Positions 1-64,000 of a stretch of 64,000 nucleotides of DNA are shown here, piece by piece. A program made the position numbers and the translations under genes. Positions within the stretch are counted from its first letter, which is position 1, and every line of letters begins with the position of its first letter. Location: the NCBI RefSeq assembly GCF_000766795.1, contig NZ_JPDS01000001.1:1493001-1557000 (forward strand), given 5' to 3'. The notes beneath the pieces were generated by a model. That model was not told the origin of the DNA. It made no database searches and saw nothing but the letters and a program-made list of their open reading frames with translations. Source of the stretch: Polaribacter sp. Hel1_85 (GTDB lineage Bacteria; Bacteroidota; Bacteroidia; Flavobacteriales; Flavobacteriaceae).

Positions 1-221
1 GAAGCGACAAAGACAGCAAAAATAAGAATCCAAGCAGTAGCACCCTTAAAAGGTATATCTGCTTTTATAGCATTTATTGTTGCTTCGTGATCTGTATCTT
101 CTCTAAAATCTAAAAGTTCTTTTAAATACTTTTTAACACTAGAAAGCAATCCTTTAGCTCCATTCTTCATTTCTTGCTTAGATTGCTCAACAGCTTCATT
201 ACCTGCGTTATTTTCTTCCAT
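1..221 (-). CDS. DUF389 family membrane protein, N-terminal part (cut by window edge)
   Basis: Open minus-strand frame starting MEENNAGNEAVEQSKQEM and running off the left edge, giving 73 residues. After a charged cytosolic stretch the frame enters a hydrophobic segment (GATAWILIFAVFVAS) preceded by a region with NAIKADIPFKG. That layout is what I know from the N-terminus of DUF389/TIGR00341 membrane proteins, whose function is unknown. The rest of the protein is outside the window, so the family call rests on this N-terminal stretch only. Confidence 0.6.
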   Translation of the reverse strand, partial: MEENNAGNEAVEQSKQEMKNGAKGLLSSVKKYLKELLDFREDTDHEATINAIKADIPFKGATAWILIFAVFVA

Positions 222-283
222 ATTTAATATTTTATAACGTTGGAAAGATACAAAAAAAGTTATCTAAAAAACATTTTTTAATT

Positions 284-784
284 TTACTGTAGATAAATAA
301 TATCGATCTCTAACTTGAATTTTTGCTGAATTTTATTTCCAATTAAAAATGCAATTTGATGAATTTTATTGGCTGAAAAATTATTCATATCTAATTTTCT
401 TCCTCTAAACGCAGGATACATTTCTTTTAATGGAATTATAATATTCTGCCACTCATTATTCATAGTTAAAAATGTATAGACATAAGAATAAGAATTACTA
501 AAATCGTCCTTAATTCTAAATTGGTATTTATTACCATCTCCTTTTATCCTTACAACAACATTTGTAAAGTTTTCTATTTTTAACTGTTTAAAGCGATACC
601 TTAAAGAAGAAAATCCACCATTATTTTCTAAAGAAACTAAACCAGAATACTCACCATATCCATGATTATTAATTTTAAAACTCCCATTAGATTTCCCTCC
701 CATTACAACATCATCCACAACAAGCCAATCAGAAATATTTGAATTTTCTTTAAAATCGAAAATAACATTTTTAGTATCGCTCAT
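284..784 (-). CDS. CIA30-family protein
   Basis: 166 residues from the internal ATG at 784. The N-terminal pattern IFDF...W.VVDDVVMGG.S...F followed by a GGFSS.RYR stretch is the CIA30 (NADH:ubiquinone oxidoreductase intermediate-associated protein 30) beta-sandwich signature. Bacterial members are short stand-alone proteins of unclear role; the galactose-binding-like fold suggests ligand or protein binding. The frame stays open to an ATG at 856, which would add 24 residues without family similarity, so I prefer 784, which gives the usual length of about 165. No signal peptide is seen. Confidence 0.8.
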   Translation of the reverse strand: MSDTKNVIFDFKENSNISDWLVVDDVVMGGKSNGSFKINNHGYGEYSGLVSLENNGGFSSLRYRFKQLKIENFTNVVVRIKGDGNKYQFRIKDDFSNSYSYVYTFLTMNNEWQNIIIPLKEMYPAFRGRKLDMNNFSANKIHQIAFLIGNKIQQKFKLEIDIIYLQ

Positions 785-895
785 AAATAAGGTGTAATAA
801 TTAGAAAATAAATTTTGTTCATGATAATTATAAAAAATATCAATCAAAAATAGCATTCATTTAGCAAAATACATATTGGAAATTTGTTAAATAAA

Positions 896-923
896 AAAAG
901 CTTCACAAAATTGTGAAGCTTTT
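896..923 (-). terminator. Rho-independent terminator after tRNA-Lys
   Basis: Near-perfect inverted repeat (AAAAGCTTCACAA pairing with TTGTGAAGCTTTT). Read on the minus strand it lies just downstream of the tRNA 3' end and is followed by a run of T. It also separates the tRNA from the CIA30 gene. Confidence 0.8.
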
Positions 924-927
924 AATG

Positions 928-1000
928 TGACCGGGCTGGGGCTCGAACCCAGGACCCTCTCCTTAAAAGGGAGATGCTCTACCAACTGAGCTACCAGGTC
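928..1000 (-). tRNA. tRNA-Lys (anticodon TTT)
   Basis: Full cloverleaf on the minus strand. The D-arm GCTCAGTTGGTAGAGC, an anticodon loop CTTTTAA with anticodon TTT, and the T-arm CTGGG-TTCGAGC-CCCAG are all present. The acceptor arm is GACCTGG against CCCGGTC with discriminator A. Pair 5-68 is a U-C mismatch; the other six acceptor pairs are canonical. CCA is not encoded. A terminator hairpin follows. Confidence 0.95.
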
Positions 1001-1060
1001 ATTCTTTTCTTTTAAGCGGCTGCAAATATACACCTTGTTTTAAATAAAACAAATTTATTT

Positions 1061-1828
1061 TTATTTTTTTTCATTTAAATAAGCATCTCTAACTTTCTTA
1101 AACAAATTAGAAGAATACACAAAATTTACAACTGCTTCATTATCAGTTTTAAATATATCATTACTACTTCCTTCCCATGCTTTTCTTCCATCCTTTAAAA
1201 AAATAATTTTTTCTCCAATCTCCATCACAGAATTCATATCATGCGTATTTATTACAGTTGTAATATTATATTCATCCGTAATTTCTTGTATTAAATTATC
1301 TATTACAATTGCAGTTCGAGGATCTAAACCAGAATTAGGTTCATCACAAAATAAATATTTAGGATTCATAACAATTGCTCTTGCAATAGCAACTCTTTTT
1401 TGCATTCCTCCAGATAGTTCTGCCGGTAATTTTTTATTTGAATTTTCTAGATTAACTCTTTTTAAAACGAAGTTTACACGTTCTAACATTTCTTCTTGCG
1501 TTTGTTTCGTAAACATTTTTAATGGAAACATTACATTTTCTTCAACCGTTTGAGAATCAAATAATGCACTACCTTGAAAAACCATACCAATTTCTTGTCT
1601 CCATTGCTGCTTTTCTTTTTCTGAGAATTTAGTATTAATTCTTCCGTCAAAAGAAATAGTTCCTTCTTCTGGAGTATGTAAACCAATTAAAGATTTTATA
1701 AATACTGTTTTACCAGAACCACTTTCTCCAATAATTAAACTTGTTTCTCCTGCAAGAAATGTAGCAGAAATGCCTTTTAACACTTTTACCTCTCCAAAAC
1801 CTTTATGTAAATTCTTTACTTCTATCAT
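1061..1828 (-). CDS. mlaF: MlaF-type ABC transporter ATP-binding protein
   Basis: 255 residues with all ABC ATPase motifs: Walker A GESGSGKT near residue 35, Q-loop MVFQGSALF, signature LSGGMQKRVAIARA, Walker B YLFCDEPNSGLD and the H-loop TVINTHDM. The signature form SGGMQKR and the early VLKGIS segment are typical of MlaF, the ATPase of the Mce/Mla system that moves phospholipid between the outer and inner membranes. It lies 3 bp downstream of the MlaE-type permease and is surely co-transcribed. The substrate-binding MCE protein (MlaD) is not in this window. Confidence 0.9.
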   Translation of the reverse strand: MIEVKNLHKGFGEVKVLKGISATFLAGETSLIIGESGSGKTVFIKSLIGLHTPEEGTISFDGRINTKFSEKEKQQWRQEIGMVFQGSALFDSQTVEENVMFPLKMFTKQTQEEMLERVNFVLKRVNLENSNKKLPAELSGGMQKRVAIARAIVMNPKYLFCDEPNSGLDPRTAIVIDNLIQEITDEYNITTVINTHDMNSVMEIGEKIIFLKDGRKAWEGSSNDIFKTDNEAVVNFVYSSNLFKKVRDAYLNEKK

Positions 1829-1831
1829 CTT

Positions 1832-2572
1832 TTAGGTTAAAAGCATTTGAGTTAAAAAATAATTTGCAATTACTATTAAAATTGTAGTCCAAACAACTGC
1901 TTGTGTACTTGCTCTACCAACTGCTATAGATCCTCCTTTTACAAAATAACCATGATAAGAAGGTACAGTTGCTATTATAAATGCAAAAACTAATGTTTTA
2001 ATAATTGCATACGAAAGTAAAAATGGGTCAAAATCGGTTTGAATTCCTTCAATATAATCAGCTCCAGAAAAAAGACCAGATAATACTCCAGAAACCCAAC
2101 CACCTAAAATGCCTAAAAACATCCCTAATGATATTAAAAAAGGATAAAAGAAAACTGTTGCCAAAACTTTTGGTAAAACTAAGTGATTAAGTGCATTTAT
2201 ACCCATTACTTCTAAAGCATCAATCTGCTCTGTAACACGCATTGTACCTATGCTTGATGTTATATAAGAACCAACTTTACCTGCTAAAATAATTGAACAA
2301 AAGGTTGGTGCAAATTCTAAAATTATAGAACGTTTTGCGGCAAAACCAATTAATGATTTTGGAATGAAAGGATTTTCTAAATTTAATGCTGTTTGTAGTG
2401 CGATTACACCTCCAATAAAGAAAGAAATAAACATAATAATCCCTAAAGATTTTAAACCTAAATCTTCTATTTCTTTTAGAAATGCTTCATAAAAAACCTT
2501 TGTACGTTGTGGTTTTTTAAAAACACGCCCTAACATCATAAAATATTTACCAGTATGCTCTAGGTAATTCAT
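1832..2572 (-). CDS. mlaE: MlaE-type ABC transporter permease
   Basis: 246 residues, five or so hydrophobic segments, with the MlaE-family core ...LEFAPTFCSIILAGKVGSYITSSIGTMRVTEQIDALEVMGINAL. The EQIDALE motif is the coupling-helix region unique to MlaE permeases. It forms the inner-membrane channel for retrograde (or anterograde) phospholipid transport with the MlaF ATPase encoded 3 bp downstream. A weak -7-like element (TACTTTAG on the minus strand, 2589-2596) lies just upstream of the start. Confidence 0.9.
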   Translation of the reverse strand: MNYLEHTGKYFMMLGRVFKKPQRTKVFYEAFLKEIEDLGLKSLGIIMFISFFIGGVIALQTALNLENPFIPKSLIGFAAKRSIILEFAPTFCSIILAGKVGSYITSSIGTMRVTEQIDALEVMGINALNHLVLPKVLATVFFYPFLISLGMFLGILGGWVSGVLSGLFSGADYIEGIQTDFDPFLLSYAIIKTLVFAFIIATVPSYHGYFVKGGSIAVGRASTQAVVWTTILIVIANYFLTQMLLT

Positions 2573-2649
2573 TCATTTTAATTTTATGCTAAAGTATTAA
2601 AATATCATTAATAGATAGTTAAATTCACTATATCAAAATAAAAAATAAT

Positions 2650-2657
2650 TACTTTTG
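2650..2657 (+). promoter_or_regulatory. -7 promoter element of the phosphatase gene
   Basis: TACTTTTG matches the Bacteroidota TAnnTTTG -7 consensus and lies 23 bp before the ATG at 2681. No clear -33 TTG-type element at the expected spacing was established. Confidence 0.55.
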
Positions 2658-2680
2658 ACTAATTATTTAATTTTCAATCC

Positions 2681-4324
2681 ATGAAATTCAAATTTCTTTT
2701 AAGTTTTGTTTGTTTATTTATATTTCTTACAAGCTCTAAACAAATAGCACAACAGCCAAAAAAATCTAAATTAGTTGTTGGTATTGTTATTGATCAAATG
2801 AGGTATGATTATTTAACAAGGTTTGCTGATAGATATGGAAAAGATGGATTTAATAGAATTTTAAAAGGTGGATTTTCATTAGAAAATGCTCATTATAATT
2901 ACATACCAACTTATACTGCAGTTGGTCATACTTCTATATATACAGGAACTACACCAAGTGAACATGGAATTATCTCTAACAATTGGTATGATAAATTTTT
3001 AAAAAAATCTATTTACTGTGTTGATGATACCAATTACAAAACAGTTGGAAATAATGGTCTTAATGGTAAAAAATCACCAAAAAGACTTTACACATCTACA
3101 ATTACAGATCAATTACATCTAGCGCAAAATATGCATGGAAAAACAATTGGAATTTCTATAAAAGATCGTTCTGCTATTTTACCTGCAGGTCATACTGCAA
3201 ATGCAGCTTATTGGTATGATGGTGATAATTATAACACTTGGATTACGAGTACTTTTTATATGAAAGATTTACCTAAATGGGTAAAAGATTTTAATTTGGA
3301 TAACAAAGCTGATGAATACCTAAATAAACCATGGGAAACGCTTTATGATATTAAAAGTTATACAAATAGTAGAGATGATGATAATATATATGAAGGAAAA
3401 TTAGTTGGTCAAAAATCACCAACCTTTCCTAAAAATTTAAAATCTTTACGTTCAAAAAACGGAAATTTCAGTTTAATAAAGACAATTCCTGCTGGTAATA
3501 CCTTTACTGCCGATTTTGCTAAAGCAGCAATAATTGGTGAAAAACTAGGTAAAAGTGAATACACAGATTTTTTAGCAGTAAGTTTTTCATCTACAGATTA
3601 TATTGGTCATAAATATGGAGTTTCTGCTATTGAAACAGAGGACACTTATTTACGTTTAGATAAAGATTTAGCAGATTTCTTCAAATTCTTAGACCAACAA
3701 GTTGGAAAAGAAAACTACACTTTATTTTTAACAGCAGATCATGCTGCAGTTCATGCACCTTCTTATTTACAATCTTTAAAAATTCCTGCTCATTATTTAA
3801 ACCTTCAGAAATTTAGAGAGTTTGTTTTAAAAATCACAAAAAAATATTTTAATTCTATCGAATTGATTGAAAACGTTTCTAATTATCAAATATTTTTAGA
3901 TAAAGAAAAAGTAGAATCTTTAGGCTTAGATGTAAATACCGTTGCTCAAAAATTAGCAGATGAAGTTGTTTATTTTGATGAAATATACAAAGCAGTTACT
4001 GCAAGAACATTGCAAACAACTCAATTCTCAACAGGAATTTTAAATTCATTACAGAATGGATATAATCAGAAATTATCTGGAGATGTTTTAATGATTCCTA
4101 ATCCTGCAACTTTAATAAGAGAAAGAACAGGAACAAGCCATGGATCTGGTTATTCTTATGACACCCATGTACCTGTAATTTTCTATGGAAATGGAATAAA
4201 TCAAGGTGCTACTTCAAAAAGATATAATATTACAGACATTGCACCAACAATTGCAAATTTCTTAAATATTGAAGCTCCAAATGGAACAAATGGTGTTGTT
4301 ATTGATGAAGTTTTAGAAAAGTGA
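2681..4324 (+). CDS. pafA: PafA-type alkaline phosphatase / phosphodiesterase-nucleotide pyrophosphatase superfamily
   Basis: 547 residues with a signal peptide (about residues 1-23, ending ...KQIAQ), so exported. The alkaline phosphatase superfamily core is intact: metal-binding IDQMRYDY at 37-44 (D38), nucleophile Thr79 in PTYTAVGHTS, SSTDYIGHKYG and the TADHAAVH metal site. Thr79 matches the nucleophile position of the PafA phosphatase of Elizabethkingia, a Ca2+/phosphate-insensitive monoesterase of Bacteroidota. The likely role is release of phosphate from organic esters in the periplasm. Its stop codon abuts the stop of the convergent prsW gene. Confidence 0.85.
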   Translation: MKFKFLLSFVCLFIFLTSSKQIAQQPKKSKLVVGIVIDQMRYDYLTRFADRYGKDGFNRILKGGFSLENAHYNYIPTYTAVGHTSIYTGTTPSEHGIISNNWYDKFLKKSIYCVDDTNYKTVGNNGLNGKKSPKRLYTSTITDQLHLAQNMHGKTIGISIKDRSAILPAGHTANAAYWYDGDNYNTWITSTFYMKDLPKWVKDFNLDNKADEYLNKPWETLYDIKSYTNSRDDDNIYEGKLVGQKSPTFPKNLKSLRSKNGNFSLIKTIPAGNTFTADFAKAAIIGEKLGKSEYTDFLAVSFSSTDYIGHKYGVSAIETEDTYLRLDKDLADFFKFLDQQVGKENYTLFLTADHAAVHAPSYLQSLKIPAHYLNLQKFREFVLKITKKYFNSIELIENVSNYQIFLDKEKVESLGLDVNTVAQKLADEVVYFDEIYKAVTARTLQTTQFSTGILNSLQNGYNQKLSGDVLMIPNPATLIRERTGTSHGSGYSYDTHVPVIFYGNGINQGATSKRYNITDIAPTIANFLNIEAPNGTNGVVIDEVLEK

Positions 4325-4999
4325 TTACTTTTTAAAAACAGATCTATTTTGATGTTTTTCAATAGCTTTTCTAGATAATAAAATTCCAACAATTAGTGAG
4401 ACAAAGGCTCCTATAGAAATTCCAGGTATAAAGTTTATAAATAGAAAAAAATCATAAGCTCCATGAAAAAGTGTTGCAAAAAATAATCCTGTTAAATTCA
4501 ATACAATTCTATTTTTAGAAAACTTTGCTTTTCCCATAAAATATCCCATTAAAATTGCAAAAGTTGCATGCGCAGGAACCGCTGTAAAAGCTCTTAAAAC
4601 TCCTGTTGCAACACCATGTTGTAAAACGTATAATACGTTTTCTAAAGTAGCAAATCCCATAGAAACCATCACAGCATAAACGATTCCATCAAAAGGTTCA
4701 TTAAATTCTTTATTTCTTTGAGAATAATACCTAACAATAATATACTTCGAAAATTCTTCTACCAAACCAACAACAACAAATGCTTTTAAAAACTGCTGAA
4801 AAATACTTATTTTATCTGTTAACGGAAATAACTCGCTCGCAAAACCACCTAAAATTGCAGTAATCAAAATACCTAATGTGGCACCTAAAAGGAAATTTTT
4901 AAATAACAAACCAATTGGTTCTTTCTCAAATTTATCTTTAAAATAAATATAAAGTATAATTATTGTTGCAGGTGCAACTGCGAGAAGAAGTAAATTCAT
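4325..4999 (-). CDS. prsW: PrsW-family intramembrane metalloprotease
   Basis: 224 residues, about seven membrane segments. The family motifs are present: GLVEEFSKY (the EE pair near residue 78), PAHATFAILMGY and FHGAYDFF, which supply the zinc ligands of this CAAX-protease-like superfamily. In Bacillus, PrsW cleaves an anti-sigma factor; the substrate here is unknown. It is 4 bp downstream of ctlX and probably shares its transcript. Confidence 0.88.
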   Translation of the reverse strand: MNLLLLAVAPATIIILYIYFKDKFEKEPIGLLFKNFLLGATLGILITAILGGFASELFPLTDKISIFQQFLKAFVVVGLVEEFSKYIIVRYYSQRNKEFNEPFDGIVYAVMVSMGFATLENVLYVLQHGVATGVLRAFTAVPAHATFAILMGYFMGKAKFSKNRIVLNLTGLFFATLFHGAYDFFLFINFIPGISIGAFVSLIVGILLSRKAIEKHQNRSVFKK

Positions 5000-5003
5000 T
5001 TTG

Positions 5004-5939
5004 CTATTTTTTAGGCAAGAAAACTTCTGCCATCATACAACGTGCACTTCCTCCTCCACAAGCCTCAATAGTATCTAAAGAACTAGAAATAATTTTACAA
5101 TGATTACTAACTTGTGCTTTTTGAGATTGTGTTAAACTATTAAAAGCTGCTTGACTCATCACTAAAAATCGTTCAGCATCTTTACCATGAACTTGCAACA
5201 TATTTCCAGCAAAATGAGTAGCTTGTTCTTCTGTAATATCAATAACTTTTTTACCATCTTCTTTTAAATGCTTTAAAACATTTTTACGCTCCTTTTTATC
5301 ATCTATAGAAGACAAACAAATTATTGCAAAAGTTTCTGCAACACACATCATTACATTTGTATGATAAATAGCTACTCGCTCTCCATTTACTGTTTGATTC
5401 GCTGTAAAAACCACTGGTGTGTATTCAAAATCTTCACAGAACTCTATAAACAATTCTTCATCTGCTCTAGGAGAAAGCGCACAGTAAGCTTTATTATTTT
5501 GTCGATCTAAACAAATACTCCCTGTTCCTTCTAAAAAAATATCATCTTCTTCTGCAGAAGTATAATCAACAATATTTTCTATTAAAAAACCATTGTTTTC
5601 TAATTGCTTTAAAACATCTTCACGTCTTTCTAAACGTCTATTTTCTGCAAACATTGGGTAAATACCAACAGTACCATTTTCATGAAAAGAAATCCAGTTA
5701 TTTGGAAAAATAGAATCTGGTGTATCAAATTTATTTGTATCAGAAATTACAATAACATTAATACCAAAGCTGCGTAATTTTTCTACAAAAGCATCAAACT
5801 CATTCTGTGCTTTTGTATTAATTGTTGTAGGAAGCATATTATCAATTTCGTGTTGATAATAATTATTTACAGCAGTTTGTTCATTCATCCTAAAATTTAC
5901 AGGACGAATCATTAAAATTGTATTTGTAGTTTGATTCAT
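5004..5939 (-). CDS. ctlX: Citrulline utilization hydrolase, CtlX family
   Basis: 311 residues of the guanidine-modifying (amidinotransferase/arginine deiminase) superfamily. Visible catalytic features are the N-terminal IRPVNFRMNEQTAVNNYYQ stretch, FPNNWISFHENG with the Asn/Asp region, the central HTNVMM histidine, and the C-terminal IEACGGGSARCMMAE, which carries the active-site Cys. This arrangement is the CtlX subfamily linked to citrulline hydrolysis in arginine catabolism. Start at the ATG following a good -7 element. Confidence 0.87.
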   Translation of the reverse strand: MNQTTNTILMIRPVNFRMNEQTAVNNYYQHEIDNMLPTTINTKAQNEFDAFVEKLRSFGINVIVISDTNKFDTPDSIFPNNWISFHENGTVGIYPMFAENRRLERREDVLKQLENNGFLIENIVDYTSAEEDDIFLEGTGSICLDRQNNKAYCALSPRADEELFIEFCEDFEYTPVVFTANQTVNGERVAIYHTNVMMCVAETFAIICLSSIDDKKERKNVLKHLKEDGKKVIDITEEQATHFAGNMLQVHGKDAERFLVMSQAAFNSLTQSQKAQVSNHCKIISSSLDTIEACGGGSARCMMAEVFLPKK

Positions 5940-5958
5940 TAAGTGTATTTATTTAAAA

Positions 5959-5966
5959 CAAAATTA
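5959..5966 (-). promoter_or_regulatory. -7 promoter element of ctlX-prsW
   Basis: On the minus strand TAATTTTG, a perfect TAnnTTTG match, 20 bp upstream of the ctlX ATG. Confidence 0.6.
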
Positions 5967-6030
5967 GCTTTTTTTTCAGTATAAAATCATTCTTAACTTA
6001 TAGATATTAACTTTTGCTTATTTTTACTTT

Positions 6031-6699
6031 ATGAAAAAATTATTTTTCCTAATTACATTTAGTCTATCTCTCTTTTCTTTTGGACAAGAGCTCCCTGAAG
6101 GTTTTGTGTATTTATCAGATGTTGATGCTACTATTCAATCTGAATTACGCTATTTAAGTAGTAATAATTTTATAGGAAAACCTATTGATGGTTATCATAA
6201 AAACTGTGTAATCGTCACAAAAGAAACTGCAAGTGCATTACAAAAAATACAGCAGATTTTAATAAAAAAGGGTTTAAGTCTAAAAATTTTTGATGCTTAT
6301 AGACCTCAGCAATCTGTGAATCATTTTGTACGTTGGGCAAAGGTTTTAAGTGATACAATTATGAAACAAGAATACTATCCAAATGTACCAAAATCCCAAT
6401 TATTTAATCAAGGATATATTGCTTCAAAATCAGGTCATTCAAGAGGAAGCACTGTAGATTTAACAATAGTAGACATAAAAAAAGAGAAAGAATTAGATAT
6501 GGGAAGTCCATTTGATTTTTTCGGAGAAGAATCTCATCCATTTTTTAAAGAAATAAGTACAACTCAAAAAAGCAATCGATTTTTATTAAGAAAGGTGATG
6601 TTAGAAAATGGTTTTAAACCTTACGATAATGAGTGGTGGCATTTTACACTTAAAAATGAACCTTTTCGTAATTCTTATTTTAATTTTCCTGTAGAATAA
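6031..6699 (+). CDS. M15 family D-alanyl-D-alanine dipeptidase (VanX/DdpX type)
   Basis: 222 residues with a signal peptide (residues 1-18, ending LFSFG). The VanX/DdpX motifs are intact: FDAYRPQQSVNHF, SGHSRGSTVDLTIVD (Zn-binding His and Asp of SxHxxGxAxD) and the C-terminal EWWHF, which gives the catalytic Glu and third Zn ligand. It hydrolyses D-Ala-D-Ala dipeptides in the periplasm, more likely for cell-wall recycling than for glycopeptide resistance, since no vanH/vanA partners are nearby. A weak -7 (AACTTTTG, 6009-6016) precedes it. Confidence 0.9.
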   Translation: MKKLFFLITFSLSLFSFGQELPEGFVYLSDVDATIQSELRYLSSNNFIGKPIDGYHKNCVIVTKETASALQKIQQILIKKGLSLKIFDAYRPQQSVNHFVRWAKVLSDTIMKQEYYPNVPKSQLFNQGYIASKSGHSRGSTVDLTIVDIKKEKELDMGSPFDFFGEESHPFFKEISTTQKSNRFLLRKVMLENGFKPYDNEWWHFTLKNEPFRNSYFNFPVE

Positions 6700-6742
6700 C
6701 AAGTTTTAACAATATCTAAACAGCTACACTAAAAATCGGCAT

Positions 6743-6750
6743 TATATTTG
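6743..6750 (+). promoter_or_regulatory. -7 promoter element, decides start of the next gene
   Basis: TATATTTG is a perfect TAnnTTTG match. It overlaps the upstream ATG at 6748, so that codon cannot be in the transcript, and the start at 6781 follows. Confidence 0.65.
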
Positions 6751-6780
6751 TATTATTATTGTTTGAAAGTATTCTATAAC

Positions 6781-7452
6781 ATGAAATTAAAAATTAAACT
6801 CCTTTTTTTATCTATTTCTTTTTTTTCTGTTAACCAAGTATCTGCACAATTAGATAACAACTCTGGCAACCAAGAAAAAGGAAAAATTAAAGCAATTGTT
6901 CTAAACAGTTCTAAGGAAGTAAAAAAACCAACTTCTTTAAATAACAATAATACTAATGGTTTTAAAGATGCATACAATAAAGAAAACGAAAAATTAAAAA
7001 AACAGCAAGCAGAAAACAATCTTAACAACAAAGGTATTTTAACAAAAGCTAAGTTAAGTGAAGAACGTTTTTTAAAAGCATTTAAAAAAATTAACGGTCA
7101 ATATATTTATCCTAAAATAGACCAAGATTTAGGTAGTTTTAGATCTAATTCTAAAAGTGTAAACATTATTTGTCGAGATTTTCAATACCCAGATGGCGAC
7201 AGAGTTACTATCTTTATAAATGACATACCTATTATTCATAATATTACGCTCAGACAGAGCTATCAAAAATTTAATATCCCCTTAGAAATTGGTATAAATA
7301 AAATTGCTTTTAAAGCATTAAACCAAGGTTCTTCTGGACCAAATACTGCTGCTTTTAAAGTCTATAATGATGCAGGAATGTTACTATCATCTAACGAATG
7401 GAATCTAGCTACTGGTGCTAAAGCCACGATAGTTATATCAAAAGACAAATAA
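6781..7452 (+). CDS. Exported protein of unknown function
   Basis: 223 residues from the ATG at 6781, beginning with a clear signal peptide (MKLKIKLLFLSISFFSVNQVSA-Q). The middle third is low-complexity and rich in Lys, Asn and Gln (residues 20-85). The C-terminal 120 residues look like a beta-sandwich (VNIICRDFQYPDGDRVTIFINDIPII... LEIGINKIAFKALNQGSSGPNTAAFKVY), a pattern seen in secreted flavobacterial proteins. I recognise no enzyme motif. It sits alone between the VanX-type gene and pdhA. Confidence 0.75.
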   Translation: MKLKIKLLFLSISFFSVNQVSAQLDNNSGNQEKGKIKAIVLNSSKEVKKPTSLNNNNTNGFKDAYNKENEKLKKQQAENNLNNKGILTKAKLSEERFLKAFKKINGQYIYPKIDQDLGSFRSNSKSVNIICRDFQYPDGDRVTIFINDIPIIHNITLRQSYQKFNIPLEIGINKIAFKALNQGSSGPNTAAFKVYNDAGMLLSSNEWNLATGAKATIVISKDK

Positions 7453-7515
7453 TTGATTAATACCATTTTGTTTTAAATTAAACGAATCTTGTTTTTTTAT
7501 TCTATTTAAAACAGT

Positions 7516-7523
7516 TATTTTTG
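7516..7523 (+). promoter_or_regulatory. -7 promoter element of pdhA-pdhC
   Basis: TATTTTTG matches TAnnTTTG and lies 59 bp upstream of the pdhA ATG, leaving a roughly 55-nt leader. Confidence 0.55.
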
Positions 7524-7582
7524 TGCCTCGTATTGTAGAATATAACAACTGCTTAAACGATTAAACAAACAATATCACTAAA

Positions 7583-8572
7583 ATGAAAAAAATCACCAAA
7601 CAAACCTATTTAGATTGGTACAAAAACATGCTTTTTTGGCGTAAGTTCGAAGACAAACTAGCTTCTGTTTACATTCAACAAAAAGTTAGAGGTTTCTTAC
7701 ACTTGTACAACGGTCAAGAAGCAATTTTAGCAGGTGCATTGCATGCAATGGATTTATCTAAAGACAAAATGATAACTGCCTACAGAAATCACGTACAACC
7801 AATTGGTATGGGAGAAGATCCTAAACGAGTAATGGCAGAATTATACGGAAAAGTAACAGGAACATCTAAAGGAATGGGTGGATCTATGCATATTTTTTCT
7901 AAAGAATTCCGTTTTTATGGAGGTCATGGTATTGTTGGTGGACAAATTCCTTTAGGAGCAGGTCTTGCTTTTGGAGATAAATATAATAATACAGGAGGTG
8001 TTACATTAACATGTTTTGGAGATGGTGCTGCAAGACAAGGTTCTTTACACGAAGCTTTTAACTTAGCTATGTTATGGAAATTACCTGTAATCTTTATTTG
8101 TGAAAATAATGGATATGCAATGGGTACTTCTGTAGACAGAACTGCTAATCATACAGATATTTGGAAACTTGGTTTAGGTTACGAGATGCCTTGTGGACCT
8201 GTAGATGCAATGAATCCTATTAAAGTTGCTGAAGCTGTTGATGAAGCTTTAGAAAGAGCAAGACGTGGTGATGGCCCAACTTTCTTAGAAATGAAAACAT
8301 ACAGATATAGAGGTCACTCAATGTCTGATGCGCAACACTACAGAACAAAAGATGAAGTAGAAGATTACAAAAAAATAGACCCAATTACTCAAGTTTTAGA
8401 TGTAATTAAGGATAAAAATTATGCTAGTGCAGATGAAATTGCTGCAATAGATAAAGAAGTAAAAGCTATGGTAAAAGAATGTGAGAAATTTGCTGAAGAT
8501 TCTCCATATCCAGAACCTAAGCAAATGTATGATATGGTTTATGAACAAGAAGATTATCCTTTTATAAGTTAA
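7583..8572 (+). CDS. pdhA: Pyruvate dehydrogenase E1 component, alpha subunit
   Basis: 329 residues, the usual length. The thiamine-diphosphate motif GDGAARQGSLHEAFNLAMLWKLP...ENN is intact. YRNHVQPIGMG, the GGSMHIF turn and the phosphorylation-loop region YRYRGHSMSDAQHYRT also match E1 alpha. It forms the alpha2beta2 decarboxylase of the pyruvate dehydrogenase complex; E1 beta and E3 are not in this window. It lies 3 bp upstream of the E2 gene. Confidence 0.95.
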   Translation: MKKITKQTYLDWYKNMLFWRKFEDKLASVYIQQKVRGFLHLYNGQEAILAGALHAMDLSKDKMITAYRNHVQPIGMGEDPKRVMAELYGKVTGTSKGMGGSMHIFSKEFRFYGGHGIVGGQIPLGAGLAFGDKYNNTGGVTLTCFGDGAARQGSLHEAFNLAMLWKLPVIFICENNGYAMGTSVDRTANHTDIWKLGLGYEMPCGPVDAMNPIKVAEAVDEALERARRGDGPTFLEMKTYRYRGHSMSDAQHYRTKDEVEDYKKIDPITQVLDVIKDKNYASADEIAAIDKEVKAMVKECEKFAEDSPYPEPKQMYDMVYEQEDYPFIS

Positions 8573-8575
8573 GAT

Positions 8576-10174
8576 ATGGCTACAATTATAAATATGCCGC
8601 GTTTAAGTGACACCATGGAAGAAGGTGTTGTGGCAAAATGGTTAAAGAGTGTTGGAGATAAAATTGAAGAAGGTGATATTTTAGCCGAAATTGAAACTGA
8701 CAAAGCAACTATGGAATTTGAGTCTTTCTATGAAGGAACTCTTTTATACATAGGTATTCAAGAAGGAGAAACTTCTCCTGTTGATGTATTATTAGCTGTT
8801 ATTGGTGAAGAAGGTGAAGATATTTCTGCAATTATAAATGGTAGTTCAGAACCAGCAAAAGCAGAAGTTACTGAAGAAGTGAAAGAAGAAACTCCTGCTG
8901 CAAATACAGCAGATGCAGTAGCAATTCCTGAAGGTGTTCAAGTAATAACTATGCCTCGTTTAAGTGATACAATGACCGATGGAACTGTGGCAACATGGTT
9001 AAAGAAAGTTGGAGACGTTGTTTCTGAAGGTGATATGCTTGCTGAAATTGAAACAGACAAAGCAACAATGGAATTTGAGTGTTTCTACGAAGGAACAATC
9101 TTATATATTGGTGTACAAGAAGGAGAAACTGCTCCTGTAGATAGTTTATTAACTATTATTGGACCTGCAGGTACTGATGTTTCTGCATTAGTTGCTAATG
9201 GTGGAGCTTCTGCTCCTGCTGAAAAGCCTGCAGCTACTACTTCTGATAAAAAAGAAACGAAACCAACTAAAGCTGAAGAAGTAAAACCTGTTGCTACAAC
9301 TAGTAATACTTCTAATGGACGTATTTTTGCATCTCCTTTAGCAAAGAAAATTGCTTCTGATAAAGGAATAAATTTAACAGATGTTAGTGGTTCTGGTGAA
9401 AACGGAAGAATCATTAAAAAAGATGTTGAAAACTATACTCCTGCTGCAAAAGTTGAAGCTGCTCCTGCTGCTGCAAATATTGCTAATGGTGTAGAAAACT
9501 CTGAAGAAGTTAAGAATTCTCAAATGCGTAAAGCAATTGCAAAATCTTTAGGTAACTCTAAATTTTCTGCTCCTGATTTCAGTTTAAATATTGAAGTTGA
9601 AATGGACAACGCAATGGCTTCTAGAAAAACCATAAATGCAATTCCTGATACAAAAGTATCATTTAATGATATGGTGGTTAAAGCATGTGCTATGGCATTG
9701 AAAAAGCATCCACAAGTAAATACTTCTTGGACAGATGCAAACACAGTTTATCACAGTCATATTCATGTAGGTGTAGCTGTTGCTGTAGATGATGGATTAT
9801 TAGTACCAGTTATTAAACACACAGATGAATTGAGTTTAACTCAAATTGGTGCTGGTGTTAGAGATTTAGCCGGTAAAGCAAGAAACAAGAAATTAGCTCC
9901 TGCAGATATGCAAGGTAGTACTTTTACTGTTTCTAACTTAGGAATGTTTGGTATACAGAATTTTAATTCTATTATCAATCAACCAAACTCAGCTATTTTA
10001 TCTGTTGGTGCAATTGTACAAAAACCTGTTGTAAAAGACGGACAAATTGTTGTTGGTAACACAATGAATTTGACATTAACTTGCGACCACAGAACTGTTG
10101 ATGGTGCTGTTGGTGCTCAATTTTTACAAACATTAAAAACGTTTATTGAAAACCCAGTTACAATGTTAGCTTAA
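8576..10174 (+). CDS. pdhC: Dihydrolipoamide acetyltransferase (E2 of pyruvate dehydrogenase)
   Basis: 532 residues. Two lipoyl domains repeat at about 1-80 and 122-205, each with the lipoylation motif ETDKATMEFE. A flexible Ala/Pro/Thr/Glu-rich linker follows, then a peripheral-subunit-binding domain (ASPLAKKIASDKGINL, about 250-285) and the 2-oxoacid acyltransferase domain ending with the catalytic CDHRTVDGAVGAQFL. It transfers the acetyl group to CoA. Translationally close to pdhA (3-bp gap) and ended by a strong terminator. Confidence 0.95.
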   Translation: MATIINMPRLSDTMEEGVVAKWLKSVGDKIEEGDILAEIETDKATMEFESFYEGTLLYIGIQEGETSPVDVLLAVIGEEGEDISAIINGSSEPAKAEVTEEVKEETPAANTADAVAIPEGVQVITMPRLSDTMTDGTVATWLKKVGDVVSEGDMLAEIETDKATMEFECFYEGTILYIGVQEGETAPVDSLLTIIGPAGTDVSALVANGGASAPAEKPAATTSDKKETKPTKAEEVKPVATTSNTSNGRIFASPLAKKIASDKGINLTDVSGSGENGRIIKKDVENYTPAAKVEAAPAAANIANGVENSEEVKNSQMRKAIAKSLGNSKFSAPDFSLNIEVEMDNAMASRKTINAIPDTKVSFNDMVVKACAMALKKHPQVNTSWTDANTVYHSHIHVGVAVAVDDGLLVPVIKHTDELSLTQIGAGVRDLAGKARNKKLAPADMQGSTFTVSNLGMFGIQNFNSIINQPNSAILSVGAIVQKPVVKDGQIVVGNTMNLTLTCDHRTVDGAVGAQFLQTLKTFIENPVTMLA

Positions 10175-10196
10175 GTTTTTTAAAACTATATTTCAT

Positions 10197-10225
10197 AAAA
10201 AAGCTCGCAAATTGCGAGCTTTTTT
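10197..10225 (+). terminator. Terminator after pdhC
   Basis: Perfect hairpin AAAAAAGCTCGCAA / TTGCGAGCTTTTTT with a 1-nt centre (the effective loop is larger), followed by T residues. Confidence 0.85.
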
Positions 10226-10240
10226 ATATATTTATTTTTA

Positions 10241-10927
10241 ATGAAAAAATTAGAAGAGAAGTTAAAAAACCCAGTTTGGTATTCTTTAAATGAAGCTCAT
10301 AATAAGTTTCTAATAGAATATGATGGTGTTCAATTCTACAAGCCTGAGATAAATAATTTTGGTGCTTTTTTTGACTCGAGTAAAACAAAAAAGGCTTTAA
10401 ATGAATACTCAAAAATTTCAGAAAAATTCTTTTTAGTTTCAGAAAATCAAATACCAATAATTGACAATGAAAAAATTATTCTAGAGAAAAAGATTAATGG
10501 ATGTCAAATGATTTTAGAAAATTTAATTGAAGTTGAAATAACGGAAGAAATTACTTTATTAACTAATGAAAATATAGATGAAGTTTATGATTTAATATGG
10601 TTGGTTATGCCTGGTTTTTATCAAAAAAGAGGTTTTGAAATGGGTAAATTCTTTGGGATTTTTAAAGATAATAAATTAGTTGCTATCTCTGGTCAGAGAA
10701 TGCAAACCAATGATTTTATTGAAGTTAGCTCTGTTGTTACACATCCTAATTATATTAGAAGAGGTTTCGAAAAACAATTAATTTCTTATACTACAAAAGA
10801 AATTTTAAAAGAGAAAAAACTTCCTATCTTACACACAAATAAAGGAAACAAAGCAATTCCTCTTTATGAGAAATTAGGATATAAATTAACTAGAGACATG
10901 AACTGGTGGTTATTCCGTAGAAAATAA
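10241..10927 (+). CDS. GNAT family N-acetyltransferase
   Basis: 228 residues. The C-terminal half (about 110-225) has the GNAT acetyl-CoA fold: a beta4 strand VVTHPNYIRRGFEKQLISYTTKEI (the R/Q-x-x-G-x-G/A motif as RRGFEK), then THKGN...LYEKLGYKL, which corresponds to the C-terminal LYEKLGF motif. The N-terminal half resembles a degenerate GNAT or leader domain. The substrate is unknown. The only -7-like element (TATATTTA, 10227-10234) is 6 bp from the ATG, so the mRNA may be nearly leaderless. Confidence 0.85.
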   Translation: MKKLEEKLKNPVWYSLNEAHNKFLIEYDGVQFYKPEINNFGAFFDSSKTKKALNEYSKISEKFFLVSENQIPIIDNEKIILEKKINGCQMILENLIEVEITEEITLLTNENIDEVYDLIWLVMPGFYQKRGFEMGKFFGIFKDNKLVAISGQRMQTNDFIEVSSVVTHPNYIRRGFEKQLISYTTKEILKEKKLPILHTNKGNKAIPLYEKLGYKLTRDMNWWLFRRK

Positions 10928-10940
10928 ATATTTTTATCAA

Positions 10941-11099
10941 ATGCCTAAAAAAGGAAAAGCAAAAAACACTGTTAATAAAGCAAAACATACCAAATTGATG
11001 AATAGAAAAATCAATAAGGTAAAGTTAGAAAAGCAACTTCATAAAGAACGCTTAAAAGCTATTATTAAAAAGGTAAATGAATCTAAAGCTAAAGAATAA
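10941..11099 (+). CDS. Small lysine-rich basic protein (52 aa)
   Basis: A 52-residue open frame, MPKKGKAKNTVNKAKHTKL..., with about one third Lys/Arg and a C-terminal helix predicted from KLEKQLHKERLKAIIKKVNE. It starts 13 bp after the acetyltransferase gene and ends 2 bp before the next ATG, so it fits the operon tightly. That spacing and the biased composition argue for a real gene; a nucleic-acid or ribosome-binding role is only a guess from the charge. Confidence 0.65.
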   Translation: MPKKGKAKNTVNKAKHTKLMNRKINKVKLEKQLHKERLKAIIKKVNESKAKE

Positions 11100-11101
11100 T
11101 T

Positions 11102-11869
11102 ATGAATTTAAAATATGTTTTAGGTAGCATAATTTCGATACCACTTTTACCTTTATTATATTTTGAAGGAAAAAATATTCGAAAAAAAGTACCTAAGCTA
11201 CCCGAAGCTAAAAAACCTAAAGGTTTTGTAAATGGTAATTTTAATAAAACTTTAAACATACTCTCTATAGGAGAAAGTACAATTGCTGGTGTTGGCGTAG
11301 ATGATCATAAAAATGGATTTACAGGAGCTTTAGCAACCACACTTTCTAAAAAATTAAAGAGTAATATTAATTGGAAAGTTTATGCAAAAAGTGGTTACAC
11401 AGTAAAACAACTCACTAAAAAAATTATTCCTAATATAGAAGAATTTACTACTGATATAATTATTGTAGGAATAGGAGGAAATGATGCTTTTACATTAAAC
11501 TCTCCTAAAAAATGGACTTTAGATATTGATAAATTAACACAATTATTGCAAAACAAATATCCAAATACACCTATATTTTTCACAAATATGCCGCCTATAA
11601 AAGAGTTTCCTGCTTTTACTAAAAGTATAAAATTTGTGATTGGTAATTTAGTAGAAATTTTTGGAAAGGAATTATACCATTTCACCAGAAATAAAAAAAA
11701 CCTATTTTATTATGATGAAATAATTACTCTTAAAGAATGGAGTAAAAAACATACTTTGGATTTCAGCAATTCTAACATCTTTTTTAGTGATGGTGTTCAT
11801 CCATCAAAATTAACCTATAAAATTTGGGGAGAAGAAATGGCAGAATTTATTGAAAAAAATTACAAATAA
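11102..11869 (+). CDS. SGNH/GDSL-type hydrolase
   Basis: 255 residues. Block I is SIGESTIAGVG (GxS with Ser the nucleophile, near residue 60), block III is IVGIGGNDAF (Gly/Asn of the oxyanion hole), and block V is FFSDGVHPS (Asp-x-x-His). The N-terminus is hydrophobic (LGSIISIPLLPLLYF) and could be a membrane anchor. It is an esterase or lipase of unknown substrate, in one transcription unit with the small basic protein and the acetyltransferase. Confidence 0.85.
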   Translation: MNLKYVLGSIISIPLLPLLYFEGKNIRKKVPKLPEAKKPKGFVNGNFNKTLNILSIGESTIAGVGVDDHKNGFTGALATTLSKKLKSNINWKVYAKSGYTVKQLTKKIIPNIEEFTTDIIIVGIGGNDAFTLNSPKKWTLDIDKLTQLLQNKYPNTPIFFTNMPPIKEFPAFTKSIKFVIGNLVEIFGKELYHFTRNKKNLFYYDEIITLKEWSKKHTLDFSNSNIFFSDGVHPSKLTYKIWGEEMAEFIEKNYK

Positions 11870-11873
11870 AAAA

Positions 11874-11900
11874 ACCTCAAGCTTTCACCTGAGATTTTTA
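11874..11900. terminator. Weak bidirectional terminator hairpin between convergent genes
   Basis: AAAACCTCA...TGAGATTTTT forms a short stem with one internal mismatch and is followed by T on either strand. It lies between the convergent SGNH hydrolase and DUF6952 genes. Confidence 0.5.
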
Positions 11901-11920
11901 TTGTAATGATTAACTTATTT

Positions 11921-12178
11921 TTAATTATCTATAGAGCCTAAAACACGTTTCATAAAAGAATTTAATGCTTCTTTTTTTGGTGTTCCTTCTTTAATCATTT
12001 TATCCACTTCCACTGCTCCATATAAATTAGAAATTATTTCACCAATAACATCTAATTCTTCATCTTTTAAAGACAGAACTTCAGTTAAAGCTTCTAATGT
12101 TTCTATAGTTTCTAAAACATAATCTTGATCGTTTTCTTCGATAAAATTAGTTAAATGTTTTATTACAGGTAGTTTCAT
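11921..12178 (-). CDS. DUF6952 family protein
   Basis: 85 residues, all helical by pattern (HLTNFIEENDQDYVLETIETLEALTEVLSLKDEELDVIGEIISNLYGAVEV). This is the short Bacteroidota family DUF6952, which I know to occur next to thioredoxin and peroxiredoxin genes, as here. The gap to the upstream thioredoxin gene is 2 bp. The function is unknown; a role in the peroxide/thiol system is inferred from neighbours. Confidence 0.75.
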   Translation of the reverse strand: MKLPVIKHLTNFIEENDQDYVLETIETLEALTEVLSLKDEELDVIGEIISNLYGAVEVDKMIKEGTPKKEALNSFMKRVLGSIDN

Positions 12179-12180
12179 AA

Positions 12181-12489
12181 TTAAATAACTTCGTTTACCA
12201 AATCTTTTAATATTTCAAACTTATTCGTTTGAGTCTGATTCACAAATTTACCATCAACAAAAGTTGCAAAAGTTGGTAAATTACTAACATCTGCTAACTT
12301 TCTACTTTCAGGAAATTTTTCTGCATCAACAATTACAAAAACAATATCTTCATTTTCTGTTGATAATTTTTTGAATTTTGGTTTCATAATTCTACAGTTT
12401 CCACACCAAGTTGCAGAATACTGCACTATTACTTTTTTATTTTCTGAAACTATGTTTGCTAAATTATCTTGACTTAATTCTTGTACCAT
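12181..12489 (-). CDS. Thioredoxin-family protein
   Basis: 102 residues, a compact thioredoxin fold with active site SATWCGNCRIMKP (CGNC rather than CGPC) near residue 30 and the cis-Pro segment VSNLPTFATF. It probably reduces or partners the peroxiredoxin encoded just upstream in the same direction. The 81-bp gap between the two holds a long imperfect hairpin. Confidence 0.88.
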   Translation of the reverse strand: MVQELSQDNLANIVSENKKVIVQYSATWCGNCRIMKPKFKKLSTENEDIVFVIVDAEKFPESRKLADVSNLPTFATFVDGKFVNQTQTNKFEILKDLVNEVI

Positions 12490-12506
12490 AATGTATATAT
12501 TTAAAT

Positions 12507-12557
12507 AAAGGGAGTTCGTATCTAGCCCCTAATCCAAAATACGAACCTCATTCCCTT
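12507..12557 (-). other. Long imperfect hairpin between peroxiredoxin and thioredoxin genes
   Basis: Perfect 8-bp arms GTTCGTAT (12514-12521) and ATACGAAC (12539-12546) are extended by AAAGGGA / TCCCTTT outer arms. It occupies most of the intergenic space in the direction of transcription, without a T-tract, so it could be an mRNA processing or attenuation structure rather than a simple terminator. Confidence 0.5.
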
Positions 12558-12570
12558 TAAAATGTTTTTT

Positions 12571-13212
12571 TTAGTGAACAGCTAAATATTCTGCAGTTCC
12601 TTTTGCATTAGGAGCCATCGCTTCTTTACCTTCTTCCCAGTTTGCAGGACAAACCTCTCCATGAGACTGTACGTGAGCATAAGCATCTATTAAACGTAAA
12701 AATTCGTTTACATTTCTACCAACTGGCATATGATTAACTCCTTCATGAAAAACTGTTCCTTCTTCATCAATTAAATAAGTTGCTCTATAAGTAACATTAT
12801 CTCCTTCTACTTGTATTGTTTGTGTAGCTTCATCAAATGTTTCATTAGAAATATCTAAAATACCTAAGATAGAAGATAAATTTCTATTGCTATCTGCTAA
12901 AATTGGGTATGTTACACCTTCAATTCCACCATTATCTTTAGCAGTACTTAACCAAGCAAAATGTACTTCTGGTGTATCACAAGAAGCACCAATTACAATT
13001 GTGTTTCTTTTTTCAAATTCGCCTAAAGCAGCTTGAAATGCGTGTAATTCTGTTGGGCAAACAAATGTAAAATCTTTAGGATACCAAAATAACAGTACTT
13101 TCTTTTTGTTATTAACTGCTTCCTCCAATACATTTAATTTAAATGTATCTCCCATTTCATTCATTGCATCTACATTTAAATCTGGGAATTTTTTTCCAAC
13201 TACTGTTGCCAT
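12571..13212 (-). CDS. 2-Cys peroxiredoxin (AhpC/Prx1 type)
   Basis: 213 residues. The peroxidatic Cys52 is in FTFVCPTE and the resolving Cys (about 188) in GEVCPANW; the dimer-interface and loop segment DSNRNLSSILGI is also typical. It reduces H2O2 and organic peroxides with thiol supply from the thioredoxin-type protein next door. Divergent from katG, which makes this a peroxide-defence locus. Confidence 0.93.
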   Translation of the reverse strand: MATVVGKKFPDLNVDAMNEMGDTFKLNVLEEAVNNKKKVLLFWYPKDFTFVCPTELHAFQAALGEFEKRNTIVIGASCDTPEVHFAWLSTAKDNGGIEGVTYPILADSNRNLSSILGILDISNETFDEATQTIQVEGDNVTYRATYLIDEEGTVFHEGVNHMPVGRNVNEFLRLIDAYAHVQSHGEVCPANWEEGKEAMAPNAKGTAEYLAVH

Positions 13213-13252
13213 TTTACTCTATTTTTTATGATTAATATTTTTTTTAACACGG

Positions 13253-13260
13253 CAAATATA
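13253..13260 (-). promoter_or_regulatory. -7 promoter element of the peroxiredoxin gene
   Basis: TATATTTG on the minus strand, perfect TAnnTTTG, 40 bp upstream of the ATG. Confidence 0.6.
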
Positions 13261-13442
13261 TTCTACACAAAACGAATAAAAAGCAATGTCAAATCTTTTT
13301 ACTTATTTCACAATAAGCTTTTCTTATGTTAAAAACATAATTTAATATATATTATTTATAAACATCCATAAACCAAACATTTTCAACACTTTGTATCTTA
13401 ACATACAAACCCATTTTTAAAAAAGGTGTTTTTTTATTTTAT

Positions 13443-13487
13443 ATAATTTTTATCTATAATTAGATAAAAAATATAGATAAAAATTAT
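13443..13487. repeat. 16-bp perfect inverted repeat upstream of katG (candidate operator)
   Basis: Arms ATAATTTTTATCTATA and TATAGATAAAAATTAT (13443-13458, 13472-13487) with a 13-nt spacer that contains another TAGATA half. It ends 14 bp before the katG -7 element in the 325-bp divergent intergenic region with the peroxiredoxin gene. The repeated TATCTA/TAGATA halves suggest a binding site for a peroxide regulator (OxyR or PerR/Fur type), which is inference. I see nothing else but the two promoters in this intergenic region. Confidence 0.5.
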
Positions 13488-13501
13488 TTAAATATTTATT
13501 G

Positions 13502-13509
13502 TAGCTTTG
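13502..13509 (+). promoter_or_regulatory. -7 promoter element of katG
   Basis: TAGCTTTG matches TAnnTTTG and lies 28 bp upstream of the katG ATG. Confidence 0.6.
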
Positions 13510-13510
13510 A

Positions 13511-15742
<2,232 letters not shown>

Positions 15743-15766
15743 ACTATTCTAAAAATATAAGAAAGT

Positions 15767-15799
15767 AAAAAGGAGGTAATTTTATATTACCTCCTTTTT
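15767..15799 (+). terminator. Terminator after katG
   Basis: Perfect 14-bp stem AAAAAGGAGGTAAT / ATTACCTCCTTTTT with loop TTTAT, followed by T. The minus-strand operon ends right behind it, so it may act in both directions. Confidence 0.9.
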
Positions 15800-15821
15800 T
15801 ATATGTTAAAAAAACTTCTTT

Positions 15822-16985
15822 TTATTTTGTTGCAAATAACTTAACATCATTTGCGGAAACTTCTTTTTCACCAAGAATTATTAAACGCTCTACAACATTT
15901 CTTAATTCACGGATATTTCCTGTCCAGTCATATTCTTGCAACAATTTAATTGCTCCAGATGTAAACATCTTTTTAGGAGTTCCTTGTTCTTGGGAAATTT
16001 TTGCTGTAAAGAAGTCTACTAATAAAGGAATATCATCTCTTCTATCATTTAAAGCAGGAACTTGAATTAAAATAACAGCTAATCTATGATACAAATCTTC
16101 TCTAAATCTACCTTCAGCAATTTCTTCTTTTAGATTTTTATTAGTAGCAGCAACCACTCTAACATTTACTTTTATATCTTTATCAGATCCAACTCTAGAT
16201 ATTCTACTTTCTTGCAAAGCACGTAATACTTTTGCTTGTGCAGACAAACTCATATCACCAATTTCATCTAAGAAAATAGTTCCTCCATTGGCAGCTTCAA
16301 ACTTACCTGCTCTGTCTTTATTTGCTCCTGTAAAAGAACCTTTTACATGTCCAAATAATTCACTTTCTATTAATTCTGATGGAATTGCAGCACAATTCAC
16401 TTCAATCATAGGCGCTTTTACCCTGTCTGACTTTTCGTGTAACCAATGAGCAACTAATTCTTTTCCAGTTCCATTTGGACCTGTAATTAGAACTCTTGCA
16501 TCTGTAGCTGCAACTTTTTCAATCATATCTTTTATACGAGAAATAGCATTACTCTCACCAATCATTTGGTAATTTTTACTAACTTTTTTCTTTAATCGTT
16601 TATTTTCTACAATTAAGGTTTTTGTGTCTAAAGCATTTCTTACCGTGTTTAAAAGTCTATTTAAATCTGGTGGCTTAGATATATAATCAAAAGCACCTAA
16701 ACGCATTGTATTTACAGCTGTATCTAGATCTCCATGACCAGAAATCATCACAATTGGTATTTCTGGTTTTATTTTTTTCGCTTTTTCTAATACCTCAACA
16801 CCATCCATTTTTGGCATTTTAATATCACATAAAACCAAATCGTAATCATTGTTTTTTATCATTTCTATTCCTAACAAACCATCTTCTGCTTCTTCAACAT
16901 TATAAGATTCATTTTCTTCTGATATAATTTTTGATAAGACCCTTCTAATGGCAGCTTCATCTTCTATTATTAAAATCTTTGGCAT
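15822..16985 (-). CDS. Sigma-54-dependent response regulator without C-terminal HTH
   Basis: 387 residues. A receiver domain (1-115, phospho-Asp in LVLCDIKMPKMDG) is followed by an AAA+ sigma-54 interaction domain (about 140-380) with Walker A GPNGTGKE, a GSFTGA loop (variant of GAFTGA) and Walker B GGTIFLDEIGDM. The chain stops after NIRELRNVVERLIILGEKEVSANDVKLF, where the Fis-type DNA-binding domain of NtrC proteins would begin. It may therefore activate sigma-54 holoenzyme from solution, as known for FlgR of Helicobacter. No kinase is adjacent. Last gene of a four-gene minus operon. Confidence 0.9.
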   Translation of the reverse strand: MPKILIIEDEAAIRRVLSKIISEENESYNVEEAEDGLLGIEMIKNNDYDLVLCDIKMPKMDGVEVLEKAKKIKPEIPIVMISGHGDLDTAVNTMRLGAFDYISKPPDLNRLLNTVRNALDTKTLIVENKRLKKKVSKNYQMIGESNAISRIKDMIEKVAATDARVLITGPNGTGKELVAHWLHEKSDRVKAPMIEVNCAAIPSELIESELFGHVKGSFTGANKDRAGKFEAANGGTIFLDEIGDMSLSAQAKVLRALQESRISRVGSDKDIKVNVRVVAATNKNLKEEIAEGRFREDLYHRLAVILIQVPALNDRRDDIPLLVDFFTAKISQEQGTPKKMFTSGAIKLLQEYDWTGNIRELRNVVERLIILGEKEVSANDVKLFATK

Positions 16986-16993
16986 ATTTTTTT

Positions 16994-17815
16994 TTATTTT
17001 ATAAGGTGTATATCTCTCTGTGGAAATGGAATTGTAACATTATTTTCTCTAAATTTTTTATCAATTGCAAAGCGTAAATCGCTCTTTATAGTTAAATGTT
17101 CATAACTATTATTTATCACAAAAAGCAATTTAAATTGCAAAGCACTATCAGCAAAATCTGTAAATAAGACTCTGGGTTCTTTGATTTTCAAAACCTTTGG
17201 ATGGGATTTTGCAACATCAATTAAAATACTTTTTACCAACTCTACATCAGAACCATAAGCAACTCCTACCTCAACTGCTTCTGTTGTCTGAGTTCCATTT
17301 TGTGTCCAATTAAACAAACTATTAGTTAAAAATTTATGATTTGGAATCACTAATACTTTATCATCAATTGTAACTGCTCTTGTAGTTCTTAATCTAATTT
17401 CTTCGACTTTACCTACTTTCCCTTCAATTTCTATAATATCATTTACATGTAATGATTTATCAATCAAAATAAAAATACCAGACATTATATCTTGAAATAA
17501 GGTTTGTAATCCTAAACCAATACCAACTAATAATGCCGCAGAACCTGCTAATAAAACACTAACATTTACACCTGAAGATTCTAGAGCTATGACTAAAACT
17601 ATTACATAAACAAAATATTTTATAAAAGAATAGACCGCTTTAAATTTGTCTTTATCTTCGTCTTGCAATTTTCTATTAACTATTTTTTTAATCAACTTTA
17701 AAAATAGACCGGTTAATATAAAAACAACAATTACAAACAAAACTGTTTTTACATTAATATGTATACTCTCTGTATTAATTATTGAAAAATCTAGAAACTC
17801 ATTTATCTTTTCCAT
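16994..17815 (-). CDS. MscS-family mechanosensitive channel
   Basis: 273 residues: three N-terminal membrane segments (about 20-40, 60-80, 85-110), then the pore-lining helix LLAGSAALLVGIGLGLQTLFQDIMSGIFILID and a cytosolic beta-domain with the MscS signature (VGKVEEIRLRTTRAVTIDDKVLVIPNH). It releases osmolytes on hypo-osmotic shock. It is 13 bp downstream of the ABC permease gene and 8 bp upstream of the sigma-54 activator gene. Confidence 0.92.
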   Translation of the reverse strand: MEKINEFLDFSIINTESIHINVKTVLFVIVVFILTGLFLKLIKKIVNRKLQDEDKDKFKAVYSFIKYFVYVIVLVIALESSGVNVSVLLAGSAALLVGIGLGLQTLFQDIMSGIFILIDKSLHVNDIIEIEGKVGKVEEIRLRTTRAVTIDDKVLVIPNHKFLTNSLFNWTQNGTQTTEAVEVGVAYGSDVELVKSILIDVAKSHPKVLKIKEPRVLFTDFADSALQFKLLFVINNSYEHLTIKSDLRFAIDKKFRENNVTIPFPQRDIHLIK

Positions 17816-17828
17816 TAAAAACCTATCC

Positions 17829-19148
17829 TTAATATTTTAACCATTTGTACAAATCTTTATAAGTTGGTTTTTTACCATACATTAAAATACCTACTCTATA
17901 TATTTTAGCTGCCAACCAAACCATGAATACAAAGGTAACCAATAATAATGCCATAGATATTGCTAATTCGTACCAAGAAACACCAAAAGGAACCCTCATT
18001 AACATAACTATTGGACTAGTAAATGGAATGTGTGAAAATAGCACAGCAATTGAGCCATGAGGATCATTAATAACGGTTGCAAAACCAACATAAACCCCTA
18101 AAATTAAAGGCAACATTATTGGCAACATAAATTGTTGTGTATCTGTTTCATTATCTACTGCTGCACCTACTGCTGCAAACAAAGAACTATATAACATAAA
18201 ACCACCCAAGAAGTAAAAAATGAATAATACAAACATTTTTAATATAGGAAGTTTAAAAATTTCTTGAATAATCATTTGACCTTTATCTCCTTCTGTAGCT
18301 TGCTTTACAGCTTCCATTTGTTCTGCTGGAACTCTAGCTGTTTGCATTTCTACCATATCTACTCCAAAAATAGATGAAGCTACAATTGAAATAATAAAAA
18401 GTATAATTCCCCAAATAAAGAATTGCAATAAACCTGCAGATGCATTTCCTAAAATTTTACCCAGCATTAGCTGGAAAGGTTTTACAGACGAAACAATAAT
18501 CTCTATAATTCTACTTGTTTTTTCTTCTATCACACTTCTCATTACTGAGGTTCCATAAATCATCACAAACATCATTAGAAAATAACCTGCAATTGCTCCA
18601 ACACCAATTTTTAATCCATTTATTAATTTAGATGATTCTTCTCCAGAAAAGTTAAACATTTTTATGTCTGTATTAATTTTAGAAGCCTTTATTTTTTCTA
18701 AATCGATACCATAATTAGTTAGTTTTTCATTTCTAATTTTAGTTTCTATTTTATTCTCCATAGAACTCATTACAGACATACCTGGAGAATCTTTAGAGTA
18801 AAATTCTATTGATTTTGCCAATAACTCTAAACTATCTTGTTTTGGGATAATTAAAGCTCCATAATAATTCCCTTCTTCAACTTTTTTCTTTGTTTCTTCA
18901 ACTCCTAAAGCTGTATAATCTGTAAAATGAATCGTTTTAGAATCTTTAAAATCCTCTTTAGAGAACATACCAGAATTATCTACATAGACGATTTTTTTAA
19001 CTTTTTCGTCATTTTTTTGCATCAGAAAATAAACCAAAGCTCCCATACCTACCATAATAAGTGGACTTAAAAAAGTCATCACTATAAATGATTTATTACG
19101 AACTTTTGCAATAAACTCTCTCTGTATAATTAGTTTTAACTTGCTCAT
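17829..19148 (-). CDS. ABC-2 type transporter permease (NatB-like)
   Basis: 439 residues. One N-terminal membrane helix, a large extracytoplasmic domain (about 45-175), and five to six helices from about 185 on, including the MRSVIEEKTSRIIEIIVSSVKPFQLMLGKILG segment characteristic of NatB/YhaP-type ABC-2 exporters. It pairs with the ATPase encoded 4 bp upstream. The substrate is unknown (Na+ in Bacillus NatAB). Confidence 0.88.
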   Translation of the reverse strand: MSKLKLIIQREFIAKVRNKSFIVMTFLSPLIMVGMGALVYFLMQKNDEKVKKIVYVDNSGMFSKEDFKDSKTIHFTDYTALGVEETKKKVEEGNYYGALIIPKQDSLELLAKSIEFYSKDSPGMSVMSSMENKIETKIRNEKLTNYGIDLEKIKASKINTDIKMFNFSGEESSKLINGLKIGVGAIAGYFLMMFVMIYGTSVMRSVIEEKTSRIIEIIVSSVKPFQLMLGKILGNASAGLLQFFIWGIILFIISIVASSIFGVDMVEMQTARVPAEQMEAVKQATEGDKGQMIIQEIFKLPILKMFVLFIFYFLGGFMLYSSLFAAVGAAVDNETDTQQFMLPIMLPLILGVYVGFATVINDPHGSIAVLFSHIPFTSPIVMLMRVPFGVSWYELAISMALLLVTFVFMVWLAAKIYRVGILMYGKKPTYKDLYKWLKY

Positions 19149-19152
19149 TTTC

Positions 19153-20082
19153 TTAACTGTTTTTATTTACTGCCTGAATAAAAATATCATTTGCACTTGG
19201 TATTAATTCTACAAAATGCTGTACTTCTCCTCTACTTGTTAAAAACGATAACAAATCATTAGAAGTATTTCCTTCAGTTAATTTTACATTCATTGTTAAA
19301 CTATCATTCAATAATTTAAAATCAGCAGGAAAAACTTCAAAACTCTTTCTTAGCTTCTCCTCTACTTCTTTTGGATTTTCAGTTTCTAAACCAACTTGAA
19401 ATGTATGTGTTCTAAACTGACGTTTAATATCATCTAGTTTTCCGTCTAAAATTTTATTCGATTTATCTATCAAAGCAATTTCATCACACATTTCTTCAAC
19501 AGACTCCATTCTGTGTGTAGAAAAAATAATAGTTGCTCCTTCCTCTCGTAATTGTAAAATTTCTTTTGCTATTAGTTGTGCGTTTATTGGATCAAATCCA
19601 GAAAAAGGTTCATCAAAAATTAATAATTTTGGATTGTGCATTACAGTAACAATAAACTGTACTTTTTGCGCCATTCCTTTAGAAAGTTCTTCAATTTTTT
19701 TATTCCACCAAGCAGAAATATCAAATTTTTCAAACCAATATTTTAATCGTTTTTTAGCTTCAGATTTACTTAAACCTTTTAATTGTGCTAAATACAAAGC
19801 TTGTTCACCTACTTTCATCGATTTATACAAACCACGTTCTTCTGGTAAATACCCAATTTGTGCTGTATGTTTTGGTGCTAATGCTTCTCCATCTAAAATA
19901 ACAGAACCACTATCTGGCATTGTTATTTGATTGATAATTCTAATTAATGATGTTTTTCCTGCGCCATTTGGTCCTAACAAACCAAAAACACTTCCTTTAG
20001 GAATGTGTAAAGAAACATTGTTTAATGCAGTAAAATCTCCATATTTCTTAACAACATTGTTAACTTCTAATAAATTCTTCAT
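19153..20082 (-). CDS. ABC transporter ATP-binding protein (NatA-like)
   Basis: 309 residues. Walker A LLGPNGAGKTS, signature ELSKGMAQKVQFIV and Walker B LLIFDEPFSGFDP are present, followed by a roughly 80-residue C-terminal domain after the H-loop (IIFSTHRMESVEE), as in NatA-type exporters. First gene of the operon natA-natB-mscS-sigma-54 activator, with a TAnnTTTG promoter at 20154-20161. Confidence 0.9.
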   Translation of the reverse strand: MKNLLEVNNVVKKYGDFTALNNVSLHIPKGSVFGLLGPNGAGKTSLIRIINQITMPDSGSVILDGEALAPKHTAQIGYLPEERGLYKSMKVGEQALYLAQLKGLSKSEAKKRLKYWFEKFDISAWWNKKIEELSKGMAQKVQFIVTVMHNPKLLIFDEPFSGFDPINAQLIAKEILQLREEGATIIFSTHRMESVEEMCDEIALIDKSNKILDGKLDDIKRQFRTHTFQVGLETENPKEVEEKLRKSFEVFPADFKLLNDSLTMNVKLTEGNTSNDLLSFLTSRGEVQHFVELIPSANDIFIQAVNKNS

Positions 20083-20153
20083 TGAGTCTCAATAATTTTT
20101 TTCTGAAAGTTATCAGTAACTACAAACTTACATATTTTATAGGTATTAGTATT

Positions 20154-20161
20154 CAAAGGTA
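20154..20161 (-). promoter_or_regulatory. -7 promoter element of the ABC exporter operon
   Basis: TACCTTTG on the minus strand, perfect TAnnTTTG, 71 bp from the ATG. It lies 30 bp from the MarR-type operators of the divergent operon. Confidence 0.55.
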
Positions 20162-20190
20162 TTAAAACGTTACACTTTAATTTATGTTAA

Positions 20191-20239
20191 AATTTACTAT
20201 GCATGCATAACTTTTTTGTAATTTACTATGCATGCATAA
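20191..20239 (+). promoter_or_regulatory. Tandem palindromic operator repeats upstream of marR-fadBA
   Basis: A 20-bp sequence AATTTACTATGCATGCATAA occurs twice without mismatch (20191-20210 and 20220-20239), 29 bp apart. Each holds the 12-bp palindrome TATGCATGCATA. The second copy ends 10 bp before the -7 element, a position that would block RNA polymerase. Most likely the binding sites of the MarR-type repressor encoded just downstream. Confidence 0.75.
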
Positions 20240-20249
20240 TAAATTTTTA

Positions 20250-20257
20250 TATATTTG
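20250..20257 (+). promoter_or_regulatory. -7 promoter element of the marR-fad operon
   Basis: TATATTTG, perfect TAnnTTTG, ends only 5 bp before the ATG at 20263, which predicts a leaderless or nearly leaderless mRNA. Confidence 0.6.
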
Positions 20258-20262
20258 GCGAA

Positions 20263-20721
20263 ATGGAGAAATTAAAATCAATAGATCATGAACTTAGAGC
20301 AACTTGGCAAGCTGTTGCAAAATTGTATAATGAGCGAGCTGTAAAGCATGATAGTACTATGGCTACTGCTTTTGTTTTATTAAATATTGATAAACAAAAC
20401 GGAACTCCATCTACAGCTTTAGGCCCTTTAATGGGAATGGAACCTACAAGTCTTTCTAGAATTTTAAAAACGATGGAAGATAAAGGTGCTATTTGTAGAG
20501 AAAAAAACCCTGATGATGGTAGAAGTGTTATCATCAAATTAACAGAATATGGCAAAGAAATGCGTAAAGTTTCTAAAGGTCATGTTATACAGTTTAATGA
20601 AACTGTAAGAGATAATGTTTCTGAAAAAGATTTAGCAGGTTTTTTTAAAGTAACAGCAACTATTAATAAATTGATTGCCGACAGAGATATTTATGAAAAT
20701 ATCAACAATAAAGCAGTATAA
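20263..20721 (+). CDS. MarR-family transcriptional regulator
   Basis: 152 residues from the ATG at 20263 (an ATG farther upstream at 20203 would lie inside the operator). The winged helix covers about 35-105: GTPSTALGPLMGMEPTSLSRILKTMEDKGAI (recognition helix) and the wing NPDDGRSVIIKLTEYG with the Asp-x-R of MarR proteins. It starts the beta-oxidation operon and probably represses it from the tandem palindromes upstream, released by fatty acyl-CoA or a related ligand (inference). Confidence 0.88.
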   Translation: MEKLKSIDHELRATWQAVAKLYNERAVKHDSTMATAFVLLNIDKQNGTPSTALGPLMGMEPTSLSRILKTMEDKGAICREKNPDDGRSVIIKLTEYGKEMRKVSKGHVIQFNETVRDNVSEKDLAGFFKVTATINKLIADRDIYENINNKAV

Positions 20722-20734
20722 AACAAATTAACTA

Positions 20735-23137
20735 ATGACTAGAAGAATTAAAAAAGTAGCAATAGTTGGCTCTGGAATTATGGGAAGCGGAATTGCTTGT
20801 CATTTCGCAAACATTGGAGTTGAAGTTCTATTATTGGATATAGTTCCAAGAGAATTAAACGACAAAGAAAAAGCTAAAGGATTAACGCTAGAAGACAAAG
20901 TTGTACGAAATCGTTTAGTAAATGATGCGCTTAGAGCTTCCCTAAAATCTAAACCTTCTCCTATTTACAATCAAAAATTTGCAAACAGAATTACTACTGG
21001 TAATTTAGAAGATGATATTGCAAAAGTTGCAGATGTAGATTGGATTATGGAAGTTGTTGTAGAAAGACTAGATATCAAAAAAATAGTTTTTGAAAAACTA
21101 GAAAAATACAGAACTCCAGGAACAATTATATCTTCTAACACTTCTGGTATTCCTATTAAATTTATGAATGAAGGAAGAAGTGAAGATTTCCAAAAGCATT
21201 TTGCGGTAACTCACTTTTTTAATCCACCAAGATATTTAAAACTTTTTGAAGTTGTTCCTGGTCCAGATTGTAAACAAGAAGTTACAGACTTTTTAATGAT
21301 GTATGGTGAAAAATTCTTAGGTAAAACTTCCGTTTTAGCTAAAGATACTCCTGCATTTATAGGTAATAGAATTGGAATTTTCGGAATTCAATCGCTTTTT
21401 CATCAAGTAAAAGAATTAGGTTTAACTGTTGAAGAAGTTGATAAATTAACAGGCCCTGTTATTGGTCGACCAAAATCTGCAACTTTTAGAACTGTAGATG
21501 TTGTTGGTTTAGACACTTTGGTGCACGTTGCAAACGGAATCTATGAAAACTGTCCTAATGATGAAGCTCATGAGCTTTTCAAATTACCAGGTTTCATTAA
21601 TACAATGATGGAAAATAAGTGGTTAGGAAGTAAAACTGGTCAAGGTTTTTACAAAAAATCAGTAGTTGATGGTAAAAAAGAAATTTTAACTTTAGACTTA
21701 GACACTTTAGAATACCGTTCTAAAAAACGTGCAAAATTTGCAACTTTAGAATTAACAAAAACAATAGACAAACCAATTGATCGATTTAAAATTTTAGTTG
21801 GCGGAAAAGATAAAGCTGGTGAATTTTACAGAAAAAACTTTGCTGCAATGTTTGCTTATGTTCAAAATAGAATTCCAGAAATTTCTGATGAGCTTTATAA
21901 GATAGATGATGCAATGAAAGCTGGTTTTGGTTGGGAAAATGGACCTTTCGAAATTTGGGATGCAGTTGGTGTAGAAAAAGGAATCGAATTAATGAAAGCT
22001 GAAGGAAAAGAACCTGCAGCCTGGGTAACAGAAATGTTAGCTTCTGGTGTAACATCTTTTTATTCAGTAAAAGAAGGAGCAACTCAGTTTTATGACATTC
22101 CTTCTAAATCTCAAACGAAGAAACCTGGTCAAGAATCATTTATCATATTAGATAATATTAGAAAATCAAACGAAGTTTGGAAAAACTCTGGTGTTGTAAT
22201 TGAAGATATTGGAGATGGAATTTTAAATTTAGAATTCCAATCTAAAATGAATACAATTGGTGGTGATGTTTTAGCTGGAGTTAACAAAGCAATTGATTTA
22301 GCTGAAAAAGATTTTCAAGGTTTAGTTATTGGTAATCAAGCTGCAAATTTCTCTGTAGGAGCAAATATTGGTATGATTTTTATGATGGCTGTAGAACAAG
22401 AATATGATGAGTTAAATTATGCAATTAAATATTTCCAAGACACAATGATGCGTATGCGTTATTCTGCAATTCCTACAATTTCTGCACCTCATGGAATGGC
22501 TTTAGGTGGTGGTTGTGAAATATCACTTCATGCAGATAAAGTTGTTGCAGCTGCAGAAACTTATATGGGATTAGTAGAATTTGGAGTTGGTGTAATTCCT
22601 GGTGGAGGTGGTTCTAAAGAAATGGCTTTAAGAGCTTCTGATTTATTTCACAAAGGAGATGTAGAACTAAACATTTTACAAGAAAACTTCTTAACTATTG
22701 GTATGGCAAAAGTTTCAACTTCTGCTCATGAAGCATTCGATTTAGGCTTACTTCAAAAAGGAAAAGATGTTGTTGTTGTAAATAAAGAAAGACAAATTGC
22801 AACTGCAAAAGCACATGCAAAATTAATGGCAGAAAGTGGTTATACACAACCTGCAAAACGTAATGATGTTAAGGTTTTAGGAAAACAAGCTTTAGGAATG
22901 TTTTTAGTAGGAACAGATTCTATGAAAGACTCTAAATACATTAGTGGACACGATATGAAAATTGCCAACAAACTAGCCTATGTAATGGCTGGAGGGGATT
23001 TATCTGAACCAACATTGGTTACAGAACAATATCTACTAGACCTAGAAAGAGAAGCGTTTTTATCACTTTGTACAGAACGTAAAACATTGGAAAGAATTCA
23101 ACACATGTTAAAAACTGGTAAACCTTTAAGAAACTAA
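20735..23137 (+). CDS. 3-hydroxyacyl-CoA dehydrogenase / enoyl-CoA hydratase fusion
   Basis: 800 residues. The NAD-binding 3-hydroxyacyl-CoA dehydrogenase domain comes first (VGSGIMGSGIA near 11, catalytic HFFNPP, then the C-terminal domains to about 460). The crotonase domain follows (about 480-690, oxyanion-hole segments ANFSVGANIGMI and PHGMALGGGCEISLHAD). This order is the reverse of E. coli FadB and is the type common in Bacteroidota and actinobacteria. It catalyses steps 2 and 3 of fatty acid beta-oxidation. Confidence 0.93.
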   Translation: MTRRIKKVAIVGSGIMGSGIACHFANIGVEVLLLDIVPRELNDKEKAKGLTLEDKVVRNRLVNDALRASLKSKPSPIYNQKFANRITTGNLEDDIAKVADVDWIMEVVVERLDIKKIVFEKLEKYRTPGTIISSNTSGIPIKFMNEGRSEDFQKHFAVTHFFNPPRYLKLFEVVPGPDCKQEVTDFLMMYGEKFLGKTSVLAKDTPAFIGNRIGIFGIQSLFHQVKELGLTVEEVDKLTGPVIGRPKSATFRTVDVVGLDTLVHVANGIYENCPNDEAHELFKLPGFINTMMENKWLGSKTGQGFYKKSVVDGKKEILTLDLDTLEYRSKKRAKFATLELTKTIDKPIDRFKILVGGKDKAGEFYRKNFAAMFAYVQNRIPEISDELYKIDDAMKAGFGWENGPFEIWDAVGVEKGIELMKAEGKEPAAWVTEMLASGVTSFYSVKEGATQFYDIPSKSQTKKPGQESFIILDNIRKSNEVWKNSGVVIEDIGDGILNLEFQSKMNTIGGDVLAGVNKAIDLAEKDFQGLVIGNQAANFSVGANIGMIFMMAVEQEYDELNYAIKYFQDTMMRMRYSAIPTISAPHGMALGGGCEISLHADKVVAAAETYMGLVEFGVGVIPGGGGSKEMALRASDLFHKGDVELNILQENFLTIGMAKVSTSAHEAFDLGLLQKGKDVVVVNKERQIATAKAHAKLMAESGYTQPAKRNDVKVLGKQALGMFLVGTDSMKDSKYISGHDMKIANKLAYVMAGGDLSEPTLVTEQYLLDLEREAFLSLCTERKTLERIQHMLKTGKPLRN

Positions 23138-23141
23138 AATT

Positions 23142-24335
23142 ATGAGCAAACAAGCATATATAGTAAAAGCATATAGAACCGCAGTTGCAAAAGCTCCAAA
23201 AGGTGTTTTTCGTTTTAAGCGTGCAGACGAGTTGGGTGCAGAAACCATTCAACACATGATGAAAGAATTACCTAATCTAGACGTAAAACGTATAGATGAT
23301 GTAATTGTAGGTAACGCAATGCCAGAAGGTTCTCAAGGATTAAATATGGCACGTTTTATTTCTTTAATAGGATTAAATTCTGTGGATGTACCAGGAGTTA
23401 CAGTAAATCGTTTTTGTTCTTCTGGATTAGAAACTATTGCAATGGCAGCAGCTAAAATTCAAGCAGGAATGGCAAGTTGTATTATTGCTGGTGGATCAGA
23501 AAGCATGAGTTCTGTTCCTATGACAGGTTTTAAACCTGAATTAAATTATGATACCGTTAATTCTGGTCATGCAGATTATTATTGGGGAATGGGAAATACT
23601 GCAGAAGCTGTAGCAAATCAATTTAATGTTTCTAGAGAAGACCAAGATCAATTTGCATTTAACTCTCATATGAAAGCATTAAAGGCACAGGCTGAAAATC
23701 GTTTTCAAGATCAAATAGTTCCTATTGAAGTTGAGGAAACATATTTAGATAATAATGGAAAAAAAGCAACAAGAAAATATACCGTAACTAAAGATGAAGG
23801 TCCAAGAAAAGGAACCTCAATTGAAGTTTTAAATAAATTACGTGCAGTTTTTGCTGCTGGAGGAAGTGTAACTGCTGGTAACTCATCTCAAATGAGTGAT
23901 GGTGCAGCTTTTGTTATGGTGATGAGTGAAGAAATGGTAAAAGAATTAAATCTAGAACCAATTGCAAGAGTTGTAAATTATGCTGCAGCTGGTGTAGAAC
24001 CAAGAATTATGGGAATTGGTCCTGTAGCTGCAATTCCAAAAGTTTTAAAACAAGCAGGATTAAAACAAAATGATATTGATTTAATTGAATTGAATGAAGC
24101 TTTTGCTTCTCAATCTTTAGCAGTAATGCGTGAGTTAGATTTGAATCAAGAAATTGTAAATGTAAATGGTGGCGCCATTGCATTAGGACATCCTTTAGGT
24201 TGTACAGGAGCAAAATTATCTGTGCAATTATTTGATGAAATGCGTAAACGCGATATGAAAAATAAATACGGAATGGTAACAATGTGTGTTGGTACAGGTC
24301 AAGGTGCTGCAGGTGTTTTCGAATTCTTAAGTTAA
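23142..24335 (+). CDS. fadA: Acetyl-CoA C-acyltransferase (3-ketoacyl-CoA thiolase)
   Basis: 397 residues. The nucleophilic Cys92 is in NRFCSSGLE, the catalytic His in [15 protein letters not shown], and the second Cys in [10 protein letters not shown]. Thiolytic cleavage of 3-ketoacyl-CoA is the last step of beta-oxidation. It starts 4 bp after the dehydrogenase/hydratase gene, giving an FadBA-type complex. Confidence 0.95.
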
Positions 24336-24359
24336 TAACAAAATTAAAAAATCAAAAAA

Positions 24360-26156
24360 ATGGCAGATTTATTAAGAGGTGGACAATTCCTTGTAAAAGA
24401 AACGAACTGTGAAGACGTATTTACTCCAGAAGATTTTTCTGAAGAGCAACAAATGATGAAAGAAGCAGTGATGGAATTTAATGATAGAGAAATCATTCCT
24501 CACAAAGCTCGTTTTGAAGCAAAAGATTATGCACTTACAGAAGATGTAATGCGTAAAGCTGGAGAATTAGGGTTTTTAGGAGTTGCTGTTCCTGAAGCTT
24601 ATGGAGGTTTAGGAATGGGATTTGTTTCTACACTTTTAACTTGTGATTATATTTCTAGTGGAACAGGATCTTTTAGTACTGCTTTTGGTGCACATACTGG
24701 TATTGGTACAATGCCAATTACATTGTATGGAACTGAAGAACAAAAACAAAAATATGTTCCTAAATTAGCTACTGGAGAATGGTTTGGAGCTTATTGTTTA
24801 ACAGAACCTGGTGCAGGATCTGATGCAAATTCAGGAAAAACAACTGCGGAATTATCTGCAGATGGAAAATCTTATAAAATTAATGGTCAAAAAATGTGGA
24901 TTTCAAACGCAGGTTTTTGTCGTTTAATGATTGTTTTTGCGCGTATTGAAGGAGATAAAAATATTACTGGTTTTATTGTAGAATTTGATAAAGACAGTCC
25001 AAATGGAATTACTTTAGGAGAAGAAGAACATAAATTAGGAATTAGAGCTTCATCAACTAGACAAGTATTTTTTAATGATACAGTTGTACCAGCTGAAAAT
25101 ATGCTAGCAGGACGTGGTGAAGGTTTTAAAATTGCAATGAATGCTTTAAATGTTGGTCGTATTAAATTAGCAGGAGCTTGCTTAGATTCTCAACGTAGAA
25201 TTGTTTCTCATGCTGTAAATTACGCGAACGAGCGTAAACAATTTAAAACACCTATTTCAGATTTTGGAGCAATTAAAGTAAAACTAGCAGAAATGGCAGC
25301 CAATACTTATGTTGGTGAATCTGCATCTTATAGAGCAGCAAAAGATATTGAAGATAGAATTGCTTTAAGAATTGAAGCAGGAAATACACATCAAGAAGCA
25401 GAATTAAAAGGTGTAGAAGAATATGCTATTGAATGTTCTATTTTAAAAGTTGCGGTTTCTGAAGATGTACAAAATTGTGCTGATGAAGGAATTCAAATTT
25501 TTGGTGGAATGGGATTCTCTGAAGAAACACCTATGGAATCTGCTTGGAGAGATGCAAGAATTGCACGTATTTACGAAGGAACGAACGAGATTAACAGAAT
25601 GCTTTCTGTTGGTATGTTGATTAAAAAAGCAATGAAAGGTCATGTAGACTTACTAGGACCTGCAACAGAAGTAGCAAATAGTTTAATGGGTATTCCTTCT
25701 TTTGAAACTCCAGATTATTCTGAGTTATTTTCTGAAGAAAAACATATGATTGCTAAGTTAAAGAAGACTTTTTTAATGGTTGCTGGTGCAGCACTTCAAA
25801 AGTATGGTCAAGAAATAGAATCTCATCAACAATTATTAATTGCAGCTTCAGATATTTTAATTGAAATATATATGGCAGAATCTGCAATTTTAAGAACTGA
25901 GAAAAACGCAAAACGTTTTGGTGAAGATTCTCAATCTGTACAAATAGCAATGTCTAAATTGTACTTGTATCATGCTGTAGATATCATTGAAGAAAAAGGA
26001 AAAGAAAGTATTATTTCTTTTGCAGAAGGTGATGAGCAACGTATGATGTTAATGGGCTTAAAACGATTTACAAAATATACAAACTACCCAGATATAGTAG
26101 ATTTACGTAACGAAATAGCAGAAAAAGTAAAAGCAGAAAATAAATACTGCTTCTAA
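24360..26156 (+). CDS. Acyl-CoA dehydrogenase
   Basis: 598 residues, longer than the usual 380 because of a C-terminal extension of about 190 residues, as in the VLCAD-like subfamily of Bacteroidota. FAD/substrate motifs: CLTEPGAGSDANSGKT, KMWISNAGF, and IFGGMGFSEETPMESAWRDARIARIYEGTNEI, where the Glu in YEGTNE is the likely base region. It performs the first oxidation of beta-oxidation; the electron acceptor ETF is not in the window. Last gene of the MarR-controlled operon. Confidence 0.93.
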   Translation: MADLLRGGQFLVKETNCEDVFTPEDFSEEQQMMKEAVMEFNDREIIPHKARFEAKDYALTEDVMRKAGELGFLGVAVPEAYGGLGMGFVSTLLTCDYISSGTGSFSTAFGAHTGIGTMPITLYGTEEQKQKYVPKLATGEWFGAYCLTEPGAGSDANSGKTTAELSADGKSYKINGQKMWISNAGFCRLMIVFARIEGDKNITGFIVEFDKDSPNGITLGEEEHKLGIRASSTRQVFFNDTVVPAENMLAGRGEGFKIAMNALNVGRIKLAGACLDSQRRIVSHAVNYANERKQFKTPISDFGAIKVKLAEMAANTYVGESASYRAAKDIEDRIALRIEAGNTHQEAELKGVEEYAIECSILKVAVSEDVQNCADEGIQIFGGMGFSEETPMESAWRDARIARIYEGTNEINRMLSVGMLIKKAMKGHVDLLGPATEVANSLMGIPSFETPDYSELFSEEKHMIAKLKKTFLMVAGAALQKYGQEIESHQQLLIAASDILIEIYMAESAILRTEKNAKRFGEDSQSVQIAMSKLYLYHAVDIIEEKGKESIISFAEGDEQRMMLMGLKRFTKYTNYPDIVDLRNEIAEKVKAENKYCF

Positions 26157-26167
26157 AAAAACTCTTG

Positions 26168-26222
26168 ATGTCAAATTGAGTTTGTTGAAGTTGTCAAATT
26201 CTTTTTCAAGCTCAACTGGCTA
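26168..26222. repeat. Decayed REP-like intergenic inverted repeat
   Basis: GTCAAATTGAGTTTGTTGAAG at 26170-26190 faces an imperfect complement at 26201-26220 (CTTTTTCAAGCTCAACTGGC). The arms look like degraded copies of the GAGCTTGTCGAA-type dispersed repeat common between genes of flavobacteria. Confidence 0.45.
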
Positions 26223-26285
26223 TCAAATATTATTAAAATTTAACCTTTATCAATTTGGTTAATGGTTATAGTTAGTTGTTTGTTT

Positions 26286-26315
26286 AAAAAACCATCATGT
26301 ACATGATGGTTTTTT
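26286..26315 (+). terminator. Terminator after the beta-oxidation operon
   Basis: Perfect palindrome AAAAAACCATCATGT / ACATGATGGTTTTTT followed by further T. Ends the fad operon. Confidence 0.88.
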
Positions 26316-26338
26316 TGTTGCTTTTATTTTCAATAGCC

Positions 26339-26381
26339 TGACTAATATCATAATAATCTTTAATTAATGTACTTATCTTTA
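26339..26381 (+). promoter_or_regulatory. CRP/FNR-type box 1 with -7 element
   Basis: Site TGACTAATATCA (26339-26350), 23 nt, then TATCTTTA (26374-26381). Drives the 26416-26652-27024 gene group. One of 13 promoters with this exact geometry. Confidence 0.75.
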
Positions 26382-26415
26382 TAAACACTATTGTATTAAT
26401 AAAAGATTATTAATC

Positions 26416-26631
26416 ATGAAAAATCTTCAAAAAATTTTAACTCAAATTACGCAACTTACAACTAATATTGAGACTAATTATCCTGAGTTATACAGATCTT
26501 TAGATGAAAACCCAATGACAATTCCTTCAATAAATCACCCACATATGGATGCTAAAGTTATGCAGGAATATCTTGAAAGTTTAAAACAATTATTACTTCA
26601 TCATATAGAAACACATAAAGCAAGAAAGTAG
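26416..26631 (+). CDS. Small helical protein of unknown function (71 aa)
   Basis: 71 residues, helical, with a conserved-looking centre LYRSLDENPMTIP and a His-rich C-terminus (LLLHHIETHKARK). I recognise no family with a known role. First gene behind box 1, 20 bp before the ArsC-like gene and likely co-transcribed, so it is probably stress-induced. Confidence 0.7.
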   Translation: MKNLQKILTQITQLTTNIETNYPELYRSLDENPMTIPSINHPHMDAKVMQEYLESLKQLLLHHIETHKARK

Positions 26632-26651
26632 AATAATTAAAAATCGATATT

Positions 26652-27017
26652 ATGGGAGAAATAGCCACATCAGAAAGACAAATTACATTGTTTTATCATT
26701 CAAAATCTGTAAGAGCAAAACAAACTTTAGCTTATGCAAAAGCAGAAGGATTGGCTATTTTAGAAATTGATTTATTAAAAACAAAATTAACAGGAACTCA
26801 AATTATTGAACTAGCTGAAAGATTAAATATTAATGTTTCAGAACTAGTAAATCAAGAGCATTCATCCTATAAAAAAAATTTTGAACACCATAATTTTTCT
26901 ACAAATGATTGGATAAAAATGATAAAACACAATCCTGAAATCATGAAGCAACCCATTGCTATTAGAGGTGACATTACCATTTTAGTGGAAACACCTAGTG
27001 ATATTATAAAAATTTAA
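26652..27017 (+). CDS. ArsC/Spx-like thioredoxin-fold protein lacking cysteines
   Basis: 121 residues with the ArsC/Spx layout: N-terminal strand ITLFYHSKSVRAKQTLAYAK, central helices, and the family C-terminal signature MKQPIAIRGDITILVETPSDI. The catalytic Cys, normally in the first loop, is replaced (YHSKS) and the protein has no Cys at all, so it cannot be a thiol arsenate reductase. A binding or RNA-polymerase-interacting role like Spx is possible but unproven. It lies 6 bp before the acid phosphatase gene. Confidence 0.75.
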   Translation: MGEIATSERQITLFYHSKSVRAKQTLAYAKAEGLAILEIDLLKTKLTGTQIIELAERLNINVSELVNQEHSSYKKNFEHHNFSTNDWIKMIKHNPEIMKQPIAIRGDITILVETPSDIIKI

Positions 27018-27023
27018 TTAATA

Positions 27024-27839
27024 ATGAAAAATAGCACTCTTTTTTCTCTTCTTATATTTATTATTTTTATTGGATGTAAATCACAAATAACTCAAGTTAA
27101 ACAAGAAAATTCAAGAAACATTCCAATTAAAGAACACACAATTCAAGCTGTTTTATGGCAACAAAATGCTGCAGAATACAGAGCTTTAACTTATCAAGCT
27201 TATAATTTAGCTAGAATTCAGTTAGATAACATTCTTATAAAGAACGAGTTTAAAAAGCCAATTGCAATTGTAACAGATATTGATGAAACCTTATTAGATA
27301 ATAGTCCTTATGCTGGTAAACAAGTTGAATTAGATGAAGACTATTCTACAATTAGATGGACAGAATGGGTGAAAAAAGAGCAAGCTAAATCAATACCTGG
27401 TGCGTTGTCTTTTTTTAACTATGCAAAAAGTAAAAATGTAACAATTTTTTATATTTCTAACAGATCATCTAAACAAACAAAGGAAACTATTAAAAACCTA
27501 AAAGTTAAAGGTTTTCCTTTTGCAGATAAAGCTCATGTAATATTAAAAAACATAGACAATCAAAAAGAAACCAGAAGGAATCGTGTTAGAAAAACACATG
27601 AAATTGTGTTATTTCTTGGTGATAATCTAACTGACTTTTCATCAGTATTCGAAAACCAATCTACTTTTCAAAGAAATAAAAGTGTTGATAGTTTAAAAAC
27701 ATTTTTTGGTAGAAAATTTATAATCTTCCCTAACCCTACTTATGGTGATTGGGAAACAAAAGGGATTTTAGAAAATAAATTTAATTGGACAAATTCTCAG
27801 AAAGACTCTATTAGACGTAAAAAAATCATTTCTTATTAA
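27024..27839 (+). CDS. HAD acid phosphatase lipoprotein, e(P4) family
   Basis: 271 residues. Lipobox-like start ...LIFIIFIGCKS with Cys near residue 18, so a lipoprotein. HAD motif I is VTDIDETLLDNS (both Asp present), motif II FYISNRSSK and motif III/IV LFLGDNLTDF. This is the lipoprotein e(P4)/class C acid phosphatase family, which dephosphorylates nucleotides at the outer membrane (for NAD or nucleoside salvage in Haemophilus). Third gene behind box 1. Confidence 0.9.
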   Translation: MKNSTLFSLLIFIIFIGCKSQITQVKQENSRNIPIKEHTIQAVLWQQNAAEYRALTYQAYNLARIQLDNILIKNEFKKPIAIVTDIDETLLDNSPYAGKQVELDEDYSTIRWTEWVKKEQAKSIPGALSFFNYAKSKNVTIFYISNRSSKQTKETIKNLKVKGFPFADKAHVILKNIDNQKETRRNRVRKTHEIVLFLGDNLTDFSSVFENQSTFQRNKSVDSLKTFFGRKFIIFPNPTYGDWETKGILENKFNWTNSQKDSIRRKKIISY

Positions 27840-27858
27840 GAATATATTTTAACTAAAG

Positions 27859-27901
27859 TGACTAAAGTCATTTTTCTTTTGATTTAAAATTTAAATCTTT
27901 G
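27859..27901 (+). promoter_or_regulatory. CRP/FNR-type box 2 with -7 element
   Basis: Site TGACTAAAGTCA (27859-27870), 23 nt, then AATCTTTG (27894-27901). Precedes the 27943 and 28372 genes. Confidence 0.8.
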
Positions 27902-27942
27902 GTTATTAAAAAAGAGTCATAACTTTTAAAGTATTTACTATT

Positions 27943-28329
27943 ATGAAAAAGGAGGTTATTTACAACTCGAACATGCATATTGAACATGAACAATGGAAAG
28001 GAGAGCTTAATTTCTGGAAAGAAGAATTATTTTTTTTAAACGAGAGATTAGATGAACTAGTAAAACGTTGGAAGAAAAAAAAGGTTCTTGAAAAACTAGC
28101 AAATTATAAAAATAAATTTACAATTCTTAAATCAGATATTGACAATATGCTTATAGAAATTGAAAAGCATGAAAACGAAATTGCTCCTCAAAGTAAAATA
28201 AACACAAGTGTATTAGATGAAAAGCTGATGAAAAACCATGGGGATTTCAGAGATAGTTTAGAGAAACAAAGACATGATTATTCTGATCTCAAGAAAAGTT
28301 TTTTTAGATTCCTTTCAAAACACATGTAA
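27943..28329 (+). CDS. Small coiled-coil protein, family copy 1 of 3
   Basis: 128 residues, highly charged, predicted coiled coil throughout. The start MKKEVIYNSNMHIEHEQWKGELNFWKEEL and the end KKSFFRFLSKHM match the copy at 60936 (MHFEHVHWKRELAFWEDEL ... KKDFFRFLEKYM) almost position for position, and the copy at 50462 more loosely. No known domain recognised. All three copies lie directly downstream of, or in an operon behind, a CRP/FNR-type box, so a shared stress function is likely. Confidence 0.8.
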   Translation: MKKEVIYNSNMHIEHEQWKGELNFWKEELFFLNERLDELVKRWKKKKVLEKLANYKNKFTILKSDIDNMLIEIEKHENEIAPQSKINTSVLDEKLMKNHGDFRDSLEKQRHDYSDLKKSFFRFLSKHM

Positions 28330-28371
28330 GGTTAGTATTCTTTTAAAATAAGACTAAAACTTACTAATAAA

Positions 28372-30024
28372 ATGAAGCTTCAAAGATATAACAAGCTCTT
28401 TACAGTACTCACAAAGTATGGGTTTGAAGATATTGTGGCCAATAGTCAGCTAAAAAAAATTGTTCCAAATAACTTTTTAAAAAAACATCCAGATACACAA
28501 AAATCACTTTCCTTTTCAAAGTTTGAGCGCATTCGAATGGTTTTAGAAGAATTAGGACCAACTTATGTAAAACTGGGTCAAATATTTAGCAATAGAGAAG
28601 ATCTTTTGCCTCCCGATTTAATTAAAGAATTGCAAAAGCTACAAGATCATGTTGCAATAGCTAATAATTTTGATATACATAAAGTTATTGAACAAGAACT
28701 TAAAATTACTATTTCTGAGCATTTTAAATATATAGACGCTACTCCTATTGCTGCTGGTTCACTTGCACAAGTATACAAAGCACAATTAATTACTGGAGAC
28801 GATGTTGTTCTAAAAATTCAACGCCCAAATATTATAGAAATTATTGAAGCAGATATTTTGGTTATGAAACAAATTGCTAAAAACCTTCTTAAATATAGTA
28901 ATCAAGCTAAAGCTTTTCAACCTATGCAAATTGTTGCATCTTTTGAAAAAAGTATTAAAGAAGAACTTCAATTTTTAAGAGAAATAAGTAATATGGAACG
29001 TTTTTCTAAGAATTTTGAAGGCAATGAAGTTATTTACGTTCCAAAAGTATATAAATATTTATCTAGTGATAAACTTATTTGTATGGAATTTATAGATGGC
29101 ATTAAAGTCTCAGAAAATGACATCTTAAATTCTATTAATATAAACCCAGCTATTGTTGCTAAAGTAGGTGTTGATTTGTATTTACAACAAATTTTAGATT
29201 TTGGTTTCTTTCATGCAGATCCTCATCCTGGAAATATTTTTGTACTACCAAAAACTGAACAAATTTGTTTTATAGATTTTGGAATGATGGGTACAATTAT
29301 GCCAAAAGACAAAGAAGCGTTAAGTGATTTTCTTTTATATTTTGTACAAGAAAATGTCACCAAAATTATTACGGTCTTAGAAAAAATAGCAATAAAAACA
29401 GAAATTCCAGATTATAAAAAACTAGAATACGATTTATATGAATTAATGGCAGGAGTTAGTAATACTTCTTTGGGAAATATAAAATTAGCAGACACCTTAA
29501 CACAATTTAAAAGTGTTATGTATACTAATAAAATAGTTTTACCTCATTATTTATATATGTTAATCAGAGCTGTAATAATTATTGAAGGTGTAGGTTTAAA
29601 ACTAGATCCAGAATTTAATATAACAGATAATCTTAAACCTTATATTTCTAAAATTACAAAAAAACGTTTTAGCTTAAAAAGGTTATTTAAAAAGAATTTA
29701 ACTCGTTATCAAGACATTGGTAATCTTATAGATAATCTGCCAGAAGATATAGACACAATTCTTAAGAAAATTAAAGAAGGGAAATTAGTTGTAATTCATG
29801 AACATAAAGGGCTTAGAGAATTTCAAACAGCAACTACCAAAGTAGCAAATCGTTTGGTATTTGCTATTATAATTGCTGCTTTATCTATTGGATCTTCCAT
29901 TTTAGTTATTGCAAAAATGCCCCCCTTAATAAATGGTGTTCCTCTTTTAGGTGCAATGGGATTTATTATTTCTGCAATTTTAGGACTCACAATTATTTTT
30001 TCCGTTTTCAGAAAGAAACATTAA
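28372..30024 (+). CDS. ABC1/AarF (UbiB-like) atypical kinase
   Basis: 550 residues. The N-terminal KxGQ-type motif reads TYVKLGQIFSNRED; the Ala-rich loop AAGSLAQVYKAQL replaces the glycine-rich loop; HADPHPGNIFV is the catalytic loop and CFIDFGMMG the DFG-like motif. Two hydrophobic helices end the chain (FAIIIAALSIGSSILVI and IISAILGLTIIF), as in UbiB. The family supports quinone synthesis or lipid homeostasis. It is behind box 2, 42 bp after the coiled-coil gene; a second family member is at 62278. Confidence 0.9.
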   Translation: MKLQRYNKLFTVLTKYGFEDIVANSQLKKIVPNNFLKKHPDTQKSLSFSKFERIRMVLEELGPTYVKLGQIFSNREDLLPPDLIKELQKLQDHVAIANNFDIHKVIEQELKITISEHFKYIDATPIAAGSLAQVYKAQLITGDDVVLKIQRPNIIEIIEADILVMKQIAKNLLKYSNQAKAFQPMQIVASFEKSIKEELQFLREISNMERFSKNFEGNEVIYVPKVYKYLSSDKLICMEFIDGIKVSENDILNSININPAIVAKVGVDLYLQQILDFGFFHADPHPGNIFVLPKTEQICFIDFGMMGTIMPKDKEALSDFLLYFVQENVTKIITVLEKIAIKTEIPDYKKLEYDLYELMAGVSNTSLGNIKLADTLTQFKSVMYTNKIVLPHYLYMLIRAVIIIEGVGLKLDPEFNITDNLKPYISKITKKRFSLKRLFKKNLTRYQDIGNLIDNLPEDIDTILKKIKEGKLVVIHEHKGLREFQTATTKVANRLVFAIIIAALSIGSSILVIAKMPPLINGVPLLGAMGFIISAILGLTIIFSVFRKKH

Positions 30025-30057
30025 TAAAACCCCATAATACTTGCATAGAAAGTGTTT

Positions 30058-30828
30058 TTAATCATTAGAATACCTATTAAACAAACTTCTTTGTATTACT
30101 TTTTTTGCATCATCTAAAAGTTTTTCAACTTCATGAATAGTTCTCTTTTGGATTTCTGCAATTTCTTCTATTTTTAATTTTTGATTTGTATACAAATAGA
30201 AAGCAGTTCGCATTGAAGAAGGCATATTATGTAAAACTAATTCGATATGTTCGTTTACCTTATCTTCACTTAAATCTTTGTCTAATTTTTCTGATAAAGA
30301 CTTCTCATTATCTTCTACAAAAACTTGGTTTAGACTGTAATCATTATGGTTATAAGAAAGGTCATCTAATTCTTCAATCATTACTAAATCTCCATCTCCA
30401 TCAGTACTAAATTCTTCTTGCATTTCATCCCATTCTGGTTTAGAAAAATCATCAATATTTTTGAAAAATAATTCATTAAATTCTTCCTCTACAATAACAT
30501 CATCTAACAATTTATTTGCTTTTTTAAATAACCAAACATAAAATTTACTTTCATCTTCTACCTCTTCAATATTATCGTATATTGTTATAAAAAGTTCATC
30601 AATAATATCATCTGCTTTATATTTCTCTTTTGAAAAACGCCCCTTTTTTATTGCTATATTTAATCTTTGATTCACATATTTCCTTAATTCTGGTAAAATT
30701 TTTAATACCAATTGATTAAAGGAATATTGATTCTTTTCTTCTTTAAGTTTTATTAAACTAGAAAATGATTTCGTTACAAACAAACGAAACTCATTTTTGT
30801 TTTGATAATAGGAAATGTTCGCTTTCAT
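30058..30828 (-). CDS. Sigma-70-like (ECF-type) factor with acidic linker, copy 1
   Basis: 256 residues. Residues about 38-115 look like sigma region 2 (FNQLVLKILPELRKYV...ADDIIDELFITIYDNI...FYVWLFKKANKLL) and 203-250 like region 4 (LVLHNMPSSMRTAFYLYTNQKLKIEEIAEIQKRTIHEVEKLLDDAKKVI). Between them is an unusual acidic linker of roughly 85 residues, rich in Asp/Glu, with conserved FFKNIDDFSKPEWDEMQEEF. The paralog at 49668 shares the whole architecture. No anti-sigma gene is adjacent. Behind box 3. Confidence 0.75.
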   Translation of the reverse strand: MKANISYYQNKNEFRLFVTKSFSSLIKLKEEKNQYSFNQLVLKILPELRKYVNQRLNIAIKKGRFSKEKYKADDIIDELFITIYDNIEEVEDESKFYVWLFKKANKLLDDVIVEEEFNELFFKNIDDFSKPEWDEMQEEFSTDGDGDLVMIEELDDLSYNHNDYSLNQVFVEDNEKSLSEKLDKDLSEDKVNEHIELVLHNMPSSMRTAFYLYTNQKLKIEEIAEIQKRTIHEVEKLLDDAKKVIQRSLFNRYSND

Positions 30829-30852
30829 AATAAAATAATTTAGATTTATACT

Positions 30853-30895
30853 TAAAGATGCAAAAAAGAAAGCATAAATTAAATGATAAAAATCA
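30853..30895 (-). promoter_or_regulatory. CRP/FNR-type box 3 with -7 element, in a divergent region
   Basis: Site TGATTTTTATCA read on the minus strand (30884-30895), 23 nt, then CATCTTTA (30853-30860) for the sigma-like gene. On the plus strand the same site lies 22 nt before the TAGTTTTG element of the J/KTSC gene, so it may act on both. Confidence 0.6.
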
Positions 30896-30917
30896 GTAAT
30901 AAAACATTTAATATCAG

Positions 30918-30925
30918 TAGTTTTG
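30918..30925 (+). promoter_or_regulatory. -7 promoter element of the J/KTSC gene
   Basis: TAGTTTTG, perfect TAnnTTTG, 26 bp upstream of the ATG. Confidence 0.6.
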
Positions 30926-30951
30926 CACGCATTTAAAAAAATCAGCTTACA

Positions 30952-31398
30952 ATGAAGCGCATAAAAGAATATAAAAAACTTTTTAAAGTAGAAGGTCCTA
31001 TTAATTTAAAAGATCTAAAAAAATCTTATAGAGGTTTGGTTAAAGAATGGCATCCTGATAAATTTACTGATGAAGTAAAAAAAGAAGAAGCAGACATTAT
31101 GAGTACTCAAATTATAGATGGGTATCATTTTTTAGTAAGTATTGCTCCAGAAACTAAAGAAGCAAACTTAGATGCTTATAAAACTACTATTACAGAATTT
31201 CAAGTTGCAGATTGGCATCATAAGGGTATGTTATTAGAAGTTACTTTTACAGATGGTAATAAATATGAATATTTTGGAGTTAGTAAAATTCTTTTTGGAA
31301 AATTTGTAAACGCAAGATCAATGAACAATTTTGGAAAAAGAAACATTTTTAATTCTTTTACTTATAGAAAATCAATGAAAGCTTCTGTAGCAGTTTAA
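30952..31398 (+). CDS. J-domain plus KTSC-domain protein
   Basis: 148 residues. N-terminal J-domain (about 5-55) with the HPD motif at 34-36 in KEWHPDKF, followed by a KTSC-like domain (about 80-135: LLEVTFTDGNKYEYFGVSKILFGKFVNARSMNNFGKRNI). A J-domain should stimulate a DnaK ATPase; KTSC domains are small beta-folds of unclear, possibly nucleic-acid-related function. Divergent from the sigma-like gene, sharing box 3. Confidence 0.85.
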   Translation: MKRIKEYKKLFKVEGPINLKDLKKSYRGLVKEWHPDKFTDEVKKEEADIMSTQIIDGYHFLVSIAPETKEANLDAYKTTITEFQVADWHHKGMLLEVTFTDGNKYEYFGVSKILFGKFVNARSMNNFGKRNIFNSFTYRKSMKASVAV

Positions 31399-31421
31399 GA
31401 ATTTTTCATTTAACAATAGAT

Positions 31422-31458
31422 AAAAAAAGAGATTATATAAAATGTAATCTCTTTTTTT
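31422..31458. terminator. Bidirectional terminator between J/KTSC gene and trxB
   Basis: Perfect 14-bp stem AAAAAAAGAGATTA / TAATCTCTTTTTTT with a 9-nt loop between two convergent genes; T-tract on either strand. Confidence 0.88.
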
Positions 31459-31484
31459 ATTTATAGAAAATACTACTTTGTTGC

Positions 31485-32432
31485 CTATTCTAATGCTCCT
31501 AAATAACGTTCTGCATCTAAAGCAGCCATACAACCTGTACCTGCAGCAGTTACAGCTTGTCTGTACTCTTTATCTTGAATATCTCCAGCAGCAAAAACTC
31601 CTGGTAAATTTGTTTTTGTAGATTTTCCTTTTGTAATTAAATAACCTGTTTCATCCATATCTAAAACACCTTTAAATAAATCTGAATTTGGTTTATGACC
31701 AATTGCAATAAAAACTCCTGTTACAGAAATATCTGTAGTTTCTTTTGTTTGATTATTGATAGCCCTAACACCTTCAACTACATTAGATCCTAAAACCTCA
31801 TCAATTTCAGTATTGTATAAAACTTCAATATTCTTAGTTTTATTAACTCTATGTTGCATTGCTTTAGATGCTCTCATATAATCTTTACGAACCAATATGG
31901 TTACTTTATTACATATATTTGATAAGTAAGTTGCTTCTTCTGCTGCAGTATCTCCTGCTCCAACTACAACTACATCTTGACCTTTATAAAAGAAACCATC
32001 ACAAGTTGCACAAGCAGAAACACCACCACCAATTAAACGTTGTTCACTTTCTAAGCCTAAATATTTTGCAGTTGCACCAGTAGAAATAATTACAGTTTCA
32101 GCTTCAATTTCTTTAGACTCATCCACAATAACTTTATGAATGCCTCCAACTTTATTACTTAAATCTACTTTTGTAACCAAACCAAAACGAACTTCTGTAC
32201 CAAAACGTTCTGCTTGTTTTTTTAAGTCTTCCATCATTGCAGTCCCGTCTGTACCTTCTGCATAACCAGGAAAATTATCAACTTCGGTTGTTGTAGTTAA
32301 TTGACCTCCCATTTGCATACCTGTATACATTATAGGCTTCATATCTGCTCTTGCTGCATATATTGCTGCAGTATATCCTGCAGGACCAGAACCTATAATT
32401 AAACATTTTATTTTTTCTATTGTATCTGACAT
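31485..32432 (-). CDS. trxB: Thioredoxin reductase
   Basis: 315 residues. FAD-binding IIGSGPAGYTAAIYAARA at 12-29, redox-active Cys141-Cys144 (ACATCDG), NADPH-binding VVVGAGDTAAEEATYLS, and the C-terminal GVFAAGDIQD. Reduces thioredoxin with NADPH; candidates in this window are the thioredoxins at 12181 and 50938. Confidence 0.95.
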   Translation of the reverse strand: MSDTIEKIKCLIIGSGPAGYTAAIYAARADMKPIMYTGMQMGGQLTTTTEVDNFPGYAEGTDGTAMMEDLKKQAERFGTEVRFGLVTKVDLSNKVGGIHKVIVDESKEIEAETVIISTGATAKYLGLESEQRLIGGGVSACATCDGFFYKGQDVVVVGAGDTAAEEATYLSNICNKVTILVRKDYMRASKAMQHRVNKTKNIEVLYNTEIDEVLGSNVVEGVRAINNQTKETTDISVTGVFIAIGHKPNSDLFKGVLDMDETGYLITKGKSTKTNLPGVFAAGDIQDKEYRQAVTAAGTGCMAALDAERYLGALE

Positions 32433-32458
32433 AATATTCTGTATCGAATTTTGAACTG

Positions 32459-32466
32459 TAAAAATA
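32459..32466 (-). promoter_or_regulatory. -7 promoter element of trxB
   Basis: TATTTTTA on the minus strand (one mismatch to TAnnTTTG), 26 bp upstream of the ATG. Confidence 0.45.
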
Positions 32467-32569
32467 AAGTTTTTTGGTGCTTTTAAAAACGAATGTTTAT
32501 AAGTTTTAACAATGGAAAAATAGAAATTTAAAATATTTAAACAGAAAGTAATAATAGTAATGATTTTTC

Positions 32570-33655
32570 TTATTTTTTAGGAAGTAACTTTACAATTCCT
32601 AGTTGCTCTACACCAACATAAATAAAACCATCTACACCTTGTTCTACAGAACGAATTCTTCCAATATTTTTTAGCAGCTTTTCTTCCTTAAAAACTTTAT
32701 TTCCTTTTAAAATACATCTTGTTAAATATTGAAACTTTAAAGAACCTACTAAAAGGTTTCCTTTCCATTTTCCATATTTAGCACTGTTTATAAATGCCAT
32801 TCCACTTGGTGCTATTGATGGTGTCCAATAATATATAGGGCTTTCCATTCCTGGAATTGAAGTTTTATCTGTAAATTTAGTTCCACTATAATTTACTCCA
32901 AAACTAGCTTTTGGCCAGCCAAAATTTTTTCCTTTTTTAATAATATTTATTTCATCTCCACCTTTTGGACCATGTTCATGAGACCATATCTCTTTTGTAA
33001 ATGGATTTATTTCCATTCCTTGTGGGTTTCTATGACCGTAACTAAATATTGCTTTTTTTGCATTTTTAGAATTTACAAACGGATTATGTTGTGGAATTGA
33101 ACCATCATCGTTTAAGCGATAAATTTTACCACAATCTTTGGTAATATCCTGTGGGTTTCCATCTCTATCTCCCCTATCTCCAATACTAAAATATACATGA
33201 TTGTTAGAATCAAAAGCAATTCTAGAGCCAAAATGATAACTTTTTGTACTATTTGGTGATGCTTGATACAATACTTCTTGATTAATTAATTGCCCCCCTT
33301 TTAATCTAGCTCTCATTAATGCTGTATTACCTCCATTTCCTTTTCCTAGAGAGGATGCGTAAGTAAAATAAATCCAACCATTTTTTTTATAATTGGGATG
33401 CAACTCTACATCTAAAAAACCACCTTGGCCTCTTAAGTATATTTTAGGAACCCCAGAAATTTCTATTTTTTTCCCATTTTTAAAATGAATCAGCTTTCCT
33501 TCTTTTTCAGTAATTAATATCGAATTATCTGGAAAAAAAGTAAATCCCCAAGGATTCGTTAAATCAGATACAATTAACTCATATTCTCTACTTTGTGAAA
33601 AACAATTAATTACAAGAAAAAAAACAAAAAATAACAGTAAAATATTTCGATTCAT
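32570..33655 (-). CDS. PQQ-dependent soluble sugar dehydrogenase (Asd/GdhB type)
   Basis: 361 residues from the ATG at 33655, which gives a clean signal peptide (MNRNILLLFFVFFLVINCFS). Six-bladed beta-propeller pattern of the soluble glucose/sorbosone dehydrogenase family: NPWGFTFFPDNSILITEKEGKL, RGQGGFLDVELHPNY, SYGHRNPQGMEINP and WSHEHGPKGGDEIN (His and Arg that bind PQQ or Ca). A periplasmic aldose oxidation role is likely; some members bind no PQQ. Confidence 0.87.
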   Translation of the reverse strand: MNRNILLLFFVFFLVINCFSQSREYELIVSDLTNPWGFTFFPDNSILITEKEGKLIHFKNGKKIEISGVPKIYLRGQGGFLDVELHPNYKKNGWIYFTYASSLGKGNGGNTALMRARLKGGQLINQEVLYQASPNSTKSYHFGSRIAFDSNNHVYFSIGDRGDRDGNPQDITKDCGKIYRLNDDGSIPQHNPFVNSKNAKKAIFSYGHRNPQGMEINPFTKEIWSHEHGPKGGDEINIIKKGKNFGWPKASFGVNYSGTKFTDKTSIPGMESPIYYWTPSIAPSGMAFINSAKYGKWKGNLLVGSLKFQYLTRCILKGNKVFKEEKLLKNIGRIRSVEQGVDGFIYVGVEQLGIVKLLPKK

Positions 33656-33704
33656 TTTATATAAATTAAATGATGAATTTAAATACAATATATAAATTTT
33701 ATTC

Positions 33705-33712
33705 TATATTTG
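33705..33712 (+). promoter_or_regulatory. -7 promoter element of tRNA-Pro
   Basis: TATATTTG, perfect TAnnTTTG, 25 bp upstream of the mature tRNA 5' end. Confidence 0.6.
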
Positions 33713-33737
33713 CAGTCCTAAAATTGATGACTATTTT

Positions 33738-33812
33738 CGGGGTGTAGCGTAGCCCGGTCATCGCGCCTCGTTTGGGACGAGGAGGTCGCAGGTTCGAATC
33801 CTGCCACCCCGA
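33738..33812 (+). tRNA. tRNA-Pro (anticodon TGG)
   Basis: Full cloverleaf: acceptor CGGGGTG / CACCCCG with discriminator A, anticodon stem CCTCG/CGAGG with loop TTTGGGA (anticodon TGG), and T-arm GCAGG-TTCGAAT-CCTGC. CCA is not encoded. Followed by a terminator. Confidence 0.96.
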
Positions 33813-33821
33813 CTTAAATTC

Positions 33822-33852
33822 AAAAACCTTGATAAATTTTATCAAGGTTTTT
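33822..33852 (+). terminator. Terminator after tRNA-Pro
   Basis: Stem AAAAACCTTGATA / TATCAAGGTTTTT followed by T9-type tract. Confidence 0.88.
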
Positions 33853-33960
33853 TTTTATTTTAAGCAGTAATGAAAATTAAATTAATATAAATCAAATAAC
33901 AAATTGGTTCAGAATTAAAACAAAATAAATTCCTTCTACATTACTTGTAACTTAATTATA

Positions 33961-34476
33961 TTATTTAATCAGATTATTACTTTTTAACCAATTCACACAA
34001 GCTTTTGGCCAAGATTTACTTCTACCGTTTTTTCCTAAACCAAAACCATGCCCGCCTTTTTCATAAAGATGCATTTCTACTGACACATTATTTTTATTCA
34101 AAGCCAGATAATATTGAATACTATTTTCTACAGGTACAGATTTATCATCAGTTGCATGTATTAAAAATGTTTTAGAAGTTTCTTTGTTTACACCTAGCTC
34201 GTTTGAGAATATTTCTATGTCTGTTTTTGAAGGTACGTTTCCTAATAAATTTATTCTTGAACCTTTATGAGTAATGGCATCGTTCATGGAAATAACCGGA
34301 TAAATCAATATAGAAAAATTAGGTTTTGCACTTATTTCATCATTATCATACACGTTTTTATTATACTGAGTAGATAATGTTGCTGCTAGATGACCACCTG
34401 CTGAAAACCCCATTATACCAATTCTACCTATATTTAAACACCATTTTAGCATCTTAATTTCATCTATCGAAAACTG
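33961..34476 (-). pseudogene. 5'-truncated alpha/beta hydrolase (acetyl-xylan-esterase/BD-FAE type)
   Basis: The frame holds the C-terminal two thirds of an alpha/beta hydrolase: nucleophile elbow GIMGFSAGGHLAA, LIYPVISM, the Asp loop IHATDDKSVP and the His in GGHGFG. Reading upstream on the minus strand the homologous frame continues past the ATG at 34452 (SIDEIKM) to an in-frame TGA at 34477-34479, and the N-terminal 100 or more residues with the HGGG oxyanion motif are absent. So this is a remnant, truncated at its 5' end, beside tRNA-Pro. Confidence 0.8.
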
Positions 34477-34703
34477 TCAGGTTTACCTAATTATTTCATA
34501 AATCCCTAAACTACAAAAGTTATTCTTAATATATTAACTTATACTCATCTTTTTCAAACAACAAAAACACATCAAAAGAAAAAAAATGTAATAAAAGAAA
34601 GTAATTAAGTGATATAAAAAACTTCATTACAAAAGTTACCATCCAACTTTTAAAAAACAAATAGTATTATTATAGAATATTTTCAACAATTACTCCACTC
34701 CCC

Positions 34704-34746
34704 TGACCCAGATCATTTCAGAACTAGCATCTTAATTATAATTTAG
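34704..34746 (+). promoter_or_regulatory. CRP/FNR-type box 4 with -7 element
   Basis: Site TGACCCAGATCA (34704-34715), 23 nt, then TAATTTAG (34739-34746). Drives hsp20. The 300 bp between the truncated esterase and hsp20 holds nothing else that I can see. Confidence 0.72.
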
Positions 34747-34782
34747 ACTTGTTAAAATTGTTTAATTTAAAATTATAAAATT

Positions 34783-35217
34783 ATGTCACTAGTAAAATTT
34801 AAAAGTAGACCTTGGGGAAATCTTATTACATCAGATTTTTTTGATAAAGACGATTTCTTTGGTAATAATGTTTGGAACAAAAAACTAGACGAACCTGCCT
34901 TAAATATTAAAGAAACTGATGAAGCCTTTGAAGTTGAATTAGCAGCACCTGGATTTGCTAAGAAGGATTTTGAAGTAACCATTGATGATGGTTGTCTTAA
35001 TATTTCTGCAGAGAGTTCAAATTCTAAAGAAGAAAAAGAAGAAAACTATACTCGTAAAGAGTTTAGTTATAATTCTTTTGAAAAAAAACTACATCTACCA
35101 GATTCAGTAAAAGAAGAAGATGTTAAAGCTAAATATAAAGATGGTGTACTTAGTTTTAATCTTGTTAAAAAAGAAGAATCTAAGAATCATAAGCCAAAGA
35201 AAATTGAGGTTGTTTAA
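34783..35217 (+). CDS. Hsp20/alpha-crystallin small heat-shock protein
   Basis: 144 residues. The alpha-crystallin domain covers about 38-135: PALNIKETDEAFEVELAAPGFAKKDFEVTIDDGCLNISAE and the closing KDGVLSFNLVKKE (the IXI-like GVL motif). ATP-independent holdase chaperone that keeps unfolding proteins soluble. Directly behind box 4 and followed by its own terminator, so a monocistronic stress gene. Confidence 0.93.
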   Translation: MSLVKFKSRPWGNLITSDFFDKDDFFGNNVWNKKLDEPALNIKETDEAFEVELAAPGFAKKDFEVTIDDGCLNISAESSNSKEEKEENYTRKEFSYNSFEKKLHLPDSVKEEDVKAKYKDGVLSFNLVKKEESKNHKPKKIEVV

Positions 35218-35229
35218 AAACTTCTATTC

Positions 35230-35266
35230 ATTAAAAAGAGGAGTTGGTTTAGCTCCTCTTTTTAAT
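35230..35266 (+). terminator. Terminator after hsp20
   Basis: Perfect 14-bp stem ATTAAAAAGAGGAG / CTCCTCTTTTTAAT with a 9-nt loop. Confidence 0.85.
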
Positions 35267-35316
35267 GGGTAAAAACTAAATTTTAAATTATAGAAAACAA
35301 CAAAAACACAAATGAG

Positions 35317-36684
35317 ATGAAAAATAAACTATATATAATATTAGTAGTAATGATCCTATATAATTTAGGATCAATTGCTCAGGAAAATAAAAAAAATGAT
35401 TCCATTAGACTTAATCAATATGGTCAAAAAGTAAGTTGGCTTAGTTTACACGGAGAAGTTCAAGAAGGTATTTTAAAGTTTACTTCTGATGATAACAGTT
35501 ATTCATTATGGTTAGATAATAGAGTGCAATTTGATGGTGCTTTTTTTTCAAATGATGCATTAAATCCTATTGGTAATGGAGCAACTATTCGTAGAGCCCG
35601 ATTTGCTATTAAAGCAATTATGTGGAATAATTGGTATGCCGAATTAGATTTAGATTTTTCAGGTAGTGCTGTTGAATTAAAAGATGCATATCTTAAATAT
35701 ACCTTTGATTCAGGCGATTTGAATATAAAGGCAGGTCATTTTAGAGAAAGTTTTGGTATGGAAACGACTACAACTTCAAGATATATAACATTTATGGAGC
35801 GCTCTTTAGCTTCTAAATTAGATCCTTCTCGTCATTTAGGCTTACAAGCTAATTATTGGAAAGAAAAGTACTTATTATCTGGTGGTATTCATTTTAATAC
35901 TGTGGGAGATTTAGAAGAATTTGAAATATCACAAGATCACAATAAAGATCTCGGTTTAGATGAAGGATATGCATTTACTGGTAGAGCTGTTTATAGACCT
36001 ATTATTGAGAACGAAAAAGTATTGCACTTTGGTATTGCTGCTACTTATAGAACTCCACAAACGACTGCAGAAGTACCACACTCTTTTAGATACAGCACTC
36101 GATCTCATTCCTCAATAAATAGAAAAAAATATATTGATACTGATGATATCTTAAATGTGGATTACCAAACAATGTTTGATTTTGAATTAGCTGGAGCTTA
36201 CAAAGGCTTCATGTTTCAAGGAGAATATAAACTCATAAATATTAGTAGAATAGATGATTTATCAACAATAAATTTTGATGGATTTTATGCACAAGCTGGT
36301 TACTTGCTTTTTGGAGGAAAATATAACTACAATAAAACAGAAGGTGAGTTTACAAGAATTACTAGAGGAAAAGAGTATGGAGACTTAGAGCTTGCTTTTA
36401 GATATGATTTTGTAGATGCAAATGATTTTGATGCAGCAGTTTATGGTGGATCGGCAGAAGGATATACTTTAGGTCTAAATTATCACTTTAATCCGAATGT
36501 AAAATTTATGTTGAATTACGCCTACAATAACAATGATAGATATGCTAATGGAAAAGGGAAATTATATGTAGGTTACGATGTTGATGGAAACCTATCAACA
36601 GATCCTTCAAAAATTACAGAAACAGAAGGTAATGCAGGAGATGATTTTGGTATGGTATCAATGAGATTAGAAATTGACTTCTAA
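35317..36684 (+). CDS. OprO/OprP-type (phosphate-selective) porin
   Basis: 455 residues with a signal peptide (1-21, ending SIAQ). The body is a chain of alternating beta strands, with the OprP-family segments VQFDGAFFSNDALNPIGNGATIRRARFAIKAIMWNNWYAELDLDFSGSAVELKDAYLKYTF and GHFRESFGMETTTTSRYITFMERSLA. Outer-membrane trimeric channel, anion- or polyphosphate-selective in Pseudomonas. It opens a five-gene group with a lipoprotein, two CYTH-type proteins and a DASS transporter. No clear promoter was found between the hsp20 terminator and this gene. Confidence 0.85.
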   Translation: MKNKLYIILVVMILYNLGSIAQENKKNDSIRLNQYGQKVSWLSLHGEVQEGILKFTSDDNSYSLWLDNRVQFDGAFFSNDALNPIGNGATIRRARFAIKAIMWNNWYAELDLDFSGSAVELKDAYLKYTFDSGDLNIKAGHFRESFGMETTTTSRYITFMERSLASKLDPSRHLGLQANYWKEKYLLSGGIHFNTVGDLEEFEISQDHNKDLGLDEGYAFTGRAVYRPIIENEKVLHFGIAATYRTPQTTAEVPHSFRYSTRSHSSINRKKYIDTDDILNVDYQTMFDFELAGAYKGFMFQGEYKLINISRIDDLSTINFDGFYAQAGYLLFGGKYNYNKTEGEFTRITRGKEYGDLELAFRYDFVDANDFDAAVYGGSAEGYTLGLNYHFNPNVKFMLNYAYNNNDRYANGKGKLYVGYDVDGNLSTDPSKITETEGNAGDDFGMVSMRLEIDF

Positions 36685-36716
36685 TCAAAATTAATAATAT
36701 TTAAAACTATATAAAA

Positions 36717-37271
36717 ATGAAAAATTTAAATTATTTCATACTATTCATAATAACTTTAATAGCAACTGTAAGTTGTGTTGAAGATAAAGTTCTAGAAGAT
36801 ACAGACCCTGATAACACTTACGATGCAGTTGTTAATCTTACGGTTAATTCTACAGATAGTCCTTTAACTAAGATTACTTTTCCATCAAATCCGGTTCCAG
36901 AAACAGACATTAATGTTGTGCTAGTTTATGCAAGTACAGAAACTATTGAAGAAGCACGTATTTATTTTGCAGTTGGTGACACTCCTGAGTATGTAAAAGC
37001 GAATAAAGTTTCAGGTGAAGATGATGCTTCATTTACACAAACCGGAGTTACAATTAACCTAAAAGAAGTAAGTACAGATTTGGGATTATCATTAAGTGAA
37101 ACAAGTGCAAAGGTCTCTTTCTATATTCGTATTGCTACAGATACAGCAGAATATTATTATTCAAATGATGGGTCAATGTATTTAGATGACACTCCAGGAG
37201 GAGGATCTACAGATGAATCAGATGATTTTAAAGATAATCCAGCACTTTGGAACGTATATAATGTTCAATAA
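36717..37271 (+). CDS. Lipoprotein of unknown function
   Basis: 184 residues. Lipobox IATVSC with Cys near residue 20, followed by an acidic, Thr/Ser-rich beta-type chain (VVNLTVNSTDSPLTKITFPSNPVPETDINVVLVYAS). I recognise no domain. It lies 32 bp after the porin gene and 2 bp before the first CYTH-like gene, so it probably works with the porin at the outer membrane. Confidence 0.75.
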   Translation: MKNLNYFILFIITLIATVSCVEDKVLEDTDPDNTYDAVVNLTVNSTDSPLTKITFPSNPVPETDINVVLVYASTETIEEARIYFAVGDTPEYVKANKVSGEDDASFTQTGVTINLKEVSTDLGLSLSETSAKVSFYIRIATDTAEYYYSNDGSMYLDDTPGGGSTDESDDFKDNPALWNVYNVQ

Positions 37272-37273
37272 TT

Positions 37274-37915
37274 ATGTCTAAAACAGTAATGAAAATTGGA
37301 GAGCAATCTAAACCTAGATTTGAGTTTAGAACCTTTGGCCACAATTTTGATAAATCAGCTAAATTAATGGCGCAATTGTCTGTTCCTGTTCCTGAAAAGG
37401 TAAGAGAAAGAGAATCTGATGAAATTTATATCCTGTCTAAAACAAATAATATAAATAATACCAAGATTCGAAATGGTAAAATGGATATTAAAACCTTTGT
37501 GCAAACCATTGATGGTTTAGAACAATGGAATCCGTTGATGAAAGCGGAGTTTCCTATTACTAAAGAAGTGTTGGAGAAAGAAGTTTTCCCTGCCTTTCAG
37601 GTAGACACTCCTTTATTAATACAAGGTCTCTATACGCTCAAAGAGTTTTTATCAATCGTTGTTGAGCATTCAAAGTTGAAAGCTATTAAAGTTCATAAAA
37701 AACGTTTTGGTTACATGGTTAACGATACAATTTGTGAAGTTGGTCATATTCTAATTAACGGCGTAAAAGTTGTTTCTATTAATTCTGAATCAACTGAATT
37801 AAATGATATAAAAAAGACAATCTCAGATTTAGAGTTAGAAGGTGTAGAAAACATCAATTATCTACAAGCAATTAAACGAATTATAGGATGGATTGACAAA
37901 CCTTTATCAAATTAA
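37274..37915 (+). CDS. CYTH-like protein (tentative)
   Basis: 213 residues. The central part reads EIYILSKTNNINNTKIRNGKMDIKTFVQT.DGLEQWNPLMKAEFPI, then VHKKRFGYMVNDTICEVGHILINGVKVVSINSES, which follows the alternating strand pattern of the CYTH tunnel fold (basic and acidic residues on paired strands). The EXEXK start motif of true CYTH triphosphatases is not evident, so this is a divergent member or only a structural analogue. Start may be ATG 37274 or 37289. Followed after 5 bp by a clear CYTH gene. Confidence 0.55.
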   Translation: MSKTVMKIGEQSKPRFEFRTFGHNFDKSAKLMAQLSVPVPEKVRERESDEIYILSKTNNINNTKIRNGKMDIKTFVQTIDGLEQWNPLMKAEFPITKEVLEKEVFPAFQVDTPLLIQGLYTLKEFLSIVVEHSKLKAIKVHKKRFGYMVNDTICEVGHILINGVKVVSINSESTELNDIKKTISDLELEGVENINYLQAIKRIIGWIDKPLSN

Positions 37916-37920
37916 AAAGT

Positions 37921-38394
37921 ATGAAAAACAGAGAGATAGAAAGAAAATTTTTAGTAAAAAACAACACTTTCAAAGACCAATCAGTTCAACAAATGAGAAT
38001 AACTCAAGGTTATTTATCATCAGTACCAGAAAGAACAGTTCGTATTCGCATCAGAAATAATAATGCTTTTATTACAATTAAGGGAATTGGTAACGAATCG
38101 GGTGCATCACGCTTTGAGTGGGAGAAAGAAATATTAGTTGATGATGCAAAACAGTTATTAGCTATTTGTGAAAAAGAGCTTATTGATAAAACTCGTTTTA
38201 ATGTAAAATTTGGCGGTTATACTTTTGAAGTAGATGAGTTCTATGGTAAAAATGAAGGTTTAATAATTGCTGAAATAGAATTATCATCAGAAAATGAGGT
38301 TTTTGAAAAACCAGATTGGTTAGGTAAAGAAGTTACAGGTAAGGTAGAATATTACAATGCTATGCTTATGAAAAAACCTTTTAAGGAGTGGTAA
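37921..38394 (+). CDS. CYTH domain protein (inorganic triphosphatase-like)
   Basis: 157 residues. The N-terminal EIERKFLV is the EXEXK motif at residues 4-11; basic strand residues follow in QGYLSSVPERTVRIRIRNNNAFITIKG, and acidic ones in FEVDEFYGKNEGLIIAEIELSSENE. This is the CYTH tunnel fold; single-domain members usually hydrolyse inorganic triphosphate with a divalent metal. In an operon with a phosphate-type porin and a DASS transporter. Confidence 0.9.
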   Translation: MKNREIERKFLVKNNTFKDQSVQQMRITQGYLSSVPERTVRIRIRNNNAFITIKGIGNESGASRFEWEKEILVDDAKQLLAICEKELIDKTRFNVKFGGYTFEVDEFYGKNEGLIIAEIELSSENEVFEKPDWLGKEVTGKVEYYNAMLMKKPFKEW

Positions 38395-38452
38395 AGTAAG
38401 ATCCAATTAAGACTATTTCAATGTCGCCTTTTTCAATTATAAATAGCAAAAA

Positions 38453-40051
38453 ATGCAAGAGAAAATAAAAAAAGAAGCGTTTGATGTTCTAGACATGAAG
38501 AATTATAGAATGGAGAAACTCCCAATAAGGGAAAAATCTAAATTCGAAAATTTTTTAATGCAAATAGGTGCACCTTTAGCCATCATTTCATTTTTACTTT
38601 TAATGTTCTTTGTTGAAGTTCCATTTTTAAAAAATATTGATGTCAATACACTAAGTGAAAGCGGAAAAGCGAACTTCAATTCTATAGGGTTGCAACAATT
38701 TATCTATTCTAACAAAGCAATGCTTGCGATTTTTACGGCATCTTTAATTTTATGGGTTACAGAGGCTATACCCAATTATTTAACTTCATTAATACTCATA
38801 ATTGCATTAGTATTAACCAAAGTATTGCCTGAAGAGGTTGCTTATGCGCAATTAGGCCATAAAATAATGTGGTTAAATATATTGTCTTTTATTTTGGCAA
38901 GTATGTTAGTAGCAACTGGTGTAGCAAAACGATTTGCATTGTGGTTCATTCTTAAATTTGGTAAAAATTCGTCAACTATTATGCTAAGCTTTATGGTGAT
39001 TAACATTGTTCTATCCTTATTTATTTCTGCTACCACAGCTAAAGCTGCAATTTTACTTCCTATAATGATGGTGGTTGCAGCAGTGTATGGAGCATCAAAA
39101 GGAGATCGAAATAATTTTGGACGGAATTTAATTCTCCAAAATTTATTTCAAATAAATATGGGTGCATCTTCATTTTTAACTGGATCTGGAGCTAATTTAT
39201 TAGCGGCATCTTTAATTGGAGGTGCCATTGGTTCTGATATTTTTTTTTCACAGTGGATGATAGCCTCTTTTCCTGTAGCATTAGGATTAATGATGATAGG
39301 TTGGATTATTGGTACAAAAATTATTTTTCCAATACCTAAAAATGAACGTTTACCAAATATTTCTGGTGGTATGGAAAGCTTAAAAAAGGAATTGAATTCT
39401 ATGGGTTCATTTTCTTTTAACGAGCTAAAATCTGTTGTAATTTTTGGACTTATTTTAGGTTTTTGGGTTACAGATAAATGGCATGGAATTAGTCCTACAG
39501 CAGTTGCATTTGTTGGAGCTATAATTGCATTAATGCCTAAAATAGGAATCATAAAATGGAATGATGTTGATATACCTTGGCACTTATTATTATTCTCTGC
39601 TGGTGCATATACTTTGGGAGCAGGTTTTAAAGTAACTGATTTGCCTTCAATTTCTGTAAATGCATTTTTTGATGCAGTAGGTTTTGGAGATTCAACTCCT
39701 TTTTGGGTTCTATATATAGTTTTAACTGGACTCATGGTATTTAGCTCATTATTTATGCAATCTAAAACCATGAGAACAATGATCTTTATTCCTATTGCGA
39801 TAGGTGTTGCAACTCGTTTTGGTTTTGAAATTGTTAGTTTGGCTTTACCAGTGGCCTTTTTAATTGAGCACGTTTATGTATTACCCTTTAACAGCAAACC
39901 TGCATTGTTACTTTATTCTACCAATCACTATAGCATGACAGATGCTTTTAAATTTGGTATTTCTATGCAAACTATTGCATGGGTTATTTCTATTTTAATG
40001 GCAATGACCTACTTTAAATGGCTGGGCATTACTCCAAATGGTTTATTTTAA
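38453..40051 (+). CDS. DASS/SLC13-family anion transporter
   Basis: 532 residues, about 12-13 hydrophobic segments. Contains the divalent anion:sodium symporter features: SASTTAKAAILLPIMM-like NTTST-type hairpin (VLSLFISATTAKAAILLP) and the second repeat (SSLFMQSKTMRTMIFIP), plus MGASSFLTGSGANLLAASL. It would import a di- or tricarboxylate, sulfate or phosphate with Na+. The substrate cannot be read from sequence. Closes the porin-CYTH operon. Confidence 0.85.
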   Translation: MQEKIKKEAFDVLDMKNYRMEKLPIREKSKFENFLMQIGAPLAIISFLLLMFFVEVPFLKNIDVNTLSESGKANFNSIGLQQFIYSNKAMLAIFTASLILWVTEAIPNYLTSLILIIALVLTKVLPEEVAYAQLGHKIMWLNILSFILASMLVATGVAKRFALWFILKFGKNSSTIMLSFMVINIVLSLFISATTAKAAILLPIMMVVAAVYGASKGDRNNFGRNLILQNLFQINMGASSFLTGSGANLLAASLIGGAIGSDIFFSQWMIASFPVALGLMMIGWIIGTKIIFPIPKNERLPNISGGMESLKKELNSMGSFSFNELKSVVIFGLILGFWVTDKWHGISPTAVAFVGAIIALMPKIGIIKWNDVDIPWHLLLFSAGAYTLGAGFKVTDLPSISVNAFFDAVGFGDSTPFWVLYIVLTGLMVFSSLFMQSKTMRTMIFIPIAIGVATRFGFEIVSLALPVAFLIEHVYVLPFNSKPALLLYSTNHYSMTDAFKFGISMQTIAWVISILMAMTYFKWLGITPNGLF

Positions 40052-40056
40052 TATGG

Positions 40057-41508
40057 ATGCTTAAAAAAACTATAAAAATACATGACAAGTTTTCAATTGT
40101 GATTAACGTTACGTATGATAAAATTTTCAAAAGAAAAATATCAGAATATACTTCAATCACTTATTTATTTTTCCCTGATAGTTTAAACATCAATAATAAT
40201 ACATATCCAAGTACAAAATTTTATAATGATGTAAGGCTATTTATAAAATACAATACACCAAATTATAAGATAAATGAAATCATTGAAAAGGCAGATTCTC
40301 CTTTGGTAAAATTAGAAAAACAAACTAAAAAATTTATTAAAAACAACTCTACTAAAAATAGCTTATTATATGAAGACCAGGTAAAAATGTTTGCATCAAT
40401 CTTTAGTAGTTTATTAAGTAAACAAACAGATAAATTTCTTACCATTCAAAAATTAAGTTTTATTAAAATTGATGATTATTTAGATATTATTTCTAAAATA
40501 CTGACAAAATACAGAGTATTAGTTGACAAAACAGCAACTTCTTCTTTACATTTAGATAGTAAAAGATTTATTTATTATGCAGATGAGCACATAAGTAATG
40601 TAGTAGAATTACAAATGACACGTTTATATAATTATTTACAAGATCAATTCTCTGAAAAAGAACTTATTTCTATTATTAAAATAATAGATTTTGAACAGAA
40701 ATATAAAAAAAAGAAAGCTTACAGCTCTCCTAAAGATAAATCTATTCGTTCTGAAGAGTTATTGTATAAACGAAATCAATTAAAAAAATATATTGATAGT
40801 GTATTCTTTTTAAAGCAAGAAATACGTAAAGATGGTACCGTTCTTGAGCAAACTTTATTAGCTATTTCAGCAGGATTTGCAATGGTTTTTTCTACAGGAA
40901 TCGCCTTTTATTTCCAACAGTATTATGGTAATTTTACTACTCCTTTTTTTATTGCTTTAGTTGTTGGTTATATGTTAAAAGACAGAATAAAAGGTGTAAT
41001 GAGTATGTTGTTTGTAAGCAAATCAAGTAGTCTTTTTTACGATTATAAAATAAAAATAACCAATTCATTAGATAAAAAAATCGGGCTTTTTAAAGAGAGT
41101 TTTGCTTTTATCCCCTTCAATAAATTAGGTTTAGCCATTACAAAATATAGATTTAAAGATAGAATTATTAATACAAAATCATTGAGAGAACAAATTATTC
41201 AGTATAAAAAAAAGGTAATTATATATCCAGAAAAATTTGGGAATGATTTACCTGACGAAGATATTGTTAGCTTAACTGATATTACACGATTTAATTTTCA
41301 AAGATTTATCCAATATATGGATGACCCCGAAAAAGATTTTATATTGGTAAAAAAAGGAGAAATTCATAATAAAGTAGCTGACAAAGTTTATCCTATTAAT
41401 ATTATTCAAAAATACTTTACCAAAGAAGGAATTGAATTTAATCGTTTTAGAATTATAATGAGTAGAAACGGAATAAAGCGAATTGAAAAAGTATCAATAT
41501 TTGACTAA
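40057..41508 (+). CDS. Membrane protein of unknown function
   Basis: 483 residues from the ATG at 40057, 5 bp after the transporter stop (the ATG at 40053 hits a stop after three codons). Soluble, Lys-rich N-terminal region of about 265 residues, then two close hydrophobic segments (LLAISAGFAMVFSTGIAFYF and FFIALVVGYML), then a C-terminal cytosolic domain of about 170 residues with KDRIKGVMSMLFVSKSS and a dense Ile/Phe/Lys composition. I recognise no family with a known role. Confidence 0.8.
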   Translation: MLKKTIKIHDKFSIVINVTYDKIFKRKISEYTSITYLFFPDSLNINNNTYPSTKFYNDVRLFIKYNTPNYKINEIIEKADSPLVKLEKQTKKFIKNNSTKNSLLYEDQVKMFASIFSSLLSKQTDKFLTIQKLSFIKIDDYLDIISKILTKYRVLVDKTATSSLHLDSKRFIYYADEHISNVVELQMTRLYNYLQDQFSEKELISIIKIIDFEQKYKKKKAYSSPKDKSIRSEELLYKRNQLKKYIDSVFFLKQEIRKDGTVLEQTLLAISAGFAMVFSTGIAFYFQQYYGNFTTPFFIALVVGYMLKDRIKGVMSMLFVSKSSSLFYDYKIKITNSLDKKIGLFKESFAFIPFNKLGLAITKYRFKDRIINTKSLREQIIQYKKKVIIYPEKFGNDLPDEDIVSLTDITRFNFQRFIQYMDDPEKDFILVKKGEIHNKVADKVYPINIIQKYFTKEGIEFNRFRIIMSRNGIKRIEKVSIFD

Positions 41509-41560
41509 TTAGCTTCTTTAATAATTTTTTCTTAATAATTCTATCCAAAAAAAAAGTGAA

Positions 41561-41603
41561 TGATTCATCTCATTTTACATCCCAAAATAAAGTGTTATTT
41601 TTA
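41561..41603 (+). promoter_or_regulatory. CRP/FNR-type box 5 with -7 element
   Basis: Site TGATTCATCTCA (41561-41572; weakest symmetry of the set), 23 nt, then TATTTTTA (41596-41603). Precedes the cardiolipin synthase-type gene. Confidence 0.6.
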
Positions 41604-41632
41604 AAACTATTGAAAGAGACTAACATTAAACT

Positions 41633-43069
41633 ATGACAGTAGCACTTATTTTATATTTTCTTTTGGCAATTGTATTAATGTTTCGGTTATTACTCTATGG
41701 CATAAGACCAACAAAAACCTTGGCTTGGTTATTGGCTATTTTCACGATTCCAATAGGTGGAATTCTTTTTTACTTTATTCTGGGTAGAAACAGAAGAAAG
41801 AACAAATTTTATCAACTTAAAAAAACCAAGGAAATAACTCAATACTACGCTAAAGTAGATGATTATTATAATACTTTAGATAAAAGTAAAGAGAGCAACA
41901 TTCCAACCGTTATTAAAGAGCATATTAAATTAGCAAAACTAATAACCAAAGGATCGAAGTTTATACCAACTCATAACAATGAATTAATTCCATTAAAAAA
42001 TGGAAAAGCTACTTTTGAAGCTATTTTTACAGCTTTAAAAAAGGCTAAGAATTTTATTCACATTCAGTATTATATTTTTGAAGAAGGTAATTTAGCTGAA
42101 AAATTCAAGGAAATATTAATCGAAAAGGCAAAAAAAGGTGTCGAAATACGTTTTCTATACGATGCTTTAGGAAGTAGAACATTAAGTAATAAATACTTAA
42201 AAAGTCTAAAAGAAGCTGGAATACAGGTTTACAGCTTTCTACCAATGCGCTTAGGTAAATTCTTATCTTCTATTAATTATAGAAATCATCGAAAAATTAT
42301 TATTGTTGATGGTATTATTGGTTATACAGGTGGAATTAATGTTTCAGACAAATACATAACAGGTGATGCTGTTTTAGGTAATTGGTACGATATGCATTTA
42401 CAACTAAAAGGTAGTGTAGTAAATAGTTTACAAGCTGTTTTTGCTTTAGATTGGAGTTTTGCTAGTGGCAACGATAGCTTGTTAAATATTAAATATTTTT
42501 TAGAAAACTCAACACCAGGTAAATCAACTGCACAAATAGTAGCTAGTGGTCCTGATTCTGATTTCTCTTCTATACATCAGCTTTATTTTTCAATAATTAA
42601 TAGCGCAAAAAAGTATGTTTATATTACCAATCCATATATAATTCCTGGAGAAGCTATAAAGGAATCTTTACAAGTTGCAGCAATGAGTGGTATAGATGTT
42701 AGGCTCTTACTCTCTGCTAATTCTGATAGTTTTTTAGTAAAATGGAATGTACGTTCTCATTTTGAAAATTTATTAGAATCTGGAGTTAAAATATATTTAT
42801 ATCCTGATGGTTTTTTACATAGTAAAGTTATAATTTCTGATAATGAATTAACTTCAATAGGAACCGCAAATCTAGACATAAGAAGCTTTGAACAAAATTA
42901 CGAAGTAAATACCTTGATTTATGATAGTCAAATTACATCATTATTGAAACAAGATTTTTTAAAAGATTGTAAAAAAAGCAATAAGATAAATTATCAAGAA
43001 TATCTTAAAAGACCTAAAACTGACCGCTTAAAAGAAGGTCTTGCAAAAGTTTTTAGTCCTGTTTTATAA
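41633..43069 (+). CDS. cls: Cardiolipin synthase (phospholipase D family)
   Basis: 478 residues. Two N-terminal membrane helices with the PLDc_N pattern (RPTKTLAWLLAIFTIPIGGILFYFILGR), then two HKD motifs: HRKIIIVDG near 220 and HSKVIISDN near 398. Transfers phosphatidyl groups to make cardiolipin in the inner membrane. Behind box 5; with the patatin and MscS genes next to it the segment points to membrane remodelling under stress. Confidence 0.92.
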   Translation: MTVALILYFLLAIVLMFRLLLYGIRPTKTLAWLLAIFTIPIGGILFYFILGRNRRKNKFYQLKKTKEITQYYAKVDDYYNTLDKSKESNIPTVIKEHIKLAKLITKGSKFIPTHNNELIPLKNGKATFEAIFTALKKAKNFIHIQYYIFEEGNLAEKFKEILIEKAKKGVEIRFLYDALGSRTLSNKYLKSLKEAGIQVYSFLPMRLGKFLSSINYRNHRKIIIVDGIIGYTGGINVSDKYITGDAVLGNWYDMHLQLKGSVVNSLQAVFALDWSFASGNDSLLNIKYFLENSTPGKSTAQIVASGPDSDFSSIHQLYFSIINSAKKYVYITNPYIIPGEAIKESLQVAAMSGIDVRLLLSANSDSFLVKWNVRSHFENLLESGVKIYLYPDGFLHSKVIISDNELTSIGTANLDIRSFEQNYEVNTLIYDSQITSLLKQDFLKDCKKSNKINYQEYLKRPKTDRLKEGLAKVFSPVL

Positions 43070-43074
43070 TGAAC

Positions 43075-43117
43075 TGACGATAGTCATTCTCTATTCAAAA
43101 TCGACACAATATCTTCG
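43075..43117 (+). promoter_or_regulatory. CRP/FNR-type box 6 with -7 element
   Basis: Site TGACGATAGTCA (43075-43086), 23 nt, then TATCTTCG (43110-43117). Precedes the patatin-type gene. Confidence 0.75.
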
Positions 43118-43134
43118 TAAAAATAAATCATATT

Positions 43135-43902
43135 ATGAATATTGGTTTAGTTTTTTCTGGTGGTGGAGCTCGAGGAGCAGCTCATATTGGCGTCATAAAA
43201 GCATTAGAAGAATTTGGTGTTGCACCAACACATATTTCTGGAACGAGTGCTGGAGCTATTGTGGGTGCATTATATGCTGCAGGAGTAAATTGGTCTGAAA
43301 TATTAAACTTTTTTAAAACCATATCTATCTTTCAAACGAATAGATATGCACGAAATAAACCTGGATTCATAAATTCAGAGAACTTTTATGATGACCTCAA
43401 AACATATTTTCCTGAAGACAATTTTGATGTGTTAAAAAAACCGTTATTCATAACTGCAGCCAATGTAATTGATGGAACTTTAAAAATATTTAGTAAAGGT
43501 CAACTCATAAAACCAATAATCGCTTCTGCCTCTTTTCCTGGTGTTTTCACACCCACGGAAATTAATGGAAAGTTCTACATTGATGGTGGTACTTTAAATA
43601 ACTTTCCTGTAGAACCGTTAAAGAATAATTGTGATAAAATTATAGGCGTATACGTTAATCCTTTAAAAAAGATTAGCATCAAAGATTTAAAACACTCATA
43701 TACAGTTGTTGAAAGAGCTTATAAAATTAAAGTAGCCTCAGAATCTATGCTAAAATTTCCAGATTGTGATTTAATTATATACCCAGAAGAATTAATTAAT
43801 TATGGAACTTTTGACATGAATAGTATAGAAGCCATTTTTAATTTAGGTTATAAAACCACTAAAAAAATTCTAGAAGAAAACGAAAATAAATTCGCAAAAT
43901 AA
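43135..43902 (+). CDS. Patatin-like phospholipase (RssA type)
   Basis: 255 residues. Oxyanion motif SGGGARGAAHIGV at 9-21, nucleophile in GTSAGAIVG (Ser near 41), and the catalytic Asp in IDGGTLNNFPV. Short bacterial RssA-type patatin, a lipid acyl hydrolase. The only promoter is behind box 6. It probably acts on membrane phospholipids. Confidence 0.92.
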   Translation: MNIGLVFSGGGARGAAHIGVIKALEEFGVAPTHISGTSAGAIVGALYAAGVNWSEILNFFKTISIFQTNRYARNKPGFINSENFYDDLKTYFPEDNFDVLKKPLFITAANVIDGTLKIFSKGQLIKPIIASASFPGVFTPTEINGKFYIDGGTLNNFPVEPLKNNCDKIIGVYVNPLKKISIKDLKHSYTVVERAYKIKVASESMLKFPDCDLIIYPEELINYGTFDMNSIEAIFNLGYKTTKKILEENENKFAK

Positions 43903-43943
43903 ATTTGGGTAAAAAACTCAATATTGTATTTCATTTAAAATTA

Positions 43944-43986
43944 TGACCAAAGTCATTTTAAATGGACGAATGTTCATATAGCTTTG
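43944..43986 (+). promoter_or_regulatory. CRP/FNR-type box 7 with -7 element
   Basis: Site TGACCAAAGTCA (43944-43955), 23 nt, then TAGCTTTG (43979-43986, perfect TAnnTTTG). The ATG at 43996 is 9 bp farther, so the mRNA leader is very short. Confidence 0.82.
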
Positions 43987-43995
43987 TTAAACCAC

Positions 43996-45051
43996 ATGAT
44001 TATCAATGAAATAAAAACACCAATTAATTTAGAATCTTGGATTACTTATAGTTTAGTAATCTTGGGTTGTATCTTGTTGGGTCTTGGCATAAGATGGGTT
44101 TTATTTTCAATACTTAAGTTTTCAAATAACAAAAAACCTGCCGTTTTAAAAGTACAATTATTAAAACATTTAAAAACACCAGCTAAATTTTTATTACCTA
44201 TTCTATTTATATATAGCTCTCTAGGTCTTTTTGAGCTTAACTCATTTTGGTATAAAGTAATTGAAGCACTTATTATCATCAATATTTCTTGGATTGTAAT
44301 TGCATCATTAAATGCTACAGAAGAAATCATAAAACAAAAGTTTTCTATAGACAATACACATAAAGCAAAAGATAGAAAAGTTTTAACACAACTACGTTTT
44401 ATAAAAAGCCTTTCTATTATCATTATTATTACACTTGCCATTGCAACAATTTTGTGGAATATTCCTGCAGTAAAAAAATTAGGAACTACTATACTAACTT
44501 CAGCTGGTGTGATAGGTATAATTGTAGGTGTTGCAGCTCAAAAATCTATTGCTAACTTAATTACAGGATTTCAAATTGCATTTACACAACCCATAAAAAT
44601 TGATGACGAAGTTGTTATAGAAGGAGAGTTTGGTACAGTAGAAAATATTACATTAACTTATGTAGTTATAAAAATATGGGATAAACGTAGATTGGTATTA
44701 CCCTTGAGTTATTTTAATGATAAACCTTTTATTAACTGGACTTTTAATTCTACAGACCTTATTGGAACCGTATTTCTATATGTAGATTATACATTTCCTG
44801 TTAAAGTTTTAAGAAAAAAATTATTAGAAATTTTAAATAACAACCCTTTATGGGATAAAAAAACTGCAAACTTATTAGTTACTAATACAGATGCTCGTTC
44901 TATGGAGTTAAGAGCTGCTTTTAGTGCAAAAAATGCTTCAGATGCATGGAATATGAGATGTGAAATTAGAGAACAGCTCATCGAGTTTATCAAAGAAAAA
45001 CACCCTACATGTTTACCCAAATTAAGAGGTTTTGAAAAATTAAAAAAATAA
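43996..45051 (+). CDS. MscS-family mechanosensitive channel
   Basis: 351 residues from the ATG at 43996; a TTG at 43984 lies inside the -7 element and is not used. Four or so hydrophobic segments, then the pore helix ILTSAGVIGIIVGVAAQKSIANLITGFQIAFTQPIKIDDEVVIEGEFGTVENIT with the MscS beta-domain. Paralog of the channel at 16994, but this copy is stress-regulated by box 7. The next gene down is the histidine kinase, 63 bp away, so read-through may link them. Confidence 0.9.
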   Translation: MIINEIKTPINLESWITYSLVILGCILLGLGIRWVLFSILKFSNNKKPAVLKVQLLKHLKTPAKFLLPILFIYSSLGLFELNSFWYKVIEALIIINISWIVIASLNATEEIIKQKFSIDNTHKAKDRKVLTQLRFIKSLSIIIIITLAIATILWNIPAVKKLGTTILTSAGVIGIIVGVAAQKSIANLITGFQIAFTQPIKIDDEVVIEGEFGTVENITLTYVVIKIWDKRRLVLPLSYFNDKPFINWTFNSTDLIGTVFLYVDYTFPVKVLRKKLLEILNNNPLWDKKTANLLVTNTDARSMELRAAFSAKNASDAWNMRCEIREQLIEFIKEKHPTCLPKLRGFEKLKK

Positions 45052-45114
45052 AACAATTAGGGCTATAATATCACTTACAAAATAAGTGGCTTAAGACAAT
45101 ATATAAATATCAGA

Positions 45115-47088
45115 ATGATAGATGAATTAAAAAATAACACCCTTTTTCAAAAAATTTTCCAATCTTCTATGGAAGGCATTTTGATAGTTGATAATAATAG
45201 TTTTATAATTAAAGCTAATCCTGCTATTGAGCAAATGTTTGGTTTAAATAAAGAAGAAGTAATTCATAAAAAAGTTGAAGACCTAATTCCGCAAAAGTTT
45301 AATGAATTTAAAAAAGAAAAAAATCAAATTATAGAATATTCACATGTTGTTAAGAATACATTAAAACATTTAGAATCACGAATAGTTGAAACAGATGAAG
45401 GAAGTTTTTTAATTATTATACGTGATGTAACTAAAAGCAAAAACGTAGAGAAAAATATTATAGAAAATGAAGAACGAAAAAGACTTGCTTTAGAGGTTGG
45501 TGAGTTAGGCTCTTGGGAGTGGAATTTAGTTACTAATAGAATTGTAAGAGATGAATACCAAAACTTTTTATTCGGTTTAAAAGCTAAAGATGATGCTGAT
45601 ACTTATCAATCATTTTTAGACAAAATACATCCTGAAGATAGAGAAAATGTAAAACTAGAAGTTTCAAGAGCTATAAAAAATGCTAGCAGTTATACATTAG
45701 ATTATAGAATAGTGCATCCTGACTCATCAATTCATTGGCTTCATGAAAAAGGAAAAATTTTTAAAAACTCAAAAGGAAAATCTACACGTGTTATTGGTGT
45801 AACTCACGATATTTCTAAACAAAAAAATACAGAAAAAAAAATAAAAGAAGATGAGGAAGAATTACGCAATTATGCCTTAAAATTAGAGAAAAAAGTAAAA
45901 GAGCGCACTAAAGAACTTACTACTACAGTTCAGAAATTAGTAGAATCTAATTTAAGTTTAGAGGACCAAATATTAATTACCAAAGAAGCAGAAATAGAAG
46001 TTTTAACTAGCAAACTATTACTCGATAATATTGCTCAAAATTTCCCTAATGGTGTCATTACAGTTGTAAATGATAATTGTAGTATCGATTATATTGAAGG
46101 AGAGGGATTAGAAGAAATGGGCATTAAAGGATTAGTTACCAAAGGAACAATTATTGATGAAATTAAATCTTTTTCGGAAGAGCGAAAGTTAAGATTTAAA
46201 GAAGATGTTAGAAAAACAGTTCATGGAGAACACCTCTCTTTTGAAATAGAATTCAACAACAACTCTTATTTAGTGAATACAACACCTCTGCTAAATAAAG
46301 AGCAAAAAATCAAACAAGCTTTGTTTGTTTATAGTAATATTTCAGAACAAAAACAGGTGGAGTTAAAAATTAAAAATAGCTTAGAAAAAGAACAGGAGTT
46401 AAGTAAATTAAAGTCTCGCTTTATCTCTATGGCATCCCATGAATTTAGAACACCTTTAAGCGCTATTTTATCTTCAGCAATATTAATTAAAAAACTAAAT
46501 GCACAGGGGAAAGAAGAAAAAATATCAAATCATGTATCAAAAATTAGGTCTAATGTTAAAAACTTGGTTGTAATACTTAACGACTTCTTATCTTTAAGTA
46601 AGCTTCAAGAAGGAAAAGTAATTGCACAACCTGTTTCTTTTAATATTGTTGATTTCTCTAAATCCTTATGTGAAGAAATTGAAAGTATCAAAAAAAATGG
46701 ACAAACCATTACATTTCAACCTCAGCACCAAAATATCGAAGTGTTTTTAGATCCCAAATTATTAAAACATATAATATATAATTTACTATCAAATGCCTTA
46801 AAATATTCTGAAGAAAAGAAAAATATAACTTTTAAAATAGTACAAACGAATCAAAAGTTACTACTAGAAATTAAAGATCAAGGTATTGGTATCCCAGTCG
46901 AAGATCAAAACAATATGTTTCAACGATTTTATCGTGCAAGTAACGCTTCTAATATTGAAGGTACTGGTTTAGGACTAAATATTGTGAAGCAGTATACAGA
47001 ATTAATGGGAGGTATTATCAACTTTAAAAGCCAATTAAATAAAGGCGCTACTTTTTATATTGAATTTCCTTTAAATGAAAAAAAATGA
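45115..47088 (+). CDS. Cytosolic multi-PAS histidine kinase
   Basis: 657 residues, no membrane helix. PAS at about 10-115 (GILIVDNNSFIIKANPAIEQMFGL), second PAS/PAC at 120-240 (LGSWEWNL ... IHPEDRENV ... GVTHDIS), a coiled coil, a third sensor-like segment at about 300-415, then the kinase core: H-box MASHEFRTPL near 440, N-box NLLSNALKYS, G1 DQGIGIP and G2 GTGLGLNIV. It overlaps the response regulator gene by 4 bp. A soluble PAS sensor suggests a cytosolic cue such as redox state, oxygen or a metabolite. Confidence 0.93.
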   Translation: MIDELKNNTLFQKIFQSSMEGILIVDNNSFIIKANPAIEQMFGLNKEEVIHKKVEDLIPQKFNEFKKEKNQIIEYSHVVKNTLKHLESRIVETDEGSFLIIIRDVTKSKNVEKNIIENEERKRLALEVGELGSWEWNLVTNRIVRDEYQNFLFGLKAKDDADTYQSFLDKIHPEDRENVKLEVSRAIKNASSYTLDYRIVHPDSSIHWLHEKGKIFKNSKGKSTRVIGVTHDISKQKNTEKKIKEDEEELRNYALKLEKKVKERTKELTTTVQKLVESNLSLEDQILITKEAEIEVLTSKLLLDNIAQNFPNGVITVVNDNCSIDYIEGEGLEEMGIKGLVTKGTIIDEIKSFSEERKLRFKEDVRKTVHGEHLSFEIEFNNNSYLVNTTPLLNKEQKIKQALFVYSNISEQKQVELKIKNSLEKEQELSKLKSRFISMASHEFRTPLSAILSSAILIKKLNAQGKEEKISNHVSKIRSNVKNLVVILNDFLSLSKLQEGKVIAQPVSFNIVDFSKSLCEEIESIKKNGQTITFQPQHQNIEVFLDPKLLKHIIYNLLSNALKYSEEKKNITFKIVQTNQKLLLEIKDQGIGIPVEDQNNMFQRFYRASNASNIEGTGLGLNIVKQYTELMGGIINFKSQLNKGATFYIEFPLNEKK

Positions 47089-48155
47089 AAAAAATTCTAT
47101 TAATTGAAGATAATCAAGATGTACGAGAAAATACAGCTGATATCCTAGAACTGGAAAATTACGAAGTTATTACTGCCGAAAACGGTAAAATAGGTGTTAA
47201 AAAAGCCTTAAAACATATTCCAAATATTATTATTTGCGATATTATGATGCCTGAATTGGATGGATATGGAGTCTTTGAAAGTCTTAGTAAAAATGCTAAA
47301 ACCTCAGCAATTCCTTTTATTTTTTTAACCGCAAAATCTGAAAAATCTGATCTAAGAAAAGGTATGAATTTGGGTGTTGATGATTATTTAACTAAGCCTT
47401 TTGAAGAAAAAGAATTATTAGATGCCATAAAAATCCGTTTAAAAAAGAATGCTTTTTTGAAAAGAAAATTTTCTAAAAATATTGAAGGTTTTAACGAATT
47501 TATTAATGAAGCCTCAGAATACTTAAATCTTGAAGATTTATCTAAAGATCGTAATATTGAAAAATACAAAATCAAAGAAGAAATTTTTACAGAAGGAAGT
47601 GCAGCCCATCAATTATATTTTATTGAAAGCGGAAACGTAAAAACATACAGAACTACAGAAAAAGGCAAAGAGTTTGTTACAGGTTTGTATGGACCAGGAG
47701 ATTTTATTGGACAGTTATCACTACTTGGCGATAAAGGAATTTATACAGAAACAGCTAGTGTATTGGCTGAAGCTGAAATTTGTGGAATCCCAAAGTCTGA
47801 TTTTACCAAATTATTGTATGAAAATAAAGAAGTCTCTAATAAGTTTATTGCAATAATTTCCAATAATTTAATTGACATGCAAGATCAATTAGTAAATATG
47901 GCATTTGCATCTGTAAGACAAAGAACTGCCAAAGCACTCTTAGATTTGGATGATAAAGGAATGATTAAAGATAATGAACATATAGGCATTAATATTCCCA
48001 GAGAAGATTTTGCAGGATTAATTGGTACTGCAACAGAAACAGCTATTAGAATGTTAACTGAATTTAAGCATGAAGGATTAATTGATATTGAAACTAACAG
48101 AAGAGTTATTCTCTTAAATAAAAATAAGTTAAGACATATTGCATATTTTAACTAA
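47085..48155 (+). CDS. Response regulator fused to a CRP/FNR-type DNA-binding protein
   Basis: 356 residues. Receiver 1-120 with Asp52 in IIICDIMMPELDG and Lys in YLTKPF; cNMP-binding beta-roll at about 150-255 (FTEGSAAHQLYFIESGNVKTYR ... GPGDFIGQLSLLG); winged HTH_Crp at about 270-350 (IPREDFAGLIGTATETAIRMLTEFKHEGLIDIE). In the recognition helix Glu and Arg occupy the E-x-x-x-R positions that contact TGA half-sites in FNR. Overlaps the kinase gene by 4 bp. It is the prime candidate to bind the TGA-N6-TCA boxes nearby. Confidence 0.93.
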   Translation: MKKILLIEDNQDVRENTADILELENYEVITAENGKIGVKKALKHIPNIIICDIMMPELDGYGVFESLSKNAKTSAIPFIFLTAKSEKSDLRKGMNLGVDDYLTKPFEEKELLDAIKIRLKKNAFLKRKFSKNIEGFNEFINEASEYLNLEDLSKDRNIEKYKIKEEIFTEGSAAHQLYFIESGNVKTYRTTEKGKEFVTGLYGPGDFIGQLSLLGDKGIYTETASVLAEAEICGIPKSDFTKLLYENKEVSNKFIAIISNNLIDMQDQLVNMAFASVRQRTAKALLDLDDKGMIKDNEHIGINIPREDFAGLIGTATETAIRMLTEFKHEGLIDIETNRRVILLNKNKLRHIAYFN

Positions 48156-48167
48156 AAAATATATAGA

Positions 48168-48210
48168 TGATACAGGTCATTCCTTTAATGTATCTTTAGT
48201 ATTAACTTAG
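48168..48210 (+). promoter_or_regulatory. CRP/FNR-type box 8 with -7 element
   Basis: Site TGATACAGGTCA (48168-48179), 23 nt, then TAACTTAG (48203-48210). Precedes the gene at 48254, directly after the response regulator gene. Confidence 0.68.
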
Positions 48211-48253
48211 TAATGTAAAATATTAAGTAAATATTTTACATTACTAAATTATC

Positions 48254-48748
48254 ATGAAAACCAAAACTCAAGAGATAAAACAAAAGCAAGTTTTCTTAAA
48301 ATCATATCCAAGATTTAAGGAAATTGAAGAAGCTTTAAAAATTCTTAAAAAAGATAAAGAGAGTAATCTACAAGTATCTATTCTTGGCAAAGTTGCAAAA
48401 AAAAAACCAGGTGACTTGCAAAACTTAATTATTCAAGAAAATGCAATAAAAACAAGATGTGAGAAACTGTGTGAATACCCTATAGAGTTTAAAGTTCTTT
48501 CTAACCCAGAGATTGGAACTATTTTTATTACAGAATTTCTTGCACCTATATTTCTACAAAAAGTAGGAAGAAAAACAATTGGGGCTTTATCTACAGGTCC
48601 TTATGGTATTTTACGAGGTTTAGGTATAGATGAAGTAAGAGCTATATTATATTTGAAAGCACTGCATAAAGGTGACTTTTTACTTATACTTAGAGGATAT
48701 AAAAATGAATTAAATCAAATCGAAGATAATTTAAGAGAACTAACTTAA
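48254..48748 (+). CDS. Stress-associated protein, possibly YflT/DUF1269-like
   Basis: 164 residues. The C-terminal half (TGPYGILRGLGIDEVRAILYLKALHKGDFLLILRGYKNELNQIEDNLREL) follows the pattern of YflT/DUF1269 general-stress proteins, in which a Gly-rich turn precedes a strand-helix unit ending in DxLLxVxG. The N-terminal half is Lys-rich and not recognised. No enzyme motif. Behind box 8. Confidence 0.6.
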   Translation: MKTKTQEIKQKQVFLKSYPRFKEIEEALKILKKDKESNLQVSILGKVAKKKPGDLQNLIIQENAIKTRCEKLCEYPIEFKVLSNPEIGTIFITEFLAPIFLQKVGRKTIGALSTGPYGILRGLGIDEVRAILYLKALHKGDFLLILRGYKNELNQIEDNLRELT

Positions 48749-48905
48749 AAAAGTTGCATAGAATAACTTAATAGTATTTTGTATCTAAAACATTAAATCT
48801 GTTTATGTAAAAAGATAGAGACAATCGTTAATAACAACCAGTATTCAAATACCTTCTGACTACAAAATATTTTTTTTGCTATTATAAATTAGTTATAATT
48901 AAAAA

Positions 48906-49553
48906 ATGAAAACAGGCTTAAAAATACCAGAAACCATAAGCTCACAAACCGAGTTTAAACATAAATTTAGCTTATGGGAAATGTATCGTGCTTTTGCTTT
49001 TTTACCAAGAGCAATAATAAAAATGATTGAAAATAATAAAAGCCAATTAATTCATAATGATTTTGTAAAACGTTTGCAATTGGCAGTAACTGAAGTAAAT
49101 GGATGTTCTGTTTGTTCGTATGGACATGCTAAAATGGCTTTACGCCAAGGTATGAGTGGTGAAGAAATAAGCTGCTTATTAAGTGGCAAAGATCATTTAA
49201 TAAAACCAGAAGAAGCCAAAGCAATTATGTTTGCCCAACATTTTGCAAATTCAAGAAGCTATCCTAAAAAATACGCTCTTGATACTGTTATAAAAGAATA
49301 TGGTAAAAAAGAAGCAACTATTATACTTTCTGTAATCCAAATAATGACTATTGGTAATATGCTTGGTATTCCGTTTAGTGCATTACAGTCTAGGTTTAAA
49401 GGAAAACCATACAAAGGTAGTTCGTTATTTTTTGAGCTAGAAACACTAATCCTAGGATTGGTTATACTACCAATTGCAATTATTCATGGTTTATTAAGAG
49501 GCTTTATTGGGCTACCAAATGTAAGACTAGATAAAACTACAACAGAGAAATAA
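48906..49553 (+). CDS. Carboxymuconolactone decarboxylase-family (AhpD-like) protein
   Basis: 215 residues. The AhpD-like core has the redox motif NGCSVCSYGHAKMALRQGMS (Cys-x-x-Cys plus the His that follows), at about 60-80. Two hydrophobic segments end the chain (LETLILGLVILPIAIIHGLL), so it may be membrane-associated. Likely a thiol peroxidase or reductase. It sits 157 bp after the preceding gene; only a half-site (TGACTA) was seen upstream. Confidence 0.85.
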   Translation: MKTGLKIPETISSQTEFKHKFSLWEMYRAFAFLPRAIIKMIENNKSQLIHNDFVKRLQLAVTEVNGCSVCSYGHAKMALRQGMSGEEISCLLSGKDHLIKPEEAKAIMFAQHFANSRSYPKKYALDTVIKEYGKKEATIILSVIQIMTIGNMLGIPFSALQSRFKGKPYKGSSLFFELETLILGLVILPIAIIHGLLRGFIGLPNVRLDKTTTEK

Positions 49554-49599
49554 AGTAGAATTCTTATAAAGCAGATTAGCATGATAATTTTTTATTGAC

Positions 49600-49642
49600 T
49601 GACCTATGTCATTTCATTTCAAGCATCAAATTTGCACCTTTA
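49600..49642 (+). promoter_or_regulatory. CRP/FNR-type box 9 with -7 element
   Basis: Site TGACCTATGTCA (49600-49611), 23 nt, then CACCTTTA (49635-49642). Precedes the sigma-like gene at 49668. Confidence 0.72.
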
Positions 49643-49667
49643 CTTATAACTTATTTAAGGATATATC

Positions 49668-50450
49668 ATGCAAACAAATGTTTCTTATTACCAAGACAAA
49701 AAGGAGTTCCGTTTATTCGTAACCAATACTTTTTCCAATCTTATTCAACTAAAAAAAGATGGAGATCAAGCTTCTTTTAACCAATTAGTATTAAAAATAA
49801 TACCCGAAATAAGAAAGTATGTTAATGGGTTATTAAATACAGCCATAAAAAAAGGACATTTTTCAATAAATAAATACAAAGCAGATGATATTATCGATCA
49901 ATTATTTATTGAAATTTATGATAATATTGAAGAGGTTAAAAATGAAAAAGATTTCTATCTCTGGTTATTTAAAAAAACCAATGACTTGTTAGGTGATATT
50001 ACTGTAGATGAAGAATTTGATGATCTTTTCTTTAAAAATATTGATAATTATTCTAAACCAGAATGGGATGCAATGCAAGAACAATTCAGTACAGATGGAG
50101 GAGGAGATTTATTAATGATTGAAGAACTAGATGATATGTCTTATAATCATAATGACTATACTTTAAATCATGTTTTTGTTGAAGATAATGAAAAGGAATT
50201 GATGAGAAAAATTGATAAAAACTTAAGTACCGAAGAAATTAAAAATCACATAGCCTTGGTATTACACAACTTACCATTGCCAATGCGTACTGTTTTTGAA
50301 CTATCTACAAATGAACATTTAGAATTAGAAGAAATTGCTCAAATAAGAAATAATACGATTGAAGAAGTTAAACAACTTTTAAAAGACGCAAAAAAAGCAT
50401 TACAAATAAGCCTTTTTAATAGATATTCTAATAGTAGTAAAAACAAATAA
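49668..50450 (+). CDS. Sigma-70-like (ECF-type) factor with acidic linker, copy 2
   Basis: 260 residues, clearly paralogous to the gene at 30058 over its whole length. Region 2-like part at about 38-115 (FNQLVLKIIPEIRKYV ... KADDIIDQLFIEIYDNI ... FYLWLFKKTNDLL), acidic linker with the conserved FFKNIDNYSKPEWDAMQEQF and SYNHNDYTLNHVFVEDNEKE stretches, and region 4-like HNLPLPMRTVFELSTNEHLELEEIAQIRNNTIEEVKQLLKDAKKAL. Heads a four-gene run with a coiled-coil protein, thioredoxin and an unknown protein. Confidence 0.77.
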   Translation: MQTNVSYYQDKKEFRLFVTNTFSNLIQLKKDGDQASFNQLVLKIIPEIRKYVNGLLNTAIKKGHFSINKYKADDIIDQLFIEIYDNIEEVKNEKDFYLWLFKKTNDLLGDITVDEEFDDLFFKNIDNYSKPEWDAMQEQFSTDGGGDLLMIEELDDMSYNHNDYTLNHVFVEDNEKELMRKIDKNLSTEEIKNHIALVLHNLPLPMRTVFELSTNEHLELEEIAQIRNNTIEEVKQLLKDAKKALQISLFNRYSNSSKNK

Positions 50451-50461
50451 AACTTAAAATT

Positions 50462-50875
50462 ATGAACAAGACAATTTTAAACCCAAAGAAACAATTTTTA
50501 TTAGGTGCTGGATTAGATGTTTTGCACTTTGAAAGTAGAGAATGGTTGGACACTATAGCCTTCTGGAAAGATGAAGTTAAATTTTTTGATCATTTATTAA
50601 AAAGAAAAGAAACATCAGATAAAAACAATAACCCAGAGTATAAAAAAATGCTTATAAATTTAGAAAAAATTTATACTGATTTATTTGAAGGTTTTGAAGA
50701 TAATATTATTGAACATGAGCAGTTGTTGTCTAGAATAGAACTCGCAGAAAAAGGATTATCTGATAATGATTATAGAGAAAAACATCGTAAAATATCATCT
50801 AAAATAACCTCCTTTAAAGTTGATTTTAAAATCTTTAAAAGTATTGTTTTTGAGTATGTAAAAGGGCTCAAATAA
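50462..50875 (+). CDS. Small coiled-coil protein, divergent family copy 3 of 3
   Basis: 137 residues, charged and helical. The start of the core, LHFESREWLDTIAFWKDEVKFFDHLLKRKE, matches the FEHxxWxxELxFWxxEL pattern of the copies at 27943 and 60936; the end FKSIVFEYVKGLK is looser. 11 bp after the sigma-like gene, so regulated by box 9. Confidence 0.75.
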   Translation: MNKTILNPKKQFLLGAGLDVLHFESREWLDTIAFWKDEVKFFDHLLKRKETSDKNNNPEYKKMLINLEKIYTDLFEGFEDNIIEHEQLLSRIELAEKGLSDNDYREKHRKISSKITSFKVDFKIFKSIVFEYVKGLK

Positions 50876-50937
50876 CAAAACACCCAACTAGTAATTCGCA
50901 TGTCCTAGTTTAATTTTAAAATTAAAAAGACAAACCC

Positions 50938-51237
50938 ATGAAAGGAGATTTTAATAAAATAGTAAATGGAAAGACACCAGTTCTTGTTGATTTTCATGCA
51001 GAATGGTGTGGGCCTTGTAAAGCACAATCTCCCATTATAAAAGAGTTAGCAAAAGAGGTAAACGGAAAAGTCCGCATTATCAAAATAGATATTGATAAAA
51101 ACCAAGCCATAGCACAGCGTTATGGTGTTAGAGGTGTACCTACATTGGCATTATTTAAAGAAGGAAAAATTGTTTGGCGACAATCTGGAGTACAAAGCAA
51201 AGCGCAATTAGTTGGTATTATTGCACAACATACTTAA
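50938..51237 (+). CDS. trxA: Thioredoxin
   Basis: 99 residues with the canonical active site AEWCGPCKAQ (Cys-Gly-Pro-Cys) near 25-28 and the cis-Pro YGVRGVPTLALF. A classical thioredoxin; TrxB at 31485 is the likely reductant. Position behind the box 9 operon makes it a stress-induced copy, in addition to the CGNC protein at 12181. Confidence 0.93.
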   Translation: MKGDFNKIVNGKTPVLVDFHAEWCGPCKAQSPIIKELAKEVNGKVRIIKIDIDKNQAIAQRYGVRGVPTLALFKEGKIVWRQSGVQSKAQLVGIIAQHT

Positions 51238-51273
51238 AAGCTATGTTAAATAATAATTTTAAAATCACACATT

Positions 51274-51645
51274 ATGCAGCAATTATTAATATATAAAAAG
51301 CGATATGAAACAACAGAAGCTATTCATGATTTTATGGATTTTTATTACTCTATAAATATGAAGTATTTGGCTAGTGATCTTTTGGGTAAAGGATTATCAC
51401 CTAAACAAATTACAGATGCAGTTGCAATGGCGATTAAAGTAGCAAAATCTTCAGGTATTGAAACTCACAAGCATTTTTTACCTGTTTTTAGCGCATTAAA
51501 TCAAGGAATTATTAAAGATTGCAAACTCTCACGTTTAGGGTATGGATTGGTATTGATGAATGCAGATAAAAGCTTATCTGTTGTAAATGAATTTCAAGTA
51601 GATGTTTTAAAAAAGTATCTTGATGAGCCTTCTCGATTCATTTGA
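51274..51645 (+). CDS. Protein of unknown function (123 aa)
   Basis: 123 residues, mostly helical, no signal peptide and no motif that I recognise (LLGKGLSPKQITDAVAMAIKVAKSSGIETHKHFLPVFSALNQGIIKDCKLSRLGYGLVLMNAD). It resembles in outline a small helical adaptor or antirestriction-type fold, but I cannot name it. Last gene of the box 9 run; its stop lies 5 bp from the stop of the convergent exonuclease gene. Confidence 0.7.
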   Translation: MQQLLIYKKRYETTEAIHDFMDFYYSINMKYLASDLLGKGLSPKQITDAVAMAIKVAKSSGIETHKHFLPVFSALNQGIIKDCKLSRLGYGLVLMNADKSLSVVNEFQVDVLKKYLDEPSRFI

Positions 51646-51650
51646 TTAAA

Positions 51651-52415
51651 TTACAAGGTAATTTCAAGACTAACTGGACAATGGTCAGAACCGAAAACAT
51701 CCGAATAAATCGAAACGTCTTTTATTTTTTCTATCAAAGATTTGCTAACTAAAAAATAATCAATTCTCCACCCCGTATTTCGTTCTCTAGACTTAAAACG
51801 ATAGCTCCAAAAAGTATAGGTAATTTTTTCAGGATAGAAATATCGAAAAGCATCTACAAACCCTGCTTTTATAAAATTATCCATACCATCAATTTCAACC
51901 TGTGTATAACCCGCTGTTTTATTGTAATTAGATTTATCATTTTTTAAATCGATTGCTCTATGAGCTACATTAAAATCGCCACAAACTATGACAGGCATGG
52001 TTTTTTCTAATTCTTTTAAATAACTTAGAAAATCAGAATCCCATTGTTTTCTGTATTGCAAACGATCTAATTGTTGTCCAGAATTAGGAACATATACGTT
52101 TATTAAATAAAAACCTTCATACTCTGCACATTGTATTCTTCCTTCGGCATCGTGTTCTACAATGCTCATATCATTGATAAGAGATAACGATTTGGATTTA
52201 CTCAATACAGCAGTTCCTGAATATCCTTTTTTATTAGCCGAATTATAATATTGATAATAATCCTTCATTTGCGACAAAGCTTTTTCAACTTCTCTATTTT
52301 GAGCTTTTGTCTCCTGTAAACACAAAATATCTGGATTCAAAATATGTATCGATTCAAAAAAATCTTTCTTCACCATGGCTCTTATACCATTTACATTCCA
52401 AGAGACAATTTTCAT
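51651..52415 (-). CDS. xth: Exodeoxyribonuclease III
   Basis: 254 residues. Exo III signatures: MKIVSWNVNGIRA at the start, ILCLQETKA (Glu metal ligand), CGDFNVAHRAIDL (Asp/Asn), and the C-terminal WRIDYFLVS ... GSDHCPVSLEI (Asp-His pair). Mg2+-dependent AP endonuclease and 3' exonuclease of base-excision repair. Its 42-bp upstream gap to the BON gene is mostly an (ATA)9 tract. Confidence 0.95.
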   Translation of the reverse strand: MKIVSWNVNGIRAMVKKDFFESIHILNPDILCLQETKAQNREVEKALSQMKDYYQYYNSANKKGYSGTAVLSKSKSLSLINDMSIVEHDAEGRIQCAEYEGFYLINVYVPNSGQQLDRLQYRKQWDSDFLSYLKELEKTMPVIVCGDFNVAHRAIDLKNDKSNYNKTAGYTQVEIDGMDNFIKAGFVDAFRYFYPEKITYTFWSYRFKSRERNTGWRIDYFLVSKSLIEKIKDVSIYSDVFGSDHCPVSLEITL

Positions 52416-52428
52416 TTTGTATTGTTTT

Positions 52429-52455
52429 ATAATAATAATAATAATAATAATAATA
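52429..52455. repeat. (ATA)9 trinucleotide repeat upstream of xth
   Basis: Nine perfect ATA units fill the space between the BON-protein stop (52458) and the xth ATG (52415). On the xth strand it is (TAT)9, in the 5' region of the gene. Confidence 0.9.
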
Positions 52456-52457
52456 GA

Positions 52458-53111
52458 TTAGTCTATAACCTCTAATTCATTTATTATTACATGAACTCCT
52501 GGAGATAAATATGCTGCTTTTTCAGCTGCTTTCTTTTCAGAAATTGAATTTACTATTCCTTTTAATTTCACTAACCCTTTCATTACATCAACAGTAATTC
52601 CATCTGCATCAATATCTGCAGAACGTTTAAATGCTTTGGCAATTTTTTCTTTTATTTCAACTGTATAAATAGATTTTTTTAAGGTTATGGTATTATTAAT
52701 CCATTTTACACCAATAATTTTTTCTACCAGTTTTTTAGCCGTATATCTTTGATAAGATGAATCTACTTCACCAGACAAATTAACCCAACCATCTCTAACT
52801 TCGATGTTAATTTTATCTTCTGGAACAGCTACATCCCATTCAAAAGCTTCTACAATAGCTTTTCCAATTTCTTTATCCGTTTTTTGATAATTTGCACCAT
52901 ACTTTACCTGAATATCTCCAGCCAATGCTTTTACACCTTTTACTCTTTTTACAGCTTCTTCTGCTGCCACTTTTTTTTGGTAATCATCAAGTACACCAGA
53001 GAGCATTACAGTTCCGTTCTCTACAATTACACCTATTTGAGTTTCATCTATATTGGGTTGCCACTCAAGTTCTTCTAATACATCTTTTTTAATTTTTAAA
53101 TCTGTTTTCAT
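52458..53111 (-). CDS. Triple-BON-domain protein, copy 1
   Basis: 217 residues made of three BON-type repeats (about 1-70, 75-145, 150-217), each with a strand-helix-strand unit ending in a Gly-Val-Asn/Lys turn (TVMLSGVLDDYQKKVAAEEAVKRVKGVKAL; WVNLSGEVDSSYQRYTAKKLVEKIIGVKWI; LVKLKGIVNSISEKKAAEKAAYLSPGVHVI). No signal peptide, so cytosolic unlike OsmY. BON domains bind membranes or lipids and are common in osmotic-stress proteins. Close paralog of the gene at 53288. Behind box 10. Confidence 0.9.
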   Translation of the reverse strand: MKTDLKIKKDVLEELEWQPNIDETQIGVIVENGTVMLSGVLDDYQKKVAAEEAVKRVKGVKALAGDIQVKYGANYQKTDKEIGKAIVEAFEWDVAVPEDKINIEVRDGWVNLSGEVDSSYQRYTAKKLVEKIIGVKWINNTITLKKSIYTVEIKEKIAKAFKRSADIDADGITVDVMKGLVKLKGIVNSISEKKAAEKAAYLSPGVHVIINELEVID

Positions 53112-53149
53112 GGTAACTGAATTTTAATTCTACAATAATTGTTATAGTA

Positions 53150-53192
53150 CAAAATTAATGCAGTAAAAAATATTAGCTAATGACCTAAGTCA
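53150..53192 (-). promoter_or_regulatory. CRP/FNR-type box 10 with -7 element
   Basis: Perfect site TGACTTAGGTCA on the minus strand (53181-53192; TGACCTAAGTCA on plus), 23 nt, then TAATTTTG (53150-53157). Drives BON copy 1. Confidence 0.85.
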
Positions 53193-53201
53193 GTAGAAAA
53201 A

Positions 53202-53236
53202 AATTGCCCTAACTCAAAAAATGAATTAGGGCAATT
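53202..53236 (-). terminator. Terminator after BON copy 2
   Basis: Stem AATTGCCCTAA / TTAGGGCAATT (extending further by pairing of TGA/TCA) with a loop of about 13 nt; on the minus strand followed by seven T. Separates BON copy 2 from box 10. Confidence 0.85.
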
Positions 53237-53287
53237 CTCTATAATAATCTATAATAATGATTTCTTATAAGATCTTTTTAATAAAAC

Positions 53288-53941
53288 TTAATACACTACT
53301 TCCAACTCATTATCTACAGTCCAAACTCCTGGAGCATAATAAGCAGTATTTCTAGCTTCATCTTTTTCTTTTAATGAATGTACTTTACCTGTTAACTTAA
53401 CGGTATGTCCATCAGCTTTTACCGTAATATTTTTTGCATCAATATCCGCAGAACGTTCAAATGCTTTTTTAATTTTGGCTTTAATATCACCAGCATCTAC
53501 TTTGTTTTTTAATGTAATATTATTTACTACATATTTTACACTTGTAAGATTCTCAACAGCTTTTTTAGCAGCATTTTTTTCAAAAGCCCACATTACTTCT
53601 CCTGTTAGATAAATCCAACCATTTTCAACCTTAACATTTAATTTATTTGCAGGTACAGAAATATTCCATTTTAAGGCATTTACCGCTGCTACTGCAATTT
53701 CCGTATCTGATTTTTGTGAAGTTGTACTGTATTTTACTTCGATATCTTCTGCTACCGCTTTTACTCCAAATACGCTTTTAGCTGCTTTTTCTGCTTCTTG
53801 TTTTTTTTGAAAACTATCTACAGTTCCAGATAGTGTTACAATACCATCTTTTACAACTACCCCAATTTGGGTTTCATCGATGCTTGGTTGCCATTGTAAT
53901 TCATCCAAAACATCTTCTTTAATACTTAAATCTGTTCTCAT
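53288..53941 (-). CDS. Triple-BON-domain protein, copy 2
   Basis: 217 residues, the same length and three-repeat plan as the gene at 52458 (IVTLSGTVDSFQKKQEAEKAAKSVFGVKAV; WIYLTGEVMWAFEKNAAKKAVENLTSVKYV; TVKLTGKVHSLKEKDEARNTAYYAPGVWTV). The second copy is clearly paralogous and probably a tandem duplication. It has its own box (box 11) and its own terminator. Confidence 0.9.
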   Translation of the reverse strand: MRTDLSIKEDVLDELQWQPSIDETQIGVVVKDGIVTLSGTVDSFQKKQEAEKAAKSVFGVKAVAEDIEVKYSTTSQKSDTEIAVAAVNALKWNISVPANKLNVKVENGWIYLTGEVMWAFEKNAAKKAVENLTSVKYVVNNITLKNKVDAGDIKAKIKKAFERSADIDAKNITVKADGHTVKLTGKVHSLKEKDEARNTAYYAPGVWTVDNELEVVY

Positions 53942-53978
53942 AATATTATATATTTTAATTAAACATTTATTAATACTT

Positions 53979-54021
53979 CAAAGGTATTGTGGTTTTAAAT
54001 TACTGACACTGACCTACATCA
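53979..54021 (-). promoter_or_regulatory. CRP/FNR-type box 11 with -7 element
   Basis: Site TGATGTAGGTCA read on the minus strand (54010-54021), 23 nt, then TACCTTTG (53979-53986, perfect TAnnTTTG). Drives BON copy 2. Confidence 0.82.
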
Positions 54022-54127
54022 GAATGATTTGTTTTTTGAAAATTTTAACAAAAGAAGTATATTATTGGAAGCTAAGTAAGTTAAAACTAGAATAAAAAAA
54101 ACTTAAGTATTGATGAATAAACCTTAA

Positions 54128-54745
54128 TTAATTATTAATAGTTAGCTTTTTCTTTTTATAAAATTCAGAAATAGAATAAAGCATTGCAGCAAGCACAACA
54201 CCTAAAAATGCAATTGACATATCTTTTTGGGAATCCCAAATATCGCCTTGAGTTCCTAAATATGAAATACCCTGTTCTACAAAAAACACAGATGAGACAA
54301 GCCACTCAATAATTTCATATAAAGCACTTGCAGAAATAATTATTAATATTGGTAATTTTAGTGCTAAATTCTTTTGAAGTTGAATCCATTTTAAAAGAAC
54401 TTCTTGTAACGGATAATACAGAAGAAAGCCAAATGAGAAATGTACAACCCTGTCATACTGGTTTCTTGAAGAATTAAATATATCTTGTAACCAATAGCCA
54501 AACAAGTTCTCTGCATACGTATATTTGGAGCCATAAACATGTAAACACATAAAAACACAAATCAAGAAATAACTAAAATTACAAAAACGAAACCTTTTAT
54601 AGGTAATAATAAAAAAAAGCAGTGCAATAACCGTCAATGTATTTTCTATAAGCCAATTTTCTATATCTGTTGTGCCAACTAGAGAATTTATCCACACAAT
54701 AGCAAACAAAAAACCAAACAAAAAAAGCTTATTTTCTTTCACCAT
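54128..54745 (-). CDS. DUF2238 (YjdF-like) membrane protein
   Basis: 205 residues, about five hydrophobic segments, with the family motif LHVYGSKYTYAENLFGYW ... NQYDRVVHFSFGFLLYYPLQEVLL ... ASALYEIIEWLVS ... YLGTQGDIWDSQKDMSIAFLG. Inner-membrane protein of unknown function; the acidic and His residues in the membrane region suggest a metal-site or transporter role, but this is unproven. No CRP-type box was seen before it. Confidence 0.85.
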   Translation of the reverse strand: MVKENKLFLFGFLFAIVWINSLVGTTDIENWLIENTLTVIALLFFIITYKRFRFCNFSYFLICVFMCLHVYGSKYTYAENLFGYWLQDIFNSSRNQYDRVVHFSFGFLLYYPLQEVLLKWIQLQKNLALKLPILIIISASALYEIIEWLVSSVFFVEQGISYLGTQGDIWDSQKDMSIAFLGVVLAAMLYSISEFYKKKKLTINN

Positions 54746-54867
54746 TATTACACAGCTTTAAATTATTATTTTTTTACTAAACACTAAAAACATCTATATT
54801 AATAAACACTATATAAATTAAACTAATTTCTATCTAATGCATTTTATAATGTCCTTGGTTTTTATTT

Positions 54868-54901
54868 ATCCTCAAGAAAAATTAATACTTTTCTTGAGGA
54901 T
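54868..54901. terminator. Terminator-like hairpin downstream of oleate hydratase
   Basis: 13-bp perfect stem ATCCTCAAGAAAA / TTTTCTTGAGGAT with an 8-nt loop. The longest T-tract follows on the plus strand, while the likely user is the minus-strand oleate hydratase gene ending at 54910. Confidence 0.7.
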
Positions 54902-54909
54902 TTTTTTAC

Positions 54910-56502
54910 TTAATTTTTTAATGTTCTAAGAGCGGCTTCAAGATTCACTTTTAAATTTTTGTCATGACGCGTAATTGGTGGTATTTCCAAATCAATATTT
55001 AGTAATTCATAAACTGCCATTTGTGCAGATCTAACTGAAAATTCTACTGTAAAAACGGTATCATGTGGGATTTCTACAAACTGACTTACAAAGGCCAAAT
55101 TTCTTGAAGTTTTTGGCACTGGCAATGGTCGATCTGTATTTGTACGAGGCATAAACATACTAGTTATATATGGCATTCTACAAGGAATACAAGTTGCTTT
55201 TGAAAATACCTCATCCATATCAAATCGAAGATGACCGCAAATTTCTTTAAGGATATCTTTACCATTGCAATCTGTCATTGACTTATTAACAAAATCACCA
55301 ATACGATCAGGTCGTAAAGAATAACCCCAAAATACTTGTACACCATCTGGTTGTTGTGGGTAACGTCTTTGGTGTTTTAAGACCACTGATAATAACCAAT
55401 TAGAATCCTTGAAAGTAACTAAAGCTCCTGTACCATGTTTATTCCCTGTTAACTCTTCCATTTTATCAAAAAATATAGGATCTTTCAAAGTAACAATAAA
55501 TGACTCCCAATTAGACTCTGGTATGCTAGAATTAAATACAGCAGGGTTACCAAATTCAGGGCGTCCTTTTGCTAATTTTTCCCATAAAACCCAACCTTTA
55601 CTATCTTCTTTGGTTAAATGTTTTGGTGGGCTTGTCATTGACCCAATGCTTGTTGCATCTCCCATAGAACCATTTTGAAAAAATACTAGATCATTCTTAC
55701 TAATCGGAATCGTTTCTATTTTACCATCTACTTCATATTCAAGCTTATTTACTGCCCATTTGCCATCTTCATCATCAAAATCGAGATTTAGGTCGGTAAC
55801 CTTGTGTCCTTTTAAAATCTTAACTCCTTTTTCTACTAACCAAGCTTCAAGAGGGCGCACAATCGAATCATATTCATTGTAAACCGTACGTGAAATTCCA
55901 CCCATGGTTGCAATTTGTGTAAACTGTTTTAAAAAACGGTGCATATAACGTTTGAACTCTACAGCACTATGCCATGGTTCAAAAGCAAATGAAGTAATCC
56001 ACATATACCAAAAATTTGATTCTAGTAGTTCTGGCGATAACCAATCTGTAATCCTATCATTACCAAGTTTTTCTTCACTGGTTTCTAATAACCTAAGAAG
56101 TTCAAATCGATTGTGCATTGATAGACCTAATGAAGAAAGATCTGGAACCGCACGATTTTTGTTGATAATACGCGCATGAGCATCAGTTTTAACTACTTTA
56201 TTGAATTCTACGGTTTCGTCATAAACTGATTTATTAGGATCTGTTAATGATGGAATCGTTTTCATTAGTGACCACATGCATTCATAGATATCTGCACATA
56301 ACATACGTCCACCACGCATAGAGTAACCACTTTCTGCATTTCCAGCAGCATCTAAAACTCCACCTAACACTGGTAGTACTTCATAAATTGTTATATTTTC
56401 TGCTGGAATTTCTCCATCTCGGATCATAAATGAAGCCGCAGCCATATTCCCAATACCTCCACCCACTAAATAGGCTTTAATTTCTTTTGTATTTACTTTC
56501 AT
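54910..56502 (-). CDS. ohyA: Oleate hydratase (MCRA family)
   Basis: 530 residues, close to the usual 570-590 but a little shorter. FAD-binding AYLVGGGIGNMAAASFMIRDG at the start, a central RGGRMLCADIYECMWSLM (substrate/FAD segment), SFAFEPWHSAVEFKRYMHRFL and the C-terminal PRTNTDRP. Adds water to the cis-9 double bond of oleate to give 10-hydroxystearate, a host- and membrane-lipid-detoxifying reaction. A 187-bp gap precedes it; no box with the common geometry was found there. Confidence 0.93.
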   Translation of the reverse strand: MKVNTKEIKAYLVGGGIGNMAAASFMIRDGEIPAENITIYEVLPVLGGVLDAAGNAESGYSMRGGRMLCADIYECMWSLMKTIPSLTDPNKSVYDETVEFNKVVKTDAHARIINKNRAVPDLSSLGLSMHNRFELLRLLETSEEKLGNDRITDWLSPELLESNFWYMWITSFAFEPWHSAVEFKRYMHRFLKQFTQIATMGGISRTVYNEYDSIVRPLEAWLVEKGVKILKGHKVTDLNLDFDDEDGKWAVNKLEYEVDGKIETIPISKNDLVFFQNGSMGDATSIGSMTSPPKHLTKEDSKGWVLWEKLAKGRPEFGNPAVFNSSIPESNWESFIVTLKDPIFFDKMEELTGNKHGTGALVTFKDSNWLLSVVLKHQRRYPQQPDGVQVFWGYSLRPDRIGDFVNKSMTDCNGKDILKEICGHLRFDMDEVFSKATCIPCRMPYITSMFMPRTNTDRPLPVPKTSRNLAFVSQFVEIPHDTVFTVEFSVRSAQMAVYELLNIDLEIPPITRHDKNLKVNLEAALRTLKN

Positions 56503-56689
56503 TATTTCTATTTTTTATAATTATGTCTATCAAAAAATAGCGTTATAACTAATAACCAATTTTGTTTAGGTTAGTTTTTAATATTTGTTAATAATTAAGG
56601 AGTTAATCCTTATAGTAACAAATAACAGACTTCATCAAAATAACTTATACCTGTTTATAGTTATAACACTACTTTTTTTTTAAGTACTC

Positions 56690-57259
56690 TTATTTAAAAG
56701 TGTTCTTAACTTTTTTTAAACCAATTGCTAAAAACATTCTAGAAACACCAGCAGATATAAATGCAAAAGCAGTCATATAAATAATACTTAAACCCGCAAA
56801 AACTGGATTCGCTAATAGTAGAAATGAAAACAGTAAAGTCAAAATTCCTAAAAATAAAAGCCATCCCCAATTGGGTACATCAGCAGATTTAAATTGAAAG
56901 GATAAACCAATAATCATAAAACCTTGAAACAATAACCAGAAACCAACATAAAATGGTAAAATAGTCATTGTCATTAATGGGTGAGAGATTAATAGTATTC
57001 CTATAATTAAATCTAAAATACCACCCGCTAAATACCATCCCCAACTGCTTATCTCGTTTTTATTTGAAATAGAAAAAGTGATTTGAGAGATTCCTGAAAC
57101 AAAGATAAATACACTAAAAACAATACTTAATGACACGTAACTTACCAATGGTGTTTGAAACACCCAAACTCCTGCAATAATGTATAGAATTCCTAATAAA
57201 AGGGAAATCCACCATTTTTTTACTTCAGATTCTGCTGAACTTATAATTGTAGTTGCCAT
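56690..57259 (-). CDS. HdeD-family acid-resistance membrane protein
   Basis: 189 residues, six hydrophobic segments in three pairs with DUF308 repeats (WISLLLGILYIIAGVWVFQTPL; WGWYLAGGILDLIIGILLISHPL; WGWLLFLGILTLLFSFLLLANP). HdeD proteins are induced by acid and other stress; the mechanism is not known. In the minus operon behind box 12, 20 bp after the lipoprotein gene. Confidence 0.9.
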   Translation of the reverse strand: MATTIISSAESEVKKWWISLLLGILYIIAGVWVFQTPLVSYVSLSIVFSVFIFVSGISQITFSISNKNEISSWGWYLAGGILDLIIGILLISHPLMTMTILPFYVGFWLLFQGFMIIGLSFQFKSADVPNWGWLLFLGILTLLFSFLLLANPVFAGLSIIYMTAFAFISAGVSRMFLAIGLKKVKNTFK

Positions 57260-57279
57260 AATTTTATTTTTTTAAATAA

Positions 57280-57780
57280 TTATTGCACATTGTTTTTAAA
57301 GAGATCCTTTAAGGCAGTTCCTAATTCATTCATATCATGAGTGAACTCTCTCTCAAATTCTTGCTCTTCTGCTTTTGCAGATTGATTAAAATCAATCATA
57401 TTTTCTTTAAACTCTTTACCTCGTTTTGCTAATTTATCTTTAAGTTCTTTGGTTTTTTGTTCTAATTTATCAAGTGCTTTTGTTAATCTTTCTTTTTCAT
57501 TTTTATTAGCTTTAGCAATTTTAATTCTTAAAACTTCAATCTGCTTTTCAGTATTTTCAATTGCTACTTCAGATGAAGCTTTAAATTGTTTCCAATTTGA
57601 TTTGATAGCTGTTTGTATCTCTTTACTAGAATCTTGTGCTCCTTTTTTTAAATCTTTGTTGAGCTCTTTTATGTCTCCTTTAACTTTTTTTGCATCTTGT
57701 TTGGATCCTTGTCCACAACTTGTTAACATTACTCCTGCCATAATTATCATCATGGTTAAGGACAAAATTTTTGTTTTCAT
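57280..57780 (-). CDS. Coiled-coil lipoprotein of unknown function
   Basis: 166 residues. Lipobox MLTSCGQGS with Cys near residue 22; the rest is an almost continuous Lys/Glu-rich coiled coil (about 30-165). No domain recognised. Such lipoproteins may bridge the envelope. Lies 11 bp after the phosphoglycerate mutase gene and 20 bp before hdeD, in the box 12 operon. Confidence 0.82.
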   Translation of the reverse strand: MKTKILSLTMMIIMAGVMLTSCGQGSKQDAKKVKGDIKELNKDLKKGAQDSSKEIQTAIKSNWKQFKASSEVAIENTEKQIEVLRIKIAKANKNEKERLTKALDKLEQKTKELKDKLAKRGKEFKENMIDFNQSAKAEEQEFEREFTHDMNELGTALKDLFKNNVQ

Positions 57781-57791
57781 AATTAATTATT

Positions 57792-58502
57792 TTAAGTTTT
57801 TAATACACTTGTTTGTTTTAATTGGTATTGCTCTTTTAAACTCATATTTTCATCAAACTCATAAATATTTAGCACACCTGTTTGTACCTCAACTTTTGGC
57901 ATCTCAGAAGAAGCAATATTTTCAATATATCCTATTAAAGCACGAAGAGAATTTCCGTGAGCCGAAATCAATACTGTTTTACCTTTTACTAATTCAGGAA
58001 CAATTGCTTCAAAAAAATATTGAACAGTTCTTTGTTTTGTCTGCTCTAGAGACTCACTTCTAGGTAAATCACCTATACTTACTTTATTGTATTTAGCATC
58101 AAATTTAGGATGCCTTTCATCATGAATTGATAGATTAGGAGGTAGTGTCTTAAACCCTCTCCTAACCTTCCAAAACAATTCTTCTCCAATTTCTCTTTTT
58201 ACTTCATCTTTATTTCTTCCTTGCCAATCACCATAACAACGTTCATTTAGCTTCCAACTTTTTATAAAATCTATGTACATTAAATCTGAAATTTCCAAAA
58301 TAATAGTGGCTGTTTTTATTGCTCTTTTCAAAAAAGATGAGAAACAAATGTCTATTGATAAATGATGATCTCTAATAAGCTGACCAGCTATTTTAGCTTC
58401 TTCAATACCTTCTTCAGCAATATCAACATCTGTCCATCCAGTAAATATATTTTCTATATTCCAGATACTTTTTCCATGTCTTACCAATATTAACTTTCCC
58501 AT
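57792..58502 (-). CDS. gpmA: 2,3-bisphosphoglycerate-dependent phosphoglycerate mutase
   Basis: 236 residues. Phospho-His motif LVRHGKSIWN (His9), NIFTGWTDVDI, LNERCYGDWQG (the usual LNERHYG has Cys for His here), and the second His in LISAHGNSLRAL. Interconverts 3- and 2-phosphoglycerate in glycolysis; its place in a stress operon suggests an alternative, condition-specific copy. Confidence 0.9.
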   Translation of the reverse strand: MGKLILVRHGKSIWNIENIFTGWTDVDIAEEGIEEAKIAGQLIRDHHLSIDICFSSFLKRAIKTATIILEISDLMYIDFIKSWKLNERCYGDWQGRNKDEVKREIGEELFWKVRRGFKTLPPNLSIHDERHPKFDAKYNKVSIGDLPRSESLEQTKQRTVQYFFEAIVPELVKGKTVLISAHGNSLRALIGYIENIASSEMPKVEVQTGVLNIYEFDENMSLKEQYQLKQTSVLKT

Positions 58503-58552
58503 TATTTATGCTTTTTTTTCCATATGAAAAATGAGCTTTTCATCAATTAATA

Positions 58553-59368
58553 TCAAAGAAGAACTTCTTCTAACTGCTTGCTGAGTTTACTTAATTTTGA
58601 TTTTTGCTTATTAATTTTTTTCTGAATTCTATTTGCTCTTGCTTTTACATAAGAATTAGAAACAGAATTTTCATAACCTTTAAGACGAGATTCTAATTTA
58701 TCAATTTGAACTTTAGTCTTGTCTTTAATTTCTTTTAAAGCAGATTTACTTTTAGTTTCTAATTCAGCAATTTTAGCTTTTCTTTTTGCTTTTAAATCTG
58801 CTATTTTAGCGTTAATTTTGGCTTTTTCAGCAGCTGTTGATATTTTAAGTTTTTCACGCTGACCTTCAATCTTATCTTCTAAATCTTCAACTTGTTCAAC
58901 TATATAATCATCAAACTCTAAACCTGCCTCACTTCTTATAATTTCTGAACTATAAGATTTAAGAGCATCATCTATAAACACAGAACTACCTTCACTTACT
59001 TCTGCTAGAATGGCAATTGTTCCTGTATTCATTTTTTTACTTAGTTTATCTATAAAACCATCTTCAAAATCATAACGACTAGTATCTATAATTGAACCAA
59101 CAGTTAAACCTGAAAATATTCCTATTACAAAACCAACAGGTCCTACAATTGCACCCAATAAACCTCCAACTACAGCTCCTGTTAAAGTTCTCCAACCTTC
59201 TTCTACTCTTTGATCATCTAACACTTCGTACTGATTATTTTCTCTTTTACGAATCATCATATGTTCATAAAGTGTAATATCTCCATAAAAATCTAATTCT
59301 TTTATTCTATGTAAAGCTTCTATAGCTTTTGTTTCTTCCTTAAAAGAAACGACGATAATGTTTGCCAT
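58553..59368 (-). CDS. DUF1269-like protein with long coiled-coil tail
   Basis: 271 residues from the ATG at 59368; a longer frame from 59449 overlaps the promoter and is rejected. The first half (MANIIVVSFKEETKAIEALHRIKELDFYGDITLYEHMMIRK ... GALLGAIVGPVGFVIGIFSGLTVGS ... GTIAILAEVSEGS) is the DUF1269/stress-protein fold with a Gly-rich hydrophobic loop. From about 165 to the end it is a Lys/Glu coiled coil. First gene of the box 12 operon (then gpmA, lipoprotein, hdeD). Confidence 0.82.
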   Translation of the reverse strand: MANIIVVSFKEETKAIEALHRIKELDFYGDITLYEHMMIRKRENNQYEVLDDQRVEEGWRTLTGAVVGGLLGAIVGPVGFVIGIFSGLTVGSIIDTSRYDFEDGFIDKLSKKMNTGTIAILAEVSEGSSVFIDDALKSYSSEIIRSEAGLEFDDYIVEQVEDLEDKIEGQREKLKISTAAEKAKINAKIADLKAKRKAKIAELETKSKSALKEIKDKTKVQIDKLESRLKGYENSVSNSYVKARANRIQKKINKQKSKLSKLSKQLEEVLL

Positions 59369-59446
59369 TTTTTTTAATTTTAAAATGTTATTATTAATTA
59401 TTGTTTTTCTTAGTTTTAACTTCTCTTTAAATAAGCAATTACACTT

Positions 59447-59489
59447 CAAAATTAAATAGTTATATAAAATAACACACTGACCTAAGTCA
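59447..59489 (-). promoter_or_regulatory. CRP/FNR-type box 12 with -7 element
   Basis: Perfect site TGACCTAAGTCA (59478-59489 on plus), 23 nt, then TAATTTTG on the minus strand (59447-59454). Drives the four-gene operon DUF1269-gpmA-lipoprotein-hdeD. Confidence 0.87.
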
Positions 59490-59543
59490 ATCTGATGAAA
59501 AAAATAAATAGTTTAATATTGTTATTATTCTGATTTGATATTT

Positions 59544-59631
59544 GCGTGAAGGATTGAAGTGGAAATCCCACAGCTCGACGAAGGAGATGCGAGGAATTGT
59601 AGCGCAAAGCCTGACCCTTGTGGTCACGCCC
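59544..59631 (+). ncRNA. Structured RNA, probably Flavo-1 type
   Basis: An island of clearly higher GC in an AT-rich gap. The ends pair (GCGTGA 59544-59549 with TCACGC 59624-59629). Inside, GGATTGAAGTGGAAATCC forms a hairpin, and AGCGCAAAGCCTGACCC is a conserved-looking 3' block. A near-consensus -7 element (GATATTTG, 59537-59544) ends at its 5' side. The GGATTGAAGtGGaAATCC plus AGCCxGACC pattern is one I recall from the Flavo-1 RNA of flavobacteria; the assignment is from memory and unverified. Confidence 0.6.
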
Positions 59632-59654
59632 AAATTTTAAAGAAAATAAACTAA

Positions 59655-60929
59655 CTAACCTTTGCTAACAATAATAAATATAATACCTATTAAAATTACA
59701 CTTCCAAAAGCATAACCTACTATTTTTTTTGCTGTTTTAGAACCTTTAAACAACGTAATTCCGAGTTTTACTAACATATTACTTATTGTAGCTGCAATAA
59801 TAACTGATGATGCGAGTTTTAATTTTTCTGTATCTAAAGAAAACTTTGCCATACTTATAGTTATAGCATCGGTATCTGCCAAACCAGCAATTAAAGCTGA
59901 ATAATATAAACCACTTTCTCCAAAAAACTGATTGCTATAAAAAACGGCAAAAAGGATGACTAAATACATTACACCAAACCCAATCGCGTTCAATATATTT
60001 AAAGGGTTACCAAGTTTAATAGCAGTGGCAGGTTTATTGTCATCTCGTCGCATCAATATAAAGGTTGCTATAATACAAACCAACATTAACACCCCAAATG
60101 GAATTGCTAAGTATTTTAAAATTTCATTATTAAAAATATAAGCTAATAATGCAAGTCTTGGAAACATTATAGCAGAAGCTACTACTATACCTGCACTATA
60201 TTTTTTTGAAAGTTCTGGAAACTCCTTACTTCTTGAAGCGTAATTCCAGGCAACTGCAGTACTGGAAATAAGTCCACCAAGAATTGCAGTAAGAATAATA
60301 CCTTTTTTAGAGCCTACAAATTTGACTAAAAAATATCCAATGAAATTTAAAAAAGATACAATTACTATAATTGATCCGATTTCAAAAGGGTTTAATAAGT
60401 TGTCTGGACCATATTCTTTATTTGGCAGAAATGGTAATATTAATAAAGCTATTATGGAAAATTTTATAAATGCAAAAAGCTCTTCAGAAGTAATATTACT
60501 AATTACTGAACGAAATCGAGTTTTAAGAGAAAGTAATGTAACTATAATAACGGCTGTTGCAACTGCATCTCTATAAAATTTGACAGAAACCATTATACCC
60601 AAAACAAAAGTTGCTATTAATGCTAAATTGGTAGTTAAACCATATCCATATTCTTCTGGTTTGTGTAAAAAATGATTAATCGCTAAGAATAAAATAAACG
60701 AACCAAAGCTTATGATCAATAACCAAGGTGTAAATAAATTTGTAAGACTACCCAAAGAAAAACCTAGAATAGCAACAATAGGAAAAGTTCTTATTCCTGC
60801 AATTCCTTTTTCTTCCTTAAGTTTGTCGTATTCTCTTTCTAGACCAATAATAAGGCCTATTCCCATACTTATAAATACACCTAAAATATAGGTTCCTACT
60901 AGCTCATTTATATCTTGGTATGTTTGCAT
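59655..60929 (-). CDS. MgtC/SapB-DUF4010 membrane protein
   Basis: 424 residues, about a dozen hydrophobic segments. The N-terminal part is MgtC/SapB-like (GIGLIIGLEREYDKLKEEKGIAGIRTFPIVAILGFSLGSL) and the rest DUF4010 (AVAWNYASRSKEFPE ... GLYYSALIAGLADTDAITISMAKFS). A cation- or magnesium-linked role is assumed for the family. It is 6 bp after the coiled-coil gene, so behind box 13. Confidence 0.88.
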   Translation of the reverse strand: MQTYQDINELVGTYILGVFISMGIGLIIGLEREYDKLKEEKGIAGIRTFPIVAILGFSLGSLTNLFTPWLLIISFGSFILFLAINHFLHKPEEYGYGLTTNLALIATFVLGIMVSVKFYRDAVATAVIIVTLLSLKTRFRSVISNITSEELFAFIKFSIIALLILPFLPNKEYGPDNLLNPFEIGSIIVIVSFLNFIGYFLVKFVGSKKGIILTAILGGLISSTAVAWNYASRSKEFPELSKKYSAGIVVASAIMFPRLALLAYIFNNEILKYLAIPFGVLMLVCIIATFILMRRDDNKPATAIKLGNPLNILNAIGFGVMYLVILFAVFYSNQFFGESGLYYSALIAGLADTDAITISMAKFSLDTEKLKLASSVIIAATISNMLVKLGITLFKGSKTAKKIVGYAFGSVILIGIIFIIVSKG

Positions 60930-60935
60930 TTATTG

Positions 60936-61322
60936 CTACATATACTTTTCTAGAAATCTAAAAAAGTCTTTTTTAAGCTTTACGTAAATTTCTCTTTGAG
61001 TTTCAATACGGTTTCTAAACTCAACATGTTTTTTAGCTAATTGTGTATCTATTGCATTTGAACCTTTTTTACTTTGACCAGCAATACGAGTCTCATGTTC
61101 TTCTATAGTTTCTTGTAAATCTTCAATTACACCATTATGAAGAACAAATTCATTTTGAAAATGTTCTAATTTAGCGAGTACATCTTTATCTGTCCAACGA
61201 GTTACAAGTTCACTCAATCTGTTATTGAAAGATTTTAGTTCGTCTTCCCAAAAAGCAAGTTCTCTTTTCCAGTGTACATGTTCAAAATGCATATTTGTGT
61301 TATATAAAACTTCTGTTTCCAT
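60936..61322 (-). CDS. Small coiled-coil protein, family copy 2 of 3
   Basis: 128 residues, the same length as the copy at 27943. Shared landmarks: METEVLYNTNMHFEHVHWKRELAFWEDELKSFNNRLSELVTRW at the start, ..EHETRIAGQSKKGSNAIDTQLAKKHVEFRNRIETQR in the middle, and LKKDFFRFLEKYM at the end. Directly behind box 13 and in an operon with the DUF4010 gene. Confidence 0.8.
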   Translation of the reverse strand: METEVLYNTNMHFEHVHWKRELAFWEDELKSFNNRLSELVTRWTDKDVLAKLEHFQNEFVLHNGVIEDLQETIEEHETRIAGQSKKGSNAIDTQLAKKHVEFRNRIETQREIYVKLKKDFFRFLEKYM

Positions 61323-61372
61323 AATATTTATTTTTAAAAATTTATTAAAAAAATTACTGATTGAATTATTTA

Positions 61373-61415
61373 CAAAGATTGAGTTTTACTTACATAGTTG
61401 AAATGACCTGAGTCA
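61373..61415 (-). promoter_or_regulatory. CRP/FNR-type box 13 with -7 element
   Basis: Site TGACTCAGGTCA on the minus strand (61404-61415), 23 nt, then AATCTTTG (61373-61380). Drives the coiled-coil/DUF4010 operon. The remaining intergenic sequence up to 61613 holds the TetR operator and promoter. Confidence 0.82.
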
Positions 61416-61554
61416 TTCTGATGATTTATATAGAAATTAAAACATTGATGATAAATCCTTTTTTAATTTAGAAACTATTGTCAGTCACAATCAACCTGTT
61501 TTTTACAATAATTTTCTTAACTTAATTAGCCTTAACTTTTTAACAAAAATTTAT

Positions 61555-61584
61555 TGTTTAACAAAATATAAAATATGTTAAACA
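61555..61584 (+). promoter_or_regulatory. Inverted-repeat operator upstream of the tetR-type gene
   Basis: Perfect 9-bp arms TGTTTAACA (61555-61563) and TGTTAAACA (61576-61584) with a 12-nt A/T spacer, ending 4 bp before the -7 element. A likely autoregulatory site of the TetR-type regulator. Confidence 0.6.
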
Positions 61585-61588
61585 TTTG

Positions 61589-61596
61589 TATCTTTA
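61589..61596 (+). promoter_or_regulatory. -7 promoter element of the tetR-type operon
   Basis: TATCTTTA (TAnnTTTA) 17 bp upstream of the ATG at 61614. Confidence 0.5.
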
Positions 61597-61613
61597 CATA
61601 AAATTTGAAAATT

Positions 61614-62270
61614 ATGGCTCGTAAGAAAAAAATTACCAAAGACAATTTAATTTCTTGGTACATGGAGTTTGTGCTAGAGAACAATCATCAACCAAAATCT
61701 GTGTATAGTTTTGCAAAAGAAAATAATTTTGAAGAGGCAGGTTTCTATAAATTTTATGGTTCTTTTGAAACTATAGAAGAATCAATTTTTTCTGAATTTT
61801 TTCATCATACTATAAAAGTGTTAGCTAAAAGTGAAGATTACGAAAACTTTGATGCCAGAAACAAGTTGTTAAGTTTTTATTTTACTTTTTTTGAAATACT
61901 TACTGCTAATAGAAGCTATTTAGTGTATGCATTGGGTAATAGTACAAGAGATTTTAAAAAACTTAAAAGTTTAAAAAAACTAAGAAAAGACTACATAAGT
62001 TATGTAAATAACATTGGAATTAAAAAATTAGATTTAAAACAAGAAAAGTTAGAAAAAATTCAAGAAAAATCGATACAAGAATCTTCATGGTTTCATTTAT
62101 TAGTTACCATAAAATTTTGGTTAGATGACATTTCTCCTTCATTTGAAAAGACAGATATTTTTATCGAAAAATCTATCAATGCTCGTTTTGATTTAATGGA
62201 TATAACACCTTTACAAAGTATCATCGATTTTGGAAAATTTATACTCAAAGAAAAAGTAAATTTTAATTAA
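61614..62270 (+). CDS. TetR-family transcriptional regulator
   Basis: 218 residues from the ATG at 61614 (a TTG at 61605 is possible but not needed). N-terminal helix-turn-helix at about 10-60: TKDNLISWYMEFVLENNHQPKSVYSFAKENNFEEAGFYKFYGSFETIEESIFSEFF, with the TetR-type turn GFYKFYGSFE; the helical remainder is the ligand/dimer domain. Operon with the ABC1 kinase 7 bp downstream. Probably controls that operon through the inverted repeat upstream. Confidence 0.85.
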   Translation: MARKKKITKDNLISWYMEFVLENNHQPKSVYSFAKENNFEEAGFYKFYGSFETIEESIFSEFFHHTIKVLAKSEDYENFDARNKLLSFYFTFFEILTANRSYLVYALGNSTRDFKKLKSLKKLRKDYISYVNNIGIKKLDLKQEKLEKIQEKSIQESSWFHLLVTIKFWLDDISPSFEKTDIFIEKSINARFDLMDITPLQSIIDFGKFILKEKVNFN

Positions 62271-62277
62271 AAAGCCT

Positions 62278-63582
62278 ATGAAAACAATTGATTCTATACC
62301 AACTTCGAAAATTCAAAGAGCTTCTAAATTAGTTACAACTGGAGCAAAAATTGGTGTAAATTACCTAAAATATTATGGTGATAAAATTACCAAAACAGAA
62401 AATGAAGCTAAAGCTAAATTAAACGAAAATAATGCAGAAGATATTTATGATGGTCTAAAGCAATTAAAAGGTAGTGCTTTAAAAGTAGCTCAAATGTTAA
62501 GTATGGAAAAAAGTATTTTACCACAAGCTTATGTAGAAAAATTTTCACTTTCTCAATTCTCAGTACCTCCACTTTCACCTGCTTTGGTTACAAAAACTTT
62601 TAAAAAATACTTTGGCAAAAATCCAAATGAAATTTATGATAAATTTAATGCGATTTCTGTAAATGCAGCAAGTATTGGACAGGTTCATAAAGCAGAAAAA
62701 GATGGAAAAAAATTGGCTATAAAAATTCAATATCCTGGTGTTGCTCAAAGTATTGCTTCAGATTTAGCTTTGGTAAAACCAATTGCTATTAAAATGTTTA
62801 ATATTAAAGGTAAAGATTCTGATAAATATTTTAAAGAGGTTGAAAATAAGTTAGTTGAAGAAACCGATTATATTTTAGAAGTTAAACAAAGCCAAGATAT
62901 TGTAGAGGCCTGCAAACATATTGCTAATTTAAATTTCCCTAATTATTATCCAGCATTATCATCAGATAGAATTATTACAATGGATTGGATGCATGGTGTT
63001 CATTTATCAGAATTTTCAACAAATAACCAAGAAGTATCAAATAAATTAGGACAAGCTTTATGGGATTTTTATATGTTTCAGATTCATAAATTAAAAAAAG
63101 TTCATGCAGATCCTCATCCTGGTAATTTTTTAATTTCTCCAGAAAATGAATTAATTGTGATTGATTTTGGTTGTATGAAAACGATTCCTGAAGATTTTTA
63201 CATTCCTTATTTTGAATTAGCAAAGAAAGAAAACATTGCTAATCCAACATATTTTGAAGAAAAATTATTTGAATTAGAAATTTTAAGAGAAGATGACTCT
63301 AAAGAAGAATTAGATTTTTTTAGAGCAATGTTTCATGAAATGCTAAGTTTATTTACACAACCATTTCATCAAGAAGTTTTTGATTTTTCTGATGAAAATT
63401 TCTTTGGTAAACTATCAGAATTAGGTACAAAATATGCAAAAAACACAGAGCTTAAAAACATGAATGGCAACAGAGGTTCTAAACACTTTATTTACATTAA
63501 CAGAACATTTTTTGGCCTTTATAATTTAATGCACGATTTAAAAGCACAAAACATAAAAATTAATAATTTTAATACTTATTAA
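62278..63582 (+). CDS. ABC1/AarF (ADCK3-like) atypical kinase
   Basis: 434 residues. KxGQ-region LKGSALKVAQMLSMEKSILP near 65 (the ADCK3/COQ8 KxGQ motif in modified form), Ala-rich loop NAASIGQVHKAEKDG, catalytic loop HADPHPGNFLI and VIDFGCMKT. No C-terminal membrane helices, unlike the copy at 28372. It supports ubiquinone/menaquinone or lipid homeostasis in the family. Overlaps the next start by 1 nt. Confidence 0.9.
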   Translation: MKTIDSIPTSKIQRASKLVTTGAKIGVNYLKYYGDKITKTENEAKAKLNENNAEDIYDGLKQLKGSALKVAQMLSMEKSILPQAYVEKFSLSQFSVPPLSPALVTKTFKKYFGKNPNEIYDKFNAISVNAASIGQVHKAEKDGKKLAIKIQYPGVAQSIASDLALVKPIAIKMFNIKGKDSDKYFKEVENKLVEETDYILEVKQSQDIVEACKHIANLNFPNYYPALSSDRIITMDWMHGVHLSEFSTNNQEVSNKLGQALWDFYMFQIHKLKKVHADPHPGNFLISPENELIVIDFGCMKTIPEDFYIPYFELAKKENIANPTYFEEKLFELEILREDDSKEELDFFRAMFHEMLSLFTQPFHQEVFDFSDENFFGKLSELGTKYAKNTELKNMNGNRGSKHFIYINRTFFGLYNLMHDLKAQNIKINNFNTY

Positions 63583-64000
63583 TGACCTTTTTTACCTTTA
63601 ATGATATCAATAATTTAGATCATCTTTATAAGATTAACCTTATTAATAGCTGCTCTGGTTTTAAATCTGCTAATTTATTGGGCTCTATTTCTAAAGATGG
63701 AATAACCAATGTTGCTATTTTTAGTTCTGTCACGCATTTAGGTTCTAATCCACCAACTTTAGGTTTTATTTTAAGACCTACAACAGTGCCTAGAGATACA
63801 TATAAAAACATAAAAGAAACGGGGAATTTTACTATAAATCATATTTATGAAGACATTATAGAAGATGCTCATCATACTTCTGCCAAGTATTCAGAAAAAA
63901 TTTCTGAATTTAATATGACTAATTTAAAAGAAGAATATAAAGGCCGTTTTAAAGTACCTTTTGTTAAAAACTCCCCCGTACAAATGAGTATGAAATTTGT
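63582..64000 (+). CDS. Flavin reductase-like protein, N-terminal part (cut by window edge)
   Basis: 139 residues before the right edge, in TAATG overlap with the kinase gene. The sequence FKSANLLGSISKDGITNVAIFSSVTHLGSNPPTLGFILRP is the FMN-binding flavin reductase-like domain (DIM6/NTAB); the pattern KNIKETGNFTINHIYE follows. Likely an NAD(P)H:flavin oxidoreductase or related flavoprotein. Confidence 0.8.
   Translation, partial: MTFFTFNDINNLDHLYKINLINSCSGFKSANLLGSISKDGITNVAIFSSVTHLGSNPPTLGFILRPTTVPRDTYKNIKETGNFTINHIYEDIIEDAHHTSAKYSEKISEFNMTNLKEEYKGRFKVPFVKNSPVQMSMKF

Follow-up and report, generated by a model that had tools for sequence, protein, structure and literature searches.

Organization of the kinase and regulator genes

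The stretch analysed here (the window) covers 64,000 nt of Polaribacter sp. Hel1_85 (NZ_JPDS01000001.1, 1,493,001-1,557,000) and carries on its forward strand a gene for a PAS histidine kinase (45115..47088, 657 aa), followed by one for a response regulator that fuses a receiver to a CRP-type protein (47085..48155, 356 aa; named RR-CRP1). The two open reading frames overlap by 4 bp at ATGA. Pfam assigns PAS (residues 10-73), PAS_3 (152-229), HisKA (433-500) and HATPase_c (546-654) to the kinase, in which H442 is present, and Response_reg (4-116), cNMP_binding (159-244) and HTH_Crp_2 (279-351) to RR-CRP1. The structural model suggests a third PAS-like region in the kinase at about 296-408. When both sequences were checked for hydrophobic segments none was found, and the kinase is accordingly classed as soluble. 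The reading frames and domains thus agree with the original prediction of a soluble PAS kinase overlapping a receiver/cNMP-fold/HTH_Crp protein, and the computed architecture does join a receiver to a CRP/FNR-type reader. The same prediction held such regulators to be rare, which was not borne out: a receiver-CRP is found in 66 of 149 genomes of the family (E <= 1e-60). Of the 85 members of the regulator cluster, three of them short, 79 have a gene of the kinase cluster no more than 400 bp away.

The receiver of RR-CRP1 has D9, the phospho-acceptor D52, T82 and K104, and its recognition helix (IGTATETAIRMLTEFKH) has Glu318 and Arg322, so that the Asp and the two helix residues originally pointed out are all present. 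D52, E318 and R322 are kept in 83/83 aligned receiver-CRPs, a set that leaves out three short regulator-cluster members. In CRP, a Glu and an Arg of the phosphate-binding cassette contact the cyclic nucleotide. RR-CRP1 has Gln and Tyr where CRP proper has these two, so that GELSIFDPGPRTSSA of Mtb CRP corresponds to GQLSLLGDKGIYTETA in RR-CRP1; across the 83 receiver-CRPs Glu never occurs at position 210 (Y 39, Q 34, F 5, H 4, L 1), nor Arg at position 220 (Y 71, H 8, F 4). Judged from these replaced contact residues, a cyclic nucleotide is an unlikely effector of RR-CRP1, and the relevance of cNMP that had been raised for this protein is improbable. An N-terminal Cys cluster for an Fe-S centre, the hallmark of FNR, is absent, Cys51 and Cys233 being the only cysteines. 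The predicted structure of RR-CRP1 (mean pLDDT 84.5) matches Mtb CRP and GlxR in fold (best E 6.9e-17), the three top matches having TM scores by target of 0.77-0.81, and none of the best 50 of 1,941 fold matches is named as a receiver-CRP fusion. The kinase model averages a pLDDT of 78.4 and is of low confidence at the PAS junction (61-72 and 76-83). Both models are single chains and therefore show no dimer or switch.

Boxes in the window

The pattern TGAY-N4-RTCA occurs 15 times in the window. Three boxes fall inside open reading frames (6186, 45597 and 57383) and the other 12 lie between genes, from 26339 to 61415, so the site cluster originally noticed around the regulator gene is real. 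Eleven of the intergenic boxes were scored for a -7 element (scores in brackets) and are candidate class II sites. Those on the forward strand are TGACTAATATCA at 26339..26350, with an A/T-rich core, upstream of a 71-aa ORF at 26416 (5/6); TGACTAAAGTCA at 27859..27870, upstream of 27943-28329, of a family without assigned function (5/6); TGACCCAGATCA at 34704..34715, upstream of an HSP20 gene, 34783-35217 (5/6); TGACGATAGTCA at 43075..43086, upstream of a patatin gene, 43135-43902 (5/6); TGACCAAAGTCA at 43944..43955, upstream of an MscS gene, 43996-45051, whose start in the ORF list is 43984 (6/6); TGATACAGGTCA at 48168..48179, upstream of 48254-48748, of a conserved family without assigned function (5/6); and TGACCTATGTCA at 49600..49611, upstream of a sigma-like gene, 49668-50450 (4/6, the only site of the 11 below 5). 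On the reverse strand, TGACTTAGGTCA at 53181..53192 precedes a BON-type gene (52458-53111; 6/6) and TGATGTAGGTCA at 54010..54021 its paralog, a BON-domain gene at 53288-53941 (6/6); TGACTTAGGTCA occurs again at 59478..59489, upstream of a DUF1269-type gene, 58553-59368, whose start in the ORF list is 59449 (6/6), and TGACTCAGGTCA at 61404..61415 precedes 60936-61322, of a family without assigned function (5/6). The remaining box, TGATTTTTATCA (30884..30895, reverse strand, A/T core), lies between the divergent genes 30058-30828 (reverse strand, sigma-like) and 30952-31398 (forward strand) and is outside the 11 scored. The window scan found no box directly upstream of the kinase gene. The MscS gene is the one directly upstream of it, and the box at 43944 makes autoregulation possible.

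As a bare sequence the box is uninformative in number: TGAC-N4-GTCA with one mismatch allowed is not enriched in the window (15 against a shuffle mean of 12.6), and the exact box occurs 20 times genome-wide, not above the 28 of a reversed control. Seven of those 20, however, are in the 64-kb window. We therefore set bare 12-bp counts aside and used position and spacing instead; the signal consists of the local clustering of exact boxes, their intergenic position and a fixed spacing to the -7 element.

Promoter geometry

Ten of the 11 scored window sites match the Bacteroidota -7 element at 5/6 or better at offset 36, an offset first noticed on a site set that included them, and each other offset from 14 to 59 yields at most one such site. 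In the flavobacterial group of related loci (defined below), TAnnTTT lies at offset 36 in 109/239 cases, no other offset between 14 and 69 reaching more than 8; the 48 other loci show a weaker spacing peak, with 11/109 at offset 36 and 7/84 at offset 58. A box between divergent genes is counted twice in all these box and spacing counts from related loci. The position known for class II activators, from CRP and FNR, is -41.5. PMC9723704 places the sigma-A -7 box of F. psychrophilum at -12 to -5, which together with the fixed offset of 36 puts the box centre at -41.5. By their predicted promoters, the ten window boxes matched in this way sit at this class II position.

Conservation in related loci

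We compared 80 related loci, the best 80 of at least 541 confirmed relatives, using uncurated ORF picks as their genes. The flavobacterial group (33 loci) comprises the window, L024-L054, which include one Weeksellaceae record (L045), and L057; L055 (Crocinitomicaceae) was counted with the other 48, though the tree puts it in the window-type clade. Upstream of genes, TGAY-N4-RTCA is found 247 times in the 33 flavobacterial loci, against 5.4 in base-composition shuffles, and 118 times in the 48 others, against 5.0. Boxes precede conserved stress genes across the 80 loci, namely HSP20 (20/20), YtxH (15/15) and patatin (19/21), while several neighbouring families mostly have none upstream (exonuclease-type 0/13, acetate kinase 0/13, the 51274 family 1/14). 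The two groups differ in the box core: CYAR/YTRG is found in 64/247 flavobacterial boxes and in 1/118 of the others, which have A/T cores. They differ also in their neighbours, one or more genes from six cco-linked clusters being present in 16 of the 48 non-flavobacterial loci and in 0 of the 33 flavobacterial ones, within the stretch examined around each regulator; a box lies upstream of 4/9 ccoI-type and 2/6 ccoN-type cluster members. Sequence comparison places the window pair in a Flavobacteriales offshoot with its own, CCTAGG-like box core.

Which regulator reads the boxes

Co-occurrence was analysed with a strict pattern, TGAYCYARRTCATT-N21-TANNTTT, in 397 genomes of the family, taking E <= 1e-105 as the threshold for RR-CRP1 carriers. 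It is present in 21 of 28 carriers, being missing from seven, and in 10 of 369 non-carriers, which hold 15 sites between them. The pattern was learned from loci chosen by their regulator, and the 397 genomes probably share some species with these. Two comparisons answer this concern in part. Counting for the carriers, and for them alone, only sites outside the training flanks (more than 11.5 kb away or on another contig) leaves 17/28 carriers against the same 10/369 non-carriers. Within genera, 14 of the 18 mixed ones show the pattern more in carriers, none shows it more in non-carriers and 4 are tied; these genera and the carrier lists were compiled by hand from genome tables. No box of the window conforms to the strict pattern, whose two matches in this genome lie outside the window at C1:752066 and C2:481983, so that for the Polaribacter genome the link rests on orthologs. 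Taken together, these sequence data make the window pair the likely regulator of the window's box cluster.

Two other proteins of the same genome have similar recognition helices: an FNR homologue (L001, beside a ccoI-type gene; IGTATESAIRLLSDLKK) and a second receiver-CRP, RR-CRP2 (L134 12793-13842; AGIATETLIRTMSSFKK). RR-CRP2 has the architecture of RR-CRP1, with a PAS kinase overlapping upstream, and likewise its own box cluster and universal-stress-type genes; it is 46% identical, has Y210 and L320 where RR-CRP1 has Q and A, and is surrounded by boxes with A/T-rich cores. If the boxes belonged to FNR, the receiver-CRP would read something else. The FNR helix equals that of RR-CRP1 at 11/17 positions, and 135 of the 149 genomes have class II TGAY-N4-RTCAT sites, far beyond the 66 with a receiver-CRP match. 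However, in these genomes the strict pattern is found in 2/83 with FNR and no RR-CRP1, in 6/7 with both and in 2/4 with RR-CRP1 and no FNR, and the near absence of CYAR/YTRG cores around the 48 other receiver-CRP loci also argues against it; we regard FNR ownership as very unlikely. With RR-CRP2 but no RR-CRP1 the count is 2/55, and as sole owner of the cluster either protein is disfavoured, since neither predicts the strict pattern. A pool of boxes shared by all three, in a redundant or competing network to which the window pair is one of three inputs, is a more serious candidate, though we think it somewhat less probable than its opposite. The motif ATE[ST]-x-IR is common to the three helices, its E318 and R322 are invariant among the receiver-CRPs, A/T cores of the kind seen around RR-CRP2 occur in the boxes at 26339 and 30884, and no window box has the strict form; against this, the co-occurrence counts tie the stricter core to RR-CRP1 and to neither of the others, but still leave room for overlap at weaker boxes, and by their sequences FNR and RR-CRP2 could bind the same boxes. 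Such sharing is compatible with RR-CRP1 acting as a class II activator. The concern that another CRP protein might own the boxes was examined by co-occurrence: proteins with similar helices do exist, but the stricter box, a form that no window box has, follows the RR-CRP1 type. Of the earlier description as likely master regulator, we retain likely regulator of the box cluster; "master" is overstated, because class II sites are also found around RR-CRP2 and before ccoNO beside FNR, and cross-binding is possible.

The signal read by the kinase is a separate matter. That it is a FixL-like oxygen or haem sensor in this organism seems to us unlikely, in spite of what is seen in relatives. Five of 79 partner kinases, picked by motif (L065, L067, L078, L084 and L091), have a FixL-type PAS with the invariant His-Asp-x-Tyr, that of L084 matching FixL haem PAS structures (best 1.7e-30), and the cco-linked genes of the non-flavobacterial loci point the same way. 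The window kinase, however, carries Lys at the alignment position of the FixL haem His, which is His in 17 of 27 aligned kinases, and at the sequence level lacks the haem-PAS features. Against 924-aa relatives it aligns at about 1-62 and then only from about 331 onward, and by this alignment its first PAS is shortened and chimeric relative to theirs. Among the best 60 of 65 structure matches, its FixL PAS match falls on residues 16-146 of chain 8js5 (1e-10) and not on 142-266, the stretch where the haem-type PAS of L084 aligns. The absence of cco clusters from the flavobacterial loci argues in the same direction.

Proposed mechanism

We consider it quite probable that kinase and regulator form a two-component system of the cytoplasm in which RR-CRP1 itself serves as a class II activator of the CRP/FNR type for stress genes. 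From the computed architecture, boxes, fixed spacing and co-occurrence we infer the signal, phosphorylation, binding and activation as follows. The PAS domains of the kinase would sense an internal signal, upon which Asp52 would be phosphorylated; phosphorylation would stand in for a bound effector and bring the CRP-type dimer into its DNA-binding state. In that state it would bind TGAC-N4-GTCA-type boxes centred at -41.5 and aid sigma-A polymerase at promoters with a -7 element. Its putative regulon consists of genes for stress and survival (HSP20, BON-domain, MscS, patatin and a divergent sigma-like protein), joined in relatives by YtxH and universal stress proteins. The model assigns to a stress response a definite regulator, with its box, promoter geometry and targets, in a family with few well-understood ones, and offers a testable example of how a receiver can stand in for the small-molecule switch of CRP-type proteins. 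One genome with three related regulators, whose helices are similar and whose box cores differ, is also a good system for studying how paralogs separate their sites.

Comparison with known systems

Among the matches listed from the open-licence literature (titles and abstract starts, weak as evidence of absence), no receiver-CRP regulator of Bacteroidota was found. With regulators of the OmpR and NarL types RR-CRP1 shares the receiver and its D9, D52, T82 and K104, but its output is of the CRP type. With the one-component FNR and CRP of E. coli and M. tuberculosis it shares the cNMP-type fold, the HTH_Crp and the class II position, but it lacks the cyclic-nucleotide contact residues and the cysteines of an Fe-S cluster, and its N-terminal receiver is the probable switch.

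The closest pathway compared is the FixL-FixJ-FixK cascade of rhizobia and Caulobacter, which, as described in PMC4999443, also has a PAS kinase, a receiver and a CRP/FNR-type activator without an Fe-S cluster that reads TGA-N6-TCA boxes, with half sites TTGA...TCAA instead of the TGAC...GTCA seen here. In relatives the likeness extends to the FixL-type haem PAS of five kinases and the cco-type neighbours of 16 loci, whereas the window boxes precede stress genes and the window kinase has no haem-type PAS segment. By analogy, the receiver-CRP family looks like this cascade collapsed to two proteins, the step from FixJ to fixK being gone because receiver and CRP are fused in one, and it may be linked in some lineages to oxygen or the state of respiration. 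We give about even chances to a broader reading, in which Bacteroidota would have a shortened oxygen or redox pathway, leading from a FixL-type kinase to a fused FixJ-FixK that itself reads FNR-type boxes at -41.5, and the Flavobacteriales copy, patchy in the family, would have been rewired by a new box core, by gain and loss of kinase PAS segments and by a partly self-contained stress cluster, surrounding the regulator gene, with a sigma-like target.

The kinase and its receiver-CRP partner

The kinase gene (45115-47088, + strand, 657 aa) and the gene for the receiver-CRP fusion (47085-48155, + strand, 356 aa; named RR-CRP1) overlap by 4 bp, and this overlap, the domains of both ORFs and the Asp52 of the regulator agree with the original prediction. 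The kinase had been called soluble, and neither protein has a membrane-spanning hydrophobic segment by the 19-residue Kyte-Doolittle mean (maxima 0.93 and 0.92; for comparison, the window's MscS protein reaches 2.47 and its DUF308 protein 2.41). The HisKA domain of the kinase holds His442, and D9, D52, T82 and K104 are found in the regulator, whose predicted structure has the expected fold and matched CRP structures, with Mtb CRP as the best alignment partner of its CRP part. In CRP, the Glu and Arg of the phosphate-binding positions contact cAMP. RR-CRP1 carries Gln and Tyr instead, and neither Glu at 210 nor Arg at 220 occurs in any of the 83 receiver-CRPs compared. D52 is common to all 83, as are E318 and R322, the Glu and Arg anticipated in the recognition helix. 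The upstream kinase would phosphorylate D52, the regulator dimer would switch, and it would then activate at class II promoters.

A box at a fixed distance from the -7 element

The window contains 15 TGAY-N4-RTCA boxes, 12 of them between genes, and the proposed site cluster around the regulator gene is confirmed by these 12 and by the fixed -7 spacing of most of those scored. We scored the Bacteroidota -7 element (TAnnTTTG) at 11 of the 12, leaving out box 30884. At an offset of 36 from the box start, a spacing that first emerged when 122 flavobacterial sites, some of them from the window, were combined into a logo, 10 of the 11 match at least 5 of 6 bases, while no other offset from 14 to 59 gave more than one such box. 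At class II promoters, CRP and FNR sites are centred at -41.5. Since the -7 box lies at -12 to -5 in F. psychrophilum, according to PMC9723704, an offset of 36 puts the box centre at -41.5, so that the window boxes are predicted from this spacing to be centred at the class II activator position.

Upstream of genes we counted 247 boxes in the flavobacterial group (33 loci), where shuffles preserving base composition only gave 5.4, and 118 in the other group (48 loci), where they gave 5.0. TAnnTTT stands at offset 36 in 109/239 of the former and 11/109 of the latter, which has a second, smaller peak at offset 58 (7/84). Of the 105 TGAC-N4-GTCA sites in the 80 loci, 76 precede an ORF without lying in one, and 13 fall inside ORFs. 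Upstream counts were 0-3 for each of the three control dyads and the three altered spacers, and 3 to 117 for other TGA-N6-TCA forms, which are of the same site class.

Which regulator owns the boxes

The genome has nine HTH_Crp_2 matches above cut-off, and the boxes could belong to another CRP-family protein. Among the nine are an FNR-like protein, whose gene adjoins a ccoI-type gene and lies near ccoNO, and another receiver-CRP (RR-CRP2, 12793-13842 of locus L134), which has a PAS kinase of its own as well as universal-stress-type genes and boxes around it. The generic class II pattern (38 sites in the Polaribacter sp. Hel1_85 genome, none for the reversed control) cannot decide between them because it occurs in 135 of 149 family genomes, with or without a receiver-CRP. 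Unlike it, a stricter box-plus-promoter pattern, learned from flavobacterial loci, can probably tell the owner. Ten of the first 149 genomes have it, including 8 of the 11 with RR-CRP1 (carriers). In 397 genomes it is present in 21/28 carriers versus 10/369 non-carriers (15 sites altogether in these ten), and in the 248 outside the first set in 13/17 versus 8/231; within 18 mixed genera, carriers were up in 14, down in 0 and tied in 4. Counting carriers' sites only outside the flanks used for motif learning leaves 17/28 versus 10/369. FNR and RR-CRP2 are disfavoured as bringers of the pattern, as in the first 149 genomes it is found without RR-CRP1 in only 2/83 and 2/55, respectively. Of the carriers' sites, 26/40 are no more than 45 kb away from the regulator gene; 7 of 28 carriers lack the pattern altogether.

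Co-occurrence thus favours RR-CRP1 as owner, but the strict pattern fits none of the window's own boxes, so that, for this genome, it is orthologs that support the regulator-box link. The architecture, the box, its fixed spacing and the co-occurrence were established computationally, and RR-CRP1 and the boxes form a well-supported regulator-box pair, as predicted from sequence. Another class II box cluster (L136, G000:C1:922000-941900) surrounds a plain CRP-family gene (L005), its boxes preceding an alcohol-dehydrogenase-like gene pair (labelled by eye) and other genes.

Candidate target genes

Taking the window together with the 80 loci, we counted for each gene cluster how often TGAY-N4-RTCA occurs within 200 bp upstream, labelling clusters by a Pfam check on one member each. 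Boxes precede HSP20 (20/20), YtxH (15/15), BON (7/7), patatin (19/21), MscS (6/8), PEP synthase-type (5/7) and kinase (25/87) genes, two universal stress clusters (20/33 and 8/8), the 27943 family (13/29) and a sigma-like cluster (16/17), named from weak matches below cut-off. On the negative side, the exonuclease-type (0/13), acetate kinase (0/13) and CcoP-type (0/10) clusters had none, the 51274 family only one (1/14) and the Pta-type cluster four (4/9). The mscS box could provide positive autoregulation if mscS, directly upstream of the kinase, forms one transcript with the kinase and regulator genes.

Two paralogous, divergent sigma-70-like proteins (30058-30828, - strand, without a Pfam match; 49668-50450, + strand) each have a box before them. 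Three small paralogous proteins (27943-28329, +; 60936-61322, -; 50462-50875, +) form one sequence cluster, without Pfam or NCBIfam matches where tested; a box precedes each of the first two. A conserved family of ~164 aa (48254-48748), also without Pfam or NCBIfam match, has a box before 18/20 members.

Relatives and the sensor side

The loci compared, the best 80 of 541 confirmed relatives, are mostly from Bacteroidota; L056, L058 and L103 are labelled Alphaproteobacteria and L075, L081 and L094 Bdellovibrionota. A midpoint-rooted tree built from 51 of these loci gives the window-type clade 100/100 support and places one Weeksellaceae and one Crocinitomicaceae row inside it; the Bdellovibrionota-labelled receiver-CRPs sit among Bacteroidota rows, a placement that suggests transfer or a binning error.

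Five partner kinases of relatives carry a FixL-type PAS. A structure search with one of these alone gave the FixL haem PAS as best match, and a profile of the five matches it at 1.5e-33, below kinase-core matches. Three of the five loci (L065, L067, L084) also have cco-type genes, meaning one or more genes from a set of six clusters, each named from one Pfam-checked member; L072 counts as cco-type by a DsbD_2-type gene only, and L060, L067, L075 and L093 by a ccoI-type ATPase only. The FixL haem-His column holds His in 17/27 aligned kinases and Lys in the window kinase. The latter aligns with its 924-aa relatives (L024, L025) over ~1-62 and then from ~331; ~267 residues between PAS1 and PAS3 seem to be missing in frame, with the same jump in the DNA alignment, as if its first PAS were a chimera of two halves.

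A receiver fused to CRP is a kind of regulator already known in general; the setting in which RR-CRP1 is found is unusual.
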